54,895 nucleotides of DNA. It comes from Spirochaetaceae bacterium (lineage in GTDB: Bacteria > Spirochaetota > Spirochaetia > SZUA-6 > Bin103). Of this stretch, positions 1 to 54,895 are shown piece by piece. The translations under genes and the position numbers were made by a program. The DNA is taken from NCBI GenBank assembly GCA_028821475.1, contig JAPPGB010000086.1, positions 1-54,895 of the forward strand. Reading direction: 5' to 3'. Position 1 is the stretch's first letter, and each line of letters opens with the position of its first letter. The notes beneath the pieces were generated by a model, which was given only the letters and a program-made list of their open reading frames with translations, was not told the origin of the DNA and did no database searches.

Positions 1-388
1 ATCCCCCCTTTGCCACTCTCCTTTTTTGGGGGTTGGGTCTTTCTGTTTTTGTATTTCCCCGCCCGCGCCGGGGCGGGCCGGCGCCCCGCGCCGGCCCCCG
101 GGGGCGGGCGGCGCCGATTCGAGCGCCGTCGCTGCCCGCCCTGATCACTGCTCGTCTGCTTCTGTTCCATATTCCTTGATTCCGAATTCGTGCGCCGCGG
201 AGCGGCCGGCGGTTGCGACGTTCCAGGCGCGCACCGCCGAAGCAGATCCCGCGGTCAGTGTAGCGCGAAATCCGCGCCCGGTCCTCCCAAAGTCCCTGGC
301 CCGCATAATCCGGCAGGCGGGCGATGCCCGGGCCTCGGTTTCATCGTAATGCGATGTCACGGCGTGATCGTACAGCCTCTGCCGGATT
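1..388. other. window-edge region without a convincing gene
   Basis: The first 60 bases are rich in homopolymer runs of T, C and G and unlike the rest of the window in composition; this could be a contig end or assembly noise. Bases 61-115 are almost pure G+C with overlapping self-complementary tracts that could fold, possibly ending the minus-strand operon that finishes at 389. The remaining open frames here have shadow-like arginine-, alanine- and proline-rich translations, and none has a ribosome binding site that I trust. Confidence 0.4.
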
Positions 389-619
389 TCAGTTGTACAG
401 GCTGGTATCGCCGATGGAGCCGTTTTCGCGCTGCAACTGTTCGGAAACCGGAGCAACGCGGTGCAGGCGCACCGCCGGGCGGCCGTTGTGTTCCGGATGC
501 GGCAACAGTATCTCTGCCAGGAGGCCGGCCACGTGAGCGAGGGCGCGGGCCAGGTAGGCCGGATCGCTCGACTTGGCCCGGTACTCCGCCACCCGGCGAG
601 GATCTGGCGCGCGATTCAC
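389..619 (-). CDS. small hypothetical protein coupled to yraN (76 aa)
   Basis: I do not recognise this protein. The reading frame begins with a GTG that overlaps the yraN stop codon (GTGA), with an AAGGAG sequence 10 bases upstream inside the end of yraN, so translation is probably coupled. The 76-residue product has a balanced, protein-like composition: a helix-forming middle (around AYLARALAHVAGLLAEILLP) and a polar C-terminus ending SLYN. This contrasts with the arginine-rich shadow that the same frame gives upstream of the GTG. It is the last gene of the ffh-yraN operon. No signal peptide or known motif is visible. Confidence 0.5.
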   Translation of the reverse strand: MNRAPDPRRVAEYRAKSSDPAYLARALAHVAGLLAEILLPHPEHNGRPAVRLHRVAPVSEQLQRENGSIGDTSLYN

Positions 620-1050
620 CCTTCGAACGCTCCTTCGACATGGTGAGCGACCACGCCGTCGCGGATCAGGATCACGTCGAAGCGCCAGCGCAGTCCGCGG
701 CACAGCGCCGCGTTGCGTGCGGCGTACACGCGGGCCACGGAGATGATGCGCTGCTGCTTGCGCCGGTCCACGGCGTGCTCCAGTCCCTCCACCGGAAGCC
801 GGCGCCACGATTTCACCTCGACGAATACCAGCTCGTCGCCGCGCCGCGCCACCAGGTCGATCTCGCCGCGCCGGGTGCGCACGTTGCGGTCCAGCACCCG
901 GTAGCCGTGACGGCTCAGGTATACGGCGGCGACGGTCTCGCCTATGGGTCCCAGTTGTGCCGCTCCGGTAGCCAACGTTACGCTGCTCGTCACCTTCATC
1001 GACACGGGTTGCGGCGGCGCTTCAGCGGTCACCCGCTCGACGCATGCCAT
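616..1050 (-). CDS. yraN: UPF0102 family YraN-like endonuclease-fold protein
   Basis: The protein has the UPF0102 pattern: GETVAAVYLSRHGYRVLDRN, then RRGEIDLVARRGDELVFVEV, with the spaced acidic residues and the E-V-K that resemble a PD-(D/E)XK nuclease core, and a later RRWRF/RFDV block. The family is about 110-130 residues; this frame gives 144, so translation may start at an internal ATG at 999 (MKVTSSV) rather than at 1050. Neither start has a strong ribosome binding site. It follows rplS in the operon after 180 bases, as in many bacteria where yraN lies near rplS, rnhB and trmD. The cellular role of the family is still unclear; a DNA-processing role is usually assumed. Confidence 0.85.
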   Translation of the reverse strand: MACVERVTAEAPPQPVSMKVTSSVTLATGAAQLGPIGETVAAVYLSRHGYRVLDRNVRTRRGEIDLVARRGDELVFVEVKSWRRLPVEGLEHAVDRRKQQRIISVARVYAARNAALCRGLRWRFDVILIRDGVVAHHVEGAFEG

Positions 1051-1233
1051 CTATTGCTCGCGCGCCGGCGTGCCGGCCGCAGAACCGGACGCTGCCGCAC
1101 GCCCTGGGGCGAATCGATACAAAGCGAATCCTCGCTAATAGTATCGTCAACTTCGCGCCGGAGGTTATCCCTTTCCGCCGCCGCGGACGCCACCGGCGGC
1201 CGGGCGCGCGCGCCGGTCCGCGCCACACGGCGC

Positions 1234-1590
1234 TCAGCGCTTGCCGCCGATCAGCTCCTTGACCTTGGCCGCCTTGCCCACCCGGTCGCGCAGATAGTAG
1301 AGCTTGGCGCGCCGTACGCGGCCGCGGCGCACCACCTCGATGCGGGCGATCTTGGGGCTGTGCACGGGGAACACTCGTTCCACGCCCACCCCGTAGGAGA
1401 TCTTGCGCACCATGCAGGTCCTGGTCAGCCCCTTGCCGCGGGTGGCAATGCAGATGCCCTCGTAGGCCTGGATCCGTTCCGTCTTGCCCTCCACGATCCG
1501 GTAGTGGACGCGTATGGTGTCGCCAATGGCGAACGGCTGCAGGTCGTCGCGCTTCTGCGTCTGCTCGATCTCGCGAATGAGATTACTCAT
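1234..1590 (-). CDS. rplS: 50S ribosomal protein L19
   Basis: The 118-residue product matches bL19 along its whole length: an N-terminal [10 protein letters not shown] helix, [22 protein letters not shown], the [15 protein letters not shown] block and the C-terminal KLYYLRDR. L19 sits at the interface between the 30S and 50S subunits. The ATG has a clear GGAGGAAG ribosome binding site and lies 8 bases inside the end of trmD, so the two are coupled. Length is normal for the family. Confidence 0.98.
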
Positions 1591-2266
1591 GTTCTTCCTC
1601 CGTGGTTAACAGGTCGGGCCGGCGGCACCTGGTCTTCAGCAGGCGCTGCCGGTGACGCCATTCGTCGATTTGGGCGTGGTTGCCGGACAGCAGCACCTCG
1701 GGCACGCGCCGCCCGTCGAACTCTTCCGGCCGCGTGTAGTGCGGATACTCCAGCAGGTTGCCGGCGAAACTCTCGTCACGCAGCGACTCGCGGTTGATCA
1801 CGCCGTCGACCACCCGCGTCACCGCCTCGATCACGACCATCGCCGCTACCTCGCCGCCGCCGAGCACGTAGTCCCCGATCGACAGCTCATCGTCGACGAA
1901 CCCGTCGACGATGCGCTGGTCGATGCCCTCGTAGCGGCCCGCGATGAGCAGAATCGACTCGCGCCGGCAGTACTCGTGCACCACCGTCTGAGTGAGCAGG
2001 CGCCCGCCCGGCGACAGGTATACGGTCCACTGGCGCGCCGCATCGAGGCTCCTGAGCGCGGCCGCGAGCGGTTCCGGGCGCAGCACCATGCCGGCGCCAC
2101 CTCCGTACGGGGAATCGTCGCAGGTACGGTGGCGATCGGTGGCGAAGTCGCGCAACTGCGCCAGTTCCACCGAGACACGCCCGCTGCGCCGCGCACGTCC
2201 GAGGATGGTGGACTCCAGGAATCCGTCGAAGATCTCCGGAAACAGCGTGAGCACGGTGAACTTCAC
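1583..2266 (-). CDS. trmD: tRNA (guanine-N1)-methyltransferase TrmD
   Basis: TrmD methylates G37 of tRNAs that read CNN and related codons, using S-adenosylmethionine, and prevents +1 frameshifting. The 227-residue protein shows the SPOUT trefoil-knot signatures [24 protein letters not shown] and [12 protein letters not shown], and starts with the family-typical [17 protein letters not shown]. The length is at the short end of the usual 230-250. It overlaps rimM upstream by 4 bases (ATGA) and rplS downstream by 8, giving the classic rimM-trmD-rplS order. Confidence 0.97.
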
Positions 2267-2835
2267 GGGCGCTCGAACTCCTCGGCCAGCTCGATACGTC
2301 GCGCGGCAATGTCGAGCACCGGCACGAACAACTCCCGGAACGGTACCATGAACGACGTGCCGGCACCGTCGGCGACCTCCAGCATGTCACCGCCGCCGGC
2401 CGCCAGCACGTTGATTACGGTGCCGACCGCCCGCCCGCCGTGAAACACGGTGCAGCCGCACAGGTCAGCGGCGTAGTACTCTCCGTCGGCAAGCGTGCTG
2501 GCCTCGCTGCGCGGCACCCACAGCTCCCAGCCGCTGAGTTCGCGCGCCTGCTCCGGCGTGGTTACGCCGCGCAGTCTCATCACCACCTTGTCTCCGAGCC
2601 GGCGCACCGCGGCCACCGCGGCGGTGCGCAGCCGGCCGCTCCGCGACTCGCGCAACTCCACCTCGGCGAGCCGGAACAGGTGATCGGTGTCGCCGGAGTA
2701 GGTGCGCACCGCCTGAAAGCCGCGTACTCCGTAGGGTGCGCCCAAGCGGGCGGTAGCCAGTTTCGCCGCCTCGTCGACCACGGTGTTGGCCTGTCCGTCG
2801 GCCACTATTGTGATGTCCCGCAAGTGCTTGCCCAC
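2263..2835 (-). CDS. rimM: ribosome maturation factor RimM
   Basis: RimM assists late assembly of the 30S head and binds uS19. The N-terminal beta-barrel signature LATARLGAPYGVRGF and the C-terminal PRC-barrel segment YYAADLCGCTVFHGGRAVGTV are clear. The frame opens at a GTG at 2835, which adds about 25 residues before the conserved core. Another GTG closer to the core is possible, and no candidate has a strong ribosome binding site, so the start is uncertain. It is 23 bases after khpA and overlaps trmD by 4. Confidence 0.92.
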   Translation of the reverse strand: MGKHLRDITIVADGQANTVVDEAAKLATARLGAPYGVRGFQAVRTYSGDTDHLFRLAEVELRESRSGRLRTAAVAAVRRLGDKVVMRLRGVTTPEQARELSGWELWVPRSEASTLADGEYYAADLCGCTVFHGGRAVGTVINVLAAGGGDMLEVADGAGTSFMVPFRELFVPVLDIAARRIELAEEFERP

Positions 2836-2858
2836 GCGCCGCGCGCCCGCATCGGGTA

Positions 2859-3092
2859 TCAGTCGAGAATCTCAAGCACCACGCGCTTGCCGGTCTTGGT
2901 GGCGGACGCGCTGAGGATGGTGCGGATCGACTTGGCGATCCGGCCGTGCTTGCCGATTACCTTGCCCAGGTCGTCGGCCCCGACACGAAGCTCCAGGATG
3001 GTCGACTTCTCGCCCTCGATCATGCTCACCACGACCTCATCAGGCTCGTCTACCAGCGCCCTCGCTATGAACTCGACGAGTTCCTTCTCCAC
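2859..3092 (-). CDS. khpA: KH-domain RNA-binding protein KhpA
   Basis: KhpA is a small single-KH RNA-binding protein that usually lies between rpsP and rimM, as here. The 77-residue product starts at a GTG with AAGGAG six bases upstream, giving [17 protein letters not shown]. The KH signature [15 protein letters not shown] is intact. The frame stays open to 3263, but the extension is arginine-, glycine- and proline-rich and would overlap rpsP, so it is rejected. In other bacteria KhpA partners KhpB (Jag/EloR); no khpB is in this window. Confidence 0.95.
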
Positions 3093-3136
3093 CAGATGCT
3101 CCTTGCCACTCCTGCCGCGGGGCCGCCGAGCGCCCC

Positions 3137-3155
3137 GGCCGCGCGCCGCGCGGCC
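3137..3155. other. GC-rich 8-bp hairpin between rpsP and khpA
   Basis: Bases 3137-3144 and 3148-3155 are perfect complements around a 3-base loop, entirely G+C. It lies in the 89-base rpsP-khpA gap and has no T-run after it in the minus direction, so it is more likely an RNA-stability or attenuating structure than a full terminator. Confidence 0.35.
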
Positions 3156-3181
3156 CCTGCCTGCGCCCGGCTGCGCGCAGC

Positions 3182-3442
3182 TCAGGTCCGTGTAATGTGG
3201 ACGTTCCTCTTGTTCAACAGGCGGCGAACGGTGGGCGACGGCTGTGCGCCGCGCCGCAGCCACGACTTGATCCGTTCCTCCTTGAGGCGAACCTGCTGCT
3301 CCTCCTCCCGCTCGATCGGGTGGTACAGCCCAACTTCCTCAATGGCGCGCCCATCGCGGGCCGCGCGGGTATCGACCACGATCAGCCGGTAGAACGGACG
3401 CCCTCGCGTCCCGAATCTCTTCAATCGAATCTTGACACTCAA
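3182..3442 (-). CDS. rpsP: 30S ribosomal protein S16
   Basis: The 86-residue protein matches bS16 end to end: [20 protein letters not shown], then [21 protein letters not shown] and [21 protein letters not shown]16 is a primary assembly protein of the 30S 5' domain. It follows ffh by 58 bases and precedes khpA, a very common bacterial order. Confidence 0.98.
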
Positions 3443-3500
3443 TCTGCCACCCTCCTCAACTGCCTATCTGCCCTCAACTGCCGATCCGCGCCAGCCCGGA

Positions 3501-4838
3501 TCATTGGCCCATCCGGGCCAGGAACTGCTGCTGCATCTTCTTGTTCTTGGTCATCTTCTTCATGGCCAGCGCCATCTTGTCGAACTTGCGCACCAGGCGA
3601 TTCACCTCCGACACCGAGGTGCCGCTGCCGCGCGCCACCCGCTTGCGCCGGCTTGGCCCGAGAATCCTCGGGTTGTCGCGTTCGGCGGGGGTCATGGAAA
3701 GCATGATCGCCTCCTCGCGGCGCAACCCCTTCTCGTTCACCGCGCCGGACGCCACGGCCGCCTGCATGCCGGGCAGTTTTTCCACCAGAGAGGTGAGGCT
3801 GCCCATCTTGCGCAACTCGGCGAGCTGGTCAAGATAGTCCGCCATGCTGAACGTGCGCCGGCGCATCTTGCGCACCAGGCGCTCGGCGCGTTCCTGGTCG
3901 AAGGTCTCCTGCGCCTGCTCGACCAGCGTGACCACGTCGCCCATGCCCAGAATGCGCGATGCGACGCGATCGGGATGGAACGGCTCCAGGGCATCGTTCG
4001 ATTCACCGGTACCGACGAACTTGATCGGCTTGCCGGTGATCTCGCGGATCGACAGCGCAGCGCCGCCGCGGGTGTCGGAGTCGAACTTGCTAAGGATAAT
4101 ACCGCTGAGCCCCACTTGACGATCAAATTCGCCCGCTACTTCCACGGCGGTCTGGCCGGTCATCGCGTCGGCCACCAGCAGGGTCTCCCGGGGCGCCGCC
4201 ACCGTGTGGATCTCGCGCAACTCGTCCATCAGGGCGGCATCGGCCTGCAACCGACCGGCGCTGTCGACGATGGCGACATCGCTGCCGCTGCCGCGCGCGT
4301 GGCGCAACCCGTCGCGCACGGTGGCGACGGCGCCGCCGCGGCCGGCGGTACCGCCGGTAAAGACCGGCACGGCAAGGGCGCTGCCGAGTTGCTGCAACTG
4401 CTCGATCGCCGCCGGACGCACACGATCGGCGGCGATCAGCAGCGGCTTGCGGCCCTGCCCGCTCAGATGGCGGGCGAGCTTGGCGGCGGTGGTGGTCTTG
4501 CCCGATCCCTGCAGACCCACGAGCAGGATCACCGACAGGGTATCGGGACCCTTCAGCGCCAGGCCTTTGCGCTCGCCGCCAAGCAGCGTCGTCATGCGCT
4601 CGTACACGATGCGGGTGAACTGCTGGCCGGGGGAAACGTCGCGCAACACGCGCGCCCCGAGTGCCTCGTCCGTCGTACGGTTGACGAACCGCCGTACGAC
4701 GCGCAGATTAACGTCTGCCTCCAGCAGGGCTACCTTGATCTCGCGCACCGCATCGCGGATGTTCTTCTCGGTGATGTTCGTTTTCCCGGAGACCTGGCGG
4801 ATGACGTCTCCGAGCTTGCTGGTGAGCCCGTCGAGCAT
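3501..4838 (-). CDS. ffh: signal recognition particle protein Ffh
   Basis: Ffh (SRP54) binds signal peptides of nascent membrane proteins and delivers ribosomes to FtsY through a GTPase cycle. The 445-residue product has the N domain (about 1-95, starting MLDGLTSKLGDVI), the NG GTPase with P-loop GLQGSGKTTTAAKL, the DSAGR motif, the LSKFDSD region, and the methionine-rich M domain with SGTSVSEVNRLVRKF. The C-terminus stops soon after the M-domain helices, at a normal length. It is the first gene of the operon. The ATG has no ribosome binding site, and the predicted transcript start is only a few bases before it. Confidence 0.98.
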   Translation of the reverse strand: MLDGLTSKLGDVIRQVSGKTNITEKNIRDAVREIKVALLEADVNLRVVRRFVNRTTDEALGARVLRDVSPGQQFTRIVYERMTTLLGGERKGLALKGPDTLSVILLVGLQGSGKTTTAAKLARHLSGQGRKPLLIAADRVRPAAIEQLQQLGSALAVPVFTGGTAGRGGAVATVRDGLRHARGSGSDVAIVDSAGRLQADAALMDELREIHTVAAPRETLLVADAMTGQTAVEVAGEFDRQVGLSGIILSKFDSDTRGGAALSIREITGKPIKFVGTGESNDALEPFHPDRVASRILGMGDVVTLVEQAQETFDQERAERLVRKMRRRTFSMADYLDQLAELRKMGSLTSLVEKLPGMQAAVASGAVNEKGLRREEAIMLSMTPAERDNPRILGPSRRKRVARGSGTSVSEVNRLVRKFDKMALAMKKMTKNKKMQQQFLARMGQ

Positions 4839-4847
4839 AGGCGTAGT

Positions 4848-4877
4848 TGTATAGCCGTCTCGTTATCTTCGTGTCAA
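4848..4877 (-). promoter_or_regulatory. sigma-70-type promoter of ffh operon
   Basis: On the minus strand TTGACA (4877-4872) is followed after 18 bases by TATACA (4853-4848), very close to consensus. The transcript would start near 4841, about three bases before the ffh ATG at 4838, which implies a nearly leaderless mRNA. The absence of a Shine-Dalgarno sequence before ffh agrees. Confidence 0.65.
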
Positions 4878-5008
4878 CGTGGACGTGCCGCCCTCTCGCC
4901 CGTGTCGCCCGGTTCTCCGCGGGTCGTCCAAGGTCGTCCAACGCGGCCGGTTTACCGGCACCGGAGGGAACGCTATCATTGGGGGTACAGCGCCAACCCG
5001 CCAGCATC

Positions 5009-6352
5009 GTGACAACCAACCGAAATCGTTTCATTACCGCCATCGTCGCCATCCTCGCGGTCACCGCCGCGATCCTGCCGATTACCGGGTGCACCGACGC
5101 TGACGAGCCGGAGACGGAGAAGGCCCCGTTTTCGGTCGCGGCAACGCAGCAGCCCGAGCAGGGCACGCGCGACCCGACGGGCAGCGCCGGCGACAGCCAG
5201 TCGGCCCTGAGCGTCCAGTTGCGCACCTTCGACGAGCTCGTCGACGCACTGCGCGAGCACTACGTGTTCAGCGAACATCACTCGGTGCCGTGGGACGACC
5301 TGGAGAGCCGCTACCGGACCCGGGTGCTGGGCCTGCTGCGCTCGAGCGAGTTTCCCGACGTGGTGCGCGACATGATGGCCGAGCTGCCGCGCGATGCCGC
5401 CGTCTGGCAGTCACGCGACGAGCGCATCGACCGGCAGTCCACCGATGGACGCAACTACGAGGGTATCGGCGCCTACGTCGCGTTCCGGGCGGAGCCGCAG
5501 CCACGCGTCATCCTGCTGTCGGTGATGCCCGGCTCACCGGCCCAGCAGGCCGGGCTGCGCGACCACGACGCGTTGCTGGGAGTGGACGGCATTCCGGTCA
5601 GCGTGGACGAGGGCGAGGAGGTGGTGAACCGGATCCGCGGCCCCGCCGGCTCGGTGGTAAACCTGACCGTACGCTCCCCCAACTCCGAGCCGCGCAACGT
5701 GGCGGTTACCCGTGGCCGCGTTCAGCTCACCGAGGGAGCCAACCGGGTGCGCTACGCGCTGTTGCCCGAGACCGACATCGCCTACATCCTGCTGCCGCGC
5801 CAGAGCACCTCCACGCAGGGCGCCGAAGTCGCCCAGGCGCTGACCGTGATGAGCGAGCAGGTGGCACTGCGCGGGGTAATCCTGGATCTGCGCATCGCCG
5901 CGCTCGGCAGCACCTGGCCGCTCGACGAAATGCTCACCATGTTCGGCAACGGGACACTCGGCGAGATGTACTCGGTCGGCGAGACCATCCCGCTGGTGAT
6001 TGCCGGCCAGGACGTGGCCGGCTCGCAGACGCTGCCGCTCGCCTTGCTGGTGGGGCGAGACACCGAGGGCCTGCCGGAGATCTTCGCCGGGGCGCTGCAG
6101 AGCGTCGGCCGCGCGGTGCTGTTCGGCACCCGCACCGGCGGCATCATCGAGGCCAGCCAACTGGTGCCGCTGCCGGACGGCTCGCGGGTGATGATTTCGA
6201 GTACCTCCTACCGCACCTCCACGGGACACGACGTGGGGCTGGCGGGGCTGGAACCCAACCTGAGCGTGAGCTTCGACTGGGACGCGGTTACCGAGCAGGT
6301 GGATCCGGTGCGCAACGCCTCGCAGGCGGCGCTGGCGGGAGCGGGCGGCTGA
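5009..6352 (+). CDS. PDZ/S41-like lipoprotein lacking the protease dyad
   Basis: The fold is that of a C-terminal processing peptidase (S41): an N-terminal alpha/beta segment, a PDZ domain (about residues 150-235, around SPAQQAGLRDHDALLGVDG) and a C-terminal S41 core with RGVILDLR, EIFAGALQSVGRAVLFGT and LVPLPDGSRV. The catalytic Ser and Lys are absent: the GSASASE-like segment reads DTEGLPE, and the usual FGKG reads GGII. It is therefore probably a non-proteolytic binding or scaffold protein. The GTG start at 5009 gives a signal peptide ending LPITGC, with Cys28 as lipidation site, so it should be membrane-anchored outside the cytoplasm. The frame is open from 4847, but that extension is not signal-like. 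The next gene's ATG shares the last base of its TGA. Confidence 0.8.
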   Translation: MTTNRNRFITAIVAILAVTAAILPITGCTDADEPETEKAPFSVAATQQPEQGTRDPTGSAGDSQSALSVQLRTFDELVDALREHYVFSEHHSVPWDDLESRYRTRVLGLLRSSEFPDVVRDMMAELPRDAAVWQSRDERIDRQSTDGRNYEGIGAYVAFRAEPQPRVILLSVMPGSPAQQAGLRDHDALLGVDGIPVSVDEGEEVVNRIRGPAGSVVNLTVRSPNSEPRNVAVTRGRVQLTEGANRVRYALLPETDIAYILLPRQSTSTQGAEVAQALTVMSEQVALRGVILDLRIAALGSTWPLDEMLTMFGNGTLGEMYSVGETIPLVIAGQDVAGSQTLPLALLVGRDTEGLPEIFAGALQSVGRAVLFGTRTGGIIEASQLVPLPDGSRVMISSTSYRTSTGHDVGLAGLEPNLSVSFDWDAVTEQVDPVRNASQAALAGAGG

Positions 6353-7719
6353 TGCTGCACTCCGCCACCCAAGCGCGGCGGCCGCGGCACGGCATGCGGC
6401 CGGCGGCGCCGCCCGTGCGGCGGTGGATGGCGGCGGCGCTGGCGGCGCTGGCAACGTTGTCGATAGCGGCCTGTTCGGGCGACCGGGCGAGCATGCAGCA
6501 GAGCCCCCTGCTGCGCTTCGTGGAGCGCAAGTCGGGGCGCATCGCCATCATGGGCTCCGACGGCAACATCTACACCATGGATCAGGCCGGCGGCGCCCGC
6601 GTGCCGGTGACCGTGGACGCCGTAATCCCGGACCAGAACCAGGGGCTGATCCGCTACTACCAGTTTCCGGCGTGGTCGCCCGACGACTCGCGCCTGGCGT
6701 TCATCGGCTACCAGGGCAACGACCAGATCGCCGCCACCAGCAGCGTGTTCACCACCGCGCCGGACGGCACCAACATCGTGCAGGCGTTCTCCTCCGGGCA
6801 GTACCTGCCGCACACGCTGTACTGGTCGCCGGACGGGCGGCGGCTCACCTTCCTCACCTCCACGGCCGGCAGCACCGCCTCGGCGCTGCAGATCGTACCG
6901 GCCGCCGGTGGCGAAGCGACCAGGCTGGACGCCGGCAACCCGTTCTACTGGTCGTGGGCGCCGGATGGCACCACCATCGTCGTGCACGCCGGCGGCGCCG
7001 GGGCCGCGTACCGTTCGCGGCTGGCATTCCTGAACGTGGACGGCACCGTTTACGAGGAAGGACTGGCGGTGCGTCCGGCGGCGTTCCAGACGCCGGCGTG
7101 GTCGCCGGACGGGAGCCGGTTGCTGGTGGCGGCGCAGGCCGGTGACCAGGCGGAACTGGTCATGACCAACCGCGACGGATCGCTGTACCGGGTGCTGCAC
7201 CGGGCGCGGGTGGCGCCCACCTTTGCCTGGGCGCCGGATGGCAACCGGGTGGCGTACATCACGCGCACCATCGACGAGGAGGGGGTGCAGGCCAATCTGC
7301 ACGTGGTCGACGCCCAGGAGCGCGGCACCGAGCCACTGGTGTTGACCGAAAACACGCTGGTAATCGGATTCTTCTGGTCGCCGGACAGCGACAAGATCGC
7401 CTATTTCGTGCCCGGCACGTACGTCAACCCCGACGACGAGGAGCAACAGACGCTGTTCCTCACCCTGCACGTGCACAACCTGCGCCGCGACACCAGCCGC
7501 GAGATCCACAGTTTCGTGCCCACCCAGCAGTTCATGCAGGTCGTGCAGCAGTTCGACCAGTTCTACCTCGCCGCCCGCGTGTGGTCGCCGGACAGCCGCA
7601 ACATCCTGTTCGCCGGGTATACGCAGCAGGGCCCCGGCATCATGGTGGCGAAGGCGGACAGCACGCTCGCGCCACGCCGCGTGGCCGACGGTCTGATCGG
7701 CTTCTGGTCGTGGCATTAG
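6352..7719 (+). CDS. TolB/WD40-like beta-propeller lipoprotein (first copy)
   Basis: The 455-residue protein has a lipoprotein signal peptide (LATLSIAAC, Cys41) and a series of propeller blades marked by WSPDDSRLAF, WSPDGRRLTF, WAPDGTTIVV, WSPDGSRLLV, WAPDGNRVAY, WSPDSDKIAY and WSPDSRNILF, about seven or eight in all. These are the TolB/PD40-type repeats. Shortly after the signal peptide it carries SPLLRFVERKSGRI and GSDGNIYTMDQ, which recur in the next gene. The ATG overlaps the upstream stop (TGATG), so it is translationally coupled to the PDZ lipoprotein gene. Function is unknown; propellers of this type usually mediate periplasmic or surface protein contacts. No TolB partner genes are in the window. 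Confidence 0.8.
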   Translation: MLHSATQARRPRHGMRPAAPPVRRWMAAALAALATLSIAACSGDRASMQQSPLLRFVERKSGRIAIMGSDGNIYTMDQAGGARVPVTVDAVIPDQNQGLIRYYQFPAWSPDDSRLAFIGYQGNDQIAATSSVFTTAPDGTNIVQAFSSGQYLPHTLYWSPDGRRLTFLTSTAGSTASALQIVPAAGGEATRLDAGNPFYWSWAPDGTTIVVHAGGAGAAYRSRLAFLNVDGTVYEEGLAVRPAAFQTPAWSPDGSRLLVAAQAGDQAELVMTNRDGSLYRVLHRARVAPTFAWAPDGNRVAYITRTIDEEGVQANLHVVDAQERGTEPLVLTENTLVIGFFWSPDSDKIAYFVPGTYVNPDDEEQQTLFLTLHVHNLRRDTSREIHSFVPTQQFMQVVQQFDQFYLAARVWSPDSRNILFAGYTQQGPGIMVAKADSTLAPRRVADGLIGFWSWH

Positions 7720-9167
7720 CGGGCCACGGCGGAACTCCCGGCAGCATTCAAGCCCGGTGCGACGCCGGGTGGCGCCACCGGCTGCGCTGCGGCCGCCGGC
7801 CCGCGGCCCGCAACCGGTTCCGGGTGCCCGCACTGGCACTGCCTGCACTGGCACTGGCCGCGGTGACCCTGCTGGGCGCCTGTGCCGAACAGCGTGTTCA
7901 GTACAGCTCCAGCCCGCTGCTGCCGTACCTGCAGCGCAAGGCGGGCCGCATCGGCTTCATCGGGATCGACGGCAACATCCGCAGCGTAGACCAGACCGGC
8001 GCACGCAACACGCCGCTCACCGAGGATGCCGGCGCCAACCGCGCCGCCCGCACCGTGGTCGCCTACAGCCAGCCCACCTGGTCACCCGACGGGCGCAGCC
8101 TCGCCTTCGCGCGCACGGCGATCACGGGCCGGCGCACGCTGAGCAGTTCCATCTGGGTGTCCGGCGACGGCGAACCGCCGCGCGAAGTGTCCCGCTCCGA
8201 CCGGCTGCGCCCGATTTACCTGTACTGGTCGCCGGACAGCGAAAAACTGACCATGCTGTCGCAGCCGATCGGCTCGGCGCAACTCGAGCTCGGGGTGATC
8301 GAGGTGGCGGACAACCGCTACCGGCCGCTCGACCAGGGACAGCCCTACTACTGGAGCTGGATGCCCGACAGTTCGGCCCTGATCACCCACGTCGGCGGCG
8401 ACATCCGGTTCAACGACGCGGCGCGCCTGTCCCGGGTGCCGCTCGATCCCTCCGGCGTGAAGTCCGACTTCAACATCCCCCCGGCCGGCTTTCAGGCGCC
8501 GGCGGTGTCCCCGGACGGGCGCTACCTCGCCTACGTCACCGCCGCCGGCAGCGGCGCAGGCTCCGGCAGCGGCGGAGGCTCCACGCTGGTGCTGCGCGAG
8601 CTGCAGGGGCCCGACGAACACCTGCTCGCGGACGTTCCCGGATTCGCCTACCTCGCGTTCGCCCCGAGCGGCTCCCGCATCGCGGTAATGACCAGCGCCC
8701 GCCCGGGGCCGTCCGCGGATGGGCAGCTCACCATTTTCGATACCGGCTCCGATGACAAGCTGGAGCTTCCACATGACGACGTGATCGCCTTCTTCTGGGC
8801 GCCGAACGGACGCCGCGTCGCCTACCTGGTGCCGGCACGGGCGGCCGACGAGGCCGGCCTGGAAATCGATCCGCTGTTTGCCCGCGAACAGGGCCGGTTC
8901 TACGCCGAGTTGCGCGTGGTCAACGTGCGGCGGGGCAACTCCTGGCGGGTGACGCAGTTTCCGCTCAGCCCCCGGTTCGTGCGTGAGCAACTGCCCTACT
9001 TCGACCAGTACCTGCGTTCCACCTCGGTATGGTCGCCGGACAGCAGGACGCTGATCTACCCCGCGCTCACCGAGGCCGGCACACCGGGAATCTTCGTTTC
9101 CCCTGCCAACGGCACGCTACGCCCGCGGCTGGTCGCCGAGGGCGACTTCGCCCACTGGTCTCCGTGA
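7710..9167 (+). CDS. TolB/WD40-like beta-propeller lipoprotein (second copy)
   Basis: This is a paralogue of the preceding gene. Both share SPLL..F/Y..RK.GRI and DGNI..VDQ/MDQ after the lipobox and the same succession of W(S/A)PD blades (WSPDGRSLAF, WSPDSEKLTM, WSPDSRTLIY and others). The lipobox is LLGAC, with Cys58 if translation starts at the GTG at 7710, which overlaps the upstream gene by 10 bases. That start gives an unusually long n-region and has no clear ribosome binding site; a GTG at 7824 would leave no basic residues, so the start is uncertain. A glycine- and serine-rich linker (about GSGAGSGSGGGS) interrupts one blade. The three-gene set is probably a functional unit at the cell envelope. 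Confidence 0.75.
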   Translation: MALAGHGGTPGSIQARCDAGWRHRLRCGRRPAARNRFRVPALALPALALAAVTLLGACAEQRVQYSSSPLLPYLQRKAGRIGFIGIDGNIRSVDQTGARNTPLTEDAGANRAARTVVAYSQPTWSPDGRSLAFARTAITGRRTLSSSIWVSGDGEPPREVSRSDRLRPIYLYWSPDSEKLTMLSQPIGSAQLELGVIEVADNRYRPLDQGQPYYWSWMPDSSALITHVGGDIRFNDAARLSRVPLDPSGVKSDFNIPPAGFQAPAVSPDGRYLAYVTAAGSGAGSGSGGGSTLVLRELQGPDEHLLADVPGFAYLAFAPSGSRIAVMTSARPGPSADGQLTIFDTGSDDKLELPHDDVIAFFWAPNGRRVAYLVPARAADEAGLEIDPLFAREQGRFYAELRVVNVRRGNSWRVTQFPLSPRFVREQLPYFDQYLRSTSVWSPDSRTLIYPALTEAGTPGIFVSPANGTLRPRLVAEGDFAHWSP

Positions 9168-9186
9168 GCGGCCGTCAACAGCCCGT

Positions 9187-11223
9187 CTAGCGCGGAGCCG
9201 CGGGCGACTCTCCGCCGAGGTCGGCCTGTCCACTGGCCACCGTTTCCTCCGCCACTACCGCCTGCGGGACGGCAATGGCCGACGGCTCGGTGCCGGTGGG
9301 CGGCGGGGGCGGCAGCTCGGCCGGTTGCTCCGGCTTGTTGGGTCCGAGGATCTCCACCACCTGCCGGGTGGTAAGGGAATTGTGATCCATGAGCGCTTCC
9401 GCGAGTGCGATCAGCCGATCCTGGCGGCGGCGCAGCAACGCCTGCGTGGCGCGCTCCAGGTTCTCCCACGCATTGCGCACCGCGCGCTGCTCGGCGCTGG
9501 AGCTTTCGCCGGATACGCCGCCCGTGGAGTCGCGCCCCGTGCGCCAGTCCACCAGCGGCGGACCGAAGTAGCCCTCGTTGTACAGGTGCCACAGCCGCGC
9601 CCGCACCATCGGGTAGTCGCCGCCGGACGCGCCGGTAAACGGCTCCTTGAACACCACGCGCATCGCCGCCTGGCCGGCCAGGCACACCATGATGTCCTTC
9701 ACGATCCGCTCCAGCGGCTGCGAGTACATCTCCACCTCGTCCATCGGCAGCACGAAGCCGAGCGCGTCGCCGCGGCGGACGATGGTGATATGCGCGATGC
9801 GGGTATCCGGCATCAGGAAGTGCTGCGCCACGGCGTGCCCCGCCTCGTGCACGGCGACCTGCCAGCGCTGCGTCTCCTGCATCTCCTCGATCGGGTTCTC
9901 GATGCCGGTGTACTGCTGCAGGAATGCCCGTTCGATGTCGTCCTGCGATACCGCGCGGCGGTGATCGAACAGCGCGACGCGCACCGCGTCCTTGGTGATC
10001 GCCGCCATGATCTGGGCCGGCGTCGCCGAGCGGTTGTTCATCACGATCGCATCGATGTCGACCGTGTCATCGTGGTTCACCGTGCGCAGGTAGCCGTCGA
10101 CGATCTCGCGCCGCCCGGTACGGTCGGGCAGATCCACCTTGATGAGCTGGTCGAAGCGCCCGGGGCGTTTCAGCGCCGGGTCGATCACGTCGGGGCGGTT
10201 GGTGGAGCCCATGAACAGCACGTGCCAGTTGCGCTCGGGCGGCTTCTTGCCCATGATCTGGAACAGCTTGCCCTTCACCTTCTCCTTGAGGGTCTTGCTG
10301 TCGATGCCGTCCATCTCGTACAGCAGGCGGGTCAGGGCGCCGGTGCCGCCGCCCATGAATCCGCCCATGCCGCCGCCGCCGCCGCCGCCTTCGCCCATCA
10401 CGCCGCCGCGGCTCTGGGCGACCGCGTCGATCTCGTCGATATAGGCGATCGCCGCGCCGTAGCGCTGGGCAAGCTTGCGCGCCTTGCGGATGAACCAGAT
10501 CATCTTCATCACGTCGACGCCCCAGAACATGGCGCGGAACCCGGAGCCCTCGATGGAGATGAACGCGACCCCGGCCTCGCCGGCCATCGCCTTGGCCAGC
10601 ATCGTCTTGCCGGTGCCGGGCGGGCCGTACAGCAGCAGGCCGTTGATGTAGCGTCCGCCCATCTCCACGAACTGCTGCCGGTCGGACAGCAGCCCGAGCC
10701 ACTGCCGCACCAGCCGCTTCAGCCGCGGCTGCCCCCAGTAGTCGTCGAAAGTGATGATCTTGGGATCTTCGGGCCGGATGCGCTCGATCTTGGAGCGCGA
10801 CATGAACCAGAACAGCGACCCGAACTGCACCAGCATGAACAGAATGGCGAACAGGAGCTGGCCGATGAAGCTGAGCAACTGCAGGAACAGGTTGAGCAGC
10901 GTCTCATTGAGCCCGATCATCACGCCGAGCCCGATCACCACCACCAGCGGCACGATCTTGCGCACCAGTTGCCGCATCCTCTTGGACAGCCGGCGTTGCT
11001 GCTTGACCACCTCGATGCGGTGCTTGACCAGGTCGGGAACGCGCACGTTGTGCCAGAAGCTCGGCTGCCGCGCCTCCTCCTGCTCGCCGTTTACGGCCGA
11101 GGCCTGGGATCCCTCGGCGGCGGAAACCGCGGCGTCTCCGTCCGCCGGTTGTGTTTGCGGTGCTGCGCGCTCGTTCTCGGCTTCGCGCTCGTGCTCAGAC
11201 TTGCGTTCACGTTGGTTAGACAT
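9187..11223 (-). CDS. divergent membrane-bound FtsH-like AAA protease
   Basis: FtsH-type proteases unfold and degrade membrane and cytosolic proteins. The 678-residue product has a charged, Gln/Glu/Ala-rich N-terminal stretch (1-60), two membrane segments (about 90-108 and 117-141), an AAA module with Walker A GPPGTGKT (200-207) and Walker B YIDEID, arginine-finger region NRPDVIDPALKRPGRFD, and a zinc-protease motif HEAGH in an M41-like C-terminal domain. Differences from standard FtsH are the short loop between the membrane helices, a pore-loop region MFWGVDV in place of MFVGVG, and a glycine/methionine-rich insert (GEGGGGGGGMGG) after Walker B. The ATG at 11223 has a GGAGAG ribosome binding site; the longer frame to 11367 is unsupported. 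A proline/alanine-rich tail ends the protein. It may be a specialised second FtsH. Confidence 0.85.
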   Translation of the reverse strand: MSNQRERKSEHEREAENERAAPQTQPADGDAAVSAAEGSQASAVNGEQEEARQPSFWHNVRVPDLVKHRIEVVKQQRRLSKRMRQLVRKIVPLVVVIGLGVMIGLNETLLNLFLQLLSFIGQLLFAILFMLVQFGSLFWFMSRSKIERIRPEDPKIITFDDYWGQPRLKRLVRQWLGLLSDRQQFVEMGGRYINGLLLYGPPGTGKTMLAKAMAGEAGVAFISIEGSGFRAMFWGVDVMKMIWFIRKARKLAQRYGAAIAYIDEIDAVAQSRGGVMGEGGGGGGGMGGFMGGGTGALTRLLYEMDGIDSKTLKEKVKGKLFQIMGKKPPERNWHVLFMGSTNRPDVIDPALKRPGRFDQLIKVDLPDRTGRREIVDGYLRTVNHDDTVDIDAIVMNNRSATPAQIMAAITKDAVRVALFDHRRAVSQDDIERAFLQQYTGIENPIEEMQETQRWQVAVHEAGHAVAQHFLMPDTRIAHITIVRRGDALGFVLPMDEVEMYSQPLERIVKDIMVCLAGQAAMRVVFKEPFTGASGGDYPMVRARLWHLYNEGYFGPPLVDWRTGRDSTGGVSGESSSAEQRAVRNAWENLERATQALLRRRQDRLIALAEALMDHNSLTTRQVVEILGPNKPEQPAELPPPPPTGTEPSAIAVPQAVVAEETVASGQADLGGESPAAPR

Positions 11224-11408
11224 ATCTCTCTCCAGCGCCGCGGCGGCGGCGCTACCGGACAACAGTAGATAGTCTACCAGATAGAGCCGTATAGTCCAGG
11301 AGGTCGCGGAGACCCGCACCACGGAAGCGAAGATCCACACCAACTGCAGCCGGGACCCGCAACCCATCGACCGGCGGGGCCCGCAGACGGCACGTCAGGA
11401 GGCAACCC

Positions 11409-11699
11409 ATGGCGCAACGCGGGGAGCTGTTCAGTTCCCGCGCAGATTCCGAAAAGCGAACCTACTTCTTCAACGTGAAGGAAAACCGGGTCGGCGACAT
11501 GTTCCTGAACATCGTCGAGAGCCGCAAGCGGGATGGCGCGGGTGCACACCGGGACGGTTTCGAGCGCCACTCGCTGATCGTCTACGAGGAGGATCTGCGC
11601 GCGTTCGTCGACGCCCTCGACGAGGCGCTCGACTACGCCACCCGGCATGCGCAGAAGAAGCGCGCCGGGCCGCCGGGCGGCGCGCGGCGGCCCGGCTAG
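11409..11699 (+). CDS. DUF3276/PUR-type nucleic-acid-binding protein (BpuR-like)
   Basis: The 96-residue protein matches the PUR-alpha-like DUF3276 family, whose Borrelia member BpuR binds DNA and RNA. Typical features are RGELFSSRADSEKRTYFFNV, the central VGDMFLNIVESRK and the C-terminal helix FVDALDEALDYA, followed by a basic tail (KKRAGPPGGARR). The ATG has AGGAGG six bases upstream. It lies next to rnhB and smc, an arrangement I recall from Borrelia (BB0047-BB0046-BB0045). It is likely cytoplasmic and abundant; its targets here are unknown. Confidence 0.85.
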   Translation: MAQRGELFSSRADSEKRTYFFNVKENRVGDMFLNIVESRKRDGAGAHRDGFERHSLIVYEEDLRAFVDALDEALDYATRHAQKKRAGPPGGARRPG

Positions 11700-11704
11700 C
11701 GTGG

Positions 11705-12292
11705 CTAGCGCTCTCTGTTGCGCGCCCCGCCTGCCGCGCCGCCGCCGAACGACCGGCGGTGAATCGGCGACGGGCCGTGCAGCCGCAGCAGGAAGCGGTG
11801 GCTCGGGGTGGCGTAGCCCTTGTGCTCGTGAAAGCACCAGGCCGGTTCGATGCGCGCGTAGCGCCGCATGAAGCGGTCGCGCTCGGTCTTGGCGATGATC
11901 GAGGCGGCCATGATCTCGGGTATCTTCTGGTCGCCCTTGACGATGGCCCGGCACGGCAGCGCCAGGGGCAATGCAAAGCGTCCGTCGATCAACACCTCGT
12001 CCGGTTCCACCCGCACACCGCGCAGGGCGCGCCACATCGCCAGCAGCGTCGCGCGGTGAATGTTGATCGCGTCGATCTCGGCGGCTGAACACCAGCCGAC
12101 GGCCCACGCGGCGGCGCGCGCGCGAATGACGGCCGCGGCATGCTCGCGCTCGTCGGCGGTGAGCTGCTTGGAGTCGTTCAGGCACCGCACCGGGAAGCGC
12201 CGCGGCAGCACCACGGCCGCGGCCGTCACCGGGCCGGCGAGCGGCCCGCGGCCCGCCTCGTCAATCCCGCAGCGCAGCTTGGCCCGGCCCAT
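11705..12292 (-). CDS. rnhB: ribonuclease HII
   Basis: RNase HII cuts RNA in RNA-DNA hybrids and removes misincorporated ribonucleotides. The 195-residue protein has the catalytic CGIDEAGRGPLAGPV block near the N-terminus (Asp11, Glu12), LIDGRFALP, IVKGDQKIPEIMAASIIAK and a late HKGYAT motif. It is convergent with the PUR gene (5 bases apart) and divergent from smc. The minus frame stays open for another 2.9 kb across smc, but that is a shadow; the ATG at 12292 begins the conserved domain. Confidence 0.95.
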   Translation of the reverse strand: MGRAKLRCGIDEAGRGPLAGPVTAAAVVLPRRFPVRCLNDSKQLTADEREHAAAVIRARAAAWAVGWCSAAEIDAINIHRATLLAMWRALRGVRVEPDEVLIDGRFALPLALPCRAIVKGDQKIPEIMAASIIAKTERDRFMRRYARIEPAWCFHEHKGYATPSHRFLLRLHGPSPIHRRSFGGGAAGGARNRER

Positions 12293-12364
12293 GACGGCAG
12301 CATAGCCGCTCCCCGGCGGCGCCGTATACGACCCTGAGGCCGCCCTCCCAACTCGCCAAACGCG

Positions 12365-12394
12365 TTGACGGTTCGCCGCCGACTCGTGTACGGT
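12365..12394 (+). promoter_or_regulatory. candidate promoter of smc
   Basis: TTGACG (12365-12370) and TACGGT (12389-12394) are separated by 18 bases and lie 18 bases before the smc ATG, in the 120-base gap between divergent rnhB and smc. The -10 match is only fair. Confidence 0.4.
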
Positions 12395-12412
12395 TGGTGA
12401 CGAACTGGGAAA

Positions 12413-15175
12413 ATGGCGCTCATCAAACGAGTCGAGTTGCTCGGCTTCAAATCGTTTCCTGAGCGTACCGTCATAGATTTCTCCGCGGGTATTTCCGCCG
12501 TGGTGGGCCCGAACGGCTGCGGCAAGAGCAACGTCGTGGACGCCGTCCGATGGGTGCTCGGCGAGCAGAACCCACGCGCATTGCGCGCGGAGCGCATGGA
12601 AGATGTGATCTTCGGCGGTACCGAGAGTCGCAGCCGCGTTTCCGTGGCGGAAGTCACGCTGGTGCTGGACAACCACGACCACTCGCTGCCGGTGGACGTC
12701 AGCGAGGTCGAGGTGCGGCGCCGCCTGTACCGCTCCGGCGACAGCGAGTACCTCGTCAACCGCCAGGTCGTGCGGCTGCGCGACCTGCGCGACATGTTCC
12801 TGGACACCGGCGTCGGCAAGAACGCGTACTCGGTCATGGAGCAGGGCCGCATCGACCTGCTGCTGGCCGCCAAGCCGGAGGAGCGCCGGCAGGTGTTCGA
12901 GGAAGCGGCGGGCATCGCGCGCTACCGGACGCGGGCCGCCGAGGCCGAACGCAAGCTGCACCACACGCGCCAGAACATGTCCCAAGTGAACGCGATCATC
13001 GCGGAAGTGAAGCGCTCGCGCGACCTGCTCGCCAACCAGGTCGAACGCGCGAGCCAGTACCGCAACCTGCAGGAGCGGATATTCGGCGCCGAGCGCGACC
13101 TGGAGTTGATCCGGCTGCGTGAGTTGAAGACCCGCCGCGCCGCCATCGAGGCCGACCTCGGCGCCGCCCGCGAGCGCCACGAACAACTGCAGGAGAAGAG
13201 CCGCCGGGCGCGCGAGGCGCTGCAGCGCAACGCCGACCACACCCGCACGCTGCAGGCCGAGGTGGTGGAACTGCAGCGGCAACTCTACGGCGTCGACCTG
13301 CAGCGCGGCGACACGCGGGAGCGAATGGCCTCGGCCCGCGAGCGCGTGGCCGAGGCGGAGCGCAGCATGGCCGGCTACCGCGACCGCGAGCGCGGCGTGG
13401 CCGCGCGCATCGTGGAGCTGCAGGAGTTGCGCGCAGCCAGGCAGGAAGATGCCGCGGGGGCCCAGGCCCGCCTCCGCGAGTTGCGCGCTGCGCGCGAGCG
13501 CGTGACCGCCGAGATCGCCGACCTGCAGAACCGCGTGCGTGACAACGCGGCAGTGGCGGCGGAGGCGAACGCCGCCGTCCAGCGGGAGGACCAGCGCCTC
13601 GAAGAGCTGCGCGGCCGGTTGCGCACCACCACCGACAACATCGTGGCCAGCCTGGACTCCGGCTTGCAGGCCGCCGGGTACTCGCCGGAGGCGCGGGCGG
13701 CGGCGGAGGAGGAGATTGCGCGGCTCATCCAGGATCTGCATGCCACGCTGGCGGCGGACGGCGACGCCGACAGCGCGCCGGGGCGCCTGCGCGCCGCGCG
13801 GCGGCAGGTGCGCCAGTTGGACGAGTTGATCAAGTCGTATGGCAATCTGACCTCGGCGGTGATCGACGATTTTCTGTCGCCGCAGGGCATCGTGACCCAG
13901 AAGCGTCAGCTCGACGAAGAGCTCGGCGCGGCGGTCGCCCATATCGCGCAGCAGCGCCGGCGGGCCGAAGCGGCGCGCCGCGACAACGAGCAATTGGCCC
14001 GCCGCATCGAGGAACAACAACGCCGGTCGCACGATTTGCAGGTGGACAGCACGCGCACCGCCGCGGCGCGAGAGAGTCTGACCGCGGAGTGTGAGCAGCT
14101 TACCGGCCAGATCGCCGAACAGCAGGGCCGCCGCGGCGAGTTGGCGCGCGACGAGCAAAGCGCCGCGCAGAGCATCGCAGCGATGAACCAGGCGCTGCAC
14201 GACCTGGAAGCACGCGGCGACCGCCTCGCGGAGCAGGAGACGGGCCTGCGTGCCCGCCTCGACGAACTGGACGGTGAACTGCAGAAGCAGAGCGCCCGGC
14301 ATGCCGCGTTCGAACGCACGGTGCAACAGGTGCAGGAGAAACTGGAGCGCTCCGCCCGGGGAATCGAGCGGTTGCAGTTGCGCCACACGGAGGTGGCCAC
14401 CGAGATCCGCACCACCCTGCGCACGTTCCAGGAGGTGCACGCCCAGGACCTGTCCCAGTACGAACTGGACATTACGCAGTCCGAGTCGCGCAGCGAACTG
14501 CGCGCCACGCTGGCCCGGCTGCGCGAGGAAGTACGCAACCTCGGCCAGGTGAACCTGATGGCCTCCGAGCAGTTTCGCGAGGTGGACGAGCGCTTCCGGT
14601 TCCTGCGTGCCCAACTCGACGACCTGGAGACCGCCACGCGCGATCTCAGCAGCATCGCGGAGCAGATCCATGCCGAGTCCAGCGCCCTGTTCCGGCAGGC
14701 GTTCGCCGACATCCGAGGCGAGTTCCAGGGCATGTTCCGGCGCCTGTTCGGCGGCGGGCGCACCGAGCTCAAGCTCACCGACCCCGACGCGCTGCTGGAG
14801 TCCGGCATCGAGTTCTACGCCCAGCCGCCGGGCAAGAAGCTGGAGAACATCACCCTGCTGTCCGGCGGCGAGCGCGCCCTGACCGCGGTGGCGCTGCTGT
14901 TCGCCCTCTACCGCATACGTCCCTCGCCGTTCTGCATCCTCGACGAGATCGACGCGGCGCTCGACGACGAGAACGTGGGCCGCCTGGTGGAGTTGCTCAC
15001 CGAGTTCAGCGCGGACACGCAGTTTCTGGTCGTCACCCACAACAAGCGCACCGCGGCCGGCGCCTCCCACCTGTTCGGCATCACCATGGAGGAGCAGGGC
15101 GTCTCGCGCCTGGTCACCCTGCGCCTGCCCGCCCCCGAACGCGTCGAGGAACGCGAACTCGCGGTGGCCACCTGA
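12413..15175 (+). CDS. smc: chromosome segregation SMC protein, short and hinge-poor
   Basis: SMC is the ATPase of the bacterial condensin. The N-terminal head (MALIKRVELLGFKSFPERTV, Walker A GPNGCGKSN at 32-40) and C-terminal head (signature LLSGGERAL, Walker B FCILDEIDAALDD) are well conserved, joined by two long coiled coils (about 170-395 and 480-750). At 920 residues it is well below the usual 1150-1200. The middle (about 395-480) does not show the globular glycine-rich hinge; it has short helical segments around AAGYSPEARAAAEEEIARL and SYGNLTSAVIDDFLSP. Spirochaete SMCs tend to be short (the Borrelia P115-type protein is about 815 residues). No scpA or scpB is in the window. The ATG has a weak GGGA upstream. 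Confidence 0.93.
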   Translation: MALIKRVELLGFKSFPERTVIDFSAGISAVVGPNGCGKSNVVDAVRWVLGEQNPRALRAERMEDVIFGGTESRSRVSVAEVTLVLDNHDHSLPVDVSEVEVRRRLYRSGDSEYLVNRQVVRLRDLRDMFLDTGVGKNAYSVMEQGRIDLLLAAKPEERRQVFEEAAGIARYRTRAAEAERKLHHTRQNMSQVNAIIAEVKRSRDLLANQVERASQYRNLQERIFGAERDLELIRLRELKTRRAAIEADLGAARERHEQLQEKSRRAREALQRNADHTRTLQAEVVELQRQLYGVDLQRGDTRERMASARERVAEAERSMAGYRDRERGVAARIVELQELRAARQEDAAGAQARLRELRAARERVTAEIADLQNRVRDNAAVAAEANAAVQREDQRLEELRGRLRTTTDNIVASLDSGLQAAGYSPEARAAAEEEIARLIQDLHATLAADGDADSAPGRLRAARRQVRQLDELIKSYGNLTSAVIDDFLSPQGIVTQKRQLDEELGAAVAHIAQQRRRAEAARRDNEQLARRIEEQQRRSHDLQVDSTRTAAARESLTAECEQLTGQIAEQQGRRGELARDEQSAAQSIAAMNQALHDLEARGDRLAEQETGLRARLDELDGELQKQSARHAAFERTVQQVQEKLERSARGIERLQLRHTEVATEIRTTLRTFQEVHAQDLSQYELDITQSESRSELRATLARLREEVRNLGQVNLMASEQFREVDERFRFLRAQLDDLETATRDLSSIAEQIHAESSALFRQAFADIRGEFQGMFRRLFGGGRTELKLTDPDALLESGIEFYAQPPGKKLENITLLSGGERALTAVALLFALYRIRPSPFCILDEIDAALDDENVGRLVELLTEFSADTQFLVVTHNKRTAAGASHLFGITMEEQGVSRLVTLRLPAPERVEERELAVAT

Positions 15176-15194
15176 GCAATCGAGGAGCACCGGC

Positions 15195-16748
15195 ATGATC
15201 GAGAAACGCCTCGGCGGTCTCTGGCAACAGCTCCAAGCCAAGAAGCTCCACCTGCGCCACTTCCTGTCCGAGGTCCGCCTGTCGGGTATCCGTGGGATTG
15301 GCGACCTGCGAGTGGCCTTCGACTACCCGGTCAGCGTCATCGCCGGCGGCAACGCGAGCGGCAAGTCGACCGTGTTGTTCGCGGCTGCCTGCGCTTACCG
15401 AGTACCGGGAGCCGGCGTGAAGGACTACGTCCCTTCTACTCTGTTTCCCGACTATCGGCCGAAGTCCGGCGCTCGCGAGGATACGAAGCGCGAAGTCATA
15501 ATCGACTTCGAATACTCCACGCCGGACGGACGACGATCCATGCGCTGGCGCCGCGCAAAGGGGTGGAACCGCAGCTTCCTCGGTCGAAAGGGGGCAAGTC
15601 AGCCTGAACGCCCGGTCTATCTGCGCACGCTCAGCAATCTCAGCAACCCATCCGAGGTGCGCGGTGTGCTGAGCATGTCACGCTTGACTGCCGCGCCCGC
15701 GGAGACGCGGCTCACCGCCTCGCAAATAGAGTTTGCGCAGCAGATGCTCCCGTTCAGATACGCCGAGGTTGTCGATCTGTCCAGTGGAAGCAAGCGTCTT
15801 CTGTTCGCAGCCCAGGAGAAGGGCGCCGTCTATTCGGAGCTGCACATGGCCGCAGGCGAACGCTCGATACTGAGGCTCTCACAGGAGATCGCACAGCTCC
15901 GGGGCGCCCTGATCCTGATCGACGAGGTGGAAGCCGGTCTGCATCCATGGGTCCAGCAGTTGCTCATGCTGCAACTCCAGCAGCTTGCGCTGCGCAACGA
16001 CCTGCAGATCATCGTGACCTCGCACAGCCCGGTGGTGCTCGACTCCGTGCCCGCGAACGGCCGCGTGTTCCTGGACCGGGACTACGCCAGCGGTACCGTG
16101 ACGGTGCAACCTGCATATCGCGACCTTGTTCAGGACGCCCTCTACGGGCGCTCGGCCGACGTCCTGAACTTGCTCTGCGAAGACGTTACTGCCGAAGGGA
16201 TCCTGCACGGTGTCCTGGATGTTCTTCTCCCACGCCAGAGCATGAGGAGGGAGACCGTTCGCATCGGGCGGGACACTGGCGCCGGTGAGTTTCCAACTCA
16301 TGCCACGGCATTCCGCAAGTTCGGTCAGATCCACAACTTCGTTTTCGTGCTTGATGGCGATGGACGCGGAAGCGACGCGGAGAGCCGGATTGCGCGGGCG
16401 GCAGAAAGCGACGTCCCGGTGTATTTTCTCCCCGGCACGGAAGCTCCCGAGATTTGGATCTGGGATCGAATCCGTGCGAACCTGGCGGCGGCAGCCGAGG
16501 GTCTGCATATGGATCCGAACGAGCTCGCCATCCGAGTGGACCGGCTCAATGCGGTCTACGACTCCGCTTCCGATCGGCCCGCCACTATCGCCAAGACCAA
16601 GCTCAGAGCCCTTGCCGAGGCTGGCGATTGGGCTACGCCCGACATATGCCGACTGATCGCCCGCCACGAGACCATGAGGAAGGAAAGCGATATTCAGCCG
16701 CTCGTCGAGGGGCTGGAAACTACGCTGCTGCGTTGGCGATCCGATTAG
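15195..16748 (+). CDS. OLD-like ATPase with C-terminal TOPRIM domain
   Basis: The 517-residue protein starts with an ABC-type AAA domain: RLSGIRGIGDLRVAF, Walker A GGNASGKST, Walker B LILIDEVEAGLHPW and the switch histidine in VTSHSPVVLDSV. A TOPRIM-like segment follows, from LLCEDVTAEGILHGVLDVL (acidic residue) to FVFVLDGDGRG (DxD). This order is that of OLD-family nucleases (P2 Old, GajA of Gabija), which act in phage defence. No UvrD-like GajB helicase is nearby, so it is a stand-alone OLD-like protein. It begins 19 bases after smc, with GGAG before its ATG, and ends 157 bases before tRNA-Gly. GC content is slightly lower than in smc. Role in defence is inference. Confidence 0.75.
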   Translation: MIEKRLGGLWQQLQAKKLHLRHFLSEVRLSGIRGIGDLRVAFDYPVSVIAGGNASGKSTVLFAAACAYRVPGAGVKDYVPSTLFPDYRPKSGAREDTKREVIIDFEYSTPDGRRSMRWRRAKGWNRSFLGRKGASQPERPVYLRTLSNLSNPSEVRGVLSMSRLTAAPAETRLTASQIEFAQQMLPFRYAEVVDLSSGSKRLLFAAQEKGAVYSELHMAAGERSILRLSQEIAQLRGALILIDEVEAGLHPWVQQLLMLQLQQLALRNDLQIIVTSHSPVVLDSVPANGRVFLDRDYASGTVTVQPAYRDLVQDALYGRSADVLNLLCEDVTAEGILHGVLDVLLPRQSMRRETVRIGRDTGAGEFPTHATAFRKFGQIHNFVFVLDGDGRGSDAESRIARAAESDVPVYFLPGTEAPEIWIWDRIRANLAAAAEGLHMDPNELAIRVDRLNAVYDSASDRPATIAKTKLRALAEAGDWATPDICRLIARHETMRKESDIQPLVEGLETTLLRWRSD

Positions 16749-16830
16749 TGGGCAGGTCGACGGGGTCTCCGAGCTCAGCGAGACTCCAGCGTGCGGTGCA
16801 AGGCCGGGACCGGGGCGCGAATCATGCGTA

Positions 16831-16856
16831 TCAGGCCGTGTCAGGCCTGTCAGGCC
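16831..16856. repeat. three short direct repeats upstream of tRNA-Gly
   Basis: TCAGGCC occurs at 16831, 16841 and 16850, with 10- and 9-base spacing, in the gene-free stretch 16749-17096. Apart from this and the tRNA gene I see nothing else in that stretch. Confidence 0.5.
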
Positions 16857-16905
16857 AAGGGGGTATGGACATGGCCACCCCGTACAGCGTACCTTCAGTG
16901 CCTCC

Positions 16906-16977
16906 GCGCCTGTCGTATAAGGGTCATTACCCGAGCCTTCCAAGCTCGTGATGGCGGTTCGAGTCCGCTCGGGCGCT
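16906..16977 (+). tRNA. tRNA-Gly (anticodon UCC)
   Basis: A 72-base cloverleaf folds by eye. The acceptor stem GCGCCTG pairs with CGGGCGC (one G-U), with discriminator U73 at 16977. The D arm is GTA/TAC with GGG in the loop. The anticodon stem CGAGC/GCTCG is perfect with loop CTTCCAA, giving anticodon UCC. The T arm is GGCGG-TTCGAGT-CCGCT. The glycine identity elements known from E. coli (G1-C72, C2-G71, G3-C70, C35, C36, U73) are all present. CCA is not encoded. It lies between two accessory ATPase genes, so it may have served as an integration target. Confidence 0.9.
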
Positions 16978-17096
16978 CTACTCGACTCCCATCCACCGAC
17001 CGGATCGCGGCGGCTTGTGGGGGCAGAAGGGACCGAGATGGCATCACGACAGCGACCAACGAACCACCTGCTACCGGTGCCTGACGAAGTTCGTCC

Positions 17097-18362
17097 GTGA
17101 AGCTGCGCTCCGTCGAGATTGAGAACTTTCGCGCAATCAAGCATCTCAAGCTGTCTCTGGACGAATCTCTTACCGTGTTCCACGGCGATAACGCTGACGG
17201 AAAGACGAGTGTACTGAGCGCAATCGCCGTCGGTCTCGGACGCATTCCCACTCTCCTGCCGGCGGTGACGGGTATCTCCTTTCGCGATTCGGATCGGAGA
17301 CGGTCGGCACACAGTGTCAGCGTTAAGCTCAAGACAACCGACGGAGTAGAATGGGAACAGCGGAAAGGTGGAGTACGTCAGCCGGTTGACGGTCACTCGT
17401 TACGGGAAAAGATCGACGGAATCGTCCGCTCGGACAAGGAGGGTCGTGCGCGAAATCTGCCGATTGTGGCCTTCTACGATACCGATCGTGCCGTGCTTGA
17501 TGTGCCTCGACGAAGGAGTGGATTCGACCGCGGACTCCCACGTTACACCGCTTTGGAGGGAGCGCTCTCCGCGCGCGCTGACTTCCGTGATTTCTTTGAG
17601 TGGTTCAAGGCCAAAGAGGACGAAGAGCTACGGGATCAGAAGAGCAATTCACGCCATGTTTCGCATGAACTCGAAGCCGTTCGTAGCGCAATCACGTCCA
17701 TGATACCGAATGCCTCTCGACCACGTATCGTGTTCCGTCCACTTCGTTTCATGGTATCCCTTGAATCGGAATCAGGGCCACAGGAAGACCTGACCCTCGA
17801 TCAACTCAGCGGCGGCTATCGAATCATTCTGGCACTGGTGGCAGATCTTGCTCGGCGGATGGCGCAGGGTAACCCGCAAAAAGAAGAGCCTCTTAAGTGT
17901 GAGGCGGTCGTGCTCATCGACGAGATCGAGCTTCATCTGCATCCTGAGTGGCAGCAGAGAGTCCTCGACGACTTGCTGCGTACATTTCCAAACACCCAAT
18001 TCCTCGTGTCCACGCACAGCCCGCAGGTGTTGACCACGGTTCTGCCGGAACGAGTCGTGGAGCTCAGCCGGGCGAGTGGCACGATTGTCGCCGGCCATGC
18101 GTCGGCCCCCACCTATGGGGCTGAATCCGGCGACGTGCTTTTGACCGTGATGGGAGTTCGTTCTCGTCCCGCCAACAACAAGTTCGTACAGACACTCGAC
18201 CGGTACCTGCGCCTTGTCGCTGACGATCAAGGAGAGTCAATAGTGGCGCGCGAACTTAGAGCCGAACTTGAAGAGGTCTCGCCCCGAGATCCGGCATTGG
18301 ACGGCGCCGACGTGGAGATACGCCGGCGCAACGTGTTGAAGCAAATGGCCCAGCGGAAGTGA
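17097..18362 (+). CDS. AAA ATPase, PtuA/RloC-like (AAA_21 type)
   Basis: The 421-residue protein is an ABC/SMC-type ATPase: KLRSVEIENFRAIKHLKL, Walker A GDNADGKTS, signature LDQLSGGYRIILALVADLA, Walker B AVVLIDEIELHLHPEWQQ and VSTHSPQVL, with an N-domain insertion (about 90-210) and a C-terminal helical tail. This arrangement resembles PtuA of Septu and the ATPase of RloC-like and retron-associated systems. An HNH partner (PtuB) is not found: the next 50 bases are empty and then a minus-strand remnant follows. The start is a GTG without a strong ribosome binding site. GC content is clearly lower than that of flanking core genes, consistent with transfer. Confidence 0.7.
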   Translation: MKLRSVEIENFRAIKHLKLSLDESLTVFHGDNADGKTSVLSAIAVGLGRIPTLLPAVTGISFRDSDRRRSAHSVSVKLKTTDGVEWEQRKGGVRQPVDGHSLREKIDGIVRSDKEGRARNLPIVAFYDTDRAVLDVPRRRSGFDRGLPRYTALEGALSARADFRDFFEWFKAKEDEELRDQKSNSRHVSHELEAVRSAITSMIPNASRPRIVFRPLRFMVSLESESGPQEDLTLDQLSGGYRIILALVADLARRMAQGNPQKEEPLKCEAVVLIDEIELHLHPEWQQRVLDDLLRTFPNTQFLVSTHSPQVLTTVLPERVVELSRASGTIVAGHASAPTYGAESGDVLLTVMGVRSRPANNKFVQTLDRYLRLVADDQGESIVARELRAELEEVSPRDPALDGADVEIRRRNVLKQMAQRK

Positions 18363-18412
18363 AGCGGATCCACGGACAAGTGGGTCTGAGCATGTCCCAT
18401 CAGGGACATCGC

Positions 18413-18772
18413 TTACAAACTCGGGTCAACGAGACGGCGCTTCGAGAAGCAGCGCCGGGCCTCGAGACGGGCGCTGAGAGCGTGCACTACGTCGGATTGG
18501 CGGTGCCACAGGTTGGTGGTTTCGGCGAGGTCGCGGCTCAAATCGTAGAGCTGGCCGGTGCTGCCGGGGAGCGGGCCGTCGCCGCGGCCGTCTCCGCTGC
18601 ACTCGAAGATCATCTTCCAGCGCGCATCGTCCTCGTCGCGGCGCAGGGCGAACACGCCGGCGCCGGAGTGGTGGATCAGTTCGGTCCGAGGCGGCGCCGT
18701 GCCGGACATCCGCTCGCCGCCGGTCAGTGCGGCCGGCACGTCGATGCTGTCCTCGGCCGCACCTTCGGGCAA
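18413..18772 (-). pseudogene. C-terminal remnant of a sulfatase gene
   Basis: The 119-residue frame matches the end of formylglycine-dependent sulfatases: TELIHHSGAGVFALRRDE, RWKMIFECSGDG, and STGQLYDLSRDLAETTNLW. These correspond to the usual 'W K L I ... Q L Y D L ... D P x E x x N L' ending. The N-terminal three quarters, including the C-x-P-x-R catalytic motif, is missing; within 90 bases upstream the binding-protein gene ends. It is probably a deletion remnant left downstream of the transporter operon, which hints that the transporter once served a sulfated substrate. Confidence 0.7.
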
Positions 18773-18860
18773 CTCGGCGCCGACGCCGGCGGTGCGGCCG
18801 GGAAGCCGGACGCAGCACCGGCCCCGGGTCGGGTGGCCGAGCCGGGGCCGCCACGGGCTG

Positions 18861-20534
18861 CTAACCGTACATGCGCGTGTAGGCGATCTGCAGGATCTCC
18901 ACGAACCGGCTCAGCTTGAGCGCCTCCAACTGCTCCAGGTAGTTATTCCAGTCGGCGTCGGAGTTGACGTCCAGGTCGCCGGTCACGAAGCGGGCAAAGC
19001 TCTGCTCGACGAACTCGTTGATCGGCGCGCGCAACTGGCCGTACTCGCGGCCCTCGTCGAACTCGTGGATCAGCGGGCGTACGATCTCGTCCGGCTGGTG
19101 CCCCTCGTACTTCTCGATGGTCTCCCAGTACAGGCGGGGCTCAATCGACAGCGGATCGTCGGACGCCGGCACCTGGCGGTCGAAGAACCCTTCCTCGAAG
19201 TAGCTCGGGAACATGTGGCCAAGCTTGTGGTTGTGGGCGGTGTTGTAGAGCTGGATCTGCTTCCACAGCGCGGTCTCGCCGGTGTAGGCCATCTCGCCCT
19301 CTTCCGCCCAGCGCCAGCCTTCGCCCTCGGGACCGAACCACGGCACCATGCGAGCTTCGTCAGTACGATGCACGAAGTCGAAGAACTTGATGATCGCCAC
19401 CTGCTCCAGGTCGGTCGCAGCCGTGGTCAGGCTGAACTTGGAGCCACGCTGGTTCTTGGGGTAGAACGCGGTGAACTGGGCGCCGTTCGGACCGATCAAC
19501 GGCGGTACGGCGCGGTACTGGCGGTGCATGGTGCCCCCGGGCGCCAGCGCCCCCCACGGCGTGCCGGCCTGGTGGGCGCCGACCCGTGCGACGCCTTCCA
19601 CGCCGCCGTTGTTCAGGGTGTGGAGCTGGTTGCGGTCCATCACGAACGCCTCGCCGTCGAACAGACCGTCGTTGTACAGGCCGTTCAGGTAGGTCAGGCC
19701 CTGACGCCACTCGTCGGTGGTGAACGCCGGCGAGATGATGCCGTCGTTGACCACCATGCGGTGCGAGTTGGTGGGATCGCCGAAGCCGTCGTCATAGATG
19801 AACGCGTTCATCACGAACGCGCCGGGCCTGCTGCGCCAGTAGCGGATCAGCCCGGAGTAGGGGATCTCGTCGCCCGGGTCGCCGTTGCCGTTGGCATCCT
19901 GATCGCGGAACGCCGCCAACACGGTGCGCAGCTCATCGGTGGTGGTGGGCATCTCCAGCCCGAGCCGCTCCAGCCACTCGACGTTGATCCACAGCTTCTG
20001 CGACAGCGTGGAGTGGTAGGCCACCGGACGCACCGACAGCGCGTAGACGTGGCCGTCGGGCGCGGTGAGCTGGCGCGGCACGTGCGGGTCCTCGGCGAAG
20101 ATGCGCTTCAGCTCGACGGTGTGCTCCTCGATCAGTCCCTCCAGCGGCGCCAGGAACCCCTGCGAGCCGTACAGGAACTGCTGCTCGGTGGTGATGCCGG
20201 AGTTGATGATCATGTCCGGCAGGTCGGAGCCGGCGGCCAGCACCAGGTTGATCTTCTGGGCGGCGTCGGAGCCGGTGACCTGGTCCCACTCGATATGGAC
20301 GTTGGTCTGCTCCTCCAGCCAGGTCACCGCGTAGTTGGTGGTGATGTCCTGGATGCGCGTATCGACGTTGGCCAACGCCGTCACCGTAATCAGCTCATCG
20401 CTGATCGGGTAGACTCCGGGCGCCGACAGCGCGTCCATCGCGGCGCCGGAACCCTCTCCCTCGGCGCCGGCGAATGCCATTGCGGGAGCCAGCAACAGCA
20501 GTGCGGCCCCCATGATCGCGTAGAGTCGTGTCAT
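18861..20534 (-). CDS. extracellular sugar-binding protein (LipO/YtcQ-like)
   Basis: The 557-residue protein is a large family-1-type solute-binding protein of a carbohydrate ABC importer. A signal peptide ends at AFA (about residue 22). Recognisable segments are NYAVTWLEEQTNVHIEW, DLPDMIINSGI, the DQDANGNGDPGDEIPY loop that resembles a calcium-binding EF-like motif, and the C-terminal EFVEQSFARFVTGDLD. The ATG has an AGAAGGAGG ribosome binding site. It lies downstream of the two permease genes, with a 114-base gap holding its own -10-like TATAAT. It resembles the protein at 33175-34833. The substrate cannot be read from sequence; an oligosaccharide is likely. Confidence 0.88.
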   Translation of the reverse strand: MTRLYAIMGAALLLLAPAMAFAGAEGEGSGAAMDALSAPGVYPISDELITVTALANVDTRIQDITTNYAVTWLEEQTNVHIEWDQVTGSDAAQKINLVLAAGSDLPDMIINSGITTEQQFLYGSQGFLAPLEGLIEEHTVELKRIFAEDPHVPRQLTAPDGHVYALSVRPVAYHSTLSQKLWINVEWLERLGLEMPTTTDELRTVLAAFRDQDANGNGDPGDEIPYSGLIRYWRSRPGAFVMNAFIYDDGFGDPTNSHRMVVNDGIISPAFTTDEWRQGLTYLNGLYNDGLFDGEAFVMDRNQLHTLNNGGVEGVARVGAHQAGTPWGALAPGGTMHRQYRAVPPLIGPNGAQFTAFYPKNQRGSKFSLTTAATDLEQVAIIKFFDFVHRTDEARMVPWFGPEGEGWRWAEEGEMAYTGETALWKQIQLYNTAHNHKLGHMFPSYFEEGFFDRQVPASDDPLSIEPRLYWETIEKYEGHQPDEIVRPLIHEFDEGREYGQLRAPINEFVEQSFARFVTGDLDVNSDADWNNYLEQLEALKLSRFVEILQIAYTRMYG

Positions 20535-20617
20535 GCGACTCCCTCCTTCTGGCGGTCCTTGTCACGTCCGCCGTGTTGTTGAAGTGCTCGCGCCGCAAGC
20601 CGGCGCGGTGAGGCTCT

Positions 20618-20623
20618 ATTATA
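20618..20623 (-). promoter_or_regulatory. -10 element (TATAAT) before the binding-protein gene
   Basis: A perfect TATAAT lies on the minus strand about 85 bases before the ATG at 20534, within the short gap after the permease gene. No good -35 sequence is seen at 16-18 bases, so an activator may be needed. It would let the binding protein be made in excess over the permeases. Confidence 0.4.
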
Positions 20624-20647
20624 TCACCGGTGCCCGCGGCATGCCGA

Positions 20648-21577
20648 TCATCCCTTGAGGGAGCCGATCATCACGCCGCGGACGAAGTACTTCTGCACGA
20701 ACGGGTAGGCGATCAGCACCGGCAGGCTGGCGACGATGATGAGTGCGAACTGCAGCAGGTCGCGCATCCCCTCCAGCGCCTCCAGCTCCTTGGGATCCAT
20801 CAGTTCCGCCTCCACGGTGTTGATGATCAGGATGGCGCGCAGGAAGATCTGCAGCGGGTACAGCTCTTCCTTGTTCAGGTAGATGAACGCGTCGAAGAAG
20901 GTGTTCCAGTGAAACACGGCGTAGAACAGCGCATTGACCGCCGTGATGGCCCCCGACAGCGGCACCACGATCGACCACACGAAGCGCAGGTCGCTGCAGC
21001 CATCGATGCGCGCCGCCTCCAGCAGGCCGGAGCTGATGGTGGTCTGGTAGTAGGTGCGGGTGATGATCACGTTCCACACCAGCAGGCCCTGCGGCAGCAG
21101 CATCGCCCAGCGCGTGTTGAGCATGCCCAGGTCGCGCACCAGCAGGTAGTTGGGGATGATGCCGCCGTTGAACAGCATGGTGAACACCAGCAGCGCCATG
21201 TAGATGTGGCGCGCCTTGAAGTCGGGCCGCGACAGCGGGTAGGCGGCCATCACGGTGAGCACGATGTTGATGGCGGTGCCCACCGATGCGTAGAACAGGC
21301 TGTTGCCGTAGCCGATCCACACCTTGCGGTACTCGAAGATCGCCTCGTAGGCGCGCAGCGTCGGGTTCACCGGCAGCAGCCACACCTGCCCGCCGATGGT
21401 CGCCTGCGGCGCGCTGAGCGAAGCGCTGACGATGTAGATCAGCGGATAGGCGACGCCGACCAGCACCAGCGCCAGGAAGGCGTAGTTGCAGCCGTCGAAG
21501 ATCCGGTCGACACGGCTCTTGCCGATGCGCCGGCGCACCACGCGGTGCAGGTCGAGGGCGGACTCGCGGGCTACCAC
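20648..21577 (-). CDS. carbohydrate ABC transporter permease (YtcP/MalG-like)
   Basis: The 309-residue membrane protein has six predicted helices and the binding-protein-dependent permease signature LLEAARIDGCSDLRFVWSIV (EAA loop), followed by PLSGAITAVNALFYAVFHWN, and ends with the family-typical QKYFVRGVMIGSLKG. Its GTG start overlaps the stop of the upstream permease by 7 bases (TGGTAG), so the two are coupled. GTG codons 36 and 39 bases later are possible starts. It pairs with the LplB-like permease to form the transmembrane channel. No ATPase subunit is encoded here, so it probably shares an MsmX-type ATPase. Confidence 0.9.
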   Translation of the reverse strand: MVARESALDLHRVVRRRIGKSRVDRIFDGCNYAFLALVLVGVAYPLIYIVSASLSAPQATIGGQVWLLPVNPTLRAYEAIFEYRKVWIGYGNSLFYASVGTAINIVLTVMAAYPLSRPDFKARHIYMALLVFTMLFNGGIIPNYLLVRDLGMLNTRWAMLLPQGLLVWNVIITRTYYQTTISSGLLEAARIDGCSDLRFVWSIVVPLSGAITAVNALFYAVFHWNTFFDAFIYLNKEELYPLQIFLRAILIINTVEAELMDPKELEALEGMRDLLQFALIIVASLPVLIAYPFVQKYFVRGVMIGSLKG

Positions 21578-22521
21578 AGGCTGGTGTCGCTCAGGCGGCG
21601 CGCGATCCAGTTCACCACCAGGATCAGCGCCAGGTTGATCACCGAGTTGAACAGGCCGATAGCGGTGGCGAACGAGTAGTCCGGCACCGGCGAGGCGAGC
21701 CCGATCTTGTACACGTAGGTCTGAATCACCTCGGACGTGGTCAGGTTGAGCGGCGTCTGCAGCAGGAACGCCTTCTCGAAACCCACCTGCATGATGCGCC
21801 CGGTCTCCAGGATCAGCAGGATGATCGCCACCGGAAGGATGCCCGGCACGTCGATGTGCCGGGTGCGCTGCAGCTTGGAGGCGCCGTCCACGATCGCCGC
21901 CTCGTGCAACTGCGGGTCGACGCCGGCGAGCGCCGCCAGGTAGATGATCGTGCCCCAGCCGGCATTCTGCCAGATGCCGGAGATCACGTACACCGACTGG
22001 AACAGATCCGGGCTGCTCATGAACGAGATCCGCTCCAGCCCGAGCCCGGCCAGCGCGTTGTTGACCACGCCGGTGTGCAGCGACAGGAAGCGCATGATCA
22101 TGCCCGCCATCACCACCGTTGAGATGAAGTGGGGGGCGTAGGTGGTCAGTTGCACCGTCTTCTTGAAGCGGCGGTGCTCGACGTTGTTGAGCGCCAGCGC
22201 CAGGACGATCGGGATCGGAAACATGGCGGCGATCTGGTAGGCGGACAGCCCGAGCGTGTTCCTGAGCACCGTCCAGAACTGCGGCGACTCGAAGAAACGG
22301 TCGAAGTTGGCCATGCCCACCCAGGGGCTGCCGACGATGCCCTTGACGGCGAAGAAGTCGCGGAACGCGATCTGCGCCCCCCACATCGGCACGTACTTGA
22401 AGATGAGCAGGTAGATCAGCGGCAGCAGCAGCAGCAGGTGCAGTTGCCAGTTGACGCGCGCGTCACGCCACAGCGAACGCCGCACCCGCGGCGCGTCAAG
22501 GGTGTCGGCAGGCAGCCCCAT
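21571..22521 (-). CDS. carbohydrate ABC transporter permease (LplB-like)
   Basis: The 316-residue protein belongs to the LplB/YteP group: an N-terminal helix (LHLLLLLPLIYLLIF), then YVPMWGAQIAFRDFFAVKGI, the EAA loop EAAIVDGASKLQRTRHIDV, and the C-terminal SFATAIGLFNSVINLALILV. It is the first gene of the three-gene transport operon. The same organisation and high sequence similarity recur at 25396-27268, so the two operons arose by duplication. Confidence 0.9.
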   Translation of the reverse strand: MGLPADTLDAPRVRRSLWRDARVNWQLHLLLLLPLIYLLIFKYVPMWGAQIAFRDFFAVKGIVGSPWVGMANFDRFFESPQFWTVLRNTLGLSAYQIAAMFPIPIVLALALNNVEHRRFKKTVQLTTYAPHFISTVVMAGMIMRFLSLHTGVVNNALAGLGLERISFMSSPDLFQSVYVISGIWQNAGWGTIIYLAALAGVDPQLHEAAIVDGASKLQRTRHIDVPGILPVAIILLILETGRIMQVGFEKAFLLQTPLNLTTSEVIQTYVYKIGLASPVPDYSFATAIGLFNSVINLALILVVNWIARRLSDTSLW

Positions 22522-22599
22522 CGGGCGCGCATCCTACCCCACCCCCAGTCTCCCGGCAAGGATCGGGGAAGGAAAGAATGGAAAGGAGGCCAGCACAGC

Positions 22600-22960
22600 G
22601 GTGGCGACGGCGAGCCGTACCTTCAGTTCGCCTGGTCCACTCGGGAACCGCGATGGGGCTGACGGTAGTGCCGGCGGCTGCAACGTCCGCACCCCGGCGA
22701 GGCGCCAGGAAGCGCTGTCGCGCCGCTTCGGGAAACAGGTCGGGATGGCGCTCCAGCGTTCCCTCGAGCTCAATCAGGCAGTAGGCTTCGAACTCCCGCT
22801 CCAGTGTCTCGAGCTTGTCGTTGACCGTCGAGAAGTCGTAGCGCTGGCGTAACTGACGCGCGACCGGCCACCGGTGATCGTCATAGAACAGCCGCAGCTG
22901 CTGGCGCTCGGCGTCGCTGAGTTTCTCGGTGCCGCGACATCGGACGCTTACCTCGAAACT
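22600..22960 (-). pseudogene. decayed gene remnant of unknown family
   Basis: On the minus strand one frame reads like protein without a usable start codon: EKLSDAERQQLRLFYDDHR, then FSTVNDKLETLEREFEAY and LEGTLERHPDLFPEAARQRF. A second frame just upstream (about 22945-23005) reads VTVRRGEKLTISEFRGK and is separated by a frame change and a TGA. Together they look like one frameshifted gene. I cannot name the family. The rest of the gap 22522-23217 shows only lower-GC sequence (about 23000-23110) with no gene that I trust. Confidence 0.35.
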
Positions 22961-23217
22961 CCGAAATCGTCAGCTTCTCCCCTCGTCGAACTGTCACTGT
23001 GACCCCAGTCGAGTGCCTTATCGCTTAATCTCGGTTGGAATCTCGTATATAGAAAAGCAGTTGCCCACCATCAAGACAGTAAGCACTTATAAATCGACAG
23101 TCTCCCTGTCACCGGTCGACCGACCGGTTGCACAGCACGAGGCCGCTCGCGGGATAGCCGCCAACCCCACGGCCGAACGGCTCACTCTCAGCCGGGTCGT
23201 CCGCCTCTCCGCGTCGC

Positions 23218-23577
23218 TCACTCCCGCGCGAGCGATGACCGAATACGAAAGAAGTCCTGTATCTCGCTGGACACGTCGATGCGTTCGGAGAGAAGAGTGC
23301 CGTGGGCGATCTGGTTGCGCACGCTGTAGAGCTGCACGGTTCGCTTCATTCGCCGCTGCCCTTCTCGAGGACCAGCGGCAGCGCGGCAGGCTTGGTCGAT
23401 GTCCGTCTCCAACTGACCCCAGGCAAGAACGAAGTAAGCTTGGTCGTTCAGTTCCTGCTCGCGCGCCACGCGGTCGCGTTTATCGGCCTCTCCGGCTGCG
23501 TCACAGCTATCGCGCAAGTCTCCGAGATAGCTGTCGATCCGTTGGTAGGATTCCGCGATGGCCTGAAGGTCGCTCAC
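23218..23577 (-). CDS. HEPN-domain protein (putative RNase toxin)
   Basis: The 119-residue protein is mostly helical and carries SVRNQIAHGTLLSERID, in which R-N-x-x-x-H is the HEPN RNase motif. Many HEPN proteins cut RNA in toxin-antitoxin or phage-defence systems. The GTG start overlaps the stop of the upstream gene (GTGA), so the two are a coupled pair. Better-known HEPN/MNT pairs have a nucleotidyltransferase partner, but here the partner is an unrelated small protein. The frame continues upstream to 23910, but as an arginine-rich shadow. Function as toxin is inference. Confidence 0.6.
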   Translation of the reverse strand: MSDLQAIAESYQRIDSYLGDLRDSCDAAGEADKRDRVAREQELNDQAYFVLAWGQLETDIDQACRAAAGPREGQRRMKRTVQLYSVRNQIAHGTLLSERIDVSSEIQDFFRIRSSLARE

Positions 23578-23915
23578 CCCAGGAACCGTATCAGCCAATC
23601 GCGCGTGACGGACTCGCGGCGGCGCCGCTGGTCGTCGCGAGCCACCTGCCAGTCCGGTTCCTCGAAGTTGTCGGCCGCATCGACGATGAGGAAGCGGCGG
23701 CCGTCGCGTCTCACGTCGACCCGTCCGTTGTTGCCGATGATCCATAATGCATGCGGTTCGAGCTTGACGAACTGGCCGGTCCGGTTGTGGAGCTCCAGCG
23801 TGGGCATCGGTTTCGGCGGGACACCGAACTTGCGCATGAGCTTCTCGTGCATGAGCACCGGGGCGCCGCGGCGGGCCACCCACCCGTCCGGCAACCAGTC
23901 GCCGAAACACTCCAT
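23574..23915 (-). CDS. unknown partner of the HEPN protein
   Basis: I do not recognise this 113-residue protein. It has a balanced composition with segments MHEKLMRKFGVPPKPMPTLE, ALWIIGNNGRVDVRRDGRRF and LIVDAADNFEEPDWQ, suggesting a small mostly beta domain. No signal peptide or membrane segment is seen. The ATG at 23915 lacks a ribosome binding site; a TTG at 23972 would add 19 residues. It overlaps the HEPN gene by 4 bases, so it is likely its functional partner, perhaps an antitoxin or a sensor. Confidence 0.5.
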   Translation of the reverse strand: MECFGDWLPDGWVARRGAPVLMHEKLMRKFGVPPKPMPTLELHNRTGQFVKLEPHALWIIGNNGRVDVRRDGRRFLIVDAADNFEEPDWQVARDDQRRRRESVTRDWLIRFLG

Positions 23916-24080
23916 GCAGCCAGCCGGTCGGCTGAGCCGTTCATCGTGGCGGGGCGCTTGAAACCCTACCAAAATGCCGGGGGCGATTCAACATAATGCC
24001 GCGGAGGACGGCCCGGACGGACCCCGCATCGCGAGCTCTTCTGCGTCAGCCCTCGATGGCGAGGATCGCGGCGCGCCCCG

Positions 24081-24110
24081 CGGGGCTGAGCCGGGCTGAG
24101 CCGGGTTGAG
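24081..24110. repeat. tandem 10-base repeat
   Basis: Three near-identical 10-base units (c-g/c-g-g-g-c/t-t-g-a-g) follow each other in the gap 23916-24248. Otherwise that gap holds no gene that I can support, although the frame of the next gene is open from 24129. Confidence 0.5.
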
Positions 24111-24248
24111 CTTGACCTGGCTTGGCCGATGATCCACCATGGACGACAATCTGATGGCTCGATCGCTTGCCTCGGTGTCACGAAGCTTGACCACGGATTC
24201 GGCTTCTCGTGTGAAGCGAGTTGCCGCGGTGTCGTTGTCTCCGTCGGC

Positions 24249-25406
24249 ATGAAGGGGGCGCAACAGCGCGTATTCACCCCCGGCACGGGTGCCATGCCGC
24301 CGGCGCTTACCGGGCGCGAACGGGAGCAGGCAGTACTGACCCGGTGTCTGGCCGACCTGCTCGGTGGGACGTCCCCGCCGCACGACGTCGTCCTGACCGG
24401 GCCGCGCGGCAACGGCAAGACCGTGCTGATCAACTGGTTCGAGCGCACCTGCCGCGACCACGCCACGGAGGTGGACGTGGTGGCCGCGACGCCCGACGAC
24501 ATCTCCACGCGGGAAGCGCTGATCGACGTCCTGTCGCCGTCGTCCGCGGTGATGAAACTGCTGCCCCGGAAGGTGGGTGTGGCGGCCGTGGGTTCGGTCG
24601 AATGGGCGCCGCCGTCCGGAGGCGTGCGGAACCTGCGGGCGGAATTGACCGCCCGGTGCCGCAAGAAACCGCTTGCCGTGCTGCTCGACGAGGCGCACAC
24701 GCTGGATCTCGGGGTGGGCAGAGCGCTGCTCAACGCCAGTCAACAGGTGCGCGGCGACGCCCCGTTCCTGCTGGTGCTCGCCGGCACGCCGGGCTTGGCG
24801 GCGCATCTCGGCGCCATGAACGCGTCCTTCTGGAGCCGGTTGGACGAAGGCCGCTTGGGCATCGGTCTGCTGAGCGCCGCGGCCGCCCGCGCCGCCCTGA
24901 TCGAGCCGCTGCGCGCCCACGGCGTGGCGATCGACGCCGATGCCGTCGATGCGGTAGTCGAGGACAGCCAGTGCTACCCGTACTTCATCCAGGTTTGGGG
25001 GCGCGCCGTGTGGCAACAGCGCCTGGCCACCGGCGCGACGCGGCTGACCACCGCGCACGCGGACGCTGCGCGCGCCGACGTGGCCGCCAGGGTTACGGAC
25101 TACTACCAGGACCGTTATCGGGAACTGGAGGGGCGCGGCCTGCTGCCCGCGGCCGTGGCGACGGCGCCGCTGTTCCAGTCCGGCGCCGCCGCTTCCGACC
25201 ACGCCATCGACGCGGCCCTGGCCACGACCGGCGCCGACGCCGCTGCCCGGCTGGCCGCGCGCGAGGAATTGAACCGGCTGGGTTACATATGGACCCCGCC
25301 CGGCCAACTGCCGCCGGTCGTCTGGACAGCCGGCATCCCGTCGCTGATGACCCACGTCCTCGACCACGCCCCGCCGCCGGACGCCGGCTTGCCGGCTAGC
25401 CCTTGA
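24249..25406 (+). CDS. STAND/AAA_16-like ATPase
   Basis: The 385-residue protein has an Orc/Cdc6-like P-loop ATPase: TGREREQAVLTRCLADLL, Walker A GPRGNGKT, Walker B LAVLLDEAHTL, a sensor-1 region LLVLAGTPGL, and a C-terminal helical and winged-helix-like part (about 240-385). This resembles AAA_16-type proteins and the ATPases found with transposons or abortive-infection genes. I chose the ATG at 24249, shortly before the conserved domain; the frame is open from 24129. Its end overlaps the convergent permease gene by 11 bases. No partner gene is adjacent. GC is as high as that of the core, so it may be an old resident. Confidence 0.7.
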   Translation: MKGAQQRVFTPGTGAMPPALTGREREQAVLTRCLADLLGGTSPPHDVVLTGPRGNGKTVLINWFERTCRDHATEVDVVAATPDDISTREALIDVLSPSSAVMKLLPRKVGVAAVGSVEWAPPSGGVRNLRAELTARCRKKPLAVLLDEAHTLDLGVGRALLNASQQVRGDAPFLLVLAGTPGLAAHLGAMNASFWSRLDEGRLGIGLLSAAAARAALIEPLRAHGVAIDADAVDAVVEDSQCYPYFIQVWGRAVWQQRLATGATRLTTAHADAARADVAARVTDYYQDRYRELEGRGLLPAAVATAPLFQSGAAASDHAIDAALATTGADAAARLAAREELNRLGYIWTPPGQLPPVVWTAGIPSLMTHVLDHAPPPDAGLPASP

Positions 25407-26283
25407 TGGAGCCGATCATCACGCCGCGGACGAAGTACTTCTGGACGAAGGGGTACATCATCAGGACCGGCACGCTGGCCACCACGATGAGCGAGAACTT
25501 GAGCAGCTCGCGCAGGCCCTGGCGCGCCTCGTCGTCGATCACGTCGCCGGTCAGCTCCAGGTCGATGTCGTTGGCGATCAGGATCTCGCGCAGCACGATC
25601 TGCAGCGGGAACAGGCGGTCGTCGTTGAGGTAGATGAAGGCGTTGAAGAACGCGTTCCAGTGGCCGACGGCGTAGAACAGGGTGTTGACCGCCGTGATGG
25701 CGCCCGACAGCGGCACCACGATCTGCCATATGAAGCGGGCGTCGCTGCAACCGTCGAGCTGCGCCGCCTCCAGCAGCTCGTCGGAGATGGTGGTCTGGTA
25801 GTAGGTGCGGGTGATGATGACGTTCCAGGCGGCGACGGCGTTGGGAATCATCATCACCCAGCGCGTGTTGATCATCCCCAGCTCGCGCACCAGCAGGTAG
25901 GTCGGGATCAGCCCGCCGGAAAAAATCATGGTGAAGGTGATCAGGAACATGAAGAAGTTGCGGCCCACCAGGTCGCGCCGCGACAGCGGGTAGGCGGCCA
26001 TGATGGTAAGCACCACGTTGATGATGGTGCCGAAGAAGGTATAGAAGACCGTATTGGCGTAGCCGCGCCAGATCAGCGCGTAGTCGAAGATGGTCTGGTA
26101 GCCGAGCAGGGTGGGCTCCACCGGCCACAGCCACACCCGCCCGCCGAGCACCGCGCGGGTGGAGCTGAACGACGCCGACAGCACGTAGATCAGCGGATAC
26201 AGCACCACCGCGATGGCGAGTGCCAGCAGCGCGTTGTTGCACCACTGGTAGACGCGGTCGCCGCGGCTGCGTTCGATGGCCAT
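25396..26283 (-). CDS. carbohydrate ABC transporter permease (YtcP-like), second set
   Basis: The 295-residue protein is closely similar to the permease at 20648-21577: VLYPLIYVLSASFSSTRAVL, LEAAQLDGCSDARFIWQIVV as the EAA loop, PLSGAITAVNTLFYAVGHWN, and the same ending QKYFVRGVMIGSIKG. Six membrane helices are predicted by eye. It follows the LplB-like gene by 19 bases. No binding-protein gene follows on this strand: the operon ends against the convergent AAA gene. The protein at 33175-34833 may be the missing partner. Confidence 0.9.
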   Translation of the reverse strand: MAIERSRGDRVYQWCNNALLALAIAVVLYPLIYVLSASFSSTRAVLGGRVWLWPVEPTLLGYQTIFDYALIWRGYANTVFYTFFGTIINVVLTIMAAYPLSRRDLVGRNFFMFLITFTMIFSGGLIPTYLLVRELGMINTRWVMMIPNAVAAWNVIITRTYYQTTISDELLEAAQLDGCSDARFIWQIVVPLSGAITAVNTLFYAVGHWNAFFNAFIYLNDDRLFPLQIVLREILIANDIDLELTGDVIDDEARQGLRELLKFSLIVVASVPVLMMYPFVQKYFVRGVMIGSIKG

Positions 26284-26302
26284 CGCTACGGTTCTCCCCG
26301 CC

Positions 26303-27268
26303 TCACCACAGGCTGGTGTTGCTCACCCGCTTGGCGATCTCGTTGACGGTGATGATCAGCGCGAAGTTGATCACCGAGTTGAACAGGCCGATCGCCGACG
26401 AGTAGGAATACGCCGGCAGGTTGGACTCGATGCCTATCTTGTACACGAACGTCTGGATGATCTCGGAGGCCTGCAGGTTGAGCGGGTTCTGCATCAGCAG
26501 CGCCTTCTCGAAACCGACGTTCATGAGCTGGCCCATGCGCAGGATCAGCAGCACCACGGCGGTGGGCAGGATGCCGGGCACGTCGATGCGCCAGGTGCGC
26601 TGCAGCTTGCTCGCCCCGTCGACGATCGCCGCCTCGTGCAGGGTCGGATCGATGCCCGCCAGCGCCGCCAGGAAGATGATCGTGCCCCAGCCCGCCTCCT
26701 GCCAGATGCCCGACCACACGTACACGCTCCAGAACATGCCGGCCTCGCCCATGAAGTGCACCGGCTCGAAGCCGAGCGCCTTGATCAGCGCGTTCACCGC
26801 GCCGTAGCGGGGCGACAGGAACTGCAGCAGCAGGCCCACCATCACCACGGTGGAGATGAAGTGCGGCGCGTAGGTGACCATCTGCGCGGTCTTCTTGAAG
26901 CGCGGCGCCTCCGAGTTGTTGATCAGCAGCGCCAGGATGATCGGGATCGGAAACCCCGCCACCAGGGTGTAGACGGCGATGCCGGCGGTGTTGCCCACCA
27001 CGCGCGTGAACTGGTAGGAGCGGAAGAACTTCAGGAACTGGTCGACGCCCACCCACGGGCTGCCCCAGATGCCCTTGATCGCGATGAACTCCCGGAACGC
27101 GATCTGCGCGCCGTACATCGGCAGGTAGTGGAAGATGACGAAGAAGGCGATGGGGACCGACAGGATCAGGTAGAGCTGCCAGTTGCCGCGAATCCGCGCC
27201 AGCAGCCGTCCGCGGCGCCGCCCCACCGAACGCGCCGCTGCCATCCTCACGTCAGCCATGCCGGCCAT
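26303..27268 (-). CDS. carbohydrate ABC transporter permease (LplB-like), second set
   Basis: The 321-residue protein is closely similar to the LplB-like permease at 21571-22521: YLPMYGAQIAFREFIAIKGI, YAPHFISTVVMVGLLLQFL, the EAA loop EAAIVDGASKLQRTWRIDV, and the C-terminal SSAIGLFNSVINFALIITV. The ATG lies at 27268. A basic N-terminal stretch (RSVGRRRGRLLARIRGNW) precedes the first helix. It is the first gene of a two-gene operon whose product would import a carbohydrate with a separate binding protein and ATPase. Confidence 0.9.
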   Translation of the reverse strand: MAGMADVRMAAARSVGRRRGRLLARIRGNWQLYLILSVPIAFFVIFHYLPMYGAQIAFREFIAIKGIWGSPWVGVDQFLKFFRSYQFTRVVGNTAGIAVYTLVAGFPIPIILALLINNSEAPRFKKTAQMVTYAPHFISTVVMVGLLLQFLSPRYGAVNALIKALGFEPVHFMGEAGMFWSVYVWSGIWQEAGWGTIIFLAALAGIDPTLHEAAIVDGASKLQRTWRIDVPGILPTAVVLLILRMGQLMNVGFEKALLMQNPLNLQASEIIQTFVYKIGIESNLPAYSYSSAIGLFNSVINFALIITVNEIAKRVSNTSLW

Positions 27269-27360
27269 TCTATCAGCCCCGCGGCGCTGCCGCCCAACCG
27301 CCGCGACCGGCGACTACCGGCTGATTGACGTTGGCGGGGCGGTCCGGTACCCCTGGAACC

Positions 27361-27558
27361 ATGACCAACGGCAGGCAGGGCGGGCACTTCACCACCAGCG
27401 TCAGCGGCGGTACGTATATTCTGGTCGGCATCGGCGTCGGCATCGCCGCGGCGGCGACGGCATCGCTGCCGATGGCGATCATCTCCGGGGCGTTCTGGCC
27501 GGCCACGCTCGGCTACTGGGCGGTACGCGCTCTGCAGCAGTACGCCGCCGGCGGCTGA
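27361..27558 (+). CDS. small membrane protein (65 aa)
   Basis: The 65-residue product has a polar N-terminus (MTNGRQGGHFTTSVSGGTY), then a hydrophobic stretch of about 35 residues (ILVGIGVGIAAAATASLP and AIISGAFWPATLGYWAV) that could form one or two membrane helices. It lies 56 bases before the SHOCT-like gene on the same strand; such pairs of a small membrane protein and an anti-sigma or phage-shock-like accessory are common. No family is recognised. The ribosome binding site is weak (TGGAACC). Confidence 0.5.
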   Translation: MTNGRQGGHFTTSVSGGTYILVGIGVGIAAAATASLPMAIISGAFWPATLGYWAVRALQQYAAGG

Positions 27559-27614
27559 CGCCGGCCGGATTGGCCGGTGAGCGAGGTCGCCAGCCCGGCG
27601 CCAAGGGAGGACAC

Positions 27615-28004
27615 ATGATCAAAGAGGAACGGATGCAGATTCTCTCCCTGTTGGAGGAGGGGAAGATTTCCGCGGCCGAGGCGGCGCGGCTGCTCGACGC
27701 GGTACGGGAGGCGCCCGTTGCGCCCGCCCGGCCCGATGGCGGCGGAAGCGGCAGGTTACACATCCAGGTAACCGACTCGGCCACCGGTGTACAGCGCGTA
27801 CACCTCACGCTGCCGGCGGCGCTCGCCAAGTTCGCGGCGCGGCTCGCGGCGAAGGAGGAAATCGCCGCGGAGCTGGCGGACGCCGGTATCTCCGCGGACG
27901 ACCTGGAACGGGTTCAGGAGGCGATCGCCGCCGGTACCGTGGGCACGGTACTGGAGGTCGCCGACGGCGACCGCGGCTTCCGCGTCGACATCTGGATCGA
28001 CTAG
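27615..28004 (+). CDS. SHOCT-like/YvlB N-terminal domain protein
   Basis: The 129-residue protein starts with MIKEERMQILSLLEEGKISA, then EAARLLDAV, the short helical domain found at the N-terminus of YvlB/LiaX-type envelope-stress proteins. A second part (GSGRLHIQVTDSATGVQRV, then LPAALAKFAARLA, and GTVLEVADGDRGFRVDIWID) resembles the domain that follows it in such proteins. There is no signal peptide. The ribosome binding site GGGAGG is excellent. With the upstream small membrane gene it may form an envelope-stress module. Confidence 0.7.
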   Translation: MIKEERMQILSLLEEGKISAAEAARLLDAVREAPVAPARPDGGGSGRLHIQVTDSATGVQRVHLTLPAALAKFAARLAAKEEIAAELADAGISADDLERVQEAIAAGTVGTVLEVADGDRGFRVDIWID

Positions 28005-28076
28005 TCAACTCCTCGCGGAGACGGTCGCCGCCCACCGCTGCAGGAACGCAGCCAGATCCAGGCTGAAGCCGCTCAT
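28005..28076 (-). CDS. possible 23-residue ORF after the SDR gene
   Basis: An ATG overlaps the SDR stop codon (ATGA) and opens a 23-codon frame, MSGFSLDLAAFLQRW followed by ATVSARS, ending next to the convergent gene's stop. Overlap with the stop is its only support; it could be a coupled small ORF or the truncated start of a lost gene. Confidence 0.2.
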   Translation of the reverse strand: MSGFSLDLAAFLQRWAATVSARS

Positions 28077-29047
28077 TGCGAGCCGCCCTGGATGGCGCGG
28101 CTGATGGCGAAGTCCAGCCAACGGTCCGGCAGGAGGCCGGCGACGCGGGTCATGAGGTTGGCCTCGGTCACGAGGTAGCGCGGCCGCGGCCGGCGGCTGC
28201 CGAGCACCCGGTGCACGGCCCGTGCAATAGTGTCCGGCGGGCGGCCGCCGGTGCGGGCGCGCTCCAGCATCAGGCGGCCGAAGGCGCGCGCCCGGGCGGC
28301 GAAGATCGAGCCGTCGAGGCGCGCGTCGTGCGGGTCGGTCTTGTCCCAGATCGGGGTGCGGATCGCGCCCGGCTGGATCACGCTCACCTGCACCCCGCAC
28401 GGCGCCAGTTCGCGCCGCAGCGAGTCCGAGAACGCCTCCAGGCCGAACTTGCTCGCCACGTACGGCCCCATGAACGGCAGCGCTACCCGGCCCCCGGTCG
28501 ATGAAATGTTCACGACGTGGCCCTTCGCCGCAAGCAGGAGCGGAAAGAACGCGCGCGTGACCCGGTGCACGCCCACCAGGTTGACCTCCAACTGCGCGCT
28601 CATCGCCTCCGGCGTGACGTCGATCAGCGGCCCCGCTACCACCGAGCCGGCGTTGTTCACCAGCGCATCGAGGGTGTCGGTCAGCCCGCACACGTGGGCG
28701 ACCGCCGCATCCACGCTCTCGGCCTGCGTCACGTCCAGCCGCACCGGCACCACGTTCGGCAGCCGGCCGAGTTCGCCGATGGCCCGGTCGCTGCGCGCGC
28801 CCGCGAACACGCGGTCGCCGCGCGCGGCCAAGTACTCGACGATGGCGCGGCCGATGCCGCTGCTGGCCCCGGTGACGAGGATGTTCCGGGCGGTCGACGC
28901 CGGCCGCACTGGACGCGTAGAGCGGCACCCCACTCCCGCCTCGTGCCGGGCCGGGGCGGCGTCGCTGTGCCGATCGGCGCCGTTCGTGGCAGGCGTGCCA
29001 GCCCGCCGCGCGGCGTCTTTCGCACTCATGGTGCTCATCCTGTTCAT
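28073..29047 (-). CDS. short-chain dehydrogenase/reductase
   Basis: This is a classical SDR: NILVTGASSGIGRAIVEYLA (NAD(P)-binding), LVNNAGSV, active-site Ser in VVNISSTGG and Tyr-x-x-x-Lys in YVASKFGLEAFS, then VQVSVIQPGAIRTPIW. The 324-residue length includes an unusual N-terminal extension of about 50 low-complexity residues rich in Ala and Arg before the Rossmann fold. An AGGAGGAAG ribosome binding site supports the ATG at 29047. It follows another SDR by 23 bases, so both are in one operon. The substrate is unknown; the C-terminal part suggests a lipid- or steroid-type SDR. Confidence 0.85.
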   Translation of the reverse strand: MNRMSTMSAKDAARRAGTPATNGADRHSDAAPARHEAGVGCRSTRPVRPASTARNILVTGASSGIGRAIVEYLAARGDRVFAGARSDRAIGELGRLPNVVPVRLDVTQAESVDAAVAHVCGLTDTLDALVNNAGSVVAGPLIDVTPEAMSAQLEVNLVGVHRVTRAFFPLLLAAKGHVVNISSTGGRVALPFMGPYVASKFGLEAFSDSLRRELAPCGVQVSVIQPGAIRTPIWDKTDPHDARLDGSIFAARARAFGRLMLERARTGGRPPDTIARAVHRVLGSRRPRPRYLVTEANLMTRVAGLLPDRWLDFAISRAIQGGSQ

Positions 29048-29070
29048 CGCTTCCTCCTGCTCGGCCGTGC

Positions 29071-29913
29071 TCAGCCCGACACGGCCGGTTGCGGCGCCGG
29101 GCTCCTGCGCTGCAGGCGCAGCTCGGCGCGCTCGAACTGGCTGCCGGCGGAACGGGTGAACAGCGTGCGCGGCGTGACGCTGCTCACCACGGCGACGATC
29201 CTGTTGAGCCAGCCCGGGATGATGCACGCGCGACCGCGCAGCGTGCGCGCCAGCGCGATCCTGGCGACGCGCCCGGGGCGTACCGCGGAGAGCCTGCCGC
29301 CCCACCCATTGGCGCCGATGCGCCGCGCCGCGTCGCCGTTGGTCGGCATGCCGCCGGGACACAGCACGCTGACCCGGATCCCCGAGCGCTGCAGCTCCTC
29401 GCGCAGCGCGAGCGTGAAGCTGAACACGAACGCCTTGGATGCCGCGTAGACCGGCATGTACGGCATGGGACCCATGGCAGCCAGGCTCGCCACGTTCAGA
29501 ATGTACGACGGCCGGTGCGACTTGAGGGTCGGGATCAGCAGGTGCGTGGTCCTGACCACCGCGGCCATGTTGAGGTTCATCACCCGCTCGTTGCTCGCCA
29601 GCGAGGTATCCTCGAACAGACCATGCGTGCTCACGCCGGCGTTGTTGATCAGCACCCGCAGGTTCCAGCCGTGAGCCGCGACCCAGTGCGCGACCTGCTC
29701 CGGTCCCGACGGATCGGTCAGGTCCTGTTCCAGGTAGTGCGACTCGACGCCGAACCGGGCGGCGATCTCGGCGCCGAGCTCGCGCAGGCCGGTCCGCGGC
29801 AGCGCGACCAGCAGCACGTGCATCCTGCGCCGGGCACACTCCTCGGCCAGCGCCCTGCCCAACCCCTGACTTGCCCCGGTGATCAGCGCGTATGCGCCGG
29901 GAACTGTTTGCAT
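29071..29913 (-). CDS. short-chain dehydrogenase (SDR, DltE/YqjQ-like)
   Basis: The 280-residue protein has the SDR elements AYALITGASQGLGRALAEEC, LINNAGVSTHG, ILNVASLAAM and YAASKAFVFSFTLAL (Tyr-x-x-x-Lys), and the C-terminal RVSVLCPGGMPTN. The tail after residue 240 (RIVAVVSSVTPRTLF) may associate with membrane or lipid. It is the first of two SDR genes read leftward, and faces away from the histidine kinase gene. The intergenic region 29914-30135 shows no other gene. Confidence 0.85.
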   Translation of the reverse strand: MQTVPGAYALITGASQGLGRALAEECARRRMHVLLVALPRTGLRELGAEIAARFGVESHYLEQDLTDPSGPEQVAHWVAAHGWNLRVLINNAGVSTHGLFEDTSLASNERVMNLNMAAVVRTTHLLIPTLKSHRPSYILNVASLAAMGPMPYMPVYAASKAFVFSFTLALREELQRSGIRVSVLCPGGMPTNGDAARRIGANGWGGRLSAVRPGRVARIALARTLRGRACIIPGWLNRIVAVVSSVTPRTLFTRSAGSQFERAELRLQRRSPAPQPAVSG

Positions 29914-30135
29914 CGTTCCGCCTCCTCGCAGAACGCCATTTCAAGAACCGTGCCAGGCGCTGTTGGTAGGACGCAACTGATTTCAGGACAGCGACTTGTG
30001 AGTATCGCGAGAGCTTGGACGGCGCCCGCCCGCGGGCAACCGCGGTTGCACCGGCGGCACGATGCGCAACCGATGTTGCGGGCCAGGGTGGGTGGGGCGT
30101 GCTAAGATCACCCGCCCAATGGAAGCACGCCGCTG

Positions 30136-31674
30136 ATGGCAACGATCTGGCAGTTGTTGGCGCAGGCCCCCGGTGAGACCGTCCAGGTGTGGCGCGAGCC
30201 GCGCGATCCGTTCATCCTCGGCGTCTTCTTCGGCGTGCTGGCGATCCTCGCCCTCTACCACCTGCTGCTCGCCCTCTCGCTGCGCGAACCGAGCTACCTC
30301 GCCTACGCGCTCGTGCTCGTGTCGTTCATCGGCGTGCTCGCGGTCGCCGAGGGACTATTCTACCGCCACGTGCTCGGGGGCCGCCTGCCCCTGGTCAACA
30401 ACCTCCTGTCGCTCGCCTTCTCGCTCCTGCTGATGTTGTGGCTGACCCAGTTCTCGCGCCTCGTATTTGCGACCAGGAAGGACCTTCCGGTCGCGGACCG
30501 CGTCCTCGTTGGCGTGATCGTGTTCGACACGGTCAACCTGCTGCTGTGGGTCGCCATCCTCGGCGCCGTGCAGTCCACCTATCCCGTCCAGTTCCTGCTG
30601 CCGTTCATCGGGCTTGTCCACCTGCCGATCCTCCTGGCGGTCGGGACCATCTGCGCCGTGCGCAGGGCGCCCTTCGCCGGGCTGTACCTGGTGGGGTGGG
30701 TCCTGGTATCGGCCGGTGCCTGGGTGCAGCTTCTGCGCGAAGACCAGGTGCTTGCCGACAACCTGGCGACGCGCTACGCGATGTACTGGGGAGTACTGGG
30801 CCAGATCTCCTGTCTCTCACTTGCCACCTCCATCCGGCTGGACCGCATGCGCCAACACCGGGAGCGGCAGATGCAGAAGCTGGTGGAGGCGGACAAGCTG
30901 GTATCGATCGGCACCATGGCGGCAAGCCTCAGCCACGAAATCGCCAACCCGAACAGCGCCATAGCCGCGAACGCCGCGTTCCTGCGCACCTACTACGAAC
31001 ACGCCGTGCCGATCCTGGACGGCGCCCCGGAGGGCGGCGGCGATGGATTCATCGGCGACCTGCCCCACCCGGTGGTGCGCGATCGCATGCGGCGCGCCAT
31101 CGCCGGCATCGTGCACAGCGCCGAGCGTATCGCCGGCATCGTCACCGAGTTCAGGAGATTCTACCGGAGTACGCGCGCGGAATACCGGGACAAGGTGGAC
31201 CTGAACGGCGTGGTCGACGCCGCGCTGGTCGTCTTCGGGCACCAGATCAGGCGCCGCAACATCCCGTTGCGGACCAGGCTGGCACCCTCACTGCCGCCGG
31301 TGGCCGGCAACGCGCAACGACTCGAACAGGTCCTGGTGAACCTGTTGTCGAATGCGGTCGAGGCGATCCGGGAAGCGCGCGACGCCGGCCACGCGGGCAG
31401 CGGCGCGGGCATCACCGTCACCACGCGCGCGACCGGCGATGGTGTCGAGCTGGCAGTGGCCGATGACGGCGCCGGGATGGAGCCGGACACGTTGGCCCGT
31501 GCCGGCGAGGTGTTCTTCTCCACGCGTACGGAACGCGGCGGGACCGGCATGGGCCTGTACGTCTCGCGTCACATCATGAGCGAGCACTCCGGCAGCCTCT
31601 CCTTCGCCTCGCAGCGCGGGGCCGGCACCACGGCCACCGCCAGACTGCCCATCGCCGGCGCGCGGGAGACCTGA
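30136..31674 (+). CDS. 7TMR-DISM-type histidine kinase without extracytoplasmic sensor domain
   Basis: The 512-residue protein begins almost directly with the 7TM block of 7TMR-DISM receptors (DPFILGVFFGVLAILALYHL), seven hydrophobic segments to about residue 230, then a coiled linker, the phosphoacceptor helix SLSHEIANPNSAI (His267), and the HATPase with N, G1 and G2 boxes (LVNLLSNAVEAI, ADDGAGM, GGTGMGLYVSRHI). These receptors usually carry a 150-residue extracytoplasmic DISMED domain before the 7TM block; here only about 25 residues precede it, and the upstream frame is closed by a stop. Either it senses through the membrane part or it lost the sensor. The response-regulator ATG shares its last base (TGATG). 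Confidence 0.85.
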   Translation: MATIWQLLAQAPGETVQVWREPRDPFILGVFFGVLAILALYHLLLALSLREPSYLAYALVLVSFIGVLAVAEGLFYRHVLGGRLPLVNNLLSLAFSLLLMLWLTQFSRLVFATRKDLPVADRVLVGVIVFDTVNLLLWVAILGAVQSTYPVQFLLPFIGLVHLPILLAVGTICAVRRAPFAGLYLVGWVLVSAGAWVQLLREDQVLADNLATRYAMYWGVLGQISCLSLATSIRLDRMRQHRERQMQKLVEADKLVSIGTMAASLSHEIANPNSAIAANAAFLRTYYEHAVPILDGAPEGGGDGFIGDLPHPVVRDRMRRAIAGIVHSAERIAGIVTEFRRFYRSTRAEYRDKVDLNGVVDAALVVFGHQIRRRNIPLRTRLAPSLPPVAGNAQRLEQVLVNLLSNAVEAIREARDAGHAGSGAGITVTTRATGDGVELAVADDGAGMEPDTLARAGEVFFSTRTERGGTGMGLYVSRHIMSEHSGSLSFASQRGAGTTATARLPIAGARET

Positions 31675-33095
31675 TGGCGCGCCCGAGCTACGCTGCCGCC
31701 GGCGAGCGGCCGATCCTGGTGGTGGACGACGAGGTGGACGTGCTGGAGAGCACCGAGCTGCTGCTGTTCACGCTCGGCCTGCACAACGTCGTGCTGTGCG
31801 CCGACGGCACCCGGGTGATGCGGCTCCTGGATGAGCACGACCCGCGGTTGATCCTGCTCGACCTGGCGATGCCCGGCGCCTCGGGGCAGGAGATCCTGGA
31901 GCGCCTCAGGTTGGCGCGGCCGGACATCCCGGTCGTGGTGGTGACGGGCACCAACGACGTGGCGGTGGCGGTGCAGTGCATGAAGCTCGGCGCGTACGAC
32001 TTCGTGCTGAAGCCGCTGGAGCAGGATGCCTTCGCGCAGGCAGTAGGACGGGCCTTGGAGCAGGGCAGTCTCCGCGCCGAGATCTCGCGGCTCAAGCACC
32101 GCCTGATCCATCGCGGACTGGAGCACCCGGAGGCGTTCGCGCGCATCGCCACCAACAATGCGACCATGCTCGCGCTGTTCTCCTACCTGGAAGCGATCGC
32201 GCCGAGCCCGGAGCCGGTCCTGATCACCGGCGAGAGCGGCGTCGGCAAGGAGTTGTTTGCCGACGCGCTGCACCGGCTGAGCGGCCGCGGCGGGGCGTTG
32301 GTGGCGGTCAACCTGGCGGGGCTGGACGACACGTTGTTCTCGGATGCGCTGTTCGGGCACCGCAAGGGAGCATTCACCGGGGCTGCGGCCGAACGGCGCG
32401 GCATGATCGAACGCGCCGCCGGCGGCACGCTGCTCCTGGACGAGATCGGCGACCTGAGCACCGCGTCGCAGGTGAAGCTGCTGCGGCTCCTGCAGGAGCG
32501 GGAGTACTACCCCCTCGGCTCCGACGTTCCGCGCCGCGCCGCCGCGCGCGTGGTGGCCGCCACGCACCAGGATCTGGCCCGCGAAGTGGAAGCGGGCACG
32601 TTTCGCCGCGACCTGTTCTACCGGCTGAACACCCACAGCGTGCACGTGCCCCCGCTGCGCGAGCGGCAGGACGATCTGCCGCTGCTGGTCGCCTGCTTCG
32701 TGGAGGAAGCCGCGCGCAGCCGGGGCCGCGGGGCAGTGGAGGTGGGCGGCGACGTGGTGGCGCGGCTCGCCCGGCACCCGTTCCCGGGCAACGTACGCGA
32801 GCTGCGCTCCCTGATCATCGACGCCGTGTACCGGGTGCAGGGCGACGTCCTCAGCGCGGGCGACCTCGCCGCGCTACCCGGCGCGACCGCGACGGACCCG
32901 CCGCCTGCCGAACCCCCGGCCGGCGGGCCTGACCTGAGGTTCGGGGGCAGGCTGCCGCAGCTCAAGGAGATCGGCGACCTGCTGGCGGCCGAAGCGCTGC
33001 GGCGTACCGGCGGCAACCAGTCGCGCGCGGCCGCCCTCCTGGGGGTCAGCCACCAGGCGCTGAGTAAACGGCTGCGCAGCCGCCGCGGCCCATGA
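31674..33095 (+). CDS. NtrC-family sigma-54-dependent response regulator
   Basis: The 473-residue protein has a receiver domain (ILVVDDEVDV; phosphoacceptor Asp63 in LILLDLAMPG; Lys113 in LKPLEQ), a sigma-54-interaction AAA+ module (Walker A GESGVGKE at 186-193, GAFTGA loop at 232-237, Walker B LLLDEIGDL, NVRELR) and a C-terminal Fis-type HTH (SRAAALLGVSHQALSKRLR). The GAFTGA loop is intact, so it should activate sigma-54 promoters. It is coupled to the kinase gene and precedes a binding-protein gene, so it may control carbohydrate uptake. I found no sigma-54 promoter near the binding-protein gene. Confidence 0.92.
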   Translation: MARPSYAAAGERPILVVDDEVDVLESTELLLFTLGLHNVVLCADGTRVMRLLDEHDPRLILLDLAMPGASGQEILERLRLARPDIPVVVVTGTNDVAVAVQCMKLGAYDFVLKPLEQDAFAQAVGRALEQGSLRAEISRLKHRLIHRGLEHPEAFARIATNNATMLALFSYLEAIAPSPEPVLITGESGVGKELFADALHRLSGRGGALVAVNLAGLDDTLFSDALFGHRKGAFTGAAAERRGMIERAAGGTLLLDEIGDLSTASQVKLLRLLQEREYYPLGSDVPRRAAARVVAATHQDLAREVEAGTFRRDLFYRLNTHSVHVPPLRERQDDLPLLVACFVEEAARSRGRGAVEVGGDVVARLARHPFPGNVRELRSLIIDAVYRVQGDVLSAGDLAALPGATATDPPPAEPPAGGPDLRFGGRLPQLKEIGDLLAAEALRRTGGNQSRAAALLGVSHQALSKRLRSRRGP

Positions 33096-33111
33096 GCGAC
33101 CATGCGCGAGG

Positions 33112-33141
33112 TTGCCGCCCGGTGAGCGCCCGCACTATGAT
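33112..33141 (+). promoter_or_regulatory. candidate promoter of the binding-protein gene
   Basis: TTGCCG (33112-33117) and TATGAT (33136-33141) are 18 bases apart, 33 bases before the ATG at 33175. This sigma-70-type promoter would separate expression from the two-component genes. Confidence 0.4.
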
Positions 33142-33174
33142 CGACGCTCAGAACATCCCGAGGAGGGACCGAAG

Positions 33175-34833
33175 ATGCTGTATTCGAGGACCATTGCGGT
33201 TGGGACGATCGCCGCCCTGTTGAGCCTGGGCGCTGCCGGGGCCGCGTTCGCGGCCGGCGAGGAGGAGGCGGGGGCCGCCGGCGTGATGATGTCGGCGCCC
33301 GGCGTGCTGCCGATCGTGGATGAGCCGGTGACCCTGCGCGTGGCGGCGATTCCGCACGCCACGGTGGAGGACCTCACCACCAACTACGCCACCGGATGGC
33401 TGGAAGAACAGACCGGCGTCCACGTGGAGTGGAACGTGCTGCCGCGCAAGGACGCGCGCCAGAAGATCAACCTGATGCTGACCAGCGCCACCGACCTGCC
33501 GGACGTGTTCCTGGGGGCCGGCGCGGTCACCCCGGAACAGGCGGCACTGTACGGCGGCCAGGGGCTGTTCCTGCCGTTGAACGACTTCATCGACCAGTAC
33601 AGCACCGAGGTGAAGCGGTTCTTCGAGGAGAACCCGCTGATCAGGAAGATCGGCACCTCGCCGGACGGCAACATCTACAGCCTGGGCAACTACGACCTGT
33701 GCTACCACTGCTACTACAGCCAGCGCGTCTGGTACAACAAGACCTGGCTCGACAAGCTCGGCCTGGAGGTGCCGCAGACCACCGACGAGCTGTACGCGGT
33801 GCTGACGGCATTCAAGACGCAGGATCCCAACGGCAACGGCAAGGCGGACGAGGTACCGTTCACCGGCGCCACCACCGGCTGGAATACCACCCTCGACGGC
33901 TACCTGATGAACCCGTTCGAGTACAACGACGCCCGCGACCGCCTCTACCTGGACGGCGGCACGGTGGTGGCGGCGTTCACCACCGACGGCTGGCGCGACG
34001 GGCTGCGCTGGATGAGCCGGCTGTACGCGGAGGGGCTGATCGACCAGGAGGGCTTCACCCAGGACCAGAACCAGATGAAGCAGGGCGTGGAGGGCGAGAC
34101 TATCCTGTACGGGGCGATCGCGGCCGGCGTGCCGGCGGCGTTCTCGCTCAACGAGGGCGAGGCGACCAGGAACTTCTACCTGCTGCCGCCGGTCGCGGGC
34201 CCGAGCGGCCTGCGCCGCACGCCCTTCTTTCCGCCCGCGCACGGCTTCCGCAACGGGCGCTTCGTGATTACCCGCGAGGCCGAGCACCCGGAGGTGGCGT
34301 TCCGCTGGGCGGACTACATGTACGCCGAGGAGGCCACGCTCACCCTGTACTTCGGCGAGCAGGGCGTGGACTGGAAGTACTCGGAACCGGGCGAGGTCGG
34401 CGTGGACGACGAGCCGGCGCTGTTCGAGGAGCTGACCATGGTGCGCGGCGTGCCGGGCCAGAACCAGGCGTGGAGCCACATGTCGCCGCGGCACGCGAGC
34501 TGGGCGATCATCCAGAGCCGCACCACCGACCCGGACGACGTCTGGTACATCGAGAAGCGCCTGTACGACGCCACCAAGAGCGGCCAGGAGCCGTACGGCG
34601 CGCCGGATGAGATGGTGCTGCCGCCGCTGTTCGTGTCGCTGACCGACCAGCAGGAGTTCAACGAGCTGCGCACCACCATCAACGAGTTCGTGCGCGAGAA
34701 CATCGCCCTGTTCGTGACCGGCAAGATGGATCCTGACGGCGACTGGGACGCCTACCTGGCGGAGCTGGACAAGATCGGCATCGACCGTTACGTGGAGCTG
34801 GTGCAGAGCACCTACGACCGCGACTACAAGTAG
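33175..34833 (+). CDS. extracellular sugar-binding protein (LipO/YtcQ-like), second copy
   Basis: The 552-residue protein has a signal peptide ending AAFA (about residue 26) and is a paralogue of the protein at 18861-20534: TTNYATGWLEEQTGVHVEW, DLPDVFLGAGA, the EF-like TQDPNGNGKADEVPF loop, and EFVRENIALFVTGKMD. A GGAGGG ribosome binding site supports the ATG at 33175. It carries no permease neighbour on this strand; the permease pair at 25396-27268 lacks a binding protein, so the two may form one importer. The two-component system directly upstream could regulate it. Confidence 0.88.
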   Translation: MLYSRTIAVGTIAALLSLGAAGAAFAAGEEEAGAAGVMMSAPGVLPIVDEPVTLRVAAIPHATVEDLTTNYATGWLEEQTGVHVEWNVLPRKDARQKINLMLTSATDLPDVFLGAGAVTPEQAALYGGQGLFLPLNDFIDQYSTEVKRFFEENPLIRKIGTSPDGNIYSLGNYDLCYHCYYSQRVWYNKTWLDKLGLEVPQTTDELYAVLTAFKTQDPNGNGKADEVPFTGATTGWNTTLDGYLMNPFEYNDARDRLYLDGGTVVAAFTTDGWRDGLRWMSRLYAEGLIDQEGFTQDQNQMKQGVEGETILYGAIAAGVPAAFSLNEGEATRNFYLLPPVAGPSGLRRTPFFPPAHGFRNGRFVITREAEHPEVAFRWADYMYAEEATLTLYFGEQGVDWKYSEPGEVGVDDEPALFEELTMVRGVPGQNQAWSHMSPRHASWAIIQSRTTDPDDVWYIEKRLYDATKSGQEPYGAPDEMVLPPLFVSLTDQQEFNELRTTINEFVRENIALFVTGKMDPDGDWDAYLAELDKIGIDRYVELVQSTYDRDYK

Positions 34834-34867
34834 CCGGCGGCGACGTATCTCTGCAGGCCGAGTCGAC

Positions 34868-35387
34868 ATGCCCGAGGAGGAGATTCGCTGGGCCTATGAG
34901 CCTGTCGGAATACGACAGGCTCATAGGATAGGCCGGGTTGGGCCGGAAGCGGCGCCGCAGGCGGCGATTTCGGGGCGCTACCGGTTCCAGAACTTCTCCC
35001 GGGCATTCGGCCACTTGCAGGACGCCTTGACAGAGGGCGCGGAGGCCCTGAACGAGCTGGAGCAGGAGGGCGTGATCCAGCGCTTCGAGTACACCTTCGA
35101 ATTTGGCCTGGAACACGCTCAAGGACCGCCCGGAGCACGACGGCGTCGTGTTGAACCCGGTAACTCCGCGCTCCGTGATCCGCCGCGCGTTCCAGGCGAA
35201 GCTGATCTCCGAGGGCGAGCAATGGATCGACATGCTCGGCGATCGCGACCGCATGTCCCACACCTACGACAGCGCTACGTTCGAAACGACCATCACGGAG
35301 ATCGAAGAGCGCTATCTCGAGCGGCTGAACGAGCTGCATGTTCGCCTGAGCCACGAGATGGCTGAACAGGAGACGAAGGAGCCGTGA
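34868..35387 (+). pseudogene. HI0074-type HEPN substrate-binding protein, frameshifted
   Basis: The gene encodes the HI0074-like (nucleotidyltransferase substrate-binding) partner of the downstream MNT gene. The first part reads RFQNFSRAFGHLQDAL and GVIQRFEYTFEF in one frame; the second reads AWNTLKDRPEHDGVVLNP, RRAFQAKLISEGEQWIDML and RDRMSHTYD in the next. The join is at a TTT (35102-35104): removing one T restores FELAWNTL, the expected family sequence. It may be a true mutation, a programmed frameshift at a slippery run, or a sequencing error. The N-terminal region contains a 15-bp palindrome. The end overlaps the MNT start (GTGA). Confidence 0.75.
34893..34927. repeat. perfect 15-bp inverted repeat with 5-base loop
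   Basis: Bases 34893-34907 and 34913-34927 are exact complements (arms begin CCTATGAGCC), with loop GAATA. It is 59 bases after the binding-protein stop and has no T-run. It could stop or protect the upstream mRNA, be a mobile-element footprint, or be an operator of the HEPN/MNT pair. Confidence 0.7.
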
Positions 35388-35701
35388 GACAGGTCGACCT
35401 GCCGAGCGGCGCGCTGCGTGAGCTGGTTGCCGTGTTCGGACGCTACCCCGACCTGCAACAGGTGATCCTGTTTGGCTCGCGGGCCACCGGCCGATCCACC
35501 GAACGGTCGGACATCGACCTGGCTACCCGAGGGATTCTGGACCGGCACCGGCTCGGGCGCCTCTCACTCGACCTGGACGAAGTGGCCATCCCCCAGGAGT
35601 GCGGCGTGCAAGCGTACGAACAGATCCACCATGCCCCGCTGAAGGCCCACATCGACCGGTGGGGGATCGCGATCTACGAACGCGAACGAAGTGCGCTTTG
35701 A
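35384..35701 (+). CDS. MNT-type minimal nucleotidyltransferase
   Basis: The 105-residue protein has the pol-beta-type signature GSRATGRSTERSDIDLA (G-S-x10-D-x-D), as in MntA antitoxins that AMPylate their HEPN toxin partners. Here the partner is of the HI0074 class, with which MNT proteins form a heterotetramer. GTG start overlaps the upstream stop. The third acidic residue of the catalytic triad may lie in LDLDEV. Because the partner gene is frameshifted, the protein may be orphaned. Confidence 0.85.
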   Translation: MRQVDLPSGALRELVAVFGRYPDLQQVILFGSRATGRSTERSDIDLATRGILDRHRLGRLSLDLDEVAIPQECGVQAYEQIHHAPLKAHIDRWGIAIYERERSAL

Positions 35702-35719
35702 TGTCGTTGCGCTCCCCCG

Positions 35720-36244
35720 CTACGGTGCGGACACCACTGGTAGGCTGACCACCGTCCAGCACATGTTCCCCGCTATACAGTCTTTGTCGACTACTTTGGG
35801 ATGGGCATCGATCGCCTTTAGCAGACGCTTGAGCTTCTGCACCACGTCTGCACGAGCGATGACTCGTGGTCGTATCCTGGACCGGAATCCGGGCTGCTCA
35901 AGGTGCAGTACTATGAGCCATTTGTTCTTTCGCAATACTCTTTTCGCGACCTCCTTTTCGTCCGGATCATTTGCGTTGCAGCGAGCGGCCGCGATCCCTG
36001 CTATAGTATCTCGCACCTTGATTGCCACCTCGTCGCACAGACAACTCGGTTTGACACGTGGGTGCACTCGGTAGTCCTTTACTTCGATGAGCCACGTCCC
36101 CACGCCGTCCAAGCAGATAAAGTCGACCGCCTTCGAACCACCGGCGACGTTCTGGAACTGGTTCCTGTAGAACGCCCACTCATCATAGTGCGCCGCATCT
36201 GAATCAAAGCGGAACTCCAGGTTGCCCTCGGTGAGGCAGGTCAT
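35720..36244 (-). CDS. PD-(D/E)XK-type nuclease-like protein
   Basis: The 174-residue protein shows a nuclease-like core: helix around DEWAFYRNQF, then KAVDFICLDG with Asp41, and WLIEVKDYR with Glu54-Val-Lys56. This D-x12-E-x-K spacing is the PD-(D/E)XK pattern. The rest has no known motif. It starts 8 bases after the stop of the ATPase gene, so both are one operon. Such ATPase-nuclease pairs are typical of defence systems. GC content is much lower than in neighbouring core genes. I cannot name the family; it is not DUF4435, so it is not a standard PARIS AriB. Confidence 0.65.
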   Translation of the reverse strand: MTCLTEGNLEFRFDSDAAHYDEWAFYRNQFQNVAGGSKAVDFICLDGVGTWLIEVKDYRVHPRVKPSCLCDEVAIKVRDTIAGIAAARCNANDPDEKEVAKRVLRKNKWLIVLHLEQPGFRSRIRPRVIARADVVQKLKRLLKAIDAHPKVVDKDCIAGNMCWTVVSLPVVSAP

Positions 36245-36252
36245 GATATCGG

Positions 36253-37359
36253 TTACTGATGGGCTTCGAGGAATCGGTCGGATTGCAGCAACTCTTCATC
36301 CAGCGCCACCAGCGGACCGACATCGTCCAAGCTGTCACCTTGTTGAACGTCAACCCCGTCAGCGTTCGGCGACAGCGCGAAGTAGCGTTGTCCGATGTCG
36401 GCGAACCGCTCCTCCTTCAAGAGCGTCTCAAGCTCCCGCAGCAAGAACAGACTGTGAGTTGCAACGAATATCTGGACGCCGTGGGAGCAGATCTGCAGAA
36501 TTGATTCCGCCACTCCACGGACCAACTTCGAGTTCAGATTGCTCTCTGGCTCGTCCCAGAACAATACGCCTTGGTCAAGCAGAGAACCGGTAGCGATCAG
36601 CCTCGCCAACATGGCAAGTTTCCTTATACCCTCGGCCACCAGGTGGATCTCTAGATTCCCTACTCCTGGTTGCCGCAGATAGAACCGTCCGTTTTCATCC
36701 AGTGACAAACGTCCTCCCATCTGCTTTTCCAACGGCTCCAGTAGCTCGACGACTCGCTGTTCTCGCACTCCCTTCAACGCAGCGGCACCGAGCAGCTGAC
36801 ACGTGTCTCGCCAAGTCTCATCGAACTGCAAGTAATGACTGTCGTATATCGATACGAATCCCGGAAAAACTGTTAGCAACTCGTGTGCCGGAAGAAACAC
36901 GGGCGCCTTATCCACCCACTGTGTGGGACAGGTGTCAATGACAACTTCCTTTGTGCTCTGGCTCGAAAAACTGAACCGGAACGTGTGCTCAGAGCAGTGG
37001 AATCGCACTTCTACTTCACAACGAGCCCTTCCCCGCTGGCGTCGGGCGAGCCGCCCGAGAGATTCAGGCCGGAACACTTGATTCAGCTTCTGTGCCAAAT
37101 CACGCTGCAACGTTCCCTTGGTGGGTCTCTCACCGCTGTTCCGCCTTGCTCCACTAGCACTAGTCGCAATTACCGAGTAAGGAAGCTTCAGCAGATGGCT
37201 CTTACCAGTGCCATTCTCGCCAACAAAGACATTCAACCCGTCGGCGAACTTCAATTCACTTGGTCCGAACGCGGTGAAGTTGTCGATTATCATTGACCCC
37301 AGCACGGAAGCACGAATATAGTCTGTCGCTCCGCGCAGTGTGTCAAGCGCTTCGTACAT
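36253..37359 (-). CDS. AAA_15/AAA_21-type ATPase paired with nuclease
   Basis: The 368-residue protein is an ABC-type ATPase: MIIDNFTAFGPSELKF, Walker A GENGTGKS (47-54), a recognition-like segment NLEIHLVAEGIRKLAMLARL (signature region), Walker B GVLFWDEPESNLN, and VATHSLFLLRELE. It resembles AriA-type or OLD-type ATPases without a nuclease domain. The ATG at 37359 has no clear ribosome binding site; ATG at 37293 (MIIDNF) is a possible alternative. The C-terminal region ends SDRFLEAHQ. It is the upstream gene of the operon with the nuclease-like protein. Low GC suggests transfer. Confidence 0.75.
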   Translation of the reverse strand: MYEALDTLRGATDYIRASVLGSMIIDNFTAFGPSELKFADGLNVFVGENGTGKSHLLKLPYSVIATSASGARRNSGERPTKGTLQRDLAQKLNQVFRPESLGRLARRQRGRARCEVEVRFHCSEHTFRFSFSSQSTKEVVIDTCPTQWVDKAPVFLPAHELLTVFPGFVSIYDSHYLQFDETWRDTCQLLGAAALKGVREQRVVELLEPLEKQMGGRLSLDENGRFYLRQPGVGNLEIHLVAEGIRKLAMLARLIATGSLLDQGVLFWDEPESNLNSKLVRGVAESILQICSHGVQIFVATHSLFLLRELETLLKEERFADIGQRYFALSPNADGVDVQQGDSLDDVGPLVALDEELLQSDRFLEAHQ

Positions 37360-37502
37360 GCGGTCCGTGGTGTCCGCGGGCGATCGGCACCGCTTCAAGG
37401 TCGACGCTTCCGTTTCGCGACACGCGACGCCGCCAAGTCTCAGACTGTGTGCGTTCGCGGGCGCGAGTTACAATCCTTCGCCCACAGGGTAGAATCCTCT
37501 GC

Positions 37503-38399
37503 ATGAAGATCCTGGTGACCGGGGCGAGCGGGTTCATTGGGCGTGCGTTGGTGCGCGAGTTGGCGCAGCGGCACGAGGTGGTGGCGCTGGCGCGGGGACG
37601 GCCGGAGCTGGATGTGCCCGTGGTGCGCGGAGACTTCCAGCAATACGAGGACCTGCTCGGGTTGGATGAGCACCGCTTCGACGGCGCCGTGCACCTGGGG
37701 GCGGTGACCGGCGGCGCGCCGGAGCACACGGCCATCATGGTGAACGCCGTCGGCACCCGCACGCTGCTGCACTACCTGCGCCACCGCGGCTGCCGCAAGT
37801 TCGTTACCGCCAGCTCGATCGCCGCGGTGGGCTTTCAGACCACGGCGTTCCGCCCGCGGCAACTGCCGATTCCCGACGAGCACCCGTGCCTGGACCGCGA
37901 CGGCTACGGCGTCTCCAAGTACCTGATGGAGGAGCTGACCCGCTACGTGCAGCGCCAGGACCCGGGGCTGGACATCATCAACATGCGGTTGAGTTCGGTG
38001 TGCCCGGACGATGCGCCGCGCCCGCTGGTGAAGCCGGGGCCGCTCGGCCAGTGGGCGCTCGGCAGCATCACCATGATGACCCTGGCCGACGCCGTGGCCG
38101 CCTTCACTGCGGCGGTGGAGTCGCCCCTGAAGCCGGGGCTGCGCATTCTGAACACCACCGGGCCGCGTGCGTGGGTGGCGGCGCCGACGGCGGAGGTGCT
38201 GCGGAGCTGGTGGGGCGAAGAGGTGGACCTGAGCTGGTACGAGCAGGCCGGCCACGAGTGGGACAGCGCCTATGACGTGCGCCGCATCGAACAGGAACTC
38301 GGCTTCGTGGCCGGGCACCTGCCGACCCGCGACGGCCCGCCCGCGCCGATACGAACTGACCGACGCACTCGGTTGCCAGTGCAGGCCGGGGCACCGTGA
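37503..38399 (+). CDS. NAD-dependent epimerase/dehydratase
   Basis: The 298-residue protein is an extended SDR: MKILVTGASGFIGRALVREL, DGAVHLGAVTG, VTASSIAAVGF, and catalytic YGVSKYLMEEL (Tyr-x-x-x-Lys). Such enzymes modify sugar nucleotides or related compounds; the C-terminal domain after residue 170 is divergent, so the substrate is open. It stands alone on the plus strand between the ATPase gene (divergent) and the PhyH gene (convergent). Confidence 0.85.
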   Translation: MKILVTGASGFIGRALVRELAQRHEVVALARGRPELDVPVVRGDFQQYEDLLGLDEHRFDGAVHLGAVTGGAPEHTAIMVNAVGTRTLLHYLRHRGCRKFVTASSIAAVGFQTTAFRPRQLPIPDEHPCLDRDGYGVSKYLMEELTRYVQRQDPGLDIINMRLSSVCPDDAPRPLVKPGPLGQWALGSITMMTLADAVAAFTAAVESPLKPGLRILNTTGPRAWVAAPTAEVLRSWWGEEVDLSWYEQAGHEWDSAYDVRRIEQELGFVAGHLPTRDGPPAPIRTDRRTRLPVQAGAP

Positions 38400-38507
38400 C
38401 CTGGGCGGCACCCGGCTCGTAGGGGCGCCTGCCCCGGCGCACGCTGCGGATCCCGTAGTCAGTCCGGTGCCATGCCGCTCATGGCTGCGCGCGTCGGTCG
38501 GCCAGCG

Positions 38508-39299
38508 TCAGGGGTCGGGATTCGGGTAGCCGGGGCGGTTGAAGTAGGCGCCTTCCACGAATCCGCTCTCCGACGTCACATCGGCCGCTGCCCAGTGCGT
38601 GGCGTAGCCGCGGCGCCAGCGCCGCGACCGGTTGACGTGCGAGGTGTGCAGGGTGTGGCTGTGGTGCAGCACCACGCCGCCGATGCCGACCGGGGCGGCC
38701 GATTCGCGCGTGGCGGCGACGAGGCGCTCGATCACCGCGGGCGGCGGCACCTTGTTGTGGGGCTCGCCGGGCATCACCTCGTGGGGCAGGATCGGCTGGC
38801 GGTGGGAGCCGTCGATGTAGCGCAGGCAGCCGTTCTCTTGGTCGACGTCGTCGAGCGCAATCCACGCCGTCACCACGTGATCGCCCGGATCGCACCTGAA
38901 GTAGGCGTTGTCCTGGTGGTACGGCTTGGCGCTGCCGATCTCCGGCGGCTTCATGAGGATCTGGTCCACCGCCAACTCCATGGGAAGGCCGATCACTGCT
39001 TTCAGCAAGGCGCGCAGGCGCGGATCGAACACCAGTTCGCGAAACCGCGGGTCGCGGGTGTAGGGGTTGTTGACCTTGCGCGGCGCAAGCTGCCCCGATG
39101 CCGCGCGGTCGAACAGGTAGCTGCTGTCCGCGTTGGCCGGTACCTGCGCCAGGTCGCGGTAGCCGATCTCCTGCGCCAACTCCGCCACCGCCGATACCCG
39201 CTCCGCAGAGAATACGCCCTCCACCACGGTCCAGCCGCGCTCCCAATAACTGCGCTTCGCCTCCGTCCAGCGTCGCGCCTCGCGGTTCATGCCGGCCAT
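38508..39299 (-). CDS. phytanoyl-CoA dioxygenase (PhyH) family protein
   Basis: PhyH proteins are Fe(II)/2-oxoglutarate-dependent hydroxylases. The 263-residue protein has the iron ligands in PYHQDNAYF (H-x-D) and a distal histidine in HTSHVN, with RWRRGYATHWA as likely 2-oxoglutarate binding. ATG at 39299 or 39290 starts the conserved domain; both lack a strong ribosome binding site. Next to it are a SnoaL-like gene and a sulfatase on the same strand, which suggests an operon for breaking down an unusual substrate. A decayed PhyH gene lies at 48190-48659. Confidence 0.88.
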   Translation of the reverse strand: MAGMNREARRWTEAKRSYWERGWTVVEGVFSAERVSAVAELAQEIGYRDLAQVPANADSSYLFDRAASGQLAPRKVNNPYTRDPRFRELVFDPRLRALLKAVIGLPMELAVDQILMKPPEIGSAKPYHQDNAYFRCDPGDHVVTAWIALDDVDQENGCLRYIDGSHRQPILPHEVMPGEPHNKVPPPAVIERLVAATRESAAPVGIGGVVLHHSHTLHTSHVNRSRRWRRGYATHWAAADVTSESGFVEGAYFNRPGYPNPDP

Positions 39300-39327
39300 C
39301 TGTGCGGTACGTGGGACGCTCGGCGCC

Positions 39328-39747
39328 CTATCCAGACGTCTCCGGCGCCCCCGTTCCGGCCTCCGGGACAAGGTCCGCATCCACCGATTCGCTCTCCGAG
39401 ACAAGGCGATACCAGAATCGGTCGCTAATGATCAGGCCATCCTCGAACGTGAACAGCGCCACGCCGGTGCGATACTTCCGGTCGCCCTGGTAGTGCGACA
39501 CTTCCACCGCGGCGCTGTTGCCCTCGACGATGGTCTGCACGACCTCGACCCGGAAGTCGCTCTGCCCGGCGAGCTGGTCGGCCAGTATCCTCTTGTGCTC
39601 GTCGGCGCTCTTGCTGCCGGCGTCGTAGTGTGCGTAGCGAGGGTGCAGCACCTCGTCGATGACCGCGAGGTTGCGCTGGTTGAACACCTCTTCATGGAAA
39701 CGCATCAGCACGGTGCGATGAGCTTCTACCGACACGCGGACTCCCAC
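39328..39747 (-). CDS. SnoaL-like polyketide cyclase-type protein
   Basis: The 139-residue protein is a SnoaL/NTF2-like fold: RFHEEVFNQRNLAVIDEVL, then HYDAGSKSADEHKRILADQL and VEVVQTIVEGNSAAVEV, ending SDRFWYRLV. These small proteins form a conical barrel and are often annotated ester cyclase or carboxymethyl hydrolase; an exact activity cannot be assigned. It starts with a GTG and lies 28 bases before the PhyH gene on the same strand. Confidence 0.75.
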   Translation of the reverse strand: MGVRVSVEAHRTVLMRFHEEVFNQRNLAVIDEVLHPRYAHYDAGSKSADEHKRILADQLAGQSDFRVEVVQTIVEGNSAAVEVSHYQGDRKYRTGVALFTFEDGLIISDRFWYRLVSESESVDADLVPEAGTGAPETSG

Positions 39748-39829
39748 TTCATGGGTACAATGGTGCCACAGCGGCCGCCGCAGTGCAACGTGGCGTGATG
39801 CGCGGTGATCGGCGCCGGGGACCCGCGGT

Positions 39830-41296
39830 TCACGCGCACCAGGCGTACGGTCCGGGACCGGTGGTGCGCACCACGGCGGCGATCCGGCGGCGCATTTCGT
39901 CCACCCTCCCGGCGTGCTCGGCGGCGTCAGCCAGGTTGTGCATCTCGTGCGGGTCGTCCCCCAGGTGGTAGAGCTCGTCGATGTCGTGCCGGTTGCGCAC
40001 GTACTTCCAGTGTCCTTCGCGCATCATCACGTGCGCGGCGAGCTGGTCCGGCGCCAGGTTGCCGTGGTCCATCGCCTCCTCGCCGGCGATGGCGGCGATC
40101 TCGGCCAGCACCGGGGCCGGCTTCGGCTCCGCGCCGCGGCGCAGCGCGGCCGCCAGCGACCTGCCGTCCAGCGGCGCCGGCACGGGCGCCCCGGCCAGTT
40201 CCAGGAGGGTCGGCATCAGGTCCACTCCCCCGACCGGGCAGTGCACTTCGCCGCCGCCCGGCAACCCGCCCGGCCACGCCAGGATGCAGGGCACGCGCAC
40301 CGACTCCTCGTACATCAGGCACTTCTCCACGAAGCCGTGGTCGCCGAGCATCTCTCCGTGGTCGCTGCTGAACACCACGACCGTGTCATCGGCCACGCCG
40401 AGCAGCCGCAGGTGGCCGAGCAGCCGGCCCATCTCGGCGTCGATATGCGTGATCAGGGCGTAGTAGTACGCCAGCATGCGCCGGTAGGAGCGGTCGTCGA
40501 GCGTACCGGGCGGGATGCGGAACTTCGCATCGTGCTGGTAGCGCGGCTTGCCATGCAGCGGGTCGTGGCGGGTGGCCGGCAGCGGCACTTCGTCTTCCGG
40601 GTAGCGGGCGAGCAGTTCCGGCATGACCATCATTTCCGGGTGCGGATCCTTCACCCCGCACAGCAGGAAGAAGGGCGCGCCGGCCAGGTCGTCGAGCATC
40701 TCGACGGCGCGATCCACGGTCCAGGTGGTGCGCTGCTGGCGCGGATCGGCGATGGTGCCGAACGGCAGCGTGTTGGGACCGTAGCGCTGCACCTCCGGGG
40801 CGCCGTGGCGGTACGGGTTGGCCACGCCGCAGTCGGCAAAGTAGCGCACCAGCGGATCGTTCGGGTCGCGGTGGTAGCGGTAGGTGATCCAGCCGTCATC
40901 GAAGCCGTGCTGCGGGTGCTCGTCGTCGCCGAGGTGCCACACGCCGGCGTTGGCGCAGCGGTAGCCGTCGGCGGCGAGCACGTCGGCGATGGTCACCACG
41001 TCTTCACCCATGCGACAGCCCGGCCGGTCGGCGCGCCGTGGCCCGTAGTTGACCAATTGCCCGGTCGCGTGCGGGTAGAGGCCGCTCAGCCAGCTCGCCC
41101 GCGCCGGCGAGCACACCGGCGACGCGCAGTAGGCGTTGCGCAGCACCACCCCGCGGCGTGCCAGGGCGTCGATGTTGGGAGTGTGTACATAGCCGGTGCC
41201 GGTACAGCCGAGCGCATCCCAGCGCAACTGGTCGCACATCACCCACACGATGTTGGGCTTCTGCCGTGCGCGTCGCGGCACGCTTGGCACTGGCAT
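39830..41296 (-). CDS. sulfatase (formylglycine-dependent)
   Basis: The 488-residue protein is a type I sulfatase: KPNIVWVMCDQLRWDALGC (metal Asp), catalytic C-S-P-A-R with Cys62, then WLSGLYPHATG, and VVFSSDHGEMLGDHG (metal Asp and His). Cys62 must be converted to formylglycine by an FGE-type enzyme or anSME, which is not encoded here. The ATG at 41296 has a GAGGAG ribosome binding site. There is no signal peptide, so it may act in the cytoplasm on imported substrate. It faces the SnoaL/PhyH genes in the same direction, 82 bases away. Confidence 0.92.
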   Translation of the reverse strand: MPVPSVPRRARQKPNIVWVMCDQLRWDALGCTGTGYVHTPNIDALARRGVVLRNAYCASPVCSPARASWLSGLYPHATGQLVNYGPRRADRPGCRMGEDVVTIADVLAADGYRCANAGVWHLGDDEHPQHGFDDGWITYRYHRDPNDPLVRYFADCGVANPYRHGAPEVQRYGPNTLPFGTIADPRQQRTTWTVDRAVEMLDDLAGAPFFLLCGVKDPHPEMMVMPELLARYPEDEVPLPATRHDPLHGKPRYQHDAKFRIPPGTLDDRSYRRMLAYYYALITHIDAEMGRLLGHLRLLGVADDTVVVFSSDHGEMLGDHGFVEKCLMYEESVRVPCILAWPGGLPGGGEVHCPVGGVDLMPTLLELAGAPVPAPLDGRSLAAALRRGAEPKPAPVLAEIAAIAGEEAMDHGNLAPDQLAAHVMMREGHWKYVRNRHDIDELYHLGDDPHEMHNLADAAEHAGRVDEMRRRIAAVVRTTGPGPYAWCA

Positions 41297-41395
41297 CTCG
41301 ACGAATCTCCTCAACAGCTACGTACTCGTGCGTCGGCCTGGGGCCGTGATCGCCACAACCCGAACGCCAATGTCAACGGTGAAGTCTCAATACTC

Positions 41396-42670
41396 TCAAT
41401 ACTCCGCGATGCTCGCAATCCCGTGATTCTCAATCTGGCGACGAATCACTTCGGCTGCAACACCGAATTCATAGGCTAAATCATCTACCCGCTCGGGTTC
41501 CACCGGGTTGGCGCTGTCGAGCGCTGCGCGAAGCGCCTCGGCGGGAGCCAGCAGCTCAGCCGCGAACGCGCGGTTTTGTGCCTGGCGATCGGTAGCCAAC
41601 GAAGTGAGAATAGCCGCACCTGTTTCGGTTCGGCCCAGGTAGTCCCCGAGCGCACGTGCAAGCAGAAAACGCGTCCCCGATTCACCGCGCGGGGCGATCA
41701 CACAGCTCGGGGTGTGCGCCGCCACGAGTCCGTGAATACGCAGCGACGGCATTACCTGTGCAACGTGCCCAAGCGCGAGACCTGCGCCCCCGTCGAACTC
41801 GAACCTGCCAATGCCGGAGGCAAGTTCGCTGCGTATGCGTCGGGCCAAGTCATACCCTCGCTCCCATGGCGCTCCTGTGACGTTCGCCGACACGTTGTCC
41901 CGCACGCGCGGCCAATCGCGGCCACCCTCGGCGGTAGCAAGCGTGTCGAAGGCGTCGTGCAGCCACCGTCCGACCGAACGCAACGACTCTTGGCTGGCGC
42001 TGGCCAACGCATCTTCGCGTATGGAGGGATCCACTGTTTCCCAGAAATCGATTACGGCGGAAGCCACGTCGTCAGAGACTTCGTAGGGATCAATGCCAAG
42101 GAGCGCGGCGGCGCGGCTGAATTCCTGCTCATCGGAATCCAGAGCGTTGACTGCCTCCCACGCATCGGCGAGAGACTCGACCGCATGTTCATGACGACCG
42201 ACTCCACGAATCCGCTCCAACACCGCGTCTATGACCGTCCGGAATTCCTGCTCGAGTTGAGCACGTTCGACATAGGTCTCCGACTCGTCAACGAACTCGA
42301 TTCTCGCGTACTGCGGCTGGGATCTTGTCCAGCGCAGATGCATGCGGCCAGACGACGGCACCACGTACAGGTTCGGTAGGACAAATCCGTCACCGGCGAA
42401 CGCCAGATTGTGTCTGAACTCAAATTCCATTCGTTGTTCTCTGGTATCCGCCACCTCGTACCAGATGTGCCACCAGTTGGCGATGAGCCACTCGGCGACA
42501 TGGTACAGCGGCACAATTACGTGATCTCGATAGCTCCGGTTGCGGCGATCTAGTACCGCCGTCACCAGCTGGTCCCGCGCCTCTATCGAGAGCGCCGCCA
42601 TTGTGTCACGCGCCAAGCTGTCGGACGAAGGCCCGGCATCCACCCAGTTGAATCGAAAGCGAATGCTCAT
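41396..42670 (-). CDS. ImmA/IrrE-like protein with degenerate metal site
   Basis: The 424-residue protein ends with an ImmA/IrrE-type domain: RFLLARALGDYL aligns with the usual RFTLAHELGHYL, and NRAFAAELLAPAEALRAAL plus LAYEFGVAAEVIRRQIENHG matches the family's downstream helices. The H-E-x-x-H zinc motif is replaced by R-A-x-x-D, so protease activity is unlikely. The N-terminal 330 residues (WLIANWWHIWYEV, acidic and helical segments) are of unknown type. The ATG overlaps the upstream stop (ATGA). GC content is low. It may sense or bind DNA damage- or phage-related signals, as ImmA-type proteins do, but without cleavage. A conserved role in defence is inference. Confidence 0.65.
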   Translation of the reverse strand: MSIRFRFNWVDAGPSSDSLARDTMAALSIEARDQLVTAVLDRRNRSYRDHVIVPLYHVAEWLIANWWHIWYEVADTREQRMEFEFRHNLAFAGDGFVLPNLYVVPSSGRMHLRWTRSQPQYARIEFVDESETYVERAQLEQEFRTVIDAVLERIRGVGRHEHAVESLADAWEAVNALDSDEQEFSRAAALLGIDPYEVSDDVASAVIDFWETVDPSIREDALASASQESLRSVGRWLHDAFDTLATAEGGRDWPRVRDNVSANVTGAPWERGYDLARRIRSELASGIGRFEFDGGAGLALGHVAQVMPSLRIHGLVAAHTPSCVIAPRGESGTRFLLARALGDYLGRTETGAAILTSLATDRQAQNRAFAAELLAPAEALRAALDSANPVEPERVDDLAYEFGVAAEVIRRQIENHGIASIAEY

Positions 42671-43101
42671 ATGAGCCCGGCTACGTGTTGCTCCGGCTTG
42701 AGCGGATAGCCATGGTACGAGCCCGATCCTGGTGACCCCTGTCTGGCTTCGAATACGACACCGTCCGCGCAGTGCCACACGTACCGCGGATACCCACTCT
42801 CCCACGTTCCGGTACGTCCCGCCTGAATGGCGTCTCGAAGCCATCTCTCCATCAGGTCCTGGCAGTTGGCATATCGCCGCGGGCAGATGGTTGCGTAGGG
42901 ACGACGACGCGGCATACCGGCGAAGCTTGGGGTGTCCTTGTGGTGGACACTGCCAACGTATCGGCTGGCGGCCGCAACTTCTGCCAGATCCGTTCCAGGA
43001 GGAGGCGGCTTGACCCGGCGATGTTTGAGATTGTTCCGCGTGCGGGTTGGTCTCATCGGCCCACAGGTCCGCCAATCGTCCGCTGCGCTCAAGCTACTCA
43101 T
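42667..43101 (-). CDS. small unknown partner of the ImmA-like protein
   Basis: I do not recognise this 144-residue protein. It has YVGSVHHKDTPSFAGMPRRR, CPRRYANCQDLMERWLRDAI, a PRYVWHCADGVVFEARQ strand pair, and a GSYHGYPL ending. Composition fits a small soluble domain. The ATG at 43101 has a GAGGG ribosome binding site; an ATG at 43056 would start at MRPTRTRNN. It is coupled to the ImmA-like gene by a 4-base overlap. The 286-base gap before the next gene (43102-43387) contains no gene. Confidence 0.55.
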   Translation of the reverse strand: MSSLSAADDWRTCGPMRPTRTRNNLKHRRVKPPPPGTDLAEVAAASRYVGSVHHKDTPSFAGMPRRRPYATICPRRYANCQDLMERWLRDAIQAGRTGTWESGYPRYVWHCADGVVFEARQGSPGSGSYHGYPLKPEQHVAGLI

Positions 43102-43387
43102 GTTCCCTCTGACCCAGAATGAGTACTCGATCCGTGCCAAGACCGGCGATCAGGGATCAGCAGGGTATCATGACGAGGGCTACCCTGTCCGCACCCACTT
43201 CGCCACCGTCGCCACCCCCACCTCCCTTCCATGCGTTGACGGCCGCGTGGCTGTTGGTCCGTCAGGACTCTGGCCGTTGACCGTGGCGGACGGCGCGAGT
43301 AGCGTGGTGTAGCGGGGCCGGCCGATGCAACCCCATCCCAAGACGGTTCCGGCACGCGCCGGCGCCCGCGGCACAGGAGGACAATTC

Positions 43388-44215
43388 ATGTACGACTTGA
43401 AGGGACAAGTAGCGCTGGTTACCGGCGCCGGCGGCGAGCACGGCATCGGCTACGCCATCGCCCGGCGGCTCGCCGAGGAGGGAGCGGACGTGGTGGTGAA
43501 CGACGTCAGCGCGCGGCCCTACCCGGACGCGGAGTGGGCCGGGCTGGACGCCGCGGTGTCCGCCATCGAGGCGCTCGGCCGGCGATCCGCGTGCGTGGTG
43601 GCGGACGTCGGCGACCCGCAGCAGGTGGACCGCATGGTAGCGGAGACGCTGGAGAAGATGGGGCGCATCGACATCCTGGTGAACAACGCCGGCACGCTCG
43701 CGGGTTGGGACCGCGTGCCGGTCGTGGAGTTGGAAGTTGACCTGTTTGACGCGGTTCAGCGGACCAACGTCCGCGGCACCTACCTGGTTTCGCGCGCGGT
43801 GGCGCGCCACATGCTGGAGCGCGGCGGCGGCGGGCGGGTCATCAACATCTCGTCGATCGCCGGCAGGACCGGCACCGCCAGGTACTCGGCCTACAACGCC
43901 TCCAAGTTCGCCGTGATCGGGTTTTCCCAGGCGCTCGCCCAGGAGCTCGCGCCGGCCGGCATTACCGTCAACACCATCTGTCCCGGCCTGGTGGAGACCG
44001 AGCGGGTCGTGCCGCTCGCCATGACCGCGCTCCCCGACCTTGACCCCGAGCCGCGGTTGCGCCAATTCCTGGAGGGCTACGCGGCCCGCAACCCCATCGG
44101 CCGGGTCGCCGATCCCGACGACGTCGCCAATACCGCGGCGTTCCTGGCCTCCGCGGAGGCCGCCTACCTCACCGGCATCGCCATGAACGTGTGCGGCGGC
44201 GTCCGCATGGACTGA
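43388..44215 (+). CDS. short-chain dehydrogenase/reductase
   Basis: The 275-residue classical SDR has VALVTGAGGEHGIGYAIARR (nucleotide binding; GGEHGIG is slightly unusual), DILVNNAGTLAGW, VINISSIAGRTG, and YSAYNASKFAVIGFS with catalytic Tyr and Lys, then TVNTICPGLVETERV. A clear AGGAGG ribosome binding site supports the ATG at 43388. It is the first gene of a plus-strand group with the DUF2961 protein and the MDR dehydrogenase, so a sugar-related alcohol is the likely substrate. Confidence 0.9.
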   Translation: MYDLKGQVALVTGAGGEHGIGYAIARRLAEEGADVVVNDVSARPYPDAEWAGLDAAVSAIEALGRRSACVVADVGDPQQVDRMVAETLEKMGRIDILVNNAGTLAGWDRVPVVELEVDLFDAVQRTNVRGTYLVSRAVARHMLERGGGGRVINISSIAGRTGTARYSAYNASKFAVIGFSQALAQELAPAGITVNTICPGLVETERVVPLAMTALPDLDPEPRLRQFLEGYAARNPIGRVADPDDVANTAAFLASAEAAYLTGIAMNVCGGVRMD

Positions 44216-44299
44216 CGCGGCGCACCGCAGCGCGTGGCCGGCGACCGCACGCTACCCGGTTTGCGCGCGGGTGCAGGGCTCCCGTACAGTAGCGCCCAC

Positions 44300-45433
44300 A
44301 TGTACGATCACCTCGCTACCCTCACCGGCGGCCGCACCGGGCGGGCTTCCTCGTGGGACACCAGCGGCCGCAACCAGGACCGCTGGCTCCTGGCGCCGGG
44401 GGAGGCGCGCGTGCTTGCCGACCTGGAAGGCCCCGGCGTCATCACCCACCTGTGGTTCACGCAGCGCGACCACTACCGCGAGTGCCTGCTGCGCATCACC
44501 TGGGACGACGCGCCCGCGCCCAGCATCGTGGCGCCGCTCGGCGACTTCTTCGGCCTCGGCCACGGCATCGTCAACAGCTACCAGTCGGCGCTGTTCACGG
44601 CGTCGACCAGGTCGAACAACCGCTTCAACGAAGGCTGCGCCCTGAACAGCTACGTGCCCATGCCGTTCCGGCGCCGGGCGTTGGTGGAGCTGGTCAACGA
44701 GAGCGACGAAGAGCACCTGCAGTACTTCTACATCGACTACGAGCGGCTGGCCGAGCCGCGTGCGGAGAGCGGATACCTGCACGCCGAGTTCCGCCGCGCC
44801 AACCCATTCGGCGGCTGGGGGCACGAAATCCGCGTCAACACGCCGGAGGCCAACGTGGTCAACCGCGAACGGGAGGCGTGGGACAACAACTACGTGATCC
44901 TGGAGGCGCGTGGGCGCGGGCACTACCTGGGCTGCAACCTGTCGGTGACCAACTTCCAGGGCACCTGGTGGGGCGAGGGCGACGACATGATCTGGGTGGA
45001 CGGCTACCGCTGGCCGCCCGACCTGCACGGCACCGGCAGCGAGGACTACCTGAACCAGGCATGGCGCATGCAGGACAACGCCTTCCTGCGCAACGGCTCA
45101 TCGATCTTCGAGGACAACACCGGCGGCTACCAGACCAGCTACGTGCTGCACCTGGAAAACCCGGTGCGCTTCCGGGAGCAGATCAAGGTGACCATCGAGC
45201 ACGGCCACGGCAACCACCTGGCCAACGAGATGGCATCCACGGCGTATTGGTACGCCGCCGAGCCGGCCGCCGCGGCCGCCCCGCCGCCGGTGGCCGCCCG
45301 CCTGCCGGTGCTGCGCGACAACCAGGGCCGCTGGCTGCACGACCCGGCGCGCCGCCACCCGGGCCGCACCGTACCGGTAAACGCCGAGATGGCCGCCATG
45401 AAGGCCCGCGCCGCACGCGCCTCGGAGGAATAG
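44300..45433 (+). CDS. DUF2961 family protein (GH172-type glycoside hydrolase)
   Basis: DUF2961 corresponds to glycoside hydrolase family 172, whose members act on fructofuranosyl or arabinofuranosyl linkages. The 377-residue protein shows RASSWDTSGRNQDRW, VLADLEGPGVITHLWFT, WGEGDDMIWVDG and HGTGSEDYLNQAW, with the acidic residues expected at the active site (Glu and Asp of GEGDD and GSED). There is no signal peptide, so it may be cytoplasmic. A linker of Ala and Pro (about 330-340) precedes a basic C-terminal tail. The gene follows the SDR by 84 bases and the MDR gene starts 4 bases after it. Confidence 0.85.
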   Translation: MYDHLATLTGGRTGRASSWDTSGRNQDRWLLAPGEARVLADLEGPGVITHLWFTQRDHYRECLLRITWDDAPAPSIVAPLGDFFGLGHGIVNSYQSALFTASTRSNNRFNEGCALNSYVPMPFRRRALVELVNESDEEHLQYFYIDYERLAEPRAESGYLHAEFRRANPFGGWGHEIRVNTPEANVVNREREAWDNNYVILEARGRGHYLGCNLSVTNFQGTWWGEGDDMIWVDGYRWPPDLHGTGSEDYLNQAWRMQDNAFLRNGSSIFEDNTGGYQTSYVLHLENPVRFREQIKVTIEHGHGNHLANEMASTAYWYAAEPAAAAAPPPVAARLPVLRDNQGRWLHDPARRHPGRTVPVNAEMAAMKARAARASEE

Positions 45434-45437
45434 CCGG

Positions 45438-46520
45438 ATGCCGCGCGCCCTGATGGCGGTCGCGCCGCGCACCACCGAGCTGGTCGAGTACGACGAGCCG
45501 CCGCTCGGCGACCGCGACGTCCGCATCCGGAGCGAGTTCGCCGCCCCCAAGCACGGCACCGAGTCGCACGCCTACCTGGACGACCAGCGCCGGCTCGCGC
45601 GGCGCTTCCACCCCGAGTACCGAATCTTCGTGCCCGCGAATGGGGATGCTATCGGAAGGCCGTTTCCGCGCCGCCTCGGCAACATGACCGTGGGCACGGT
45701 GACCGAGGTGGGCGGCGCGGTGACCCGGTTCAAGGTGGGCGACCGCGTGTACGGCCACCTGCCGATTCGGGAAACCCACACCGTGTCCGAGGACGGCCCG
45801 CGCAAGTCGATGGCCGCCGGCACGCGCGAGCAGGAATTGCACCTGGTGCCGCCGGAGCTGTCGCCGGAGCAGGTGGTGCTGCTCGACCCCGCCCACTTCG
45901 CGCTGGCCGCGGTGCGCGACGCCGACGTGCGGGTCGGCGAGCGGGTGGCGGTGTTCGGCCTCGGCGCCATCGGCCTGCTGATCGTGCAGATGGCCCTCCT
46001 GAGCGGCGCCGTGACCGTGTACGCCGTCGACCCGCTGCCCTCGCGCCGCGCGCGCGCGCGCCGCCTCGGCGCCACCGCCTGCTACGACCCGGCTGCCTGC
46101 GACGTCGGCCTGGAGATCAAGCAGGCCACCGCCGGCGCCGGCGCCGACGTGGCCATCGAGGTGAGCGGCAACTACGGCGCGCTGCAGGACGCCATCCGCG
46201 CCGTGCACTACTCCGGCCTGGTAGTGACCGTCTCCAATTACCACGGCCCCGGCACCGCCCTGCACCTGGACGAGGAATGGCACCTGACCCGCGTTACGGT
46301 GCGCAGCAGCATGCCGGTATGGGGCAACCCGTCCCGCGACCACCCGCTGTGGGACGACCGCCGCGTCGAGGAGACCGCCCTGCAACTGATGCGCGCAGGC
46401 CGCCTGCAGAGCGACGGCTTGGTGCACCCAATCGTCCCCTTCGAGCAGTCCGCCGAAGCCTACCACTGGATTCAAGACACCCCCGACCGCGTAGTAAAAC
46501 TCGGCATCCGCTTCCCATGA
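45438..46520 (+). CDS. medium-chain (MDR) alcohol dehydrogenase-like protein
   Basis: The 360-residue protein has the MDR nucleotide-binding motif VFGLGAIGLLIVQMALLSGA and an N-terminal GroES-like domain. The usual catalytic-zinc ligand Cys near residue 38 is absent (PKHGTESHA), so either the zinc is bound differently or the enzyme is not a classical zinc dehydrogenase. The middle VYGHLPIRETHTVSED replaces the structural-zinc loop of sorbitol dehydrogenases. An AGGAA-type ribosome binding site sits within the end of the DUF2961 gene. Likely oxidises a sugar or polyol linked to the GH172-type step. Confidence 0.82.
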   Translation: MPRALMAVAPRTTELVEYDEPPLGDRDVRIRSEFAAPKHGTESHAYLDDQRRLARRFHPEYRIFVPANGDAIGRPFPRRLGNMTVGTVTEVGGAVTRFKVGDRVYGHLPIRETHTVSEDGPRKSMAAGTREQELHLVPPELSPEQVVLLDPAHFALAAVRDADVRVGERVAVFGLGAIGLLIVQMALLSGAVTVYAVDPLPSRRARARRLGATACYDPAACDVGLEIKQATAGAGADVAIEVSGNYGALQDAIRAVHYSGLVVTVSNYHGPGTALHLDEEWHLTRVTVRSSMPVWGNPSRDHPLWDDRRVEETALQLMRAGRLQSDGLVHPIVPFEQSAEAYHWIQDTPDRVVKLGIRFP

Positions 46521-46547
46521 CCCGGCCACCCATGCGAGTTGCGATCA

Positions 46548-47147
46548 ATGCTTGAGCTCTTGGATTTCGACAGACTCGAAGAGATCCTTGTTCTGATTAT
46601 TCCGGGCTTCGTATCCCTGAAGGTATGGACTCTCATCAATCCGACGGCGCGATTGAAGCTGGCGGACTATCTGCTGGATATCATCGCGTTTAGCGCGCTG
46701 AACTTCGTCGCTCTGGCCTGGCTGTTGTTACTGGTGGACCAGTCTTCATCCGTGCCACAATTGATACGAGTCGTTGTCAGGATCGCGGTATTTGTAGTCT
46801 TCCCGGCTGCGTGGCCGGTGTTTCTCCGTGCGATCCTTAGTTCGGGCTTACTGCGTGGCCGCATCATCAATCCGGTCCCACTAGCTTGGGATCACTTCTT
46901 TGGCAGAGGGGAGCACTGTTTCGTCCTGGTTCATCTCAAAAACGGTAACGTCATTGGTGGTCTGTACACTGGCGAATCGTTTGCTTCGTCGTATCCGGAA
47001 CCGCAGGAGATATTTCTCAGCGAGGTGTGGAGGATCGACGAAAACGGACGGTTTCAGCACAAGATCGAGGAGACCAAGGGAGTACTTGTCAACCACGAGG
47101 TAATAGAGTATCTTGAATTCTACACGACCGAAGGAGCTTCGAGTTGA
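46548..47147 (+). CDS. DUF6338-like membrane protein
   Basis: The 199-residue protein has two or three hydrophobic helices (about 14-30, 48-66, 80-98) and a C-terminal soluble half with VLVHLKNGNVIGGLYTGESF, SYPEPQEIFLSEVW and GVLVNHEVIEYLEF. The arrangement fits DUF6338, of unknown function. A TTG at 46539 is an alternative start. It has low GC. The following 62-codon gene overlaps by 4 bases. Frequent neighbours of such proteins are nucleases, and a GIY-YIG gene lies 280 bases downstream. Confidence 0.6.
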   Translation: MLELLDFDRLEEILVLIIPGFVSLKVWTLINPTARLKLADYLLDIIAFSALNFVALAWLLLLVDQSSSVPQLIRVVVRIAVFVVFPAAWPVFLRAILSSGLLRGRIINPVPLAWDHFFGRGEHCFVLVHLKNGNVIGGLYTGESFASSYPEPQEIFLSEVWRIDENGRFQHKIEETKGVLVNHEVIEYLEFYTTEGASS

Positions 47148-47332
47148 AGACCCACGAGGACGCCCCGCCCCCAAGAGGGGATAGCATACTACTGCGGAGA
47201 GGCTACACACCCAAACCCGCCCTTTCACCCGACAAGATCGTTCCGCCCAAAGGAGGAACCGGCGAAATCACGTTAGCTACTCGTCCACCTTCTGCAGACA
47301 ACCCGCCTTCGCCACATCCGAAGACGGACTGA
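47144..47332 (+). CDS. small hypothetical protein coupled to DUF6338-like gene (62 aa)
   Basis: The 62-residue protein is proline-rich (PPPRGDSILLRRGYTPKPA, then PPKGGTGEITLATRPP) and starts with TTG overlapping the upstream stop. An AAGGAG ribosome binding site seven bases before the TTG is strong evidence for translation. Likely an unstructured partner of the membrane protein. No family recognised. Confidence 0.5.
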   Translation: MKTHEDAPPPRGDSILLRRGYTPKPALSPDKIVPPKGGTGEITLATRPPSADNPPSPHPKTD

Positions 47333-47430
47333 GCCGTGCAGGCGCCACCGCATCTCTCTACGCTCCCCGCAAGGGTACACTCTCCGAGCTGAGCGGGTCG
47401 GTTACTAGTAGTTCCAAGAACAACAGAGAC

Positions 47431-48114
47431 ATGACTTGGATAGAAGCCATCTGCAGAGTACTGGAGGAATCTCCCGAGCCCATGAACCGCGCGGAGATTG
47501 CCGAGAGCGTAGTCAACCGGAACCTCGTCGACCACAAGGGGTCTGCACCTGCCGACGTCGTTTCTTCCACACTCAGTACGCACATCAATACGGAGCAAAA
47601 TCCCCTTGTCATAAGAGTCGCAAGAGGGCTCTACACGCTGGCCAACAAGCCTGTATCCGATGACGGAACGAGAGACGTAATCGTAACTTGTTTCGGAATG
47701 TTCTGGGAACGACAACCGATTGTCTGGCGTACAGTTCCCGAGATCTTGGGCATGCAGTATGTCGGATCAGATCCCGTCGATTTCTGTAACCAACTTGGCG
47801 TTTACTTGCTGTATGACAGCCGCGAAGTGATTTACGTGGGACGTACGACCGACCGATCTTTAGGGAGGCGACTGTCTGAGCACACCAAGGACCGACTGCG
47901 GACAAGATGGAATCGTTTTTCGTGGTTCGGCCTGCTTCCAGTACACGATTCTGGTACGCTGGGGGATCTGCCCGATTCGTTTTCTTCCTCAATGATGATC
48001 CCGACTCTTGAGGCGGTTCTCATCGAGGCTCTAGAACCTCGCCAGAACCGTAAGCGGGGAGACGACATGGCAGCCGTCGAATACATACAGAGGGTAGGTT
48101 TGCCAGAGCTCTAG
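47431..48114 (+). CDS. HARE-HTH plus GIY-YIG nuclease protein
   Basis: The 227-residue protein joins an N-terminal HARE-HTH winged helix (WIEAICRVLEESPEPMNRAE, then VVSSTLSTHIN and LVIRVARGLYTLA), a domain associated with restriction and modified-DNA reading, to a C-terminal GIY-YIG nuclease (GVYLLYDSREVIYVGRTTD, with Arg in GRRLSEH and a Glu near EAVLIEAL). The fusion suggests a nuclease guided by recognition of DNA. The ribosome binding site is weak. GC is low. No methylase gene is nearby, so a type IV-like restriction role is possible but only inferred. Confidence 0.75.
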   Translation: MTWIEAICRVLEESPEPMNRAEIAESVVNRNLVDHKGSAPADVVSSTLSTHINTEQNPLVIRVARGLYTLANKPVSDDGTRDVIVTCFGMFWERQPIVWRTVPEILGMQYVGSDPVDFCNQLGVYLLYDSREVIYVGRTTDRSLGRRLSEHTKDRLRTRWNRFSWFGLLPVHDSGTLGDLPDSFSSSMMIPTLEAVLIEALEPRQNRKRGDDMAAVEYIQRVGLPEL

Positions 48115-48189
48115 GTCAACCGAATCTCTCGGATCCGGGGTCGTGGCTGTCCATGTGTCGACCGGGTTGGCCGAGTAATCTACTTTGTC

Positions 48190-48659
48190 ATGGATCTGAC
48201 GCGGTCGCTGAAGCCGGTGTTGCCGGCGGATGTGGAGCGGCGGTTGCACGAGCCGCCGCCGCGCTCGGCGAGCGAGTTTCTGGCCGAGCCGTATGCGCTC
48301 GCTCGGAGCAGGTCGAGCACTACCGGGAGCTTGGGTTCGTGAAGGCCGCGGATGACTCGGAGTTCGTCGACATCTTCAGCGTCACGAAGGATCTCCCGCT
48401 GCCCGGCGAGTTGGCGTGGCACTGGGTGCCGCTGGCCGCTGGCGACTGCACGTTCCACTCCGGCTGCGTCTACCACCGCGCCGACGCCAACCGCACCGCC
48501 GCCATGCGTGAAGCGATGACCGTGGCCTACATGTCTGCCGACGCCGTCTACGACTGGCCGGACTGGAACTCGCGGGTCGAGAACATGCACGGCTTCGGCA
48601 CCGCCGGACTGTGCCGCGGCGCCCCGCTCAACAAGCCGAGTAACCCACAGCTGGCGTAG
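48190..48659 (+). pseudogene. decayed phytanoyl-CoA dioxygenase gene
   Basis: A start MDLTRSLKPVLPADVERRL runs in one frame to about 48340; the text EQVEHYRELGFVKA, the family's N-terminal motif, then appears in another frame (about 48315), joined directly to DSEFVDIFSVTKDLPLP, GELAWHWVPLAAGDCTFHSG and HRADANRTAAMREAMTV, the C-terminal PhyH part. About 150 residues, including the H-x-D iron ligands, are missing, and the frame shifts once. It is a pseudogene from internal deletion. Confidence 0.75.
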
Positions 48660-48693
48660 ACCGGCACTGAACCGGCCATCGCTACCCGACGGC

Positions 48694-48793
48694 AGTTGCG
48701 CGTATAGCCCTACGCGCAAGAATAGCTGCGCATAGGGTTGATAGTTGCGCGTATAGCGGCCATAGTTGCGCGTATAGTCCTACGCGCAACTAT
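48694..48793. promoter_or_regulatory. repeat operator before the Fic-like gene
   Basis: The unit AGTTGCGCGTATAG occurs at 48694, 48743 and 48764 (the last two 21 bases apart). Inverted copies (TACGCGCAA) follow the first at 48711-48719 and the third at 48781-48791, making palindromes with 6-base centres. A degenerate copy lies at about 48725-48735. The last palindrome touches the ATG at 48792 and includes TATAGT, a likely -10. The next gene has an N-terminal HTH, so autoregulation is probable. Confidence 0.75.
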
Positions 48794-50195
48794 GGCAAGG
48801 CACTTGGAGGAAGCGAGTCTTCGGGCAATCGAAGAGGTCTTGCGGCAGCACCCGGACGGCCGGACCGCATCGCAGATTGCGGGCGCCCTGACCTCGGCAC
48901 CGCCGCGGCGGACCCTGCAATACCGCCTGAAGTCGCTTGTCGACAGCAAGCGCCTGATCATGGACGGCAAGGGCCGCTCAGCGCGTTACCACGTGCCGAG
49001 GATGGTCGACATCGCGGTCCATGCGGTTTCGGGGTCTCCGACGGTCAACATAAAGGTTGAAGCTGTAACGGTGCTGTCGGAGGCCGGGGTAGAGGTTCGG
49101 GAGTATGTCCGCCAGCCGCCGGCGGCGCGGCGCCCGGTCGGTTACGACCGAGCGTTCCTCGATTCGTACCGGCCCAACGAGACCTTCTATTTCTCACCCG
49201 CGGAACGGGCGCACCTCCATGAAGTGGGGCGGCCGGTGACCGCCGGCCAACCCGCCGGCACCTACGCGAGACAAATCCTGAACAGGCTGTTGATCGATCT
49301 GTCCTGGAACTCGAGCCGTCTTGAGGGCAACACCTATTCGCTGCTTGATACCAAGCGCCTGCTCGAGATCGGCGAGGAAGCGGAGGGGAAGCAGCGCCTC
49401 GAAGCGCAGATGATCCTGAACCACAAGGACGCAATAGAGTTTCTGGTGGACGAGGCTGGGAGGATCGGCTTCGATCGCCATACCATCCTCAGTCTTCACG
49501 CGCTGCTGGCGGACAACCTGCTTGCCGATTCCCGCGCCGCGGGGCGGCTCCGCCACATCGCCGTCGGTATCGACGGCTCGGTATTTTACCCGCTGGAGAC
49601 GCCGGCCCTGATCGAAGAGTGCTTCGGTCAGGTTCTTGCCACCGCCGCCGCGATCAGAGAGCCGTTCGAGCAGGCCCTGTTCGTGATGGTGCAGCTTCCC
49701 TACCTGCAGCCGTTCGATGATGTGAACAAGCGGGTATCGCGACTCGCTGCCAACATTCCGTTGATCAAGGCCAACCTGGTCCCGCTGTCCTTCGAGGACG
49801 TACCGCGCGACCTGTATACCGAAGCGATCCTCGGCGTGTACGAGTTGAAGCGCTTCGAACTGCTGCGTGACGTGTTCATCTGGGCATACGGGCGATCGGC
49901 GGCCCGCTACGCTGCCGTAAGGCAGTCCCTGGGAGAACCCGATCCGTTCCGGTTGCAGCACCGCTCGGCGCTGCGCGAGGTGATCGGTACGGTCATTCGC
50001 GAGCGCATGAACACGAAGCAGGCCAGTGCCTGGGTCGCCGTGTGGACTCACGATCACATTGAACAACAGCAGCGCGAGCGGTTCCGGGAGGTCGCCGAGA
50101 GGGAGCTGCTGAGTCTGCACGAGGGTAATTTCGCGCGCTACCGGGTCAGGCCGTCCGAGTTCGAGGCGTGGCAGGAGGTCTGGACCGGCTCGTAG
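48792..50195 (+). CDS. winged-helix plus Fic-like protein with altered Fic motif
   Basis: The 467-residue protein has an N-terminal winged helix (about 5-70: TASQIAGALTSAPPRRTLQY), then a Fic domain. The inhibitory motif SSRLEGN (S-x-x-x-E-G, Glu178) places it in class II. The core motif reads LQPFDDVNKRVSR (306-317) instead of H-P-F-x-D/E-G-N-G-R: the catalytic His is Gln, so AMPylation is unlikely. The C-terminal part (about 390-467) is helical. No ribosome binding site precedes the ATG, which lies in a palindrome. It may be a transcription regulator that uses a Fic fold for ligand binding. A small antitoxin gene is not seen. Confidence 0.78.
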   Translation: MARHLEEASLRAIEEVLRQHPDGRTASQIAGALTSAPPRRTLQYRLKSLVDSKRLIMDGKGRSARYHVPRMVDIAVHAVSGSPTVNIKVEAVTVLSEAGVEVREYVRQPPAARRPVGYDRAFLDSYRPNETFYFSPAERAHLHEVGRPVTAGQPAGTYARQILNRLLIDLSWNSSRLEGNTYSLLDTKRLLEIGEEAEGKQRLEAQMILNHKDAIEFLVDEAGRIGFDRHTILSLHALLADNLLADSRAAGRLRHIAVGIDGSVFYPLETPALIEECFGQVLATAAAIREPFEQALFVMVQLPYLQPFDDVNKRVSRLAANIPLIKANLVPLSFEDVPRDLYTEAILGVYELKRFELLRDVFIWAYGRSAARYAAVRQSLGEPDPFRLQHRSALREVIGTVIRERMNTKQASAWVAVWTHDHIEQQQRERFREVAERELLSLHEGNFARYRVRPSEFEAWQEVWTGS

Positions 50196-50343
50196 ACACG
50201 GGATCACGGCGCCGGTATCACTCTCAGGTCATGAACCGCGCCCAACATCGTGTTCATTTGCACGGGGCCTGGTAGACACGGGACAATGGCGCCGGGTATC
50301 AATCACCGGTCATGAACCGCGCGCCCAACATTCTCTTTGTCAT
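50192..50343. repeat. imperfect tandem duplication of the sulfatase 5' end
   Basis: Two copies about 80 bases apart (50192-50260 and 50272-50343) begin GTAGACACGGGA and contain GTCATGAACCGCGC, the start of the downstream sulfatase. The first copy overlaps the stop codon of the Fic-like gene and its ATG frame is degraded. It is probably a footprint of a local duplication or a deletion junction. Confidence 0.75.
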
Positions 50344-51784
50344 GAGCGACGATCATGCGTCGCATGCGATGAGCTGCTACGGCAGCCGCATCAACCGCAC
50401 CCCGAACCTGGACCGCATCGCGGCCGGCGGGATGCGGTTCGACAACTGCTTCTGCACCAACTCGATCTGCACGCCAAGCCGGGCCACGATCCTGACCGGC
50501 ACCTACAACCACGTGAACGGGGTCACCACGCTGGCCACCATGATGGACAACCGCCTGCGCACCTTCCCGAAGCTGCTGCGGGCCGCCGGCTACCAGACCG
50601 CGCACGTGGGCAAGTGGCACCTGGGCCAAGGCCCCGCGCATTGGCCGACCGGGTTCGACTACTGGACGGTGTTTCCCGGCCAGGGACGCTACCACGACCC
50701 CGAGATGGTGGAGATGACCGAACACAAGGTGATCCCCGGCTACGCCACCGACATCGTGACCGACCAATCGCTGCGCTGGCTCCGGCAGCGCGACCGGTCG
50801 CGCCCGTTCCTGCTGATGTGCCACCACAAGGCGCCGCACCGCCCCTGGGATCCGCATCCCCGCCACGCGCACCGTTACGAGCACGAGGAGATTCCCTACC
50901 CGGAAACCTTCGACGACGACTACACGCACCGGGCCCGCGCCGCCGATGCCGCCGAGATGCGTATCGAACGTGACTTCATTCCGACCGACGTGAAGGTGGA
51001 ACCGCCCGACGCCGGCGATCCCGGGCGCCGCCTCGGCGGCGGCGCCGCTCCACTCACGCCGGCCGGGGGCGCGCCCGTGGAGTTTGCGTCGCCGCACGAG
51101 CGCAAGCGCTGGCTGTACCAGCGCTACATCAAGGACTACCTGCGCTGCGTGGACGCGATCGACGAGGGCGTCGGGCGGCTGCTCGACTACCTCGACGCCG
51201 ACGGGATCGCCGACGACACCATCGTGGTCTACACCTCGGACCAGGGCTTCTTCCTCGGCGACCACGGCTGGTACGACAAGCGGTTCATGTACGAGGAGTC
51301 GCTGCGCATGCCATTCATCGTGCGCTACCCGCGCGCGGTGCAGCCGGGCAGCGTCAACGGTGACATGATCCTGAACGTCGACTTCGCCGAGACTTTTCTC
51401 GACTACGCGGGGGTGGCGATCCCGGACGACATGCAGGGCCGCTCGTTCCGTCCGCTGTTGGAGGGCGCGACTCCCGCCGACTGGCGCACCGCCATGTACT
51501 ACCGCTACTGGATGCACGGCGCGCACCACAACACGTGGGCGCACTACGGGGTGCGCACGCTCACCCACAAGCTGATCTACTACTACGCCGACCCGCTCGC
51601 CATCCCCGGCAACACCGGCCGCGCCGAGGAGCCGGAATGGGAGCTGTTCGACCTGCAGCGCGACCCGCGCGAGATGCACTCCGTGTACGGCGACCCGGCC
51701 CACGCCGCGCTGACCGCGGCGTTGACCGAACTGCTGCACGAGTTGCAGGCCGCCGTCGGCGACCGGCCCCACCTGCCCGGATAG
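50312..51784 (+). CDS. sulfatase (formylglycine-dependent)
   Basis: The 490-residue protein is a type I sulfatase: PNILFVMSDDHASHAMSCYG (metal-binding Asp13/Asp14), the catalytic C-T-P-S-R with Cys53, TYNHVNGVTTL, the His region HVGKWHLG, and IVVYTSDQGFFLGDHG. It has no signal peptide. An insertion rich in Gly, Ala and Pro (about 235-255) is unusual. It is the first of three plus-strand genes with an aldo/keto reductase and a 2-hydroxyacid dehydrogenase, suggesting breakdown of a sulfated sugar or polyol. It is only distantly related to the sulfatase at 39830. Confidence 0.92.
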   Translation: MNRAPNILFVMSDDHASHAMSCYGSRINRTPNLDRIAAGGMRFDNCFCTNSICTPSRATILTGTYNHVNGVTTLATMMDNRLRTFPKLLRAAGYQTAHVGKWHLGQGPAHWPTGFDYWTVFPGQGRYHDPEMVEMTEHKVIPGYATDIVTDQSLRWLRQRDRSRPFLLMCHHKAPHRPWDPHPRHAHRYEHEEIPYPETFDDDYTHRARAADAAEMRIERDFIPTDVKVEPPDAGDPGRRLGGGAAPLTPAGGAPVEFASPHERKRWLYQRYIKDYLRCVDAIDEGVGRLLDYLDADGIADDTIVVYTSDQGFFLGDHGWYDKRFMYEESLRMPFIVRYPRAVQPGSVNGDMILNVDFAETFLDYAGVAIPDDMQGRSFRPLLEGATPADWRTAMYYRYWMHGAHHNTWAHYGVRTLTHKLIYYYADPLAIPGNTGRAEEPEWELFDLQRDPREMHSVYGDPAHAALTAALTELLHELQAAVGDRPHLPG

Positions 51785-51908
51785 CCGCCCGTGGACGACC
51801 GGCGCCGCTCCACGCAGCCGGAGTCGTGCCACGGGTGCTGCCGGCGTCAGCGCTCGTGGCATTCGCTGCGCTGGCATGCCGGCGGGGCGGCGGTGTAGGG
51901 TGGGCGGC

Positions 51909-52862
51909 ATGAGTGAACAGCTACCCACCCGCCCGCTCGGCTCCACCGGGGAACGGGTGTCGATTCTCGGCATGGGCGGCGCCCACGTCGCCGGCGTCGG
52001 GGCCGCCAACTCCGACGCCGAGGTGGTGCGCGTGATACAGCACGCCATCGACCGTGGCGTGACCTTCATGGACAACGCCTGGGAGTACAACGGGGGCCGC
52101 TCGGAGACCCTCATGGGGCAGGCGATCGAGCACCGCCGCGACGAAGTGTTCCTGATGACCAAGGTGTGCGCCCGCGACCGCGCCGGCGCGCTGTCCAACC
52201 TGGAAGACAGCCTGCGCCGCCTGCGCACCGACGTGATCGACCTGTGGCAGTTCCACGAGATCAACTACGCCTCCGACGACGAGATGGTGTTCGCCGCCGA
52301 CGGCGCCGCCGAGGCGGCGCACCAGGCGCTGGCCGACGGCAAGGTGCGCTACGTCGGCTGCACCGGCCACAAGGATCCCGCCTACCTGCTGGCGATGCTC
52401 GGCCACGAGTTCCCGTGGGCATCGGTGCAGATGCCGGTTACGGTGATGGACCCGCACTACAAGAGCTTCATTCGCGGCGTGCTGCCGGAGGCACAACGGC
52501 GCGGTGTCGGCGTGCTCGGCATGAAGGCGCTCGGCGGGCGCACCCAGTTCCTGACCAGGGCCGGCCTGTCGGCGGCCGAGTGCCTGCGCTTCGCCATGTC
52601 GCAGCCGATTTCGACGCTGATCTCGGGCATGACCACCACCGGGATGGTGGACCACAACGCCGACCTGGCGCGCGATTTCACCCCGATGAGCGCGGAAGAG
52701 CAGGAAGCTATACTGGCCCGCGTCCGCCCGGTGGCCGCCGACGGCCGCCTGGAGTGGTACAAGTCGACGCAGGCGTTCGACGCCCCGCCGCACCGCCACC
52801 AGCACGGCTTCCCGACAGCCGACGAGTTGCCGGTGATGGTGGGCGACACGAGGTCGGCATGA
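51909..52862 (+). CDS. aldo/keto reductase
   Basis: The 317-residue protein has a TIM-barrel aldo/keto reductase fold with the catalytic tetrad Asp, Tyr, Lys, His in FMDNAWEYNGGRSE, FLMTKV and LWQFHEI. It converts an aldehyde or ketone to an alcohol with NAD(P)H; the substrate is unknown. The ATG at 51909 begins MSEQLPTRPLGSTGERV. It starts 124 bases after the sulfatase and overlaps the dehydrogenase gene by 4 bases (ATGA). Genomic context points to processing of a carbohydrate-derived aldehyde. Confidence 0.9.
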   Translation: MSEQLPTRPLGSTGERVSILGMGGAHVAGVGAANSDAEVVRVIQHAIDRGVTFMDNAWEYNGGRSETLMGQAIEHRRDEVFLMTKVCARDRAGALSNLEDSLRRLRTDVIDLWQFHEINYASDDEMVFAADGAAEAAHQALADGKVRYVGCTGHKDPAYLLAMLGHEFPWASVQMPVTVMDPHYKSFIRGVLPEAQRRGVGVLGMKALGGRTQFLTRAGLSAAECLRFAMSQPISTLISGMTTTGMVDHNADLARDFTPMSAEEQEAILARVRPVAADGRLEWYKSTQAFDAPPHRHQHGFPTADELPVMVGDTRSA

Positions 52863-53803
52863 AGATCCTGGTCTGCTTCCCGTTCTCCGACGCCGAGCGC
52901 GGCACGCTCGATGCCGTGGCCCGCCGCCATGGCGGCCACGAGGTGGTGCACGTGGACTCACCCCGCGATGCGCTGGCCGTCGCCGGCGACGCCGAGGTGG
53001 TGATGGGCAACCTCACGCCCGCCCTGATGCTGGCCGCCCGCGAAGCGAAGTGGGCGCACTCGTACAGCGCCGGCCTGGACAAGGTGCTCAACGAGCAGGT
53101 GGCGGCGTTGCCGGTCACACTCACCAACATGGCCGGCAAGTACGCGGTGCAGGGCGGCGAGCACGCCTGGGCGTTGCTGCTCGCGCTGAGCCGCGGCGTC
53201 GGACACGCGGCCGCGGTGAAGCGCTGGCAGCACGCGACGGTGTTCTCGCTCACCGGCGGCACCCTGCTGATCATCGGCCTCGGCGGCTTCGGCATCGAGA
53301 CGCTGAAGCGCGCCGCCGGCTACGACATGACGGTGCTCGCCCTCGATCCGGTGCGCACCGAGGCGCCCGACGGCGTGGCAGAGGTGTTGCCGCCCACCCG
53401 CGACAACCTGCACGCGTTCCTGGCGCGCGCCGACGCGGTGGCGGTGACCTGCCCGTTGACCGCGCAGACCTACCACATGATCGGCGCAGCGGAGCTGGCG
53501 GCGATGAAGCCGACCGCGTACCTGGTCAACGTCAGCCGCGGCGGCATCATCGACGAGCCGGCCCTGATGGCGGCGCTGCGCGACGGCCGGATAGCCGCCG
53601 CGGGGCTCGACGTGACCGAGGTGGAGCCGGTGCCCGACGACAGCCCGCTGTGGAGCACGCCCAACCTGGTCGTGACGCCGCACCGCGCCGGCACCTCGCA
53701 GCGGCGCCGCGCCGAGACCCTGCAGTTCGCCGCCGAGCAACTGGAGCGCTACCTGACCGGTCAGCCGCTGGCCAACGTCACCGACATGAAGGCCGGATTC
53801 TAA
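52859..53803 (+). CDS. D-2-hydroxyacid dehydrogenase
   Basis: The 314-residue protein belongs to the D-isomer-specific 2-hydroxyacid dehydrogenases: an N-terminal flavodoxin-like domain (MKILVCFPFSDAERGTLDAV), NAD-binding GLGGFGIETLKRAAG, catalytic Arg in YLVNVSRGGIIDE, Glu in DVTEVEP, and His in TPHRAGTS. It oxidises or reduces a 2-hydroxy acid with NAD. The 4-base overlap with the aldo/keto reductase gene suggests that the two enzymes act in one pathway. Confidence 0.9.
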   Translation: MKILVCFPFSDAERGTLDAVARRHGGHEVVHVDSPRDALAVAGDAEVVMGNLTPALMLAAREAKWAHSYSAGLDKVLNEQVAALPVTLTNMAGKYAVQGGEHAWALLLALSRGVGHAAAVKRWQHATVFSLTGGTLLIIGLGGFGIETLKRAAGYDMTVLALDPVRTEAPDGVAEVLPPTRDNLHAFLARADAVAVTCPLTAQTYHMIGAAELAAMKPTAYLVNVSRGGIIDEPALMAALRDGRIAAAGLDVTEVEPVPDDSPLWSTPNLVVTPHRAGTSQRRRAETLQFAAEQLERYLTGQPLANVTDMKAGF

Positions 53804-54000
53804 TCAGGTGCCCGACGCCGGCCCGCGGCGGCTCTCGGTGCGCTTCCATCCCGTCCCGTGCGGTACTCGGCGGCATCATGGCGCCGGCCGCACGTGACCC
53901 TGGTGAGACCGGAGTGACCGGATTGACCCAAGTGGCTGGAGTGGGCTTGACGAACCCGAGCCTGGTAGCGTTTGCTGTAGCTCACAGAAGAGGTTGAGGA

Positions 54001-54252
54001 ATGCCTGCATACGACTACCACTGCGAGACCAACGGGCGCACCGTCGAGGTGAACCACACCATGACCACGCTGCTGCAGACCTGGGGCGAGCTGTGCGACA
54101 GCGCCGATCTCGATCCGGGCGAAACCCCGGTCGACGCGCCGCTGCGGCGCGTGTTCTCGGCGCCGCTGATCGGCGGCAAGGAACCCGTGGCCGCCGCACA
54201 GCCGGCGCCCGGCGTGCCCTGCCAGCCGAACGGCTGCCCCTGCTGCCCCTGA
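54001..54252 (+). CDS. small zinc-ribbon-like protein
   Basis: The 83-residue protein starts MPAYDYHCETNGRTVEVNH, like FmdB-type zinc-ribbon regulators, but the second Cys pair is missing at the usual place, and the cysteines at the end (VPCQPNGCPCCP) form a different cluster. A GAGGTTGAGGA stretch before the ATG can serve as ribosome binding site. It may bind a metal; a regulatory role is only inferred. It sits between the dehydrogenase and prs with gaps of about 190 bases on each side that hold no gene. Confidence 0.65.
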   Translation: MPAYDYHCETNGRTVEVNHTMTTLLQTWGELCDSADLDPGETPVDAPLRRVFSAPLIGGKEPVAAAQPAPGVPCQPNGCPCCP

Positions 54253-54441
54253 CGCACCGCCCGGCGAGCACGCCCGGCTCCGAACACCGTCCCGGTAGCG
54301 GCGATCTCGGGCCGGTGCCGCGATCACCGTCCCGGTGCCGGGCGCATCCGAGCCGTCGACCGCGCGCGGTCGACCCGCGGCGCCCACCGCGCCCGAAGCT
54401 CTTTACGGCCGCCCGCCGCCGGTGCTACCGTTACCCCCCTG

Positions 54442-54895
54442 ATGGCTCCCGAAAGCGCCTTGGTGAACGCCGACCTCAGTGACCGCTTCCGGCTCTTCTC
54501 CGGGCGCTCCAGCCCGGAGCTGGCGCTTGAGGTAGCCAGCGTCCTCGGCCGCGACCTGTGCGAGGTGCGCTTTCAGACCTTTCACGAGGAAGAGGTGCAC
54601 ATCCAGATCGAGCAGAGCGTGCGCGGCGTGGACGCATACGTCATCCAGCCAACCTGCCAACCGGTCAACGACACCTTGATGGAGCTGCTGGTGCTGATCG
54701 ACGCCCTGCGGCGCGCGTCGGCGGCCACCATCACCGCGGTCATCCCCTACTTCGGCTACGCGCGTCAGGATCACAAGTCCACCGGACGCGAGCCGATCAC
54801 CGCCAAGCTGGTCGCCAACCTGCTCACCACCGCCGGCGCCGACCGCATCGTCTCCATCGACCTGCACTCCACCCAGATCCAGGGGTTCTTCGACA
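54442..54895 (+). CDS. prs: ribose-phosphate pyrophosphokinase, 5' part
   Basis: The frame runs off the window without a stop. It reads RLFSGRSSPELALEVASVLG, EVHIQIEQSVRGVDAYVIQP, VNDTLMELLVLIDALRRASA, VIPYFGYARQDHKSTGREPI and IVSIDLHSTQIQGFFD. These are the conserved blocks of PRPP synthetase, including the ATP-binding YFGYARQDHK and the catalytic-flap precursor. The enzyme makes PRPP from ribose 5-phosphate and ATP for purine, pyrimidine, His and Trp synthesis. The ATG at 54442 precedes MAPESALVNADLSDRF. Confidence 0.95.
   Translation, partial: MAPESALVNADLSDRFRLFSGRSSPELALEVASVLGRDLCEVRFQTFHEEEVHIQIEQSVRGVDAYVIQPTCQPVNDTLMELLVLIDALRRASAATITAVIPYFGYARQDHKSTGREPITAKLVANLLTTAGADRIVSIDLHSTQIQGFFD

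What the first reader, a model, noticed from the sequence alone, without database searches (positions are those of the whole stretch)
35720..37359. ATPase plus PD-(D/E)XK nuclease two-gene module
Two low-GC genes 8 bases apart encode an ABC-type ATPase with complete Walker motifs and a 174-residue protein with a clear D-x12-E-x-K nuclease core. The design (NTPase sensor plus nuclease) matches known defence logic such as PARIS, Gabija and Septu, but the effector is not the DUF4435, TOPRIM or HNH type of those. It may be an undescribed or poorly described anti-phage system.
Basis: partly seen in the sequence, partly recalled or inferred. Interest (0 to 1): 0.65.

Follow-up and report, generated by a model that had tools for sequence, protein, structure and literature searches.

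The report
ATPase–nuclease defence pair, already catalogued
The two genes are a real, widely shared pair (an SMC/Rad50-like ATPase plus a small DNA-cutting-type nuclease) that defence databases already list as the candidate anti-phage system HEC-02, so it is a new member of a known but poorly characterised kind.

Summary
In detail: two minus-strand ORFs 8 bases apart encode an ABC-type ATPase and a 174-aa protein with D41-x12-E54-x-K56. It is not undescribed. Both proteins match PADLOC-DB's candidate system HEC-02 over full length (ATPase 1.2e-151, nuclease 8.7e-69). I found the pair in about a dozen phyla; in all 82 loci scored, ATPase and nuclease sit together (81 as the ordered pair, one as a deletion fusion), typically with a 4-base overlap. 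D41, E54 and K56 are invariant in 76 aligned members. A confident model (pLDDT 94) has the PD-(D/E)XK arrangement, and its structural neighbours are nearly all such nucleases. The ATPase models as an SMC/Rad50/PtuA head (Z 18-21). Nineteen of 80 relatives lie inside or beside Hma; two subtype copies abut brxC of BREX. Here the pair stands alone, in a 2.6-kb low-GC insert absent from a same-genus genome. Most likely the ATPase senses infection-associated DNA and gates the nuclease, a reduced analogue of Lamassu or Septu. Sensing, target and antiviral activity are untested here, and no held paper tests HEC-02.

The parts
36253..37305 (-). HEC-02 ATPase gene, preferred start GTG 37305 (350 aa); SMC/Rad50/PtuA-type ABC ATPase
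   Evidence: PADLOC PDLC04146 2.6e-152 over residues 1-348; homologues start here; model pLDDT 90.4; VIA Z 18-21 to SMC, Rad50 and PtuA heads
37306..37359 (-). Upstream in-frame extension from ATG 37359 (18 codons), probably not translated
   Evidence: absent from most homologues; TTGACA-N20-TATATT lies inside it on the minus strand
35720..36244 (-). HEC-02 nuclease gene (174 aa), PD-(D/E)XK core D41/E54/K56
   Evidence: PADLOC PDLC04145 8.7e-69; invariant triad; model pLDDT 94.1; structural neighbours PD-(D/E)XK
36245..36252 (.). 8-base gap between the two genes
   Evidence: median in relatives is a 4-base overlap
34892..37500 (.). Insert relative to a same-genus genome (2,609 bases here, 63 bases there); carries the pair and most of a nucleotidyltransferase/substrate-binding gene pair
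   Evidence: blastn of L102 against the window: homology ends at 34891 and resumes at 37501

Best explanation
The pair is a standalone copy of the candidate anti-phage system HEC-02. Shown: identity with the family, obligate pairing, complete ATPase motifs, invariant nuclease triad, predicted folds, sporadic distribution, and occurrence inside other defence operons. Inferred: the ATPase dimerises on ATP like Rad50 and PtuA heads and holds the small nuclease inactive; DNA ends or other structures made during phage replication, or a phage protein, switch the complex; the nuclease then cuts DNA, either the invader's or both genomes, stopping phage spread. It works like a reduced Lamassu or Septu: SMC-type sensor plus nuclease, without long coiled coils or a third subunit.
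For: PADLOC full-length matches. ATPase found with the nuclease in all 82 loci scored from several phyla (one of them, L088, is an in-frame fusion left by a deletion), and all 7 ATPase copies in the class survey followed by a PD-(D/E)XK gene. Pairwise distances of the two proteins correlate, r 0.66, above all 1000 permutations (max 0.41). Triad invariant. Nuclease model and neighbours, including Upx, Can2/Card1, HamA, McrC, LmuA and SduA. ATPase model near PtuA and Rad50. 19 of 80 loci in or beside Hma; two next to brxC. Rare in the class: nuclease 4 and ATPase 7 of 395 genomes. Same-genus genome has an empty site.
Against: No experimental result for HEC-02 was found. Nuclease Z scores are middling (best 6.9) and Foldseek found no match below E 0.001. 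No complex was modelled. Most relatives in this sample are not next to recognised defence genes, so guilt by association is partial. Sensing and target are pure inference.
Confidence: 0.6

Rival explanations
1. Modification-dependent or structure-specific restriction: the complex recognises invading DNA itself and cuts it, leaving the host alive (McrBC-like use, with an ABC instead of an AAA+ motor).
For: Repeated placement inside Hma, which carries a DNA methylase, and next to brxC of BREX suggests a complement to methylation-based systems, as TgvAB is inside a type I system (PMC11411939). McrC is among the structural neighbours.
Against: No DNA-recognition domain beyond the two folds; most copies are standalone with no Hma methylase beside them.
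Confidence: 0.2
2. ATPase restrains the nuclease as PARIS AriA restrains AriB, released by a phage anti-restriction protein, with RNA (for example tRNA) rather than DNA as target.
For: AriA is the nearest characterised ATPase by profile after HEC-02 itself (16 of 61 members match at 1e-20); embedding in restriction systems fits a guard role.
Against: The effector is PD-(D/E)XK, not DUF4435/TOPRIM. Known relatives by fold mostly cut DNA.
Confidence: 0.12
3. A DNA-repair or housekeeping ATPase-nuclease of the Rad50-Mre11 kind, not defence.
For: Head fold is Rad50/SMC-like; many copies have metabolic neighbours.
Against: Present in about 1-2% of genomes of the class, absent from the orthologous site in a same-genus genome, found on plasmids and inside defence operons.
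Confidence: 0.06

Closest known systems
HEC-02 (Hma-embedded candidate 2), PADLOC-DB 2.0.0; Payne et al. 2024 preprint 10.1101/2024.01.29.577857
   Same: Both proteins, full length, same order, same adjacency
   Different: This copy stands alone; eponymous copies lie between hmaB and hmaC
Lamassu (LmuA/LmuB/LmuC)
   Same: SMC/Rad50-type ATPase as presumed sensor with a nuclease effector that can be PD-(D/E)XK (PMC10586767)
   Different: ATPase 350 aa instead of about 650, no coiled-coil insert, no LmuC, Walker B glutamate kept, no LmuA profile match
Septu / retron Ec78 (PtuA/PtuB)
   Same: Closest solved ATPases by sequence and among the closest by structure
   Different: Effector is PD-(D/E)XK, not HNH
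PARIS (AriA/AriB)
   Same: Two-gene ATPase plus nuclease layout; AriA profile is the next best after HEC-02
   Different: Effector is not DUF4435/TOPRIM

Membership tests
HEC-02 | Full-length match to the HEC-02 ATPase profile | tested here: met
   PDLC04146 2.6e-152, residues 1-348 of 350
HEC-02 | Full-length match to the HEC-02 nuclease profile | tested here: met
   PDLC04145 8.7e-69, profile 4-168 of 170
HEC-02 | The two genes adjacent on one strand | tested here: met
   8 bases apart; adjacent in relatives
HEC-02 | Family members occur inside Hma (context of discovery, not part of the profiles; this copy is standalone) | tested here: met
   19 of 80 genome loci have HmaB and/or HmaC flanks
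HEC-02 | Anti-phage activity | not testable with these tools
   family is a candidate; no test found in held papers
PD-(D/E)XK nuclease superfamily | Conserved D and E-x-K on adjacent strands of an alpha-beta core | tested here: met
   D41 just before strand 42-45, E54 and K56 in strand 50-57, helix 24-33 before; invariant
PD-(D/E)XK nuclease superfamily | Structural similarity to solved members | tested here: met
   top VIA rows are nearly all PD-(D/E)XK nucleases, but Z at most 6.9
Lamassu | LmuB of about 650 aa with coiled coils | tested here: not met
   350 aa compact head; size from PMC10586767
Lamassu | LmuA profile match in the effector | tested here: not met
   only HEC-02 profiles match up to E 1
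Septu | HNH effector PtuB | tested here: not met
   no HNH match; PD-(D/E)XK model
PARIS | AriB with DUF4435/TOPRIM | tested here: not met
   no such match for the effector in Pfam or PADLOC
Gabija | OLD ATPase fused to TOPRIM plus helicase GajB | tested here: not met
   ATPase domain fills the protein, no TOPRIM match; neighbour is a 174-aa nuclease, not a helicase

The most novel reading that the evidence does not exclude
HEC-02 is a self-contained, minimal SMC-type sensor-nuclease module that has repeatedly moved into other defence operons (Hma, BREX) and out again, guarding them or covering what they miss. It would be among the smallest Lamassu-like machines, with one 350-aa sensor and one 170-aa nuclease.
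Probability: 0.3. Interest if true: 0.55.

Novelty: new member of a known kind. Interest (0 to 1): 0.33.

Why it matters
The family is catalogued but, as far as the held papers show, untested. This work adds the effector's fold and catalytic residues, shows the pair is self-contained (most relatives are outside Hma), finds it next to brxC as well, and names mutants that would settle the mechanism. It also shows a gain or loss at one site between same-genus genomes.

Tried and rejected
Foldseek on the nuclease gave no match below E 0.001 in PDB or viral libraries; the VIA second look was informative. No relatives in phage records or IMG/VR at the sensitivity used. No PDB sequence match for the nuclease profile. 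Looked for direct repeats at the insert ends: none of 7 bases or more. Considered a housekeeping repair role and rejected it on distribution. Considered that the motif was chance: rejected by invariance. Cause of the PADLOC label swap (some ATPase profiles named 02A, others 02B) was not resolved.

Full report
What is there. Two minus-strand ORFs, 36253-37359 and 35720-36244, lie 8 bases apart. The first matches AAA_21 and AAA_15 in Pfam; the second has only sub-threshold matches, to DUF6661 and the nuclease-related domain NERD. Scanning 78 relatives gives weak matches to NERD, pPIWI_RE_REase, Hjc and Mrr_cat, known to me as PD-(D/E)XK families. The pair is 55.2% G+C in a 66.9% window. Homologous ATPases begin at the residue encoded by GTG 37305, so the first 18 codons are probably not coding; a TTGACA-N20-TATATT stretch lies inside them.

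Identity. PADLOC-DB gives HEC-02 for both proteins at full length, 1.2e-151 and 8.7e-69. All 61 aligned ATPases and 75 of 76 nucleases match the same HEC-02 profiles; the remaining divergent nuclease probably accounts for the single matches to other HEC-02 nuclease profiles, though the tally does not name it. HEC means Hma-embedded candidate, from a 2024 preprint by Payne and colleagues that is not in the held library. One later paper says several HECs, naming HEC-06, have shown activity, and another describes HEC-05 and HEC-06. No held paper discusses HEC-02.

Conservation of the pair. One genome scan returned the best 80 of 200 confirmed relatives. With the two plasmid copies and one same-class copy, 82 loci could be scored. 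In 78 the ATPase ends within 120 bases before to 500 bases after the nuclease start; the script missed three more only because the nuclease ORF had been extended too far upstream, and in the last (L088) an internal deletion fuses the two. The commonest spacing is a 4-base overlap. Titles cover Pseudomonadota, Desulfobacterota, Cyanobacteria, Chlorobi, Chloroflexi, Acidobacteria, Planctomycetes, Binatia, Myxococcales, Spirochaetia and others. From the other side, all 7 ATPase copies in 395 same-class genomes are followed by a PD-(D/E)XK gene. The two proteins' distance matrices correlate at r 0.66; shared species history contributes to this.

Catalytic residues and folds. D41, E54 and K56 are invariant in 76 nucleases; E54 and K56 were in the scan pattern, D41 was not. 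The nuclease model has mean pLDDT 94.1, with D41 at the start of one strand and E54 and K56 on the next. The VIA list is dominated by PD-(D/E)XK nucleases: AF1548, Can2, FokI, N.BspD6I, HamA, McrC, PaqCI, Avs4, LmuA, Hjc and SduA, Z 3.7 to 6.9. Single Z values this low would mean little; the consistency is what counts. The ATPase model (pLDDT 90.4) matches SMC, Rad50 and PtuA heads at Z 18-21, with Walker A, Walker B glutamate and H-loop invariant.

Context. Nineteen of the 80 genome loci carry HmaB and/or HmaC beside the pair, typically HmaB upstream and HmaC downstream. On a tree the embedded copies are scattered: 11 label changes against 13.5 for shuffled labels, so the pair has probably entered or left Hma many times. 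Short contigs make some 'solo' labels uncertain. Two same-class genomes carry another HEC-02 subtype directly after brxC, start codon overlapping by 4 bases. In the window the pair is alone. The own genome has only a weak HmaB-like methylase on another contig.

Mobility. A same-genus genome has the two flanking genes (94% and 92% identical proteins) with 63 bases where the window has 2,609. The insert holds the pair and most of a nucleotidyltransferase/substrate-binding pair. I cannot tell gain from loss, and the higher G+C of the other genes (64.6%) leaves room for two events. That same genome has its own divergent HEC-02 copy on another contig.

Mechanism. Shown: pairing, motifs, predicted folds, distribution. 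Inferred: ATP-dependent sensing, restraint and release of the nuclease, DNA as target. I give this reading 0.6, restriction of invading DNA 0.2, a PARIS-like RNA-targeting guard 0.12, repair 0.06.

Verdict. New member of a known, poorly tested kind; interest 0.33.

Noticed in passing
window 17097-18362 (+): Full-length PtuA-like (Septu) ATPase, PADLOC 8.7e-114, just after a tRNA-Gly (16906-16978) in a low-GC patch; no HNH PtuB ORF recognised next to it.
   Followed up: partly
window 15195-16748 (+): ATPase matching another candidate, HEC-04 (7.2e-41), so at least three ATPase-type defence candidates lie within about 22 kb.
   Followed up: no
window 34868-35701 (+): MntA-like nucleotidyltransferase (35384-35701) with an HI0074-type substrate-binding gene that appears split by a frameshift near 35.1 kb (ORFs 34868-35365 and 35103-35387).
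   Followed up: partly
window 47431-50195 (+): Low-GC stretch (about 54.5% G+C in 47-48 kb): a 227-aa ORF that looks GIY-YIG-like by eye, and a Fic-type protein matching PDC-S04 and SoFic.
   Followed up: no
L108 and L110: HEC-02 subtype genes directly downstream of brxC, start overlapping by 4 bases: embedding in BREX, not only Hma (the brxC profile match was run on L110).
   Followed up: partly
L088:1371-2138: In-frame deletion fuses the ATPase N-terminus to the nuclease (255 aa); decayed copy or assembly error.
   Followed up: no
PADLOC-DB profiles PDLC04145/04146 against PDLC04213-04229: HEC-02A and HEC-02B labels are swapped between profile sets: some 02A models are ATPases, others nucleases.
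   Followed up: no
L103/L104 (G000:C88): 1067-aa methylase frame weakly like HmaB on another contig of the same genome.
   Followed up: no
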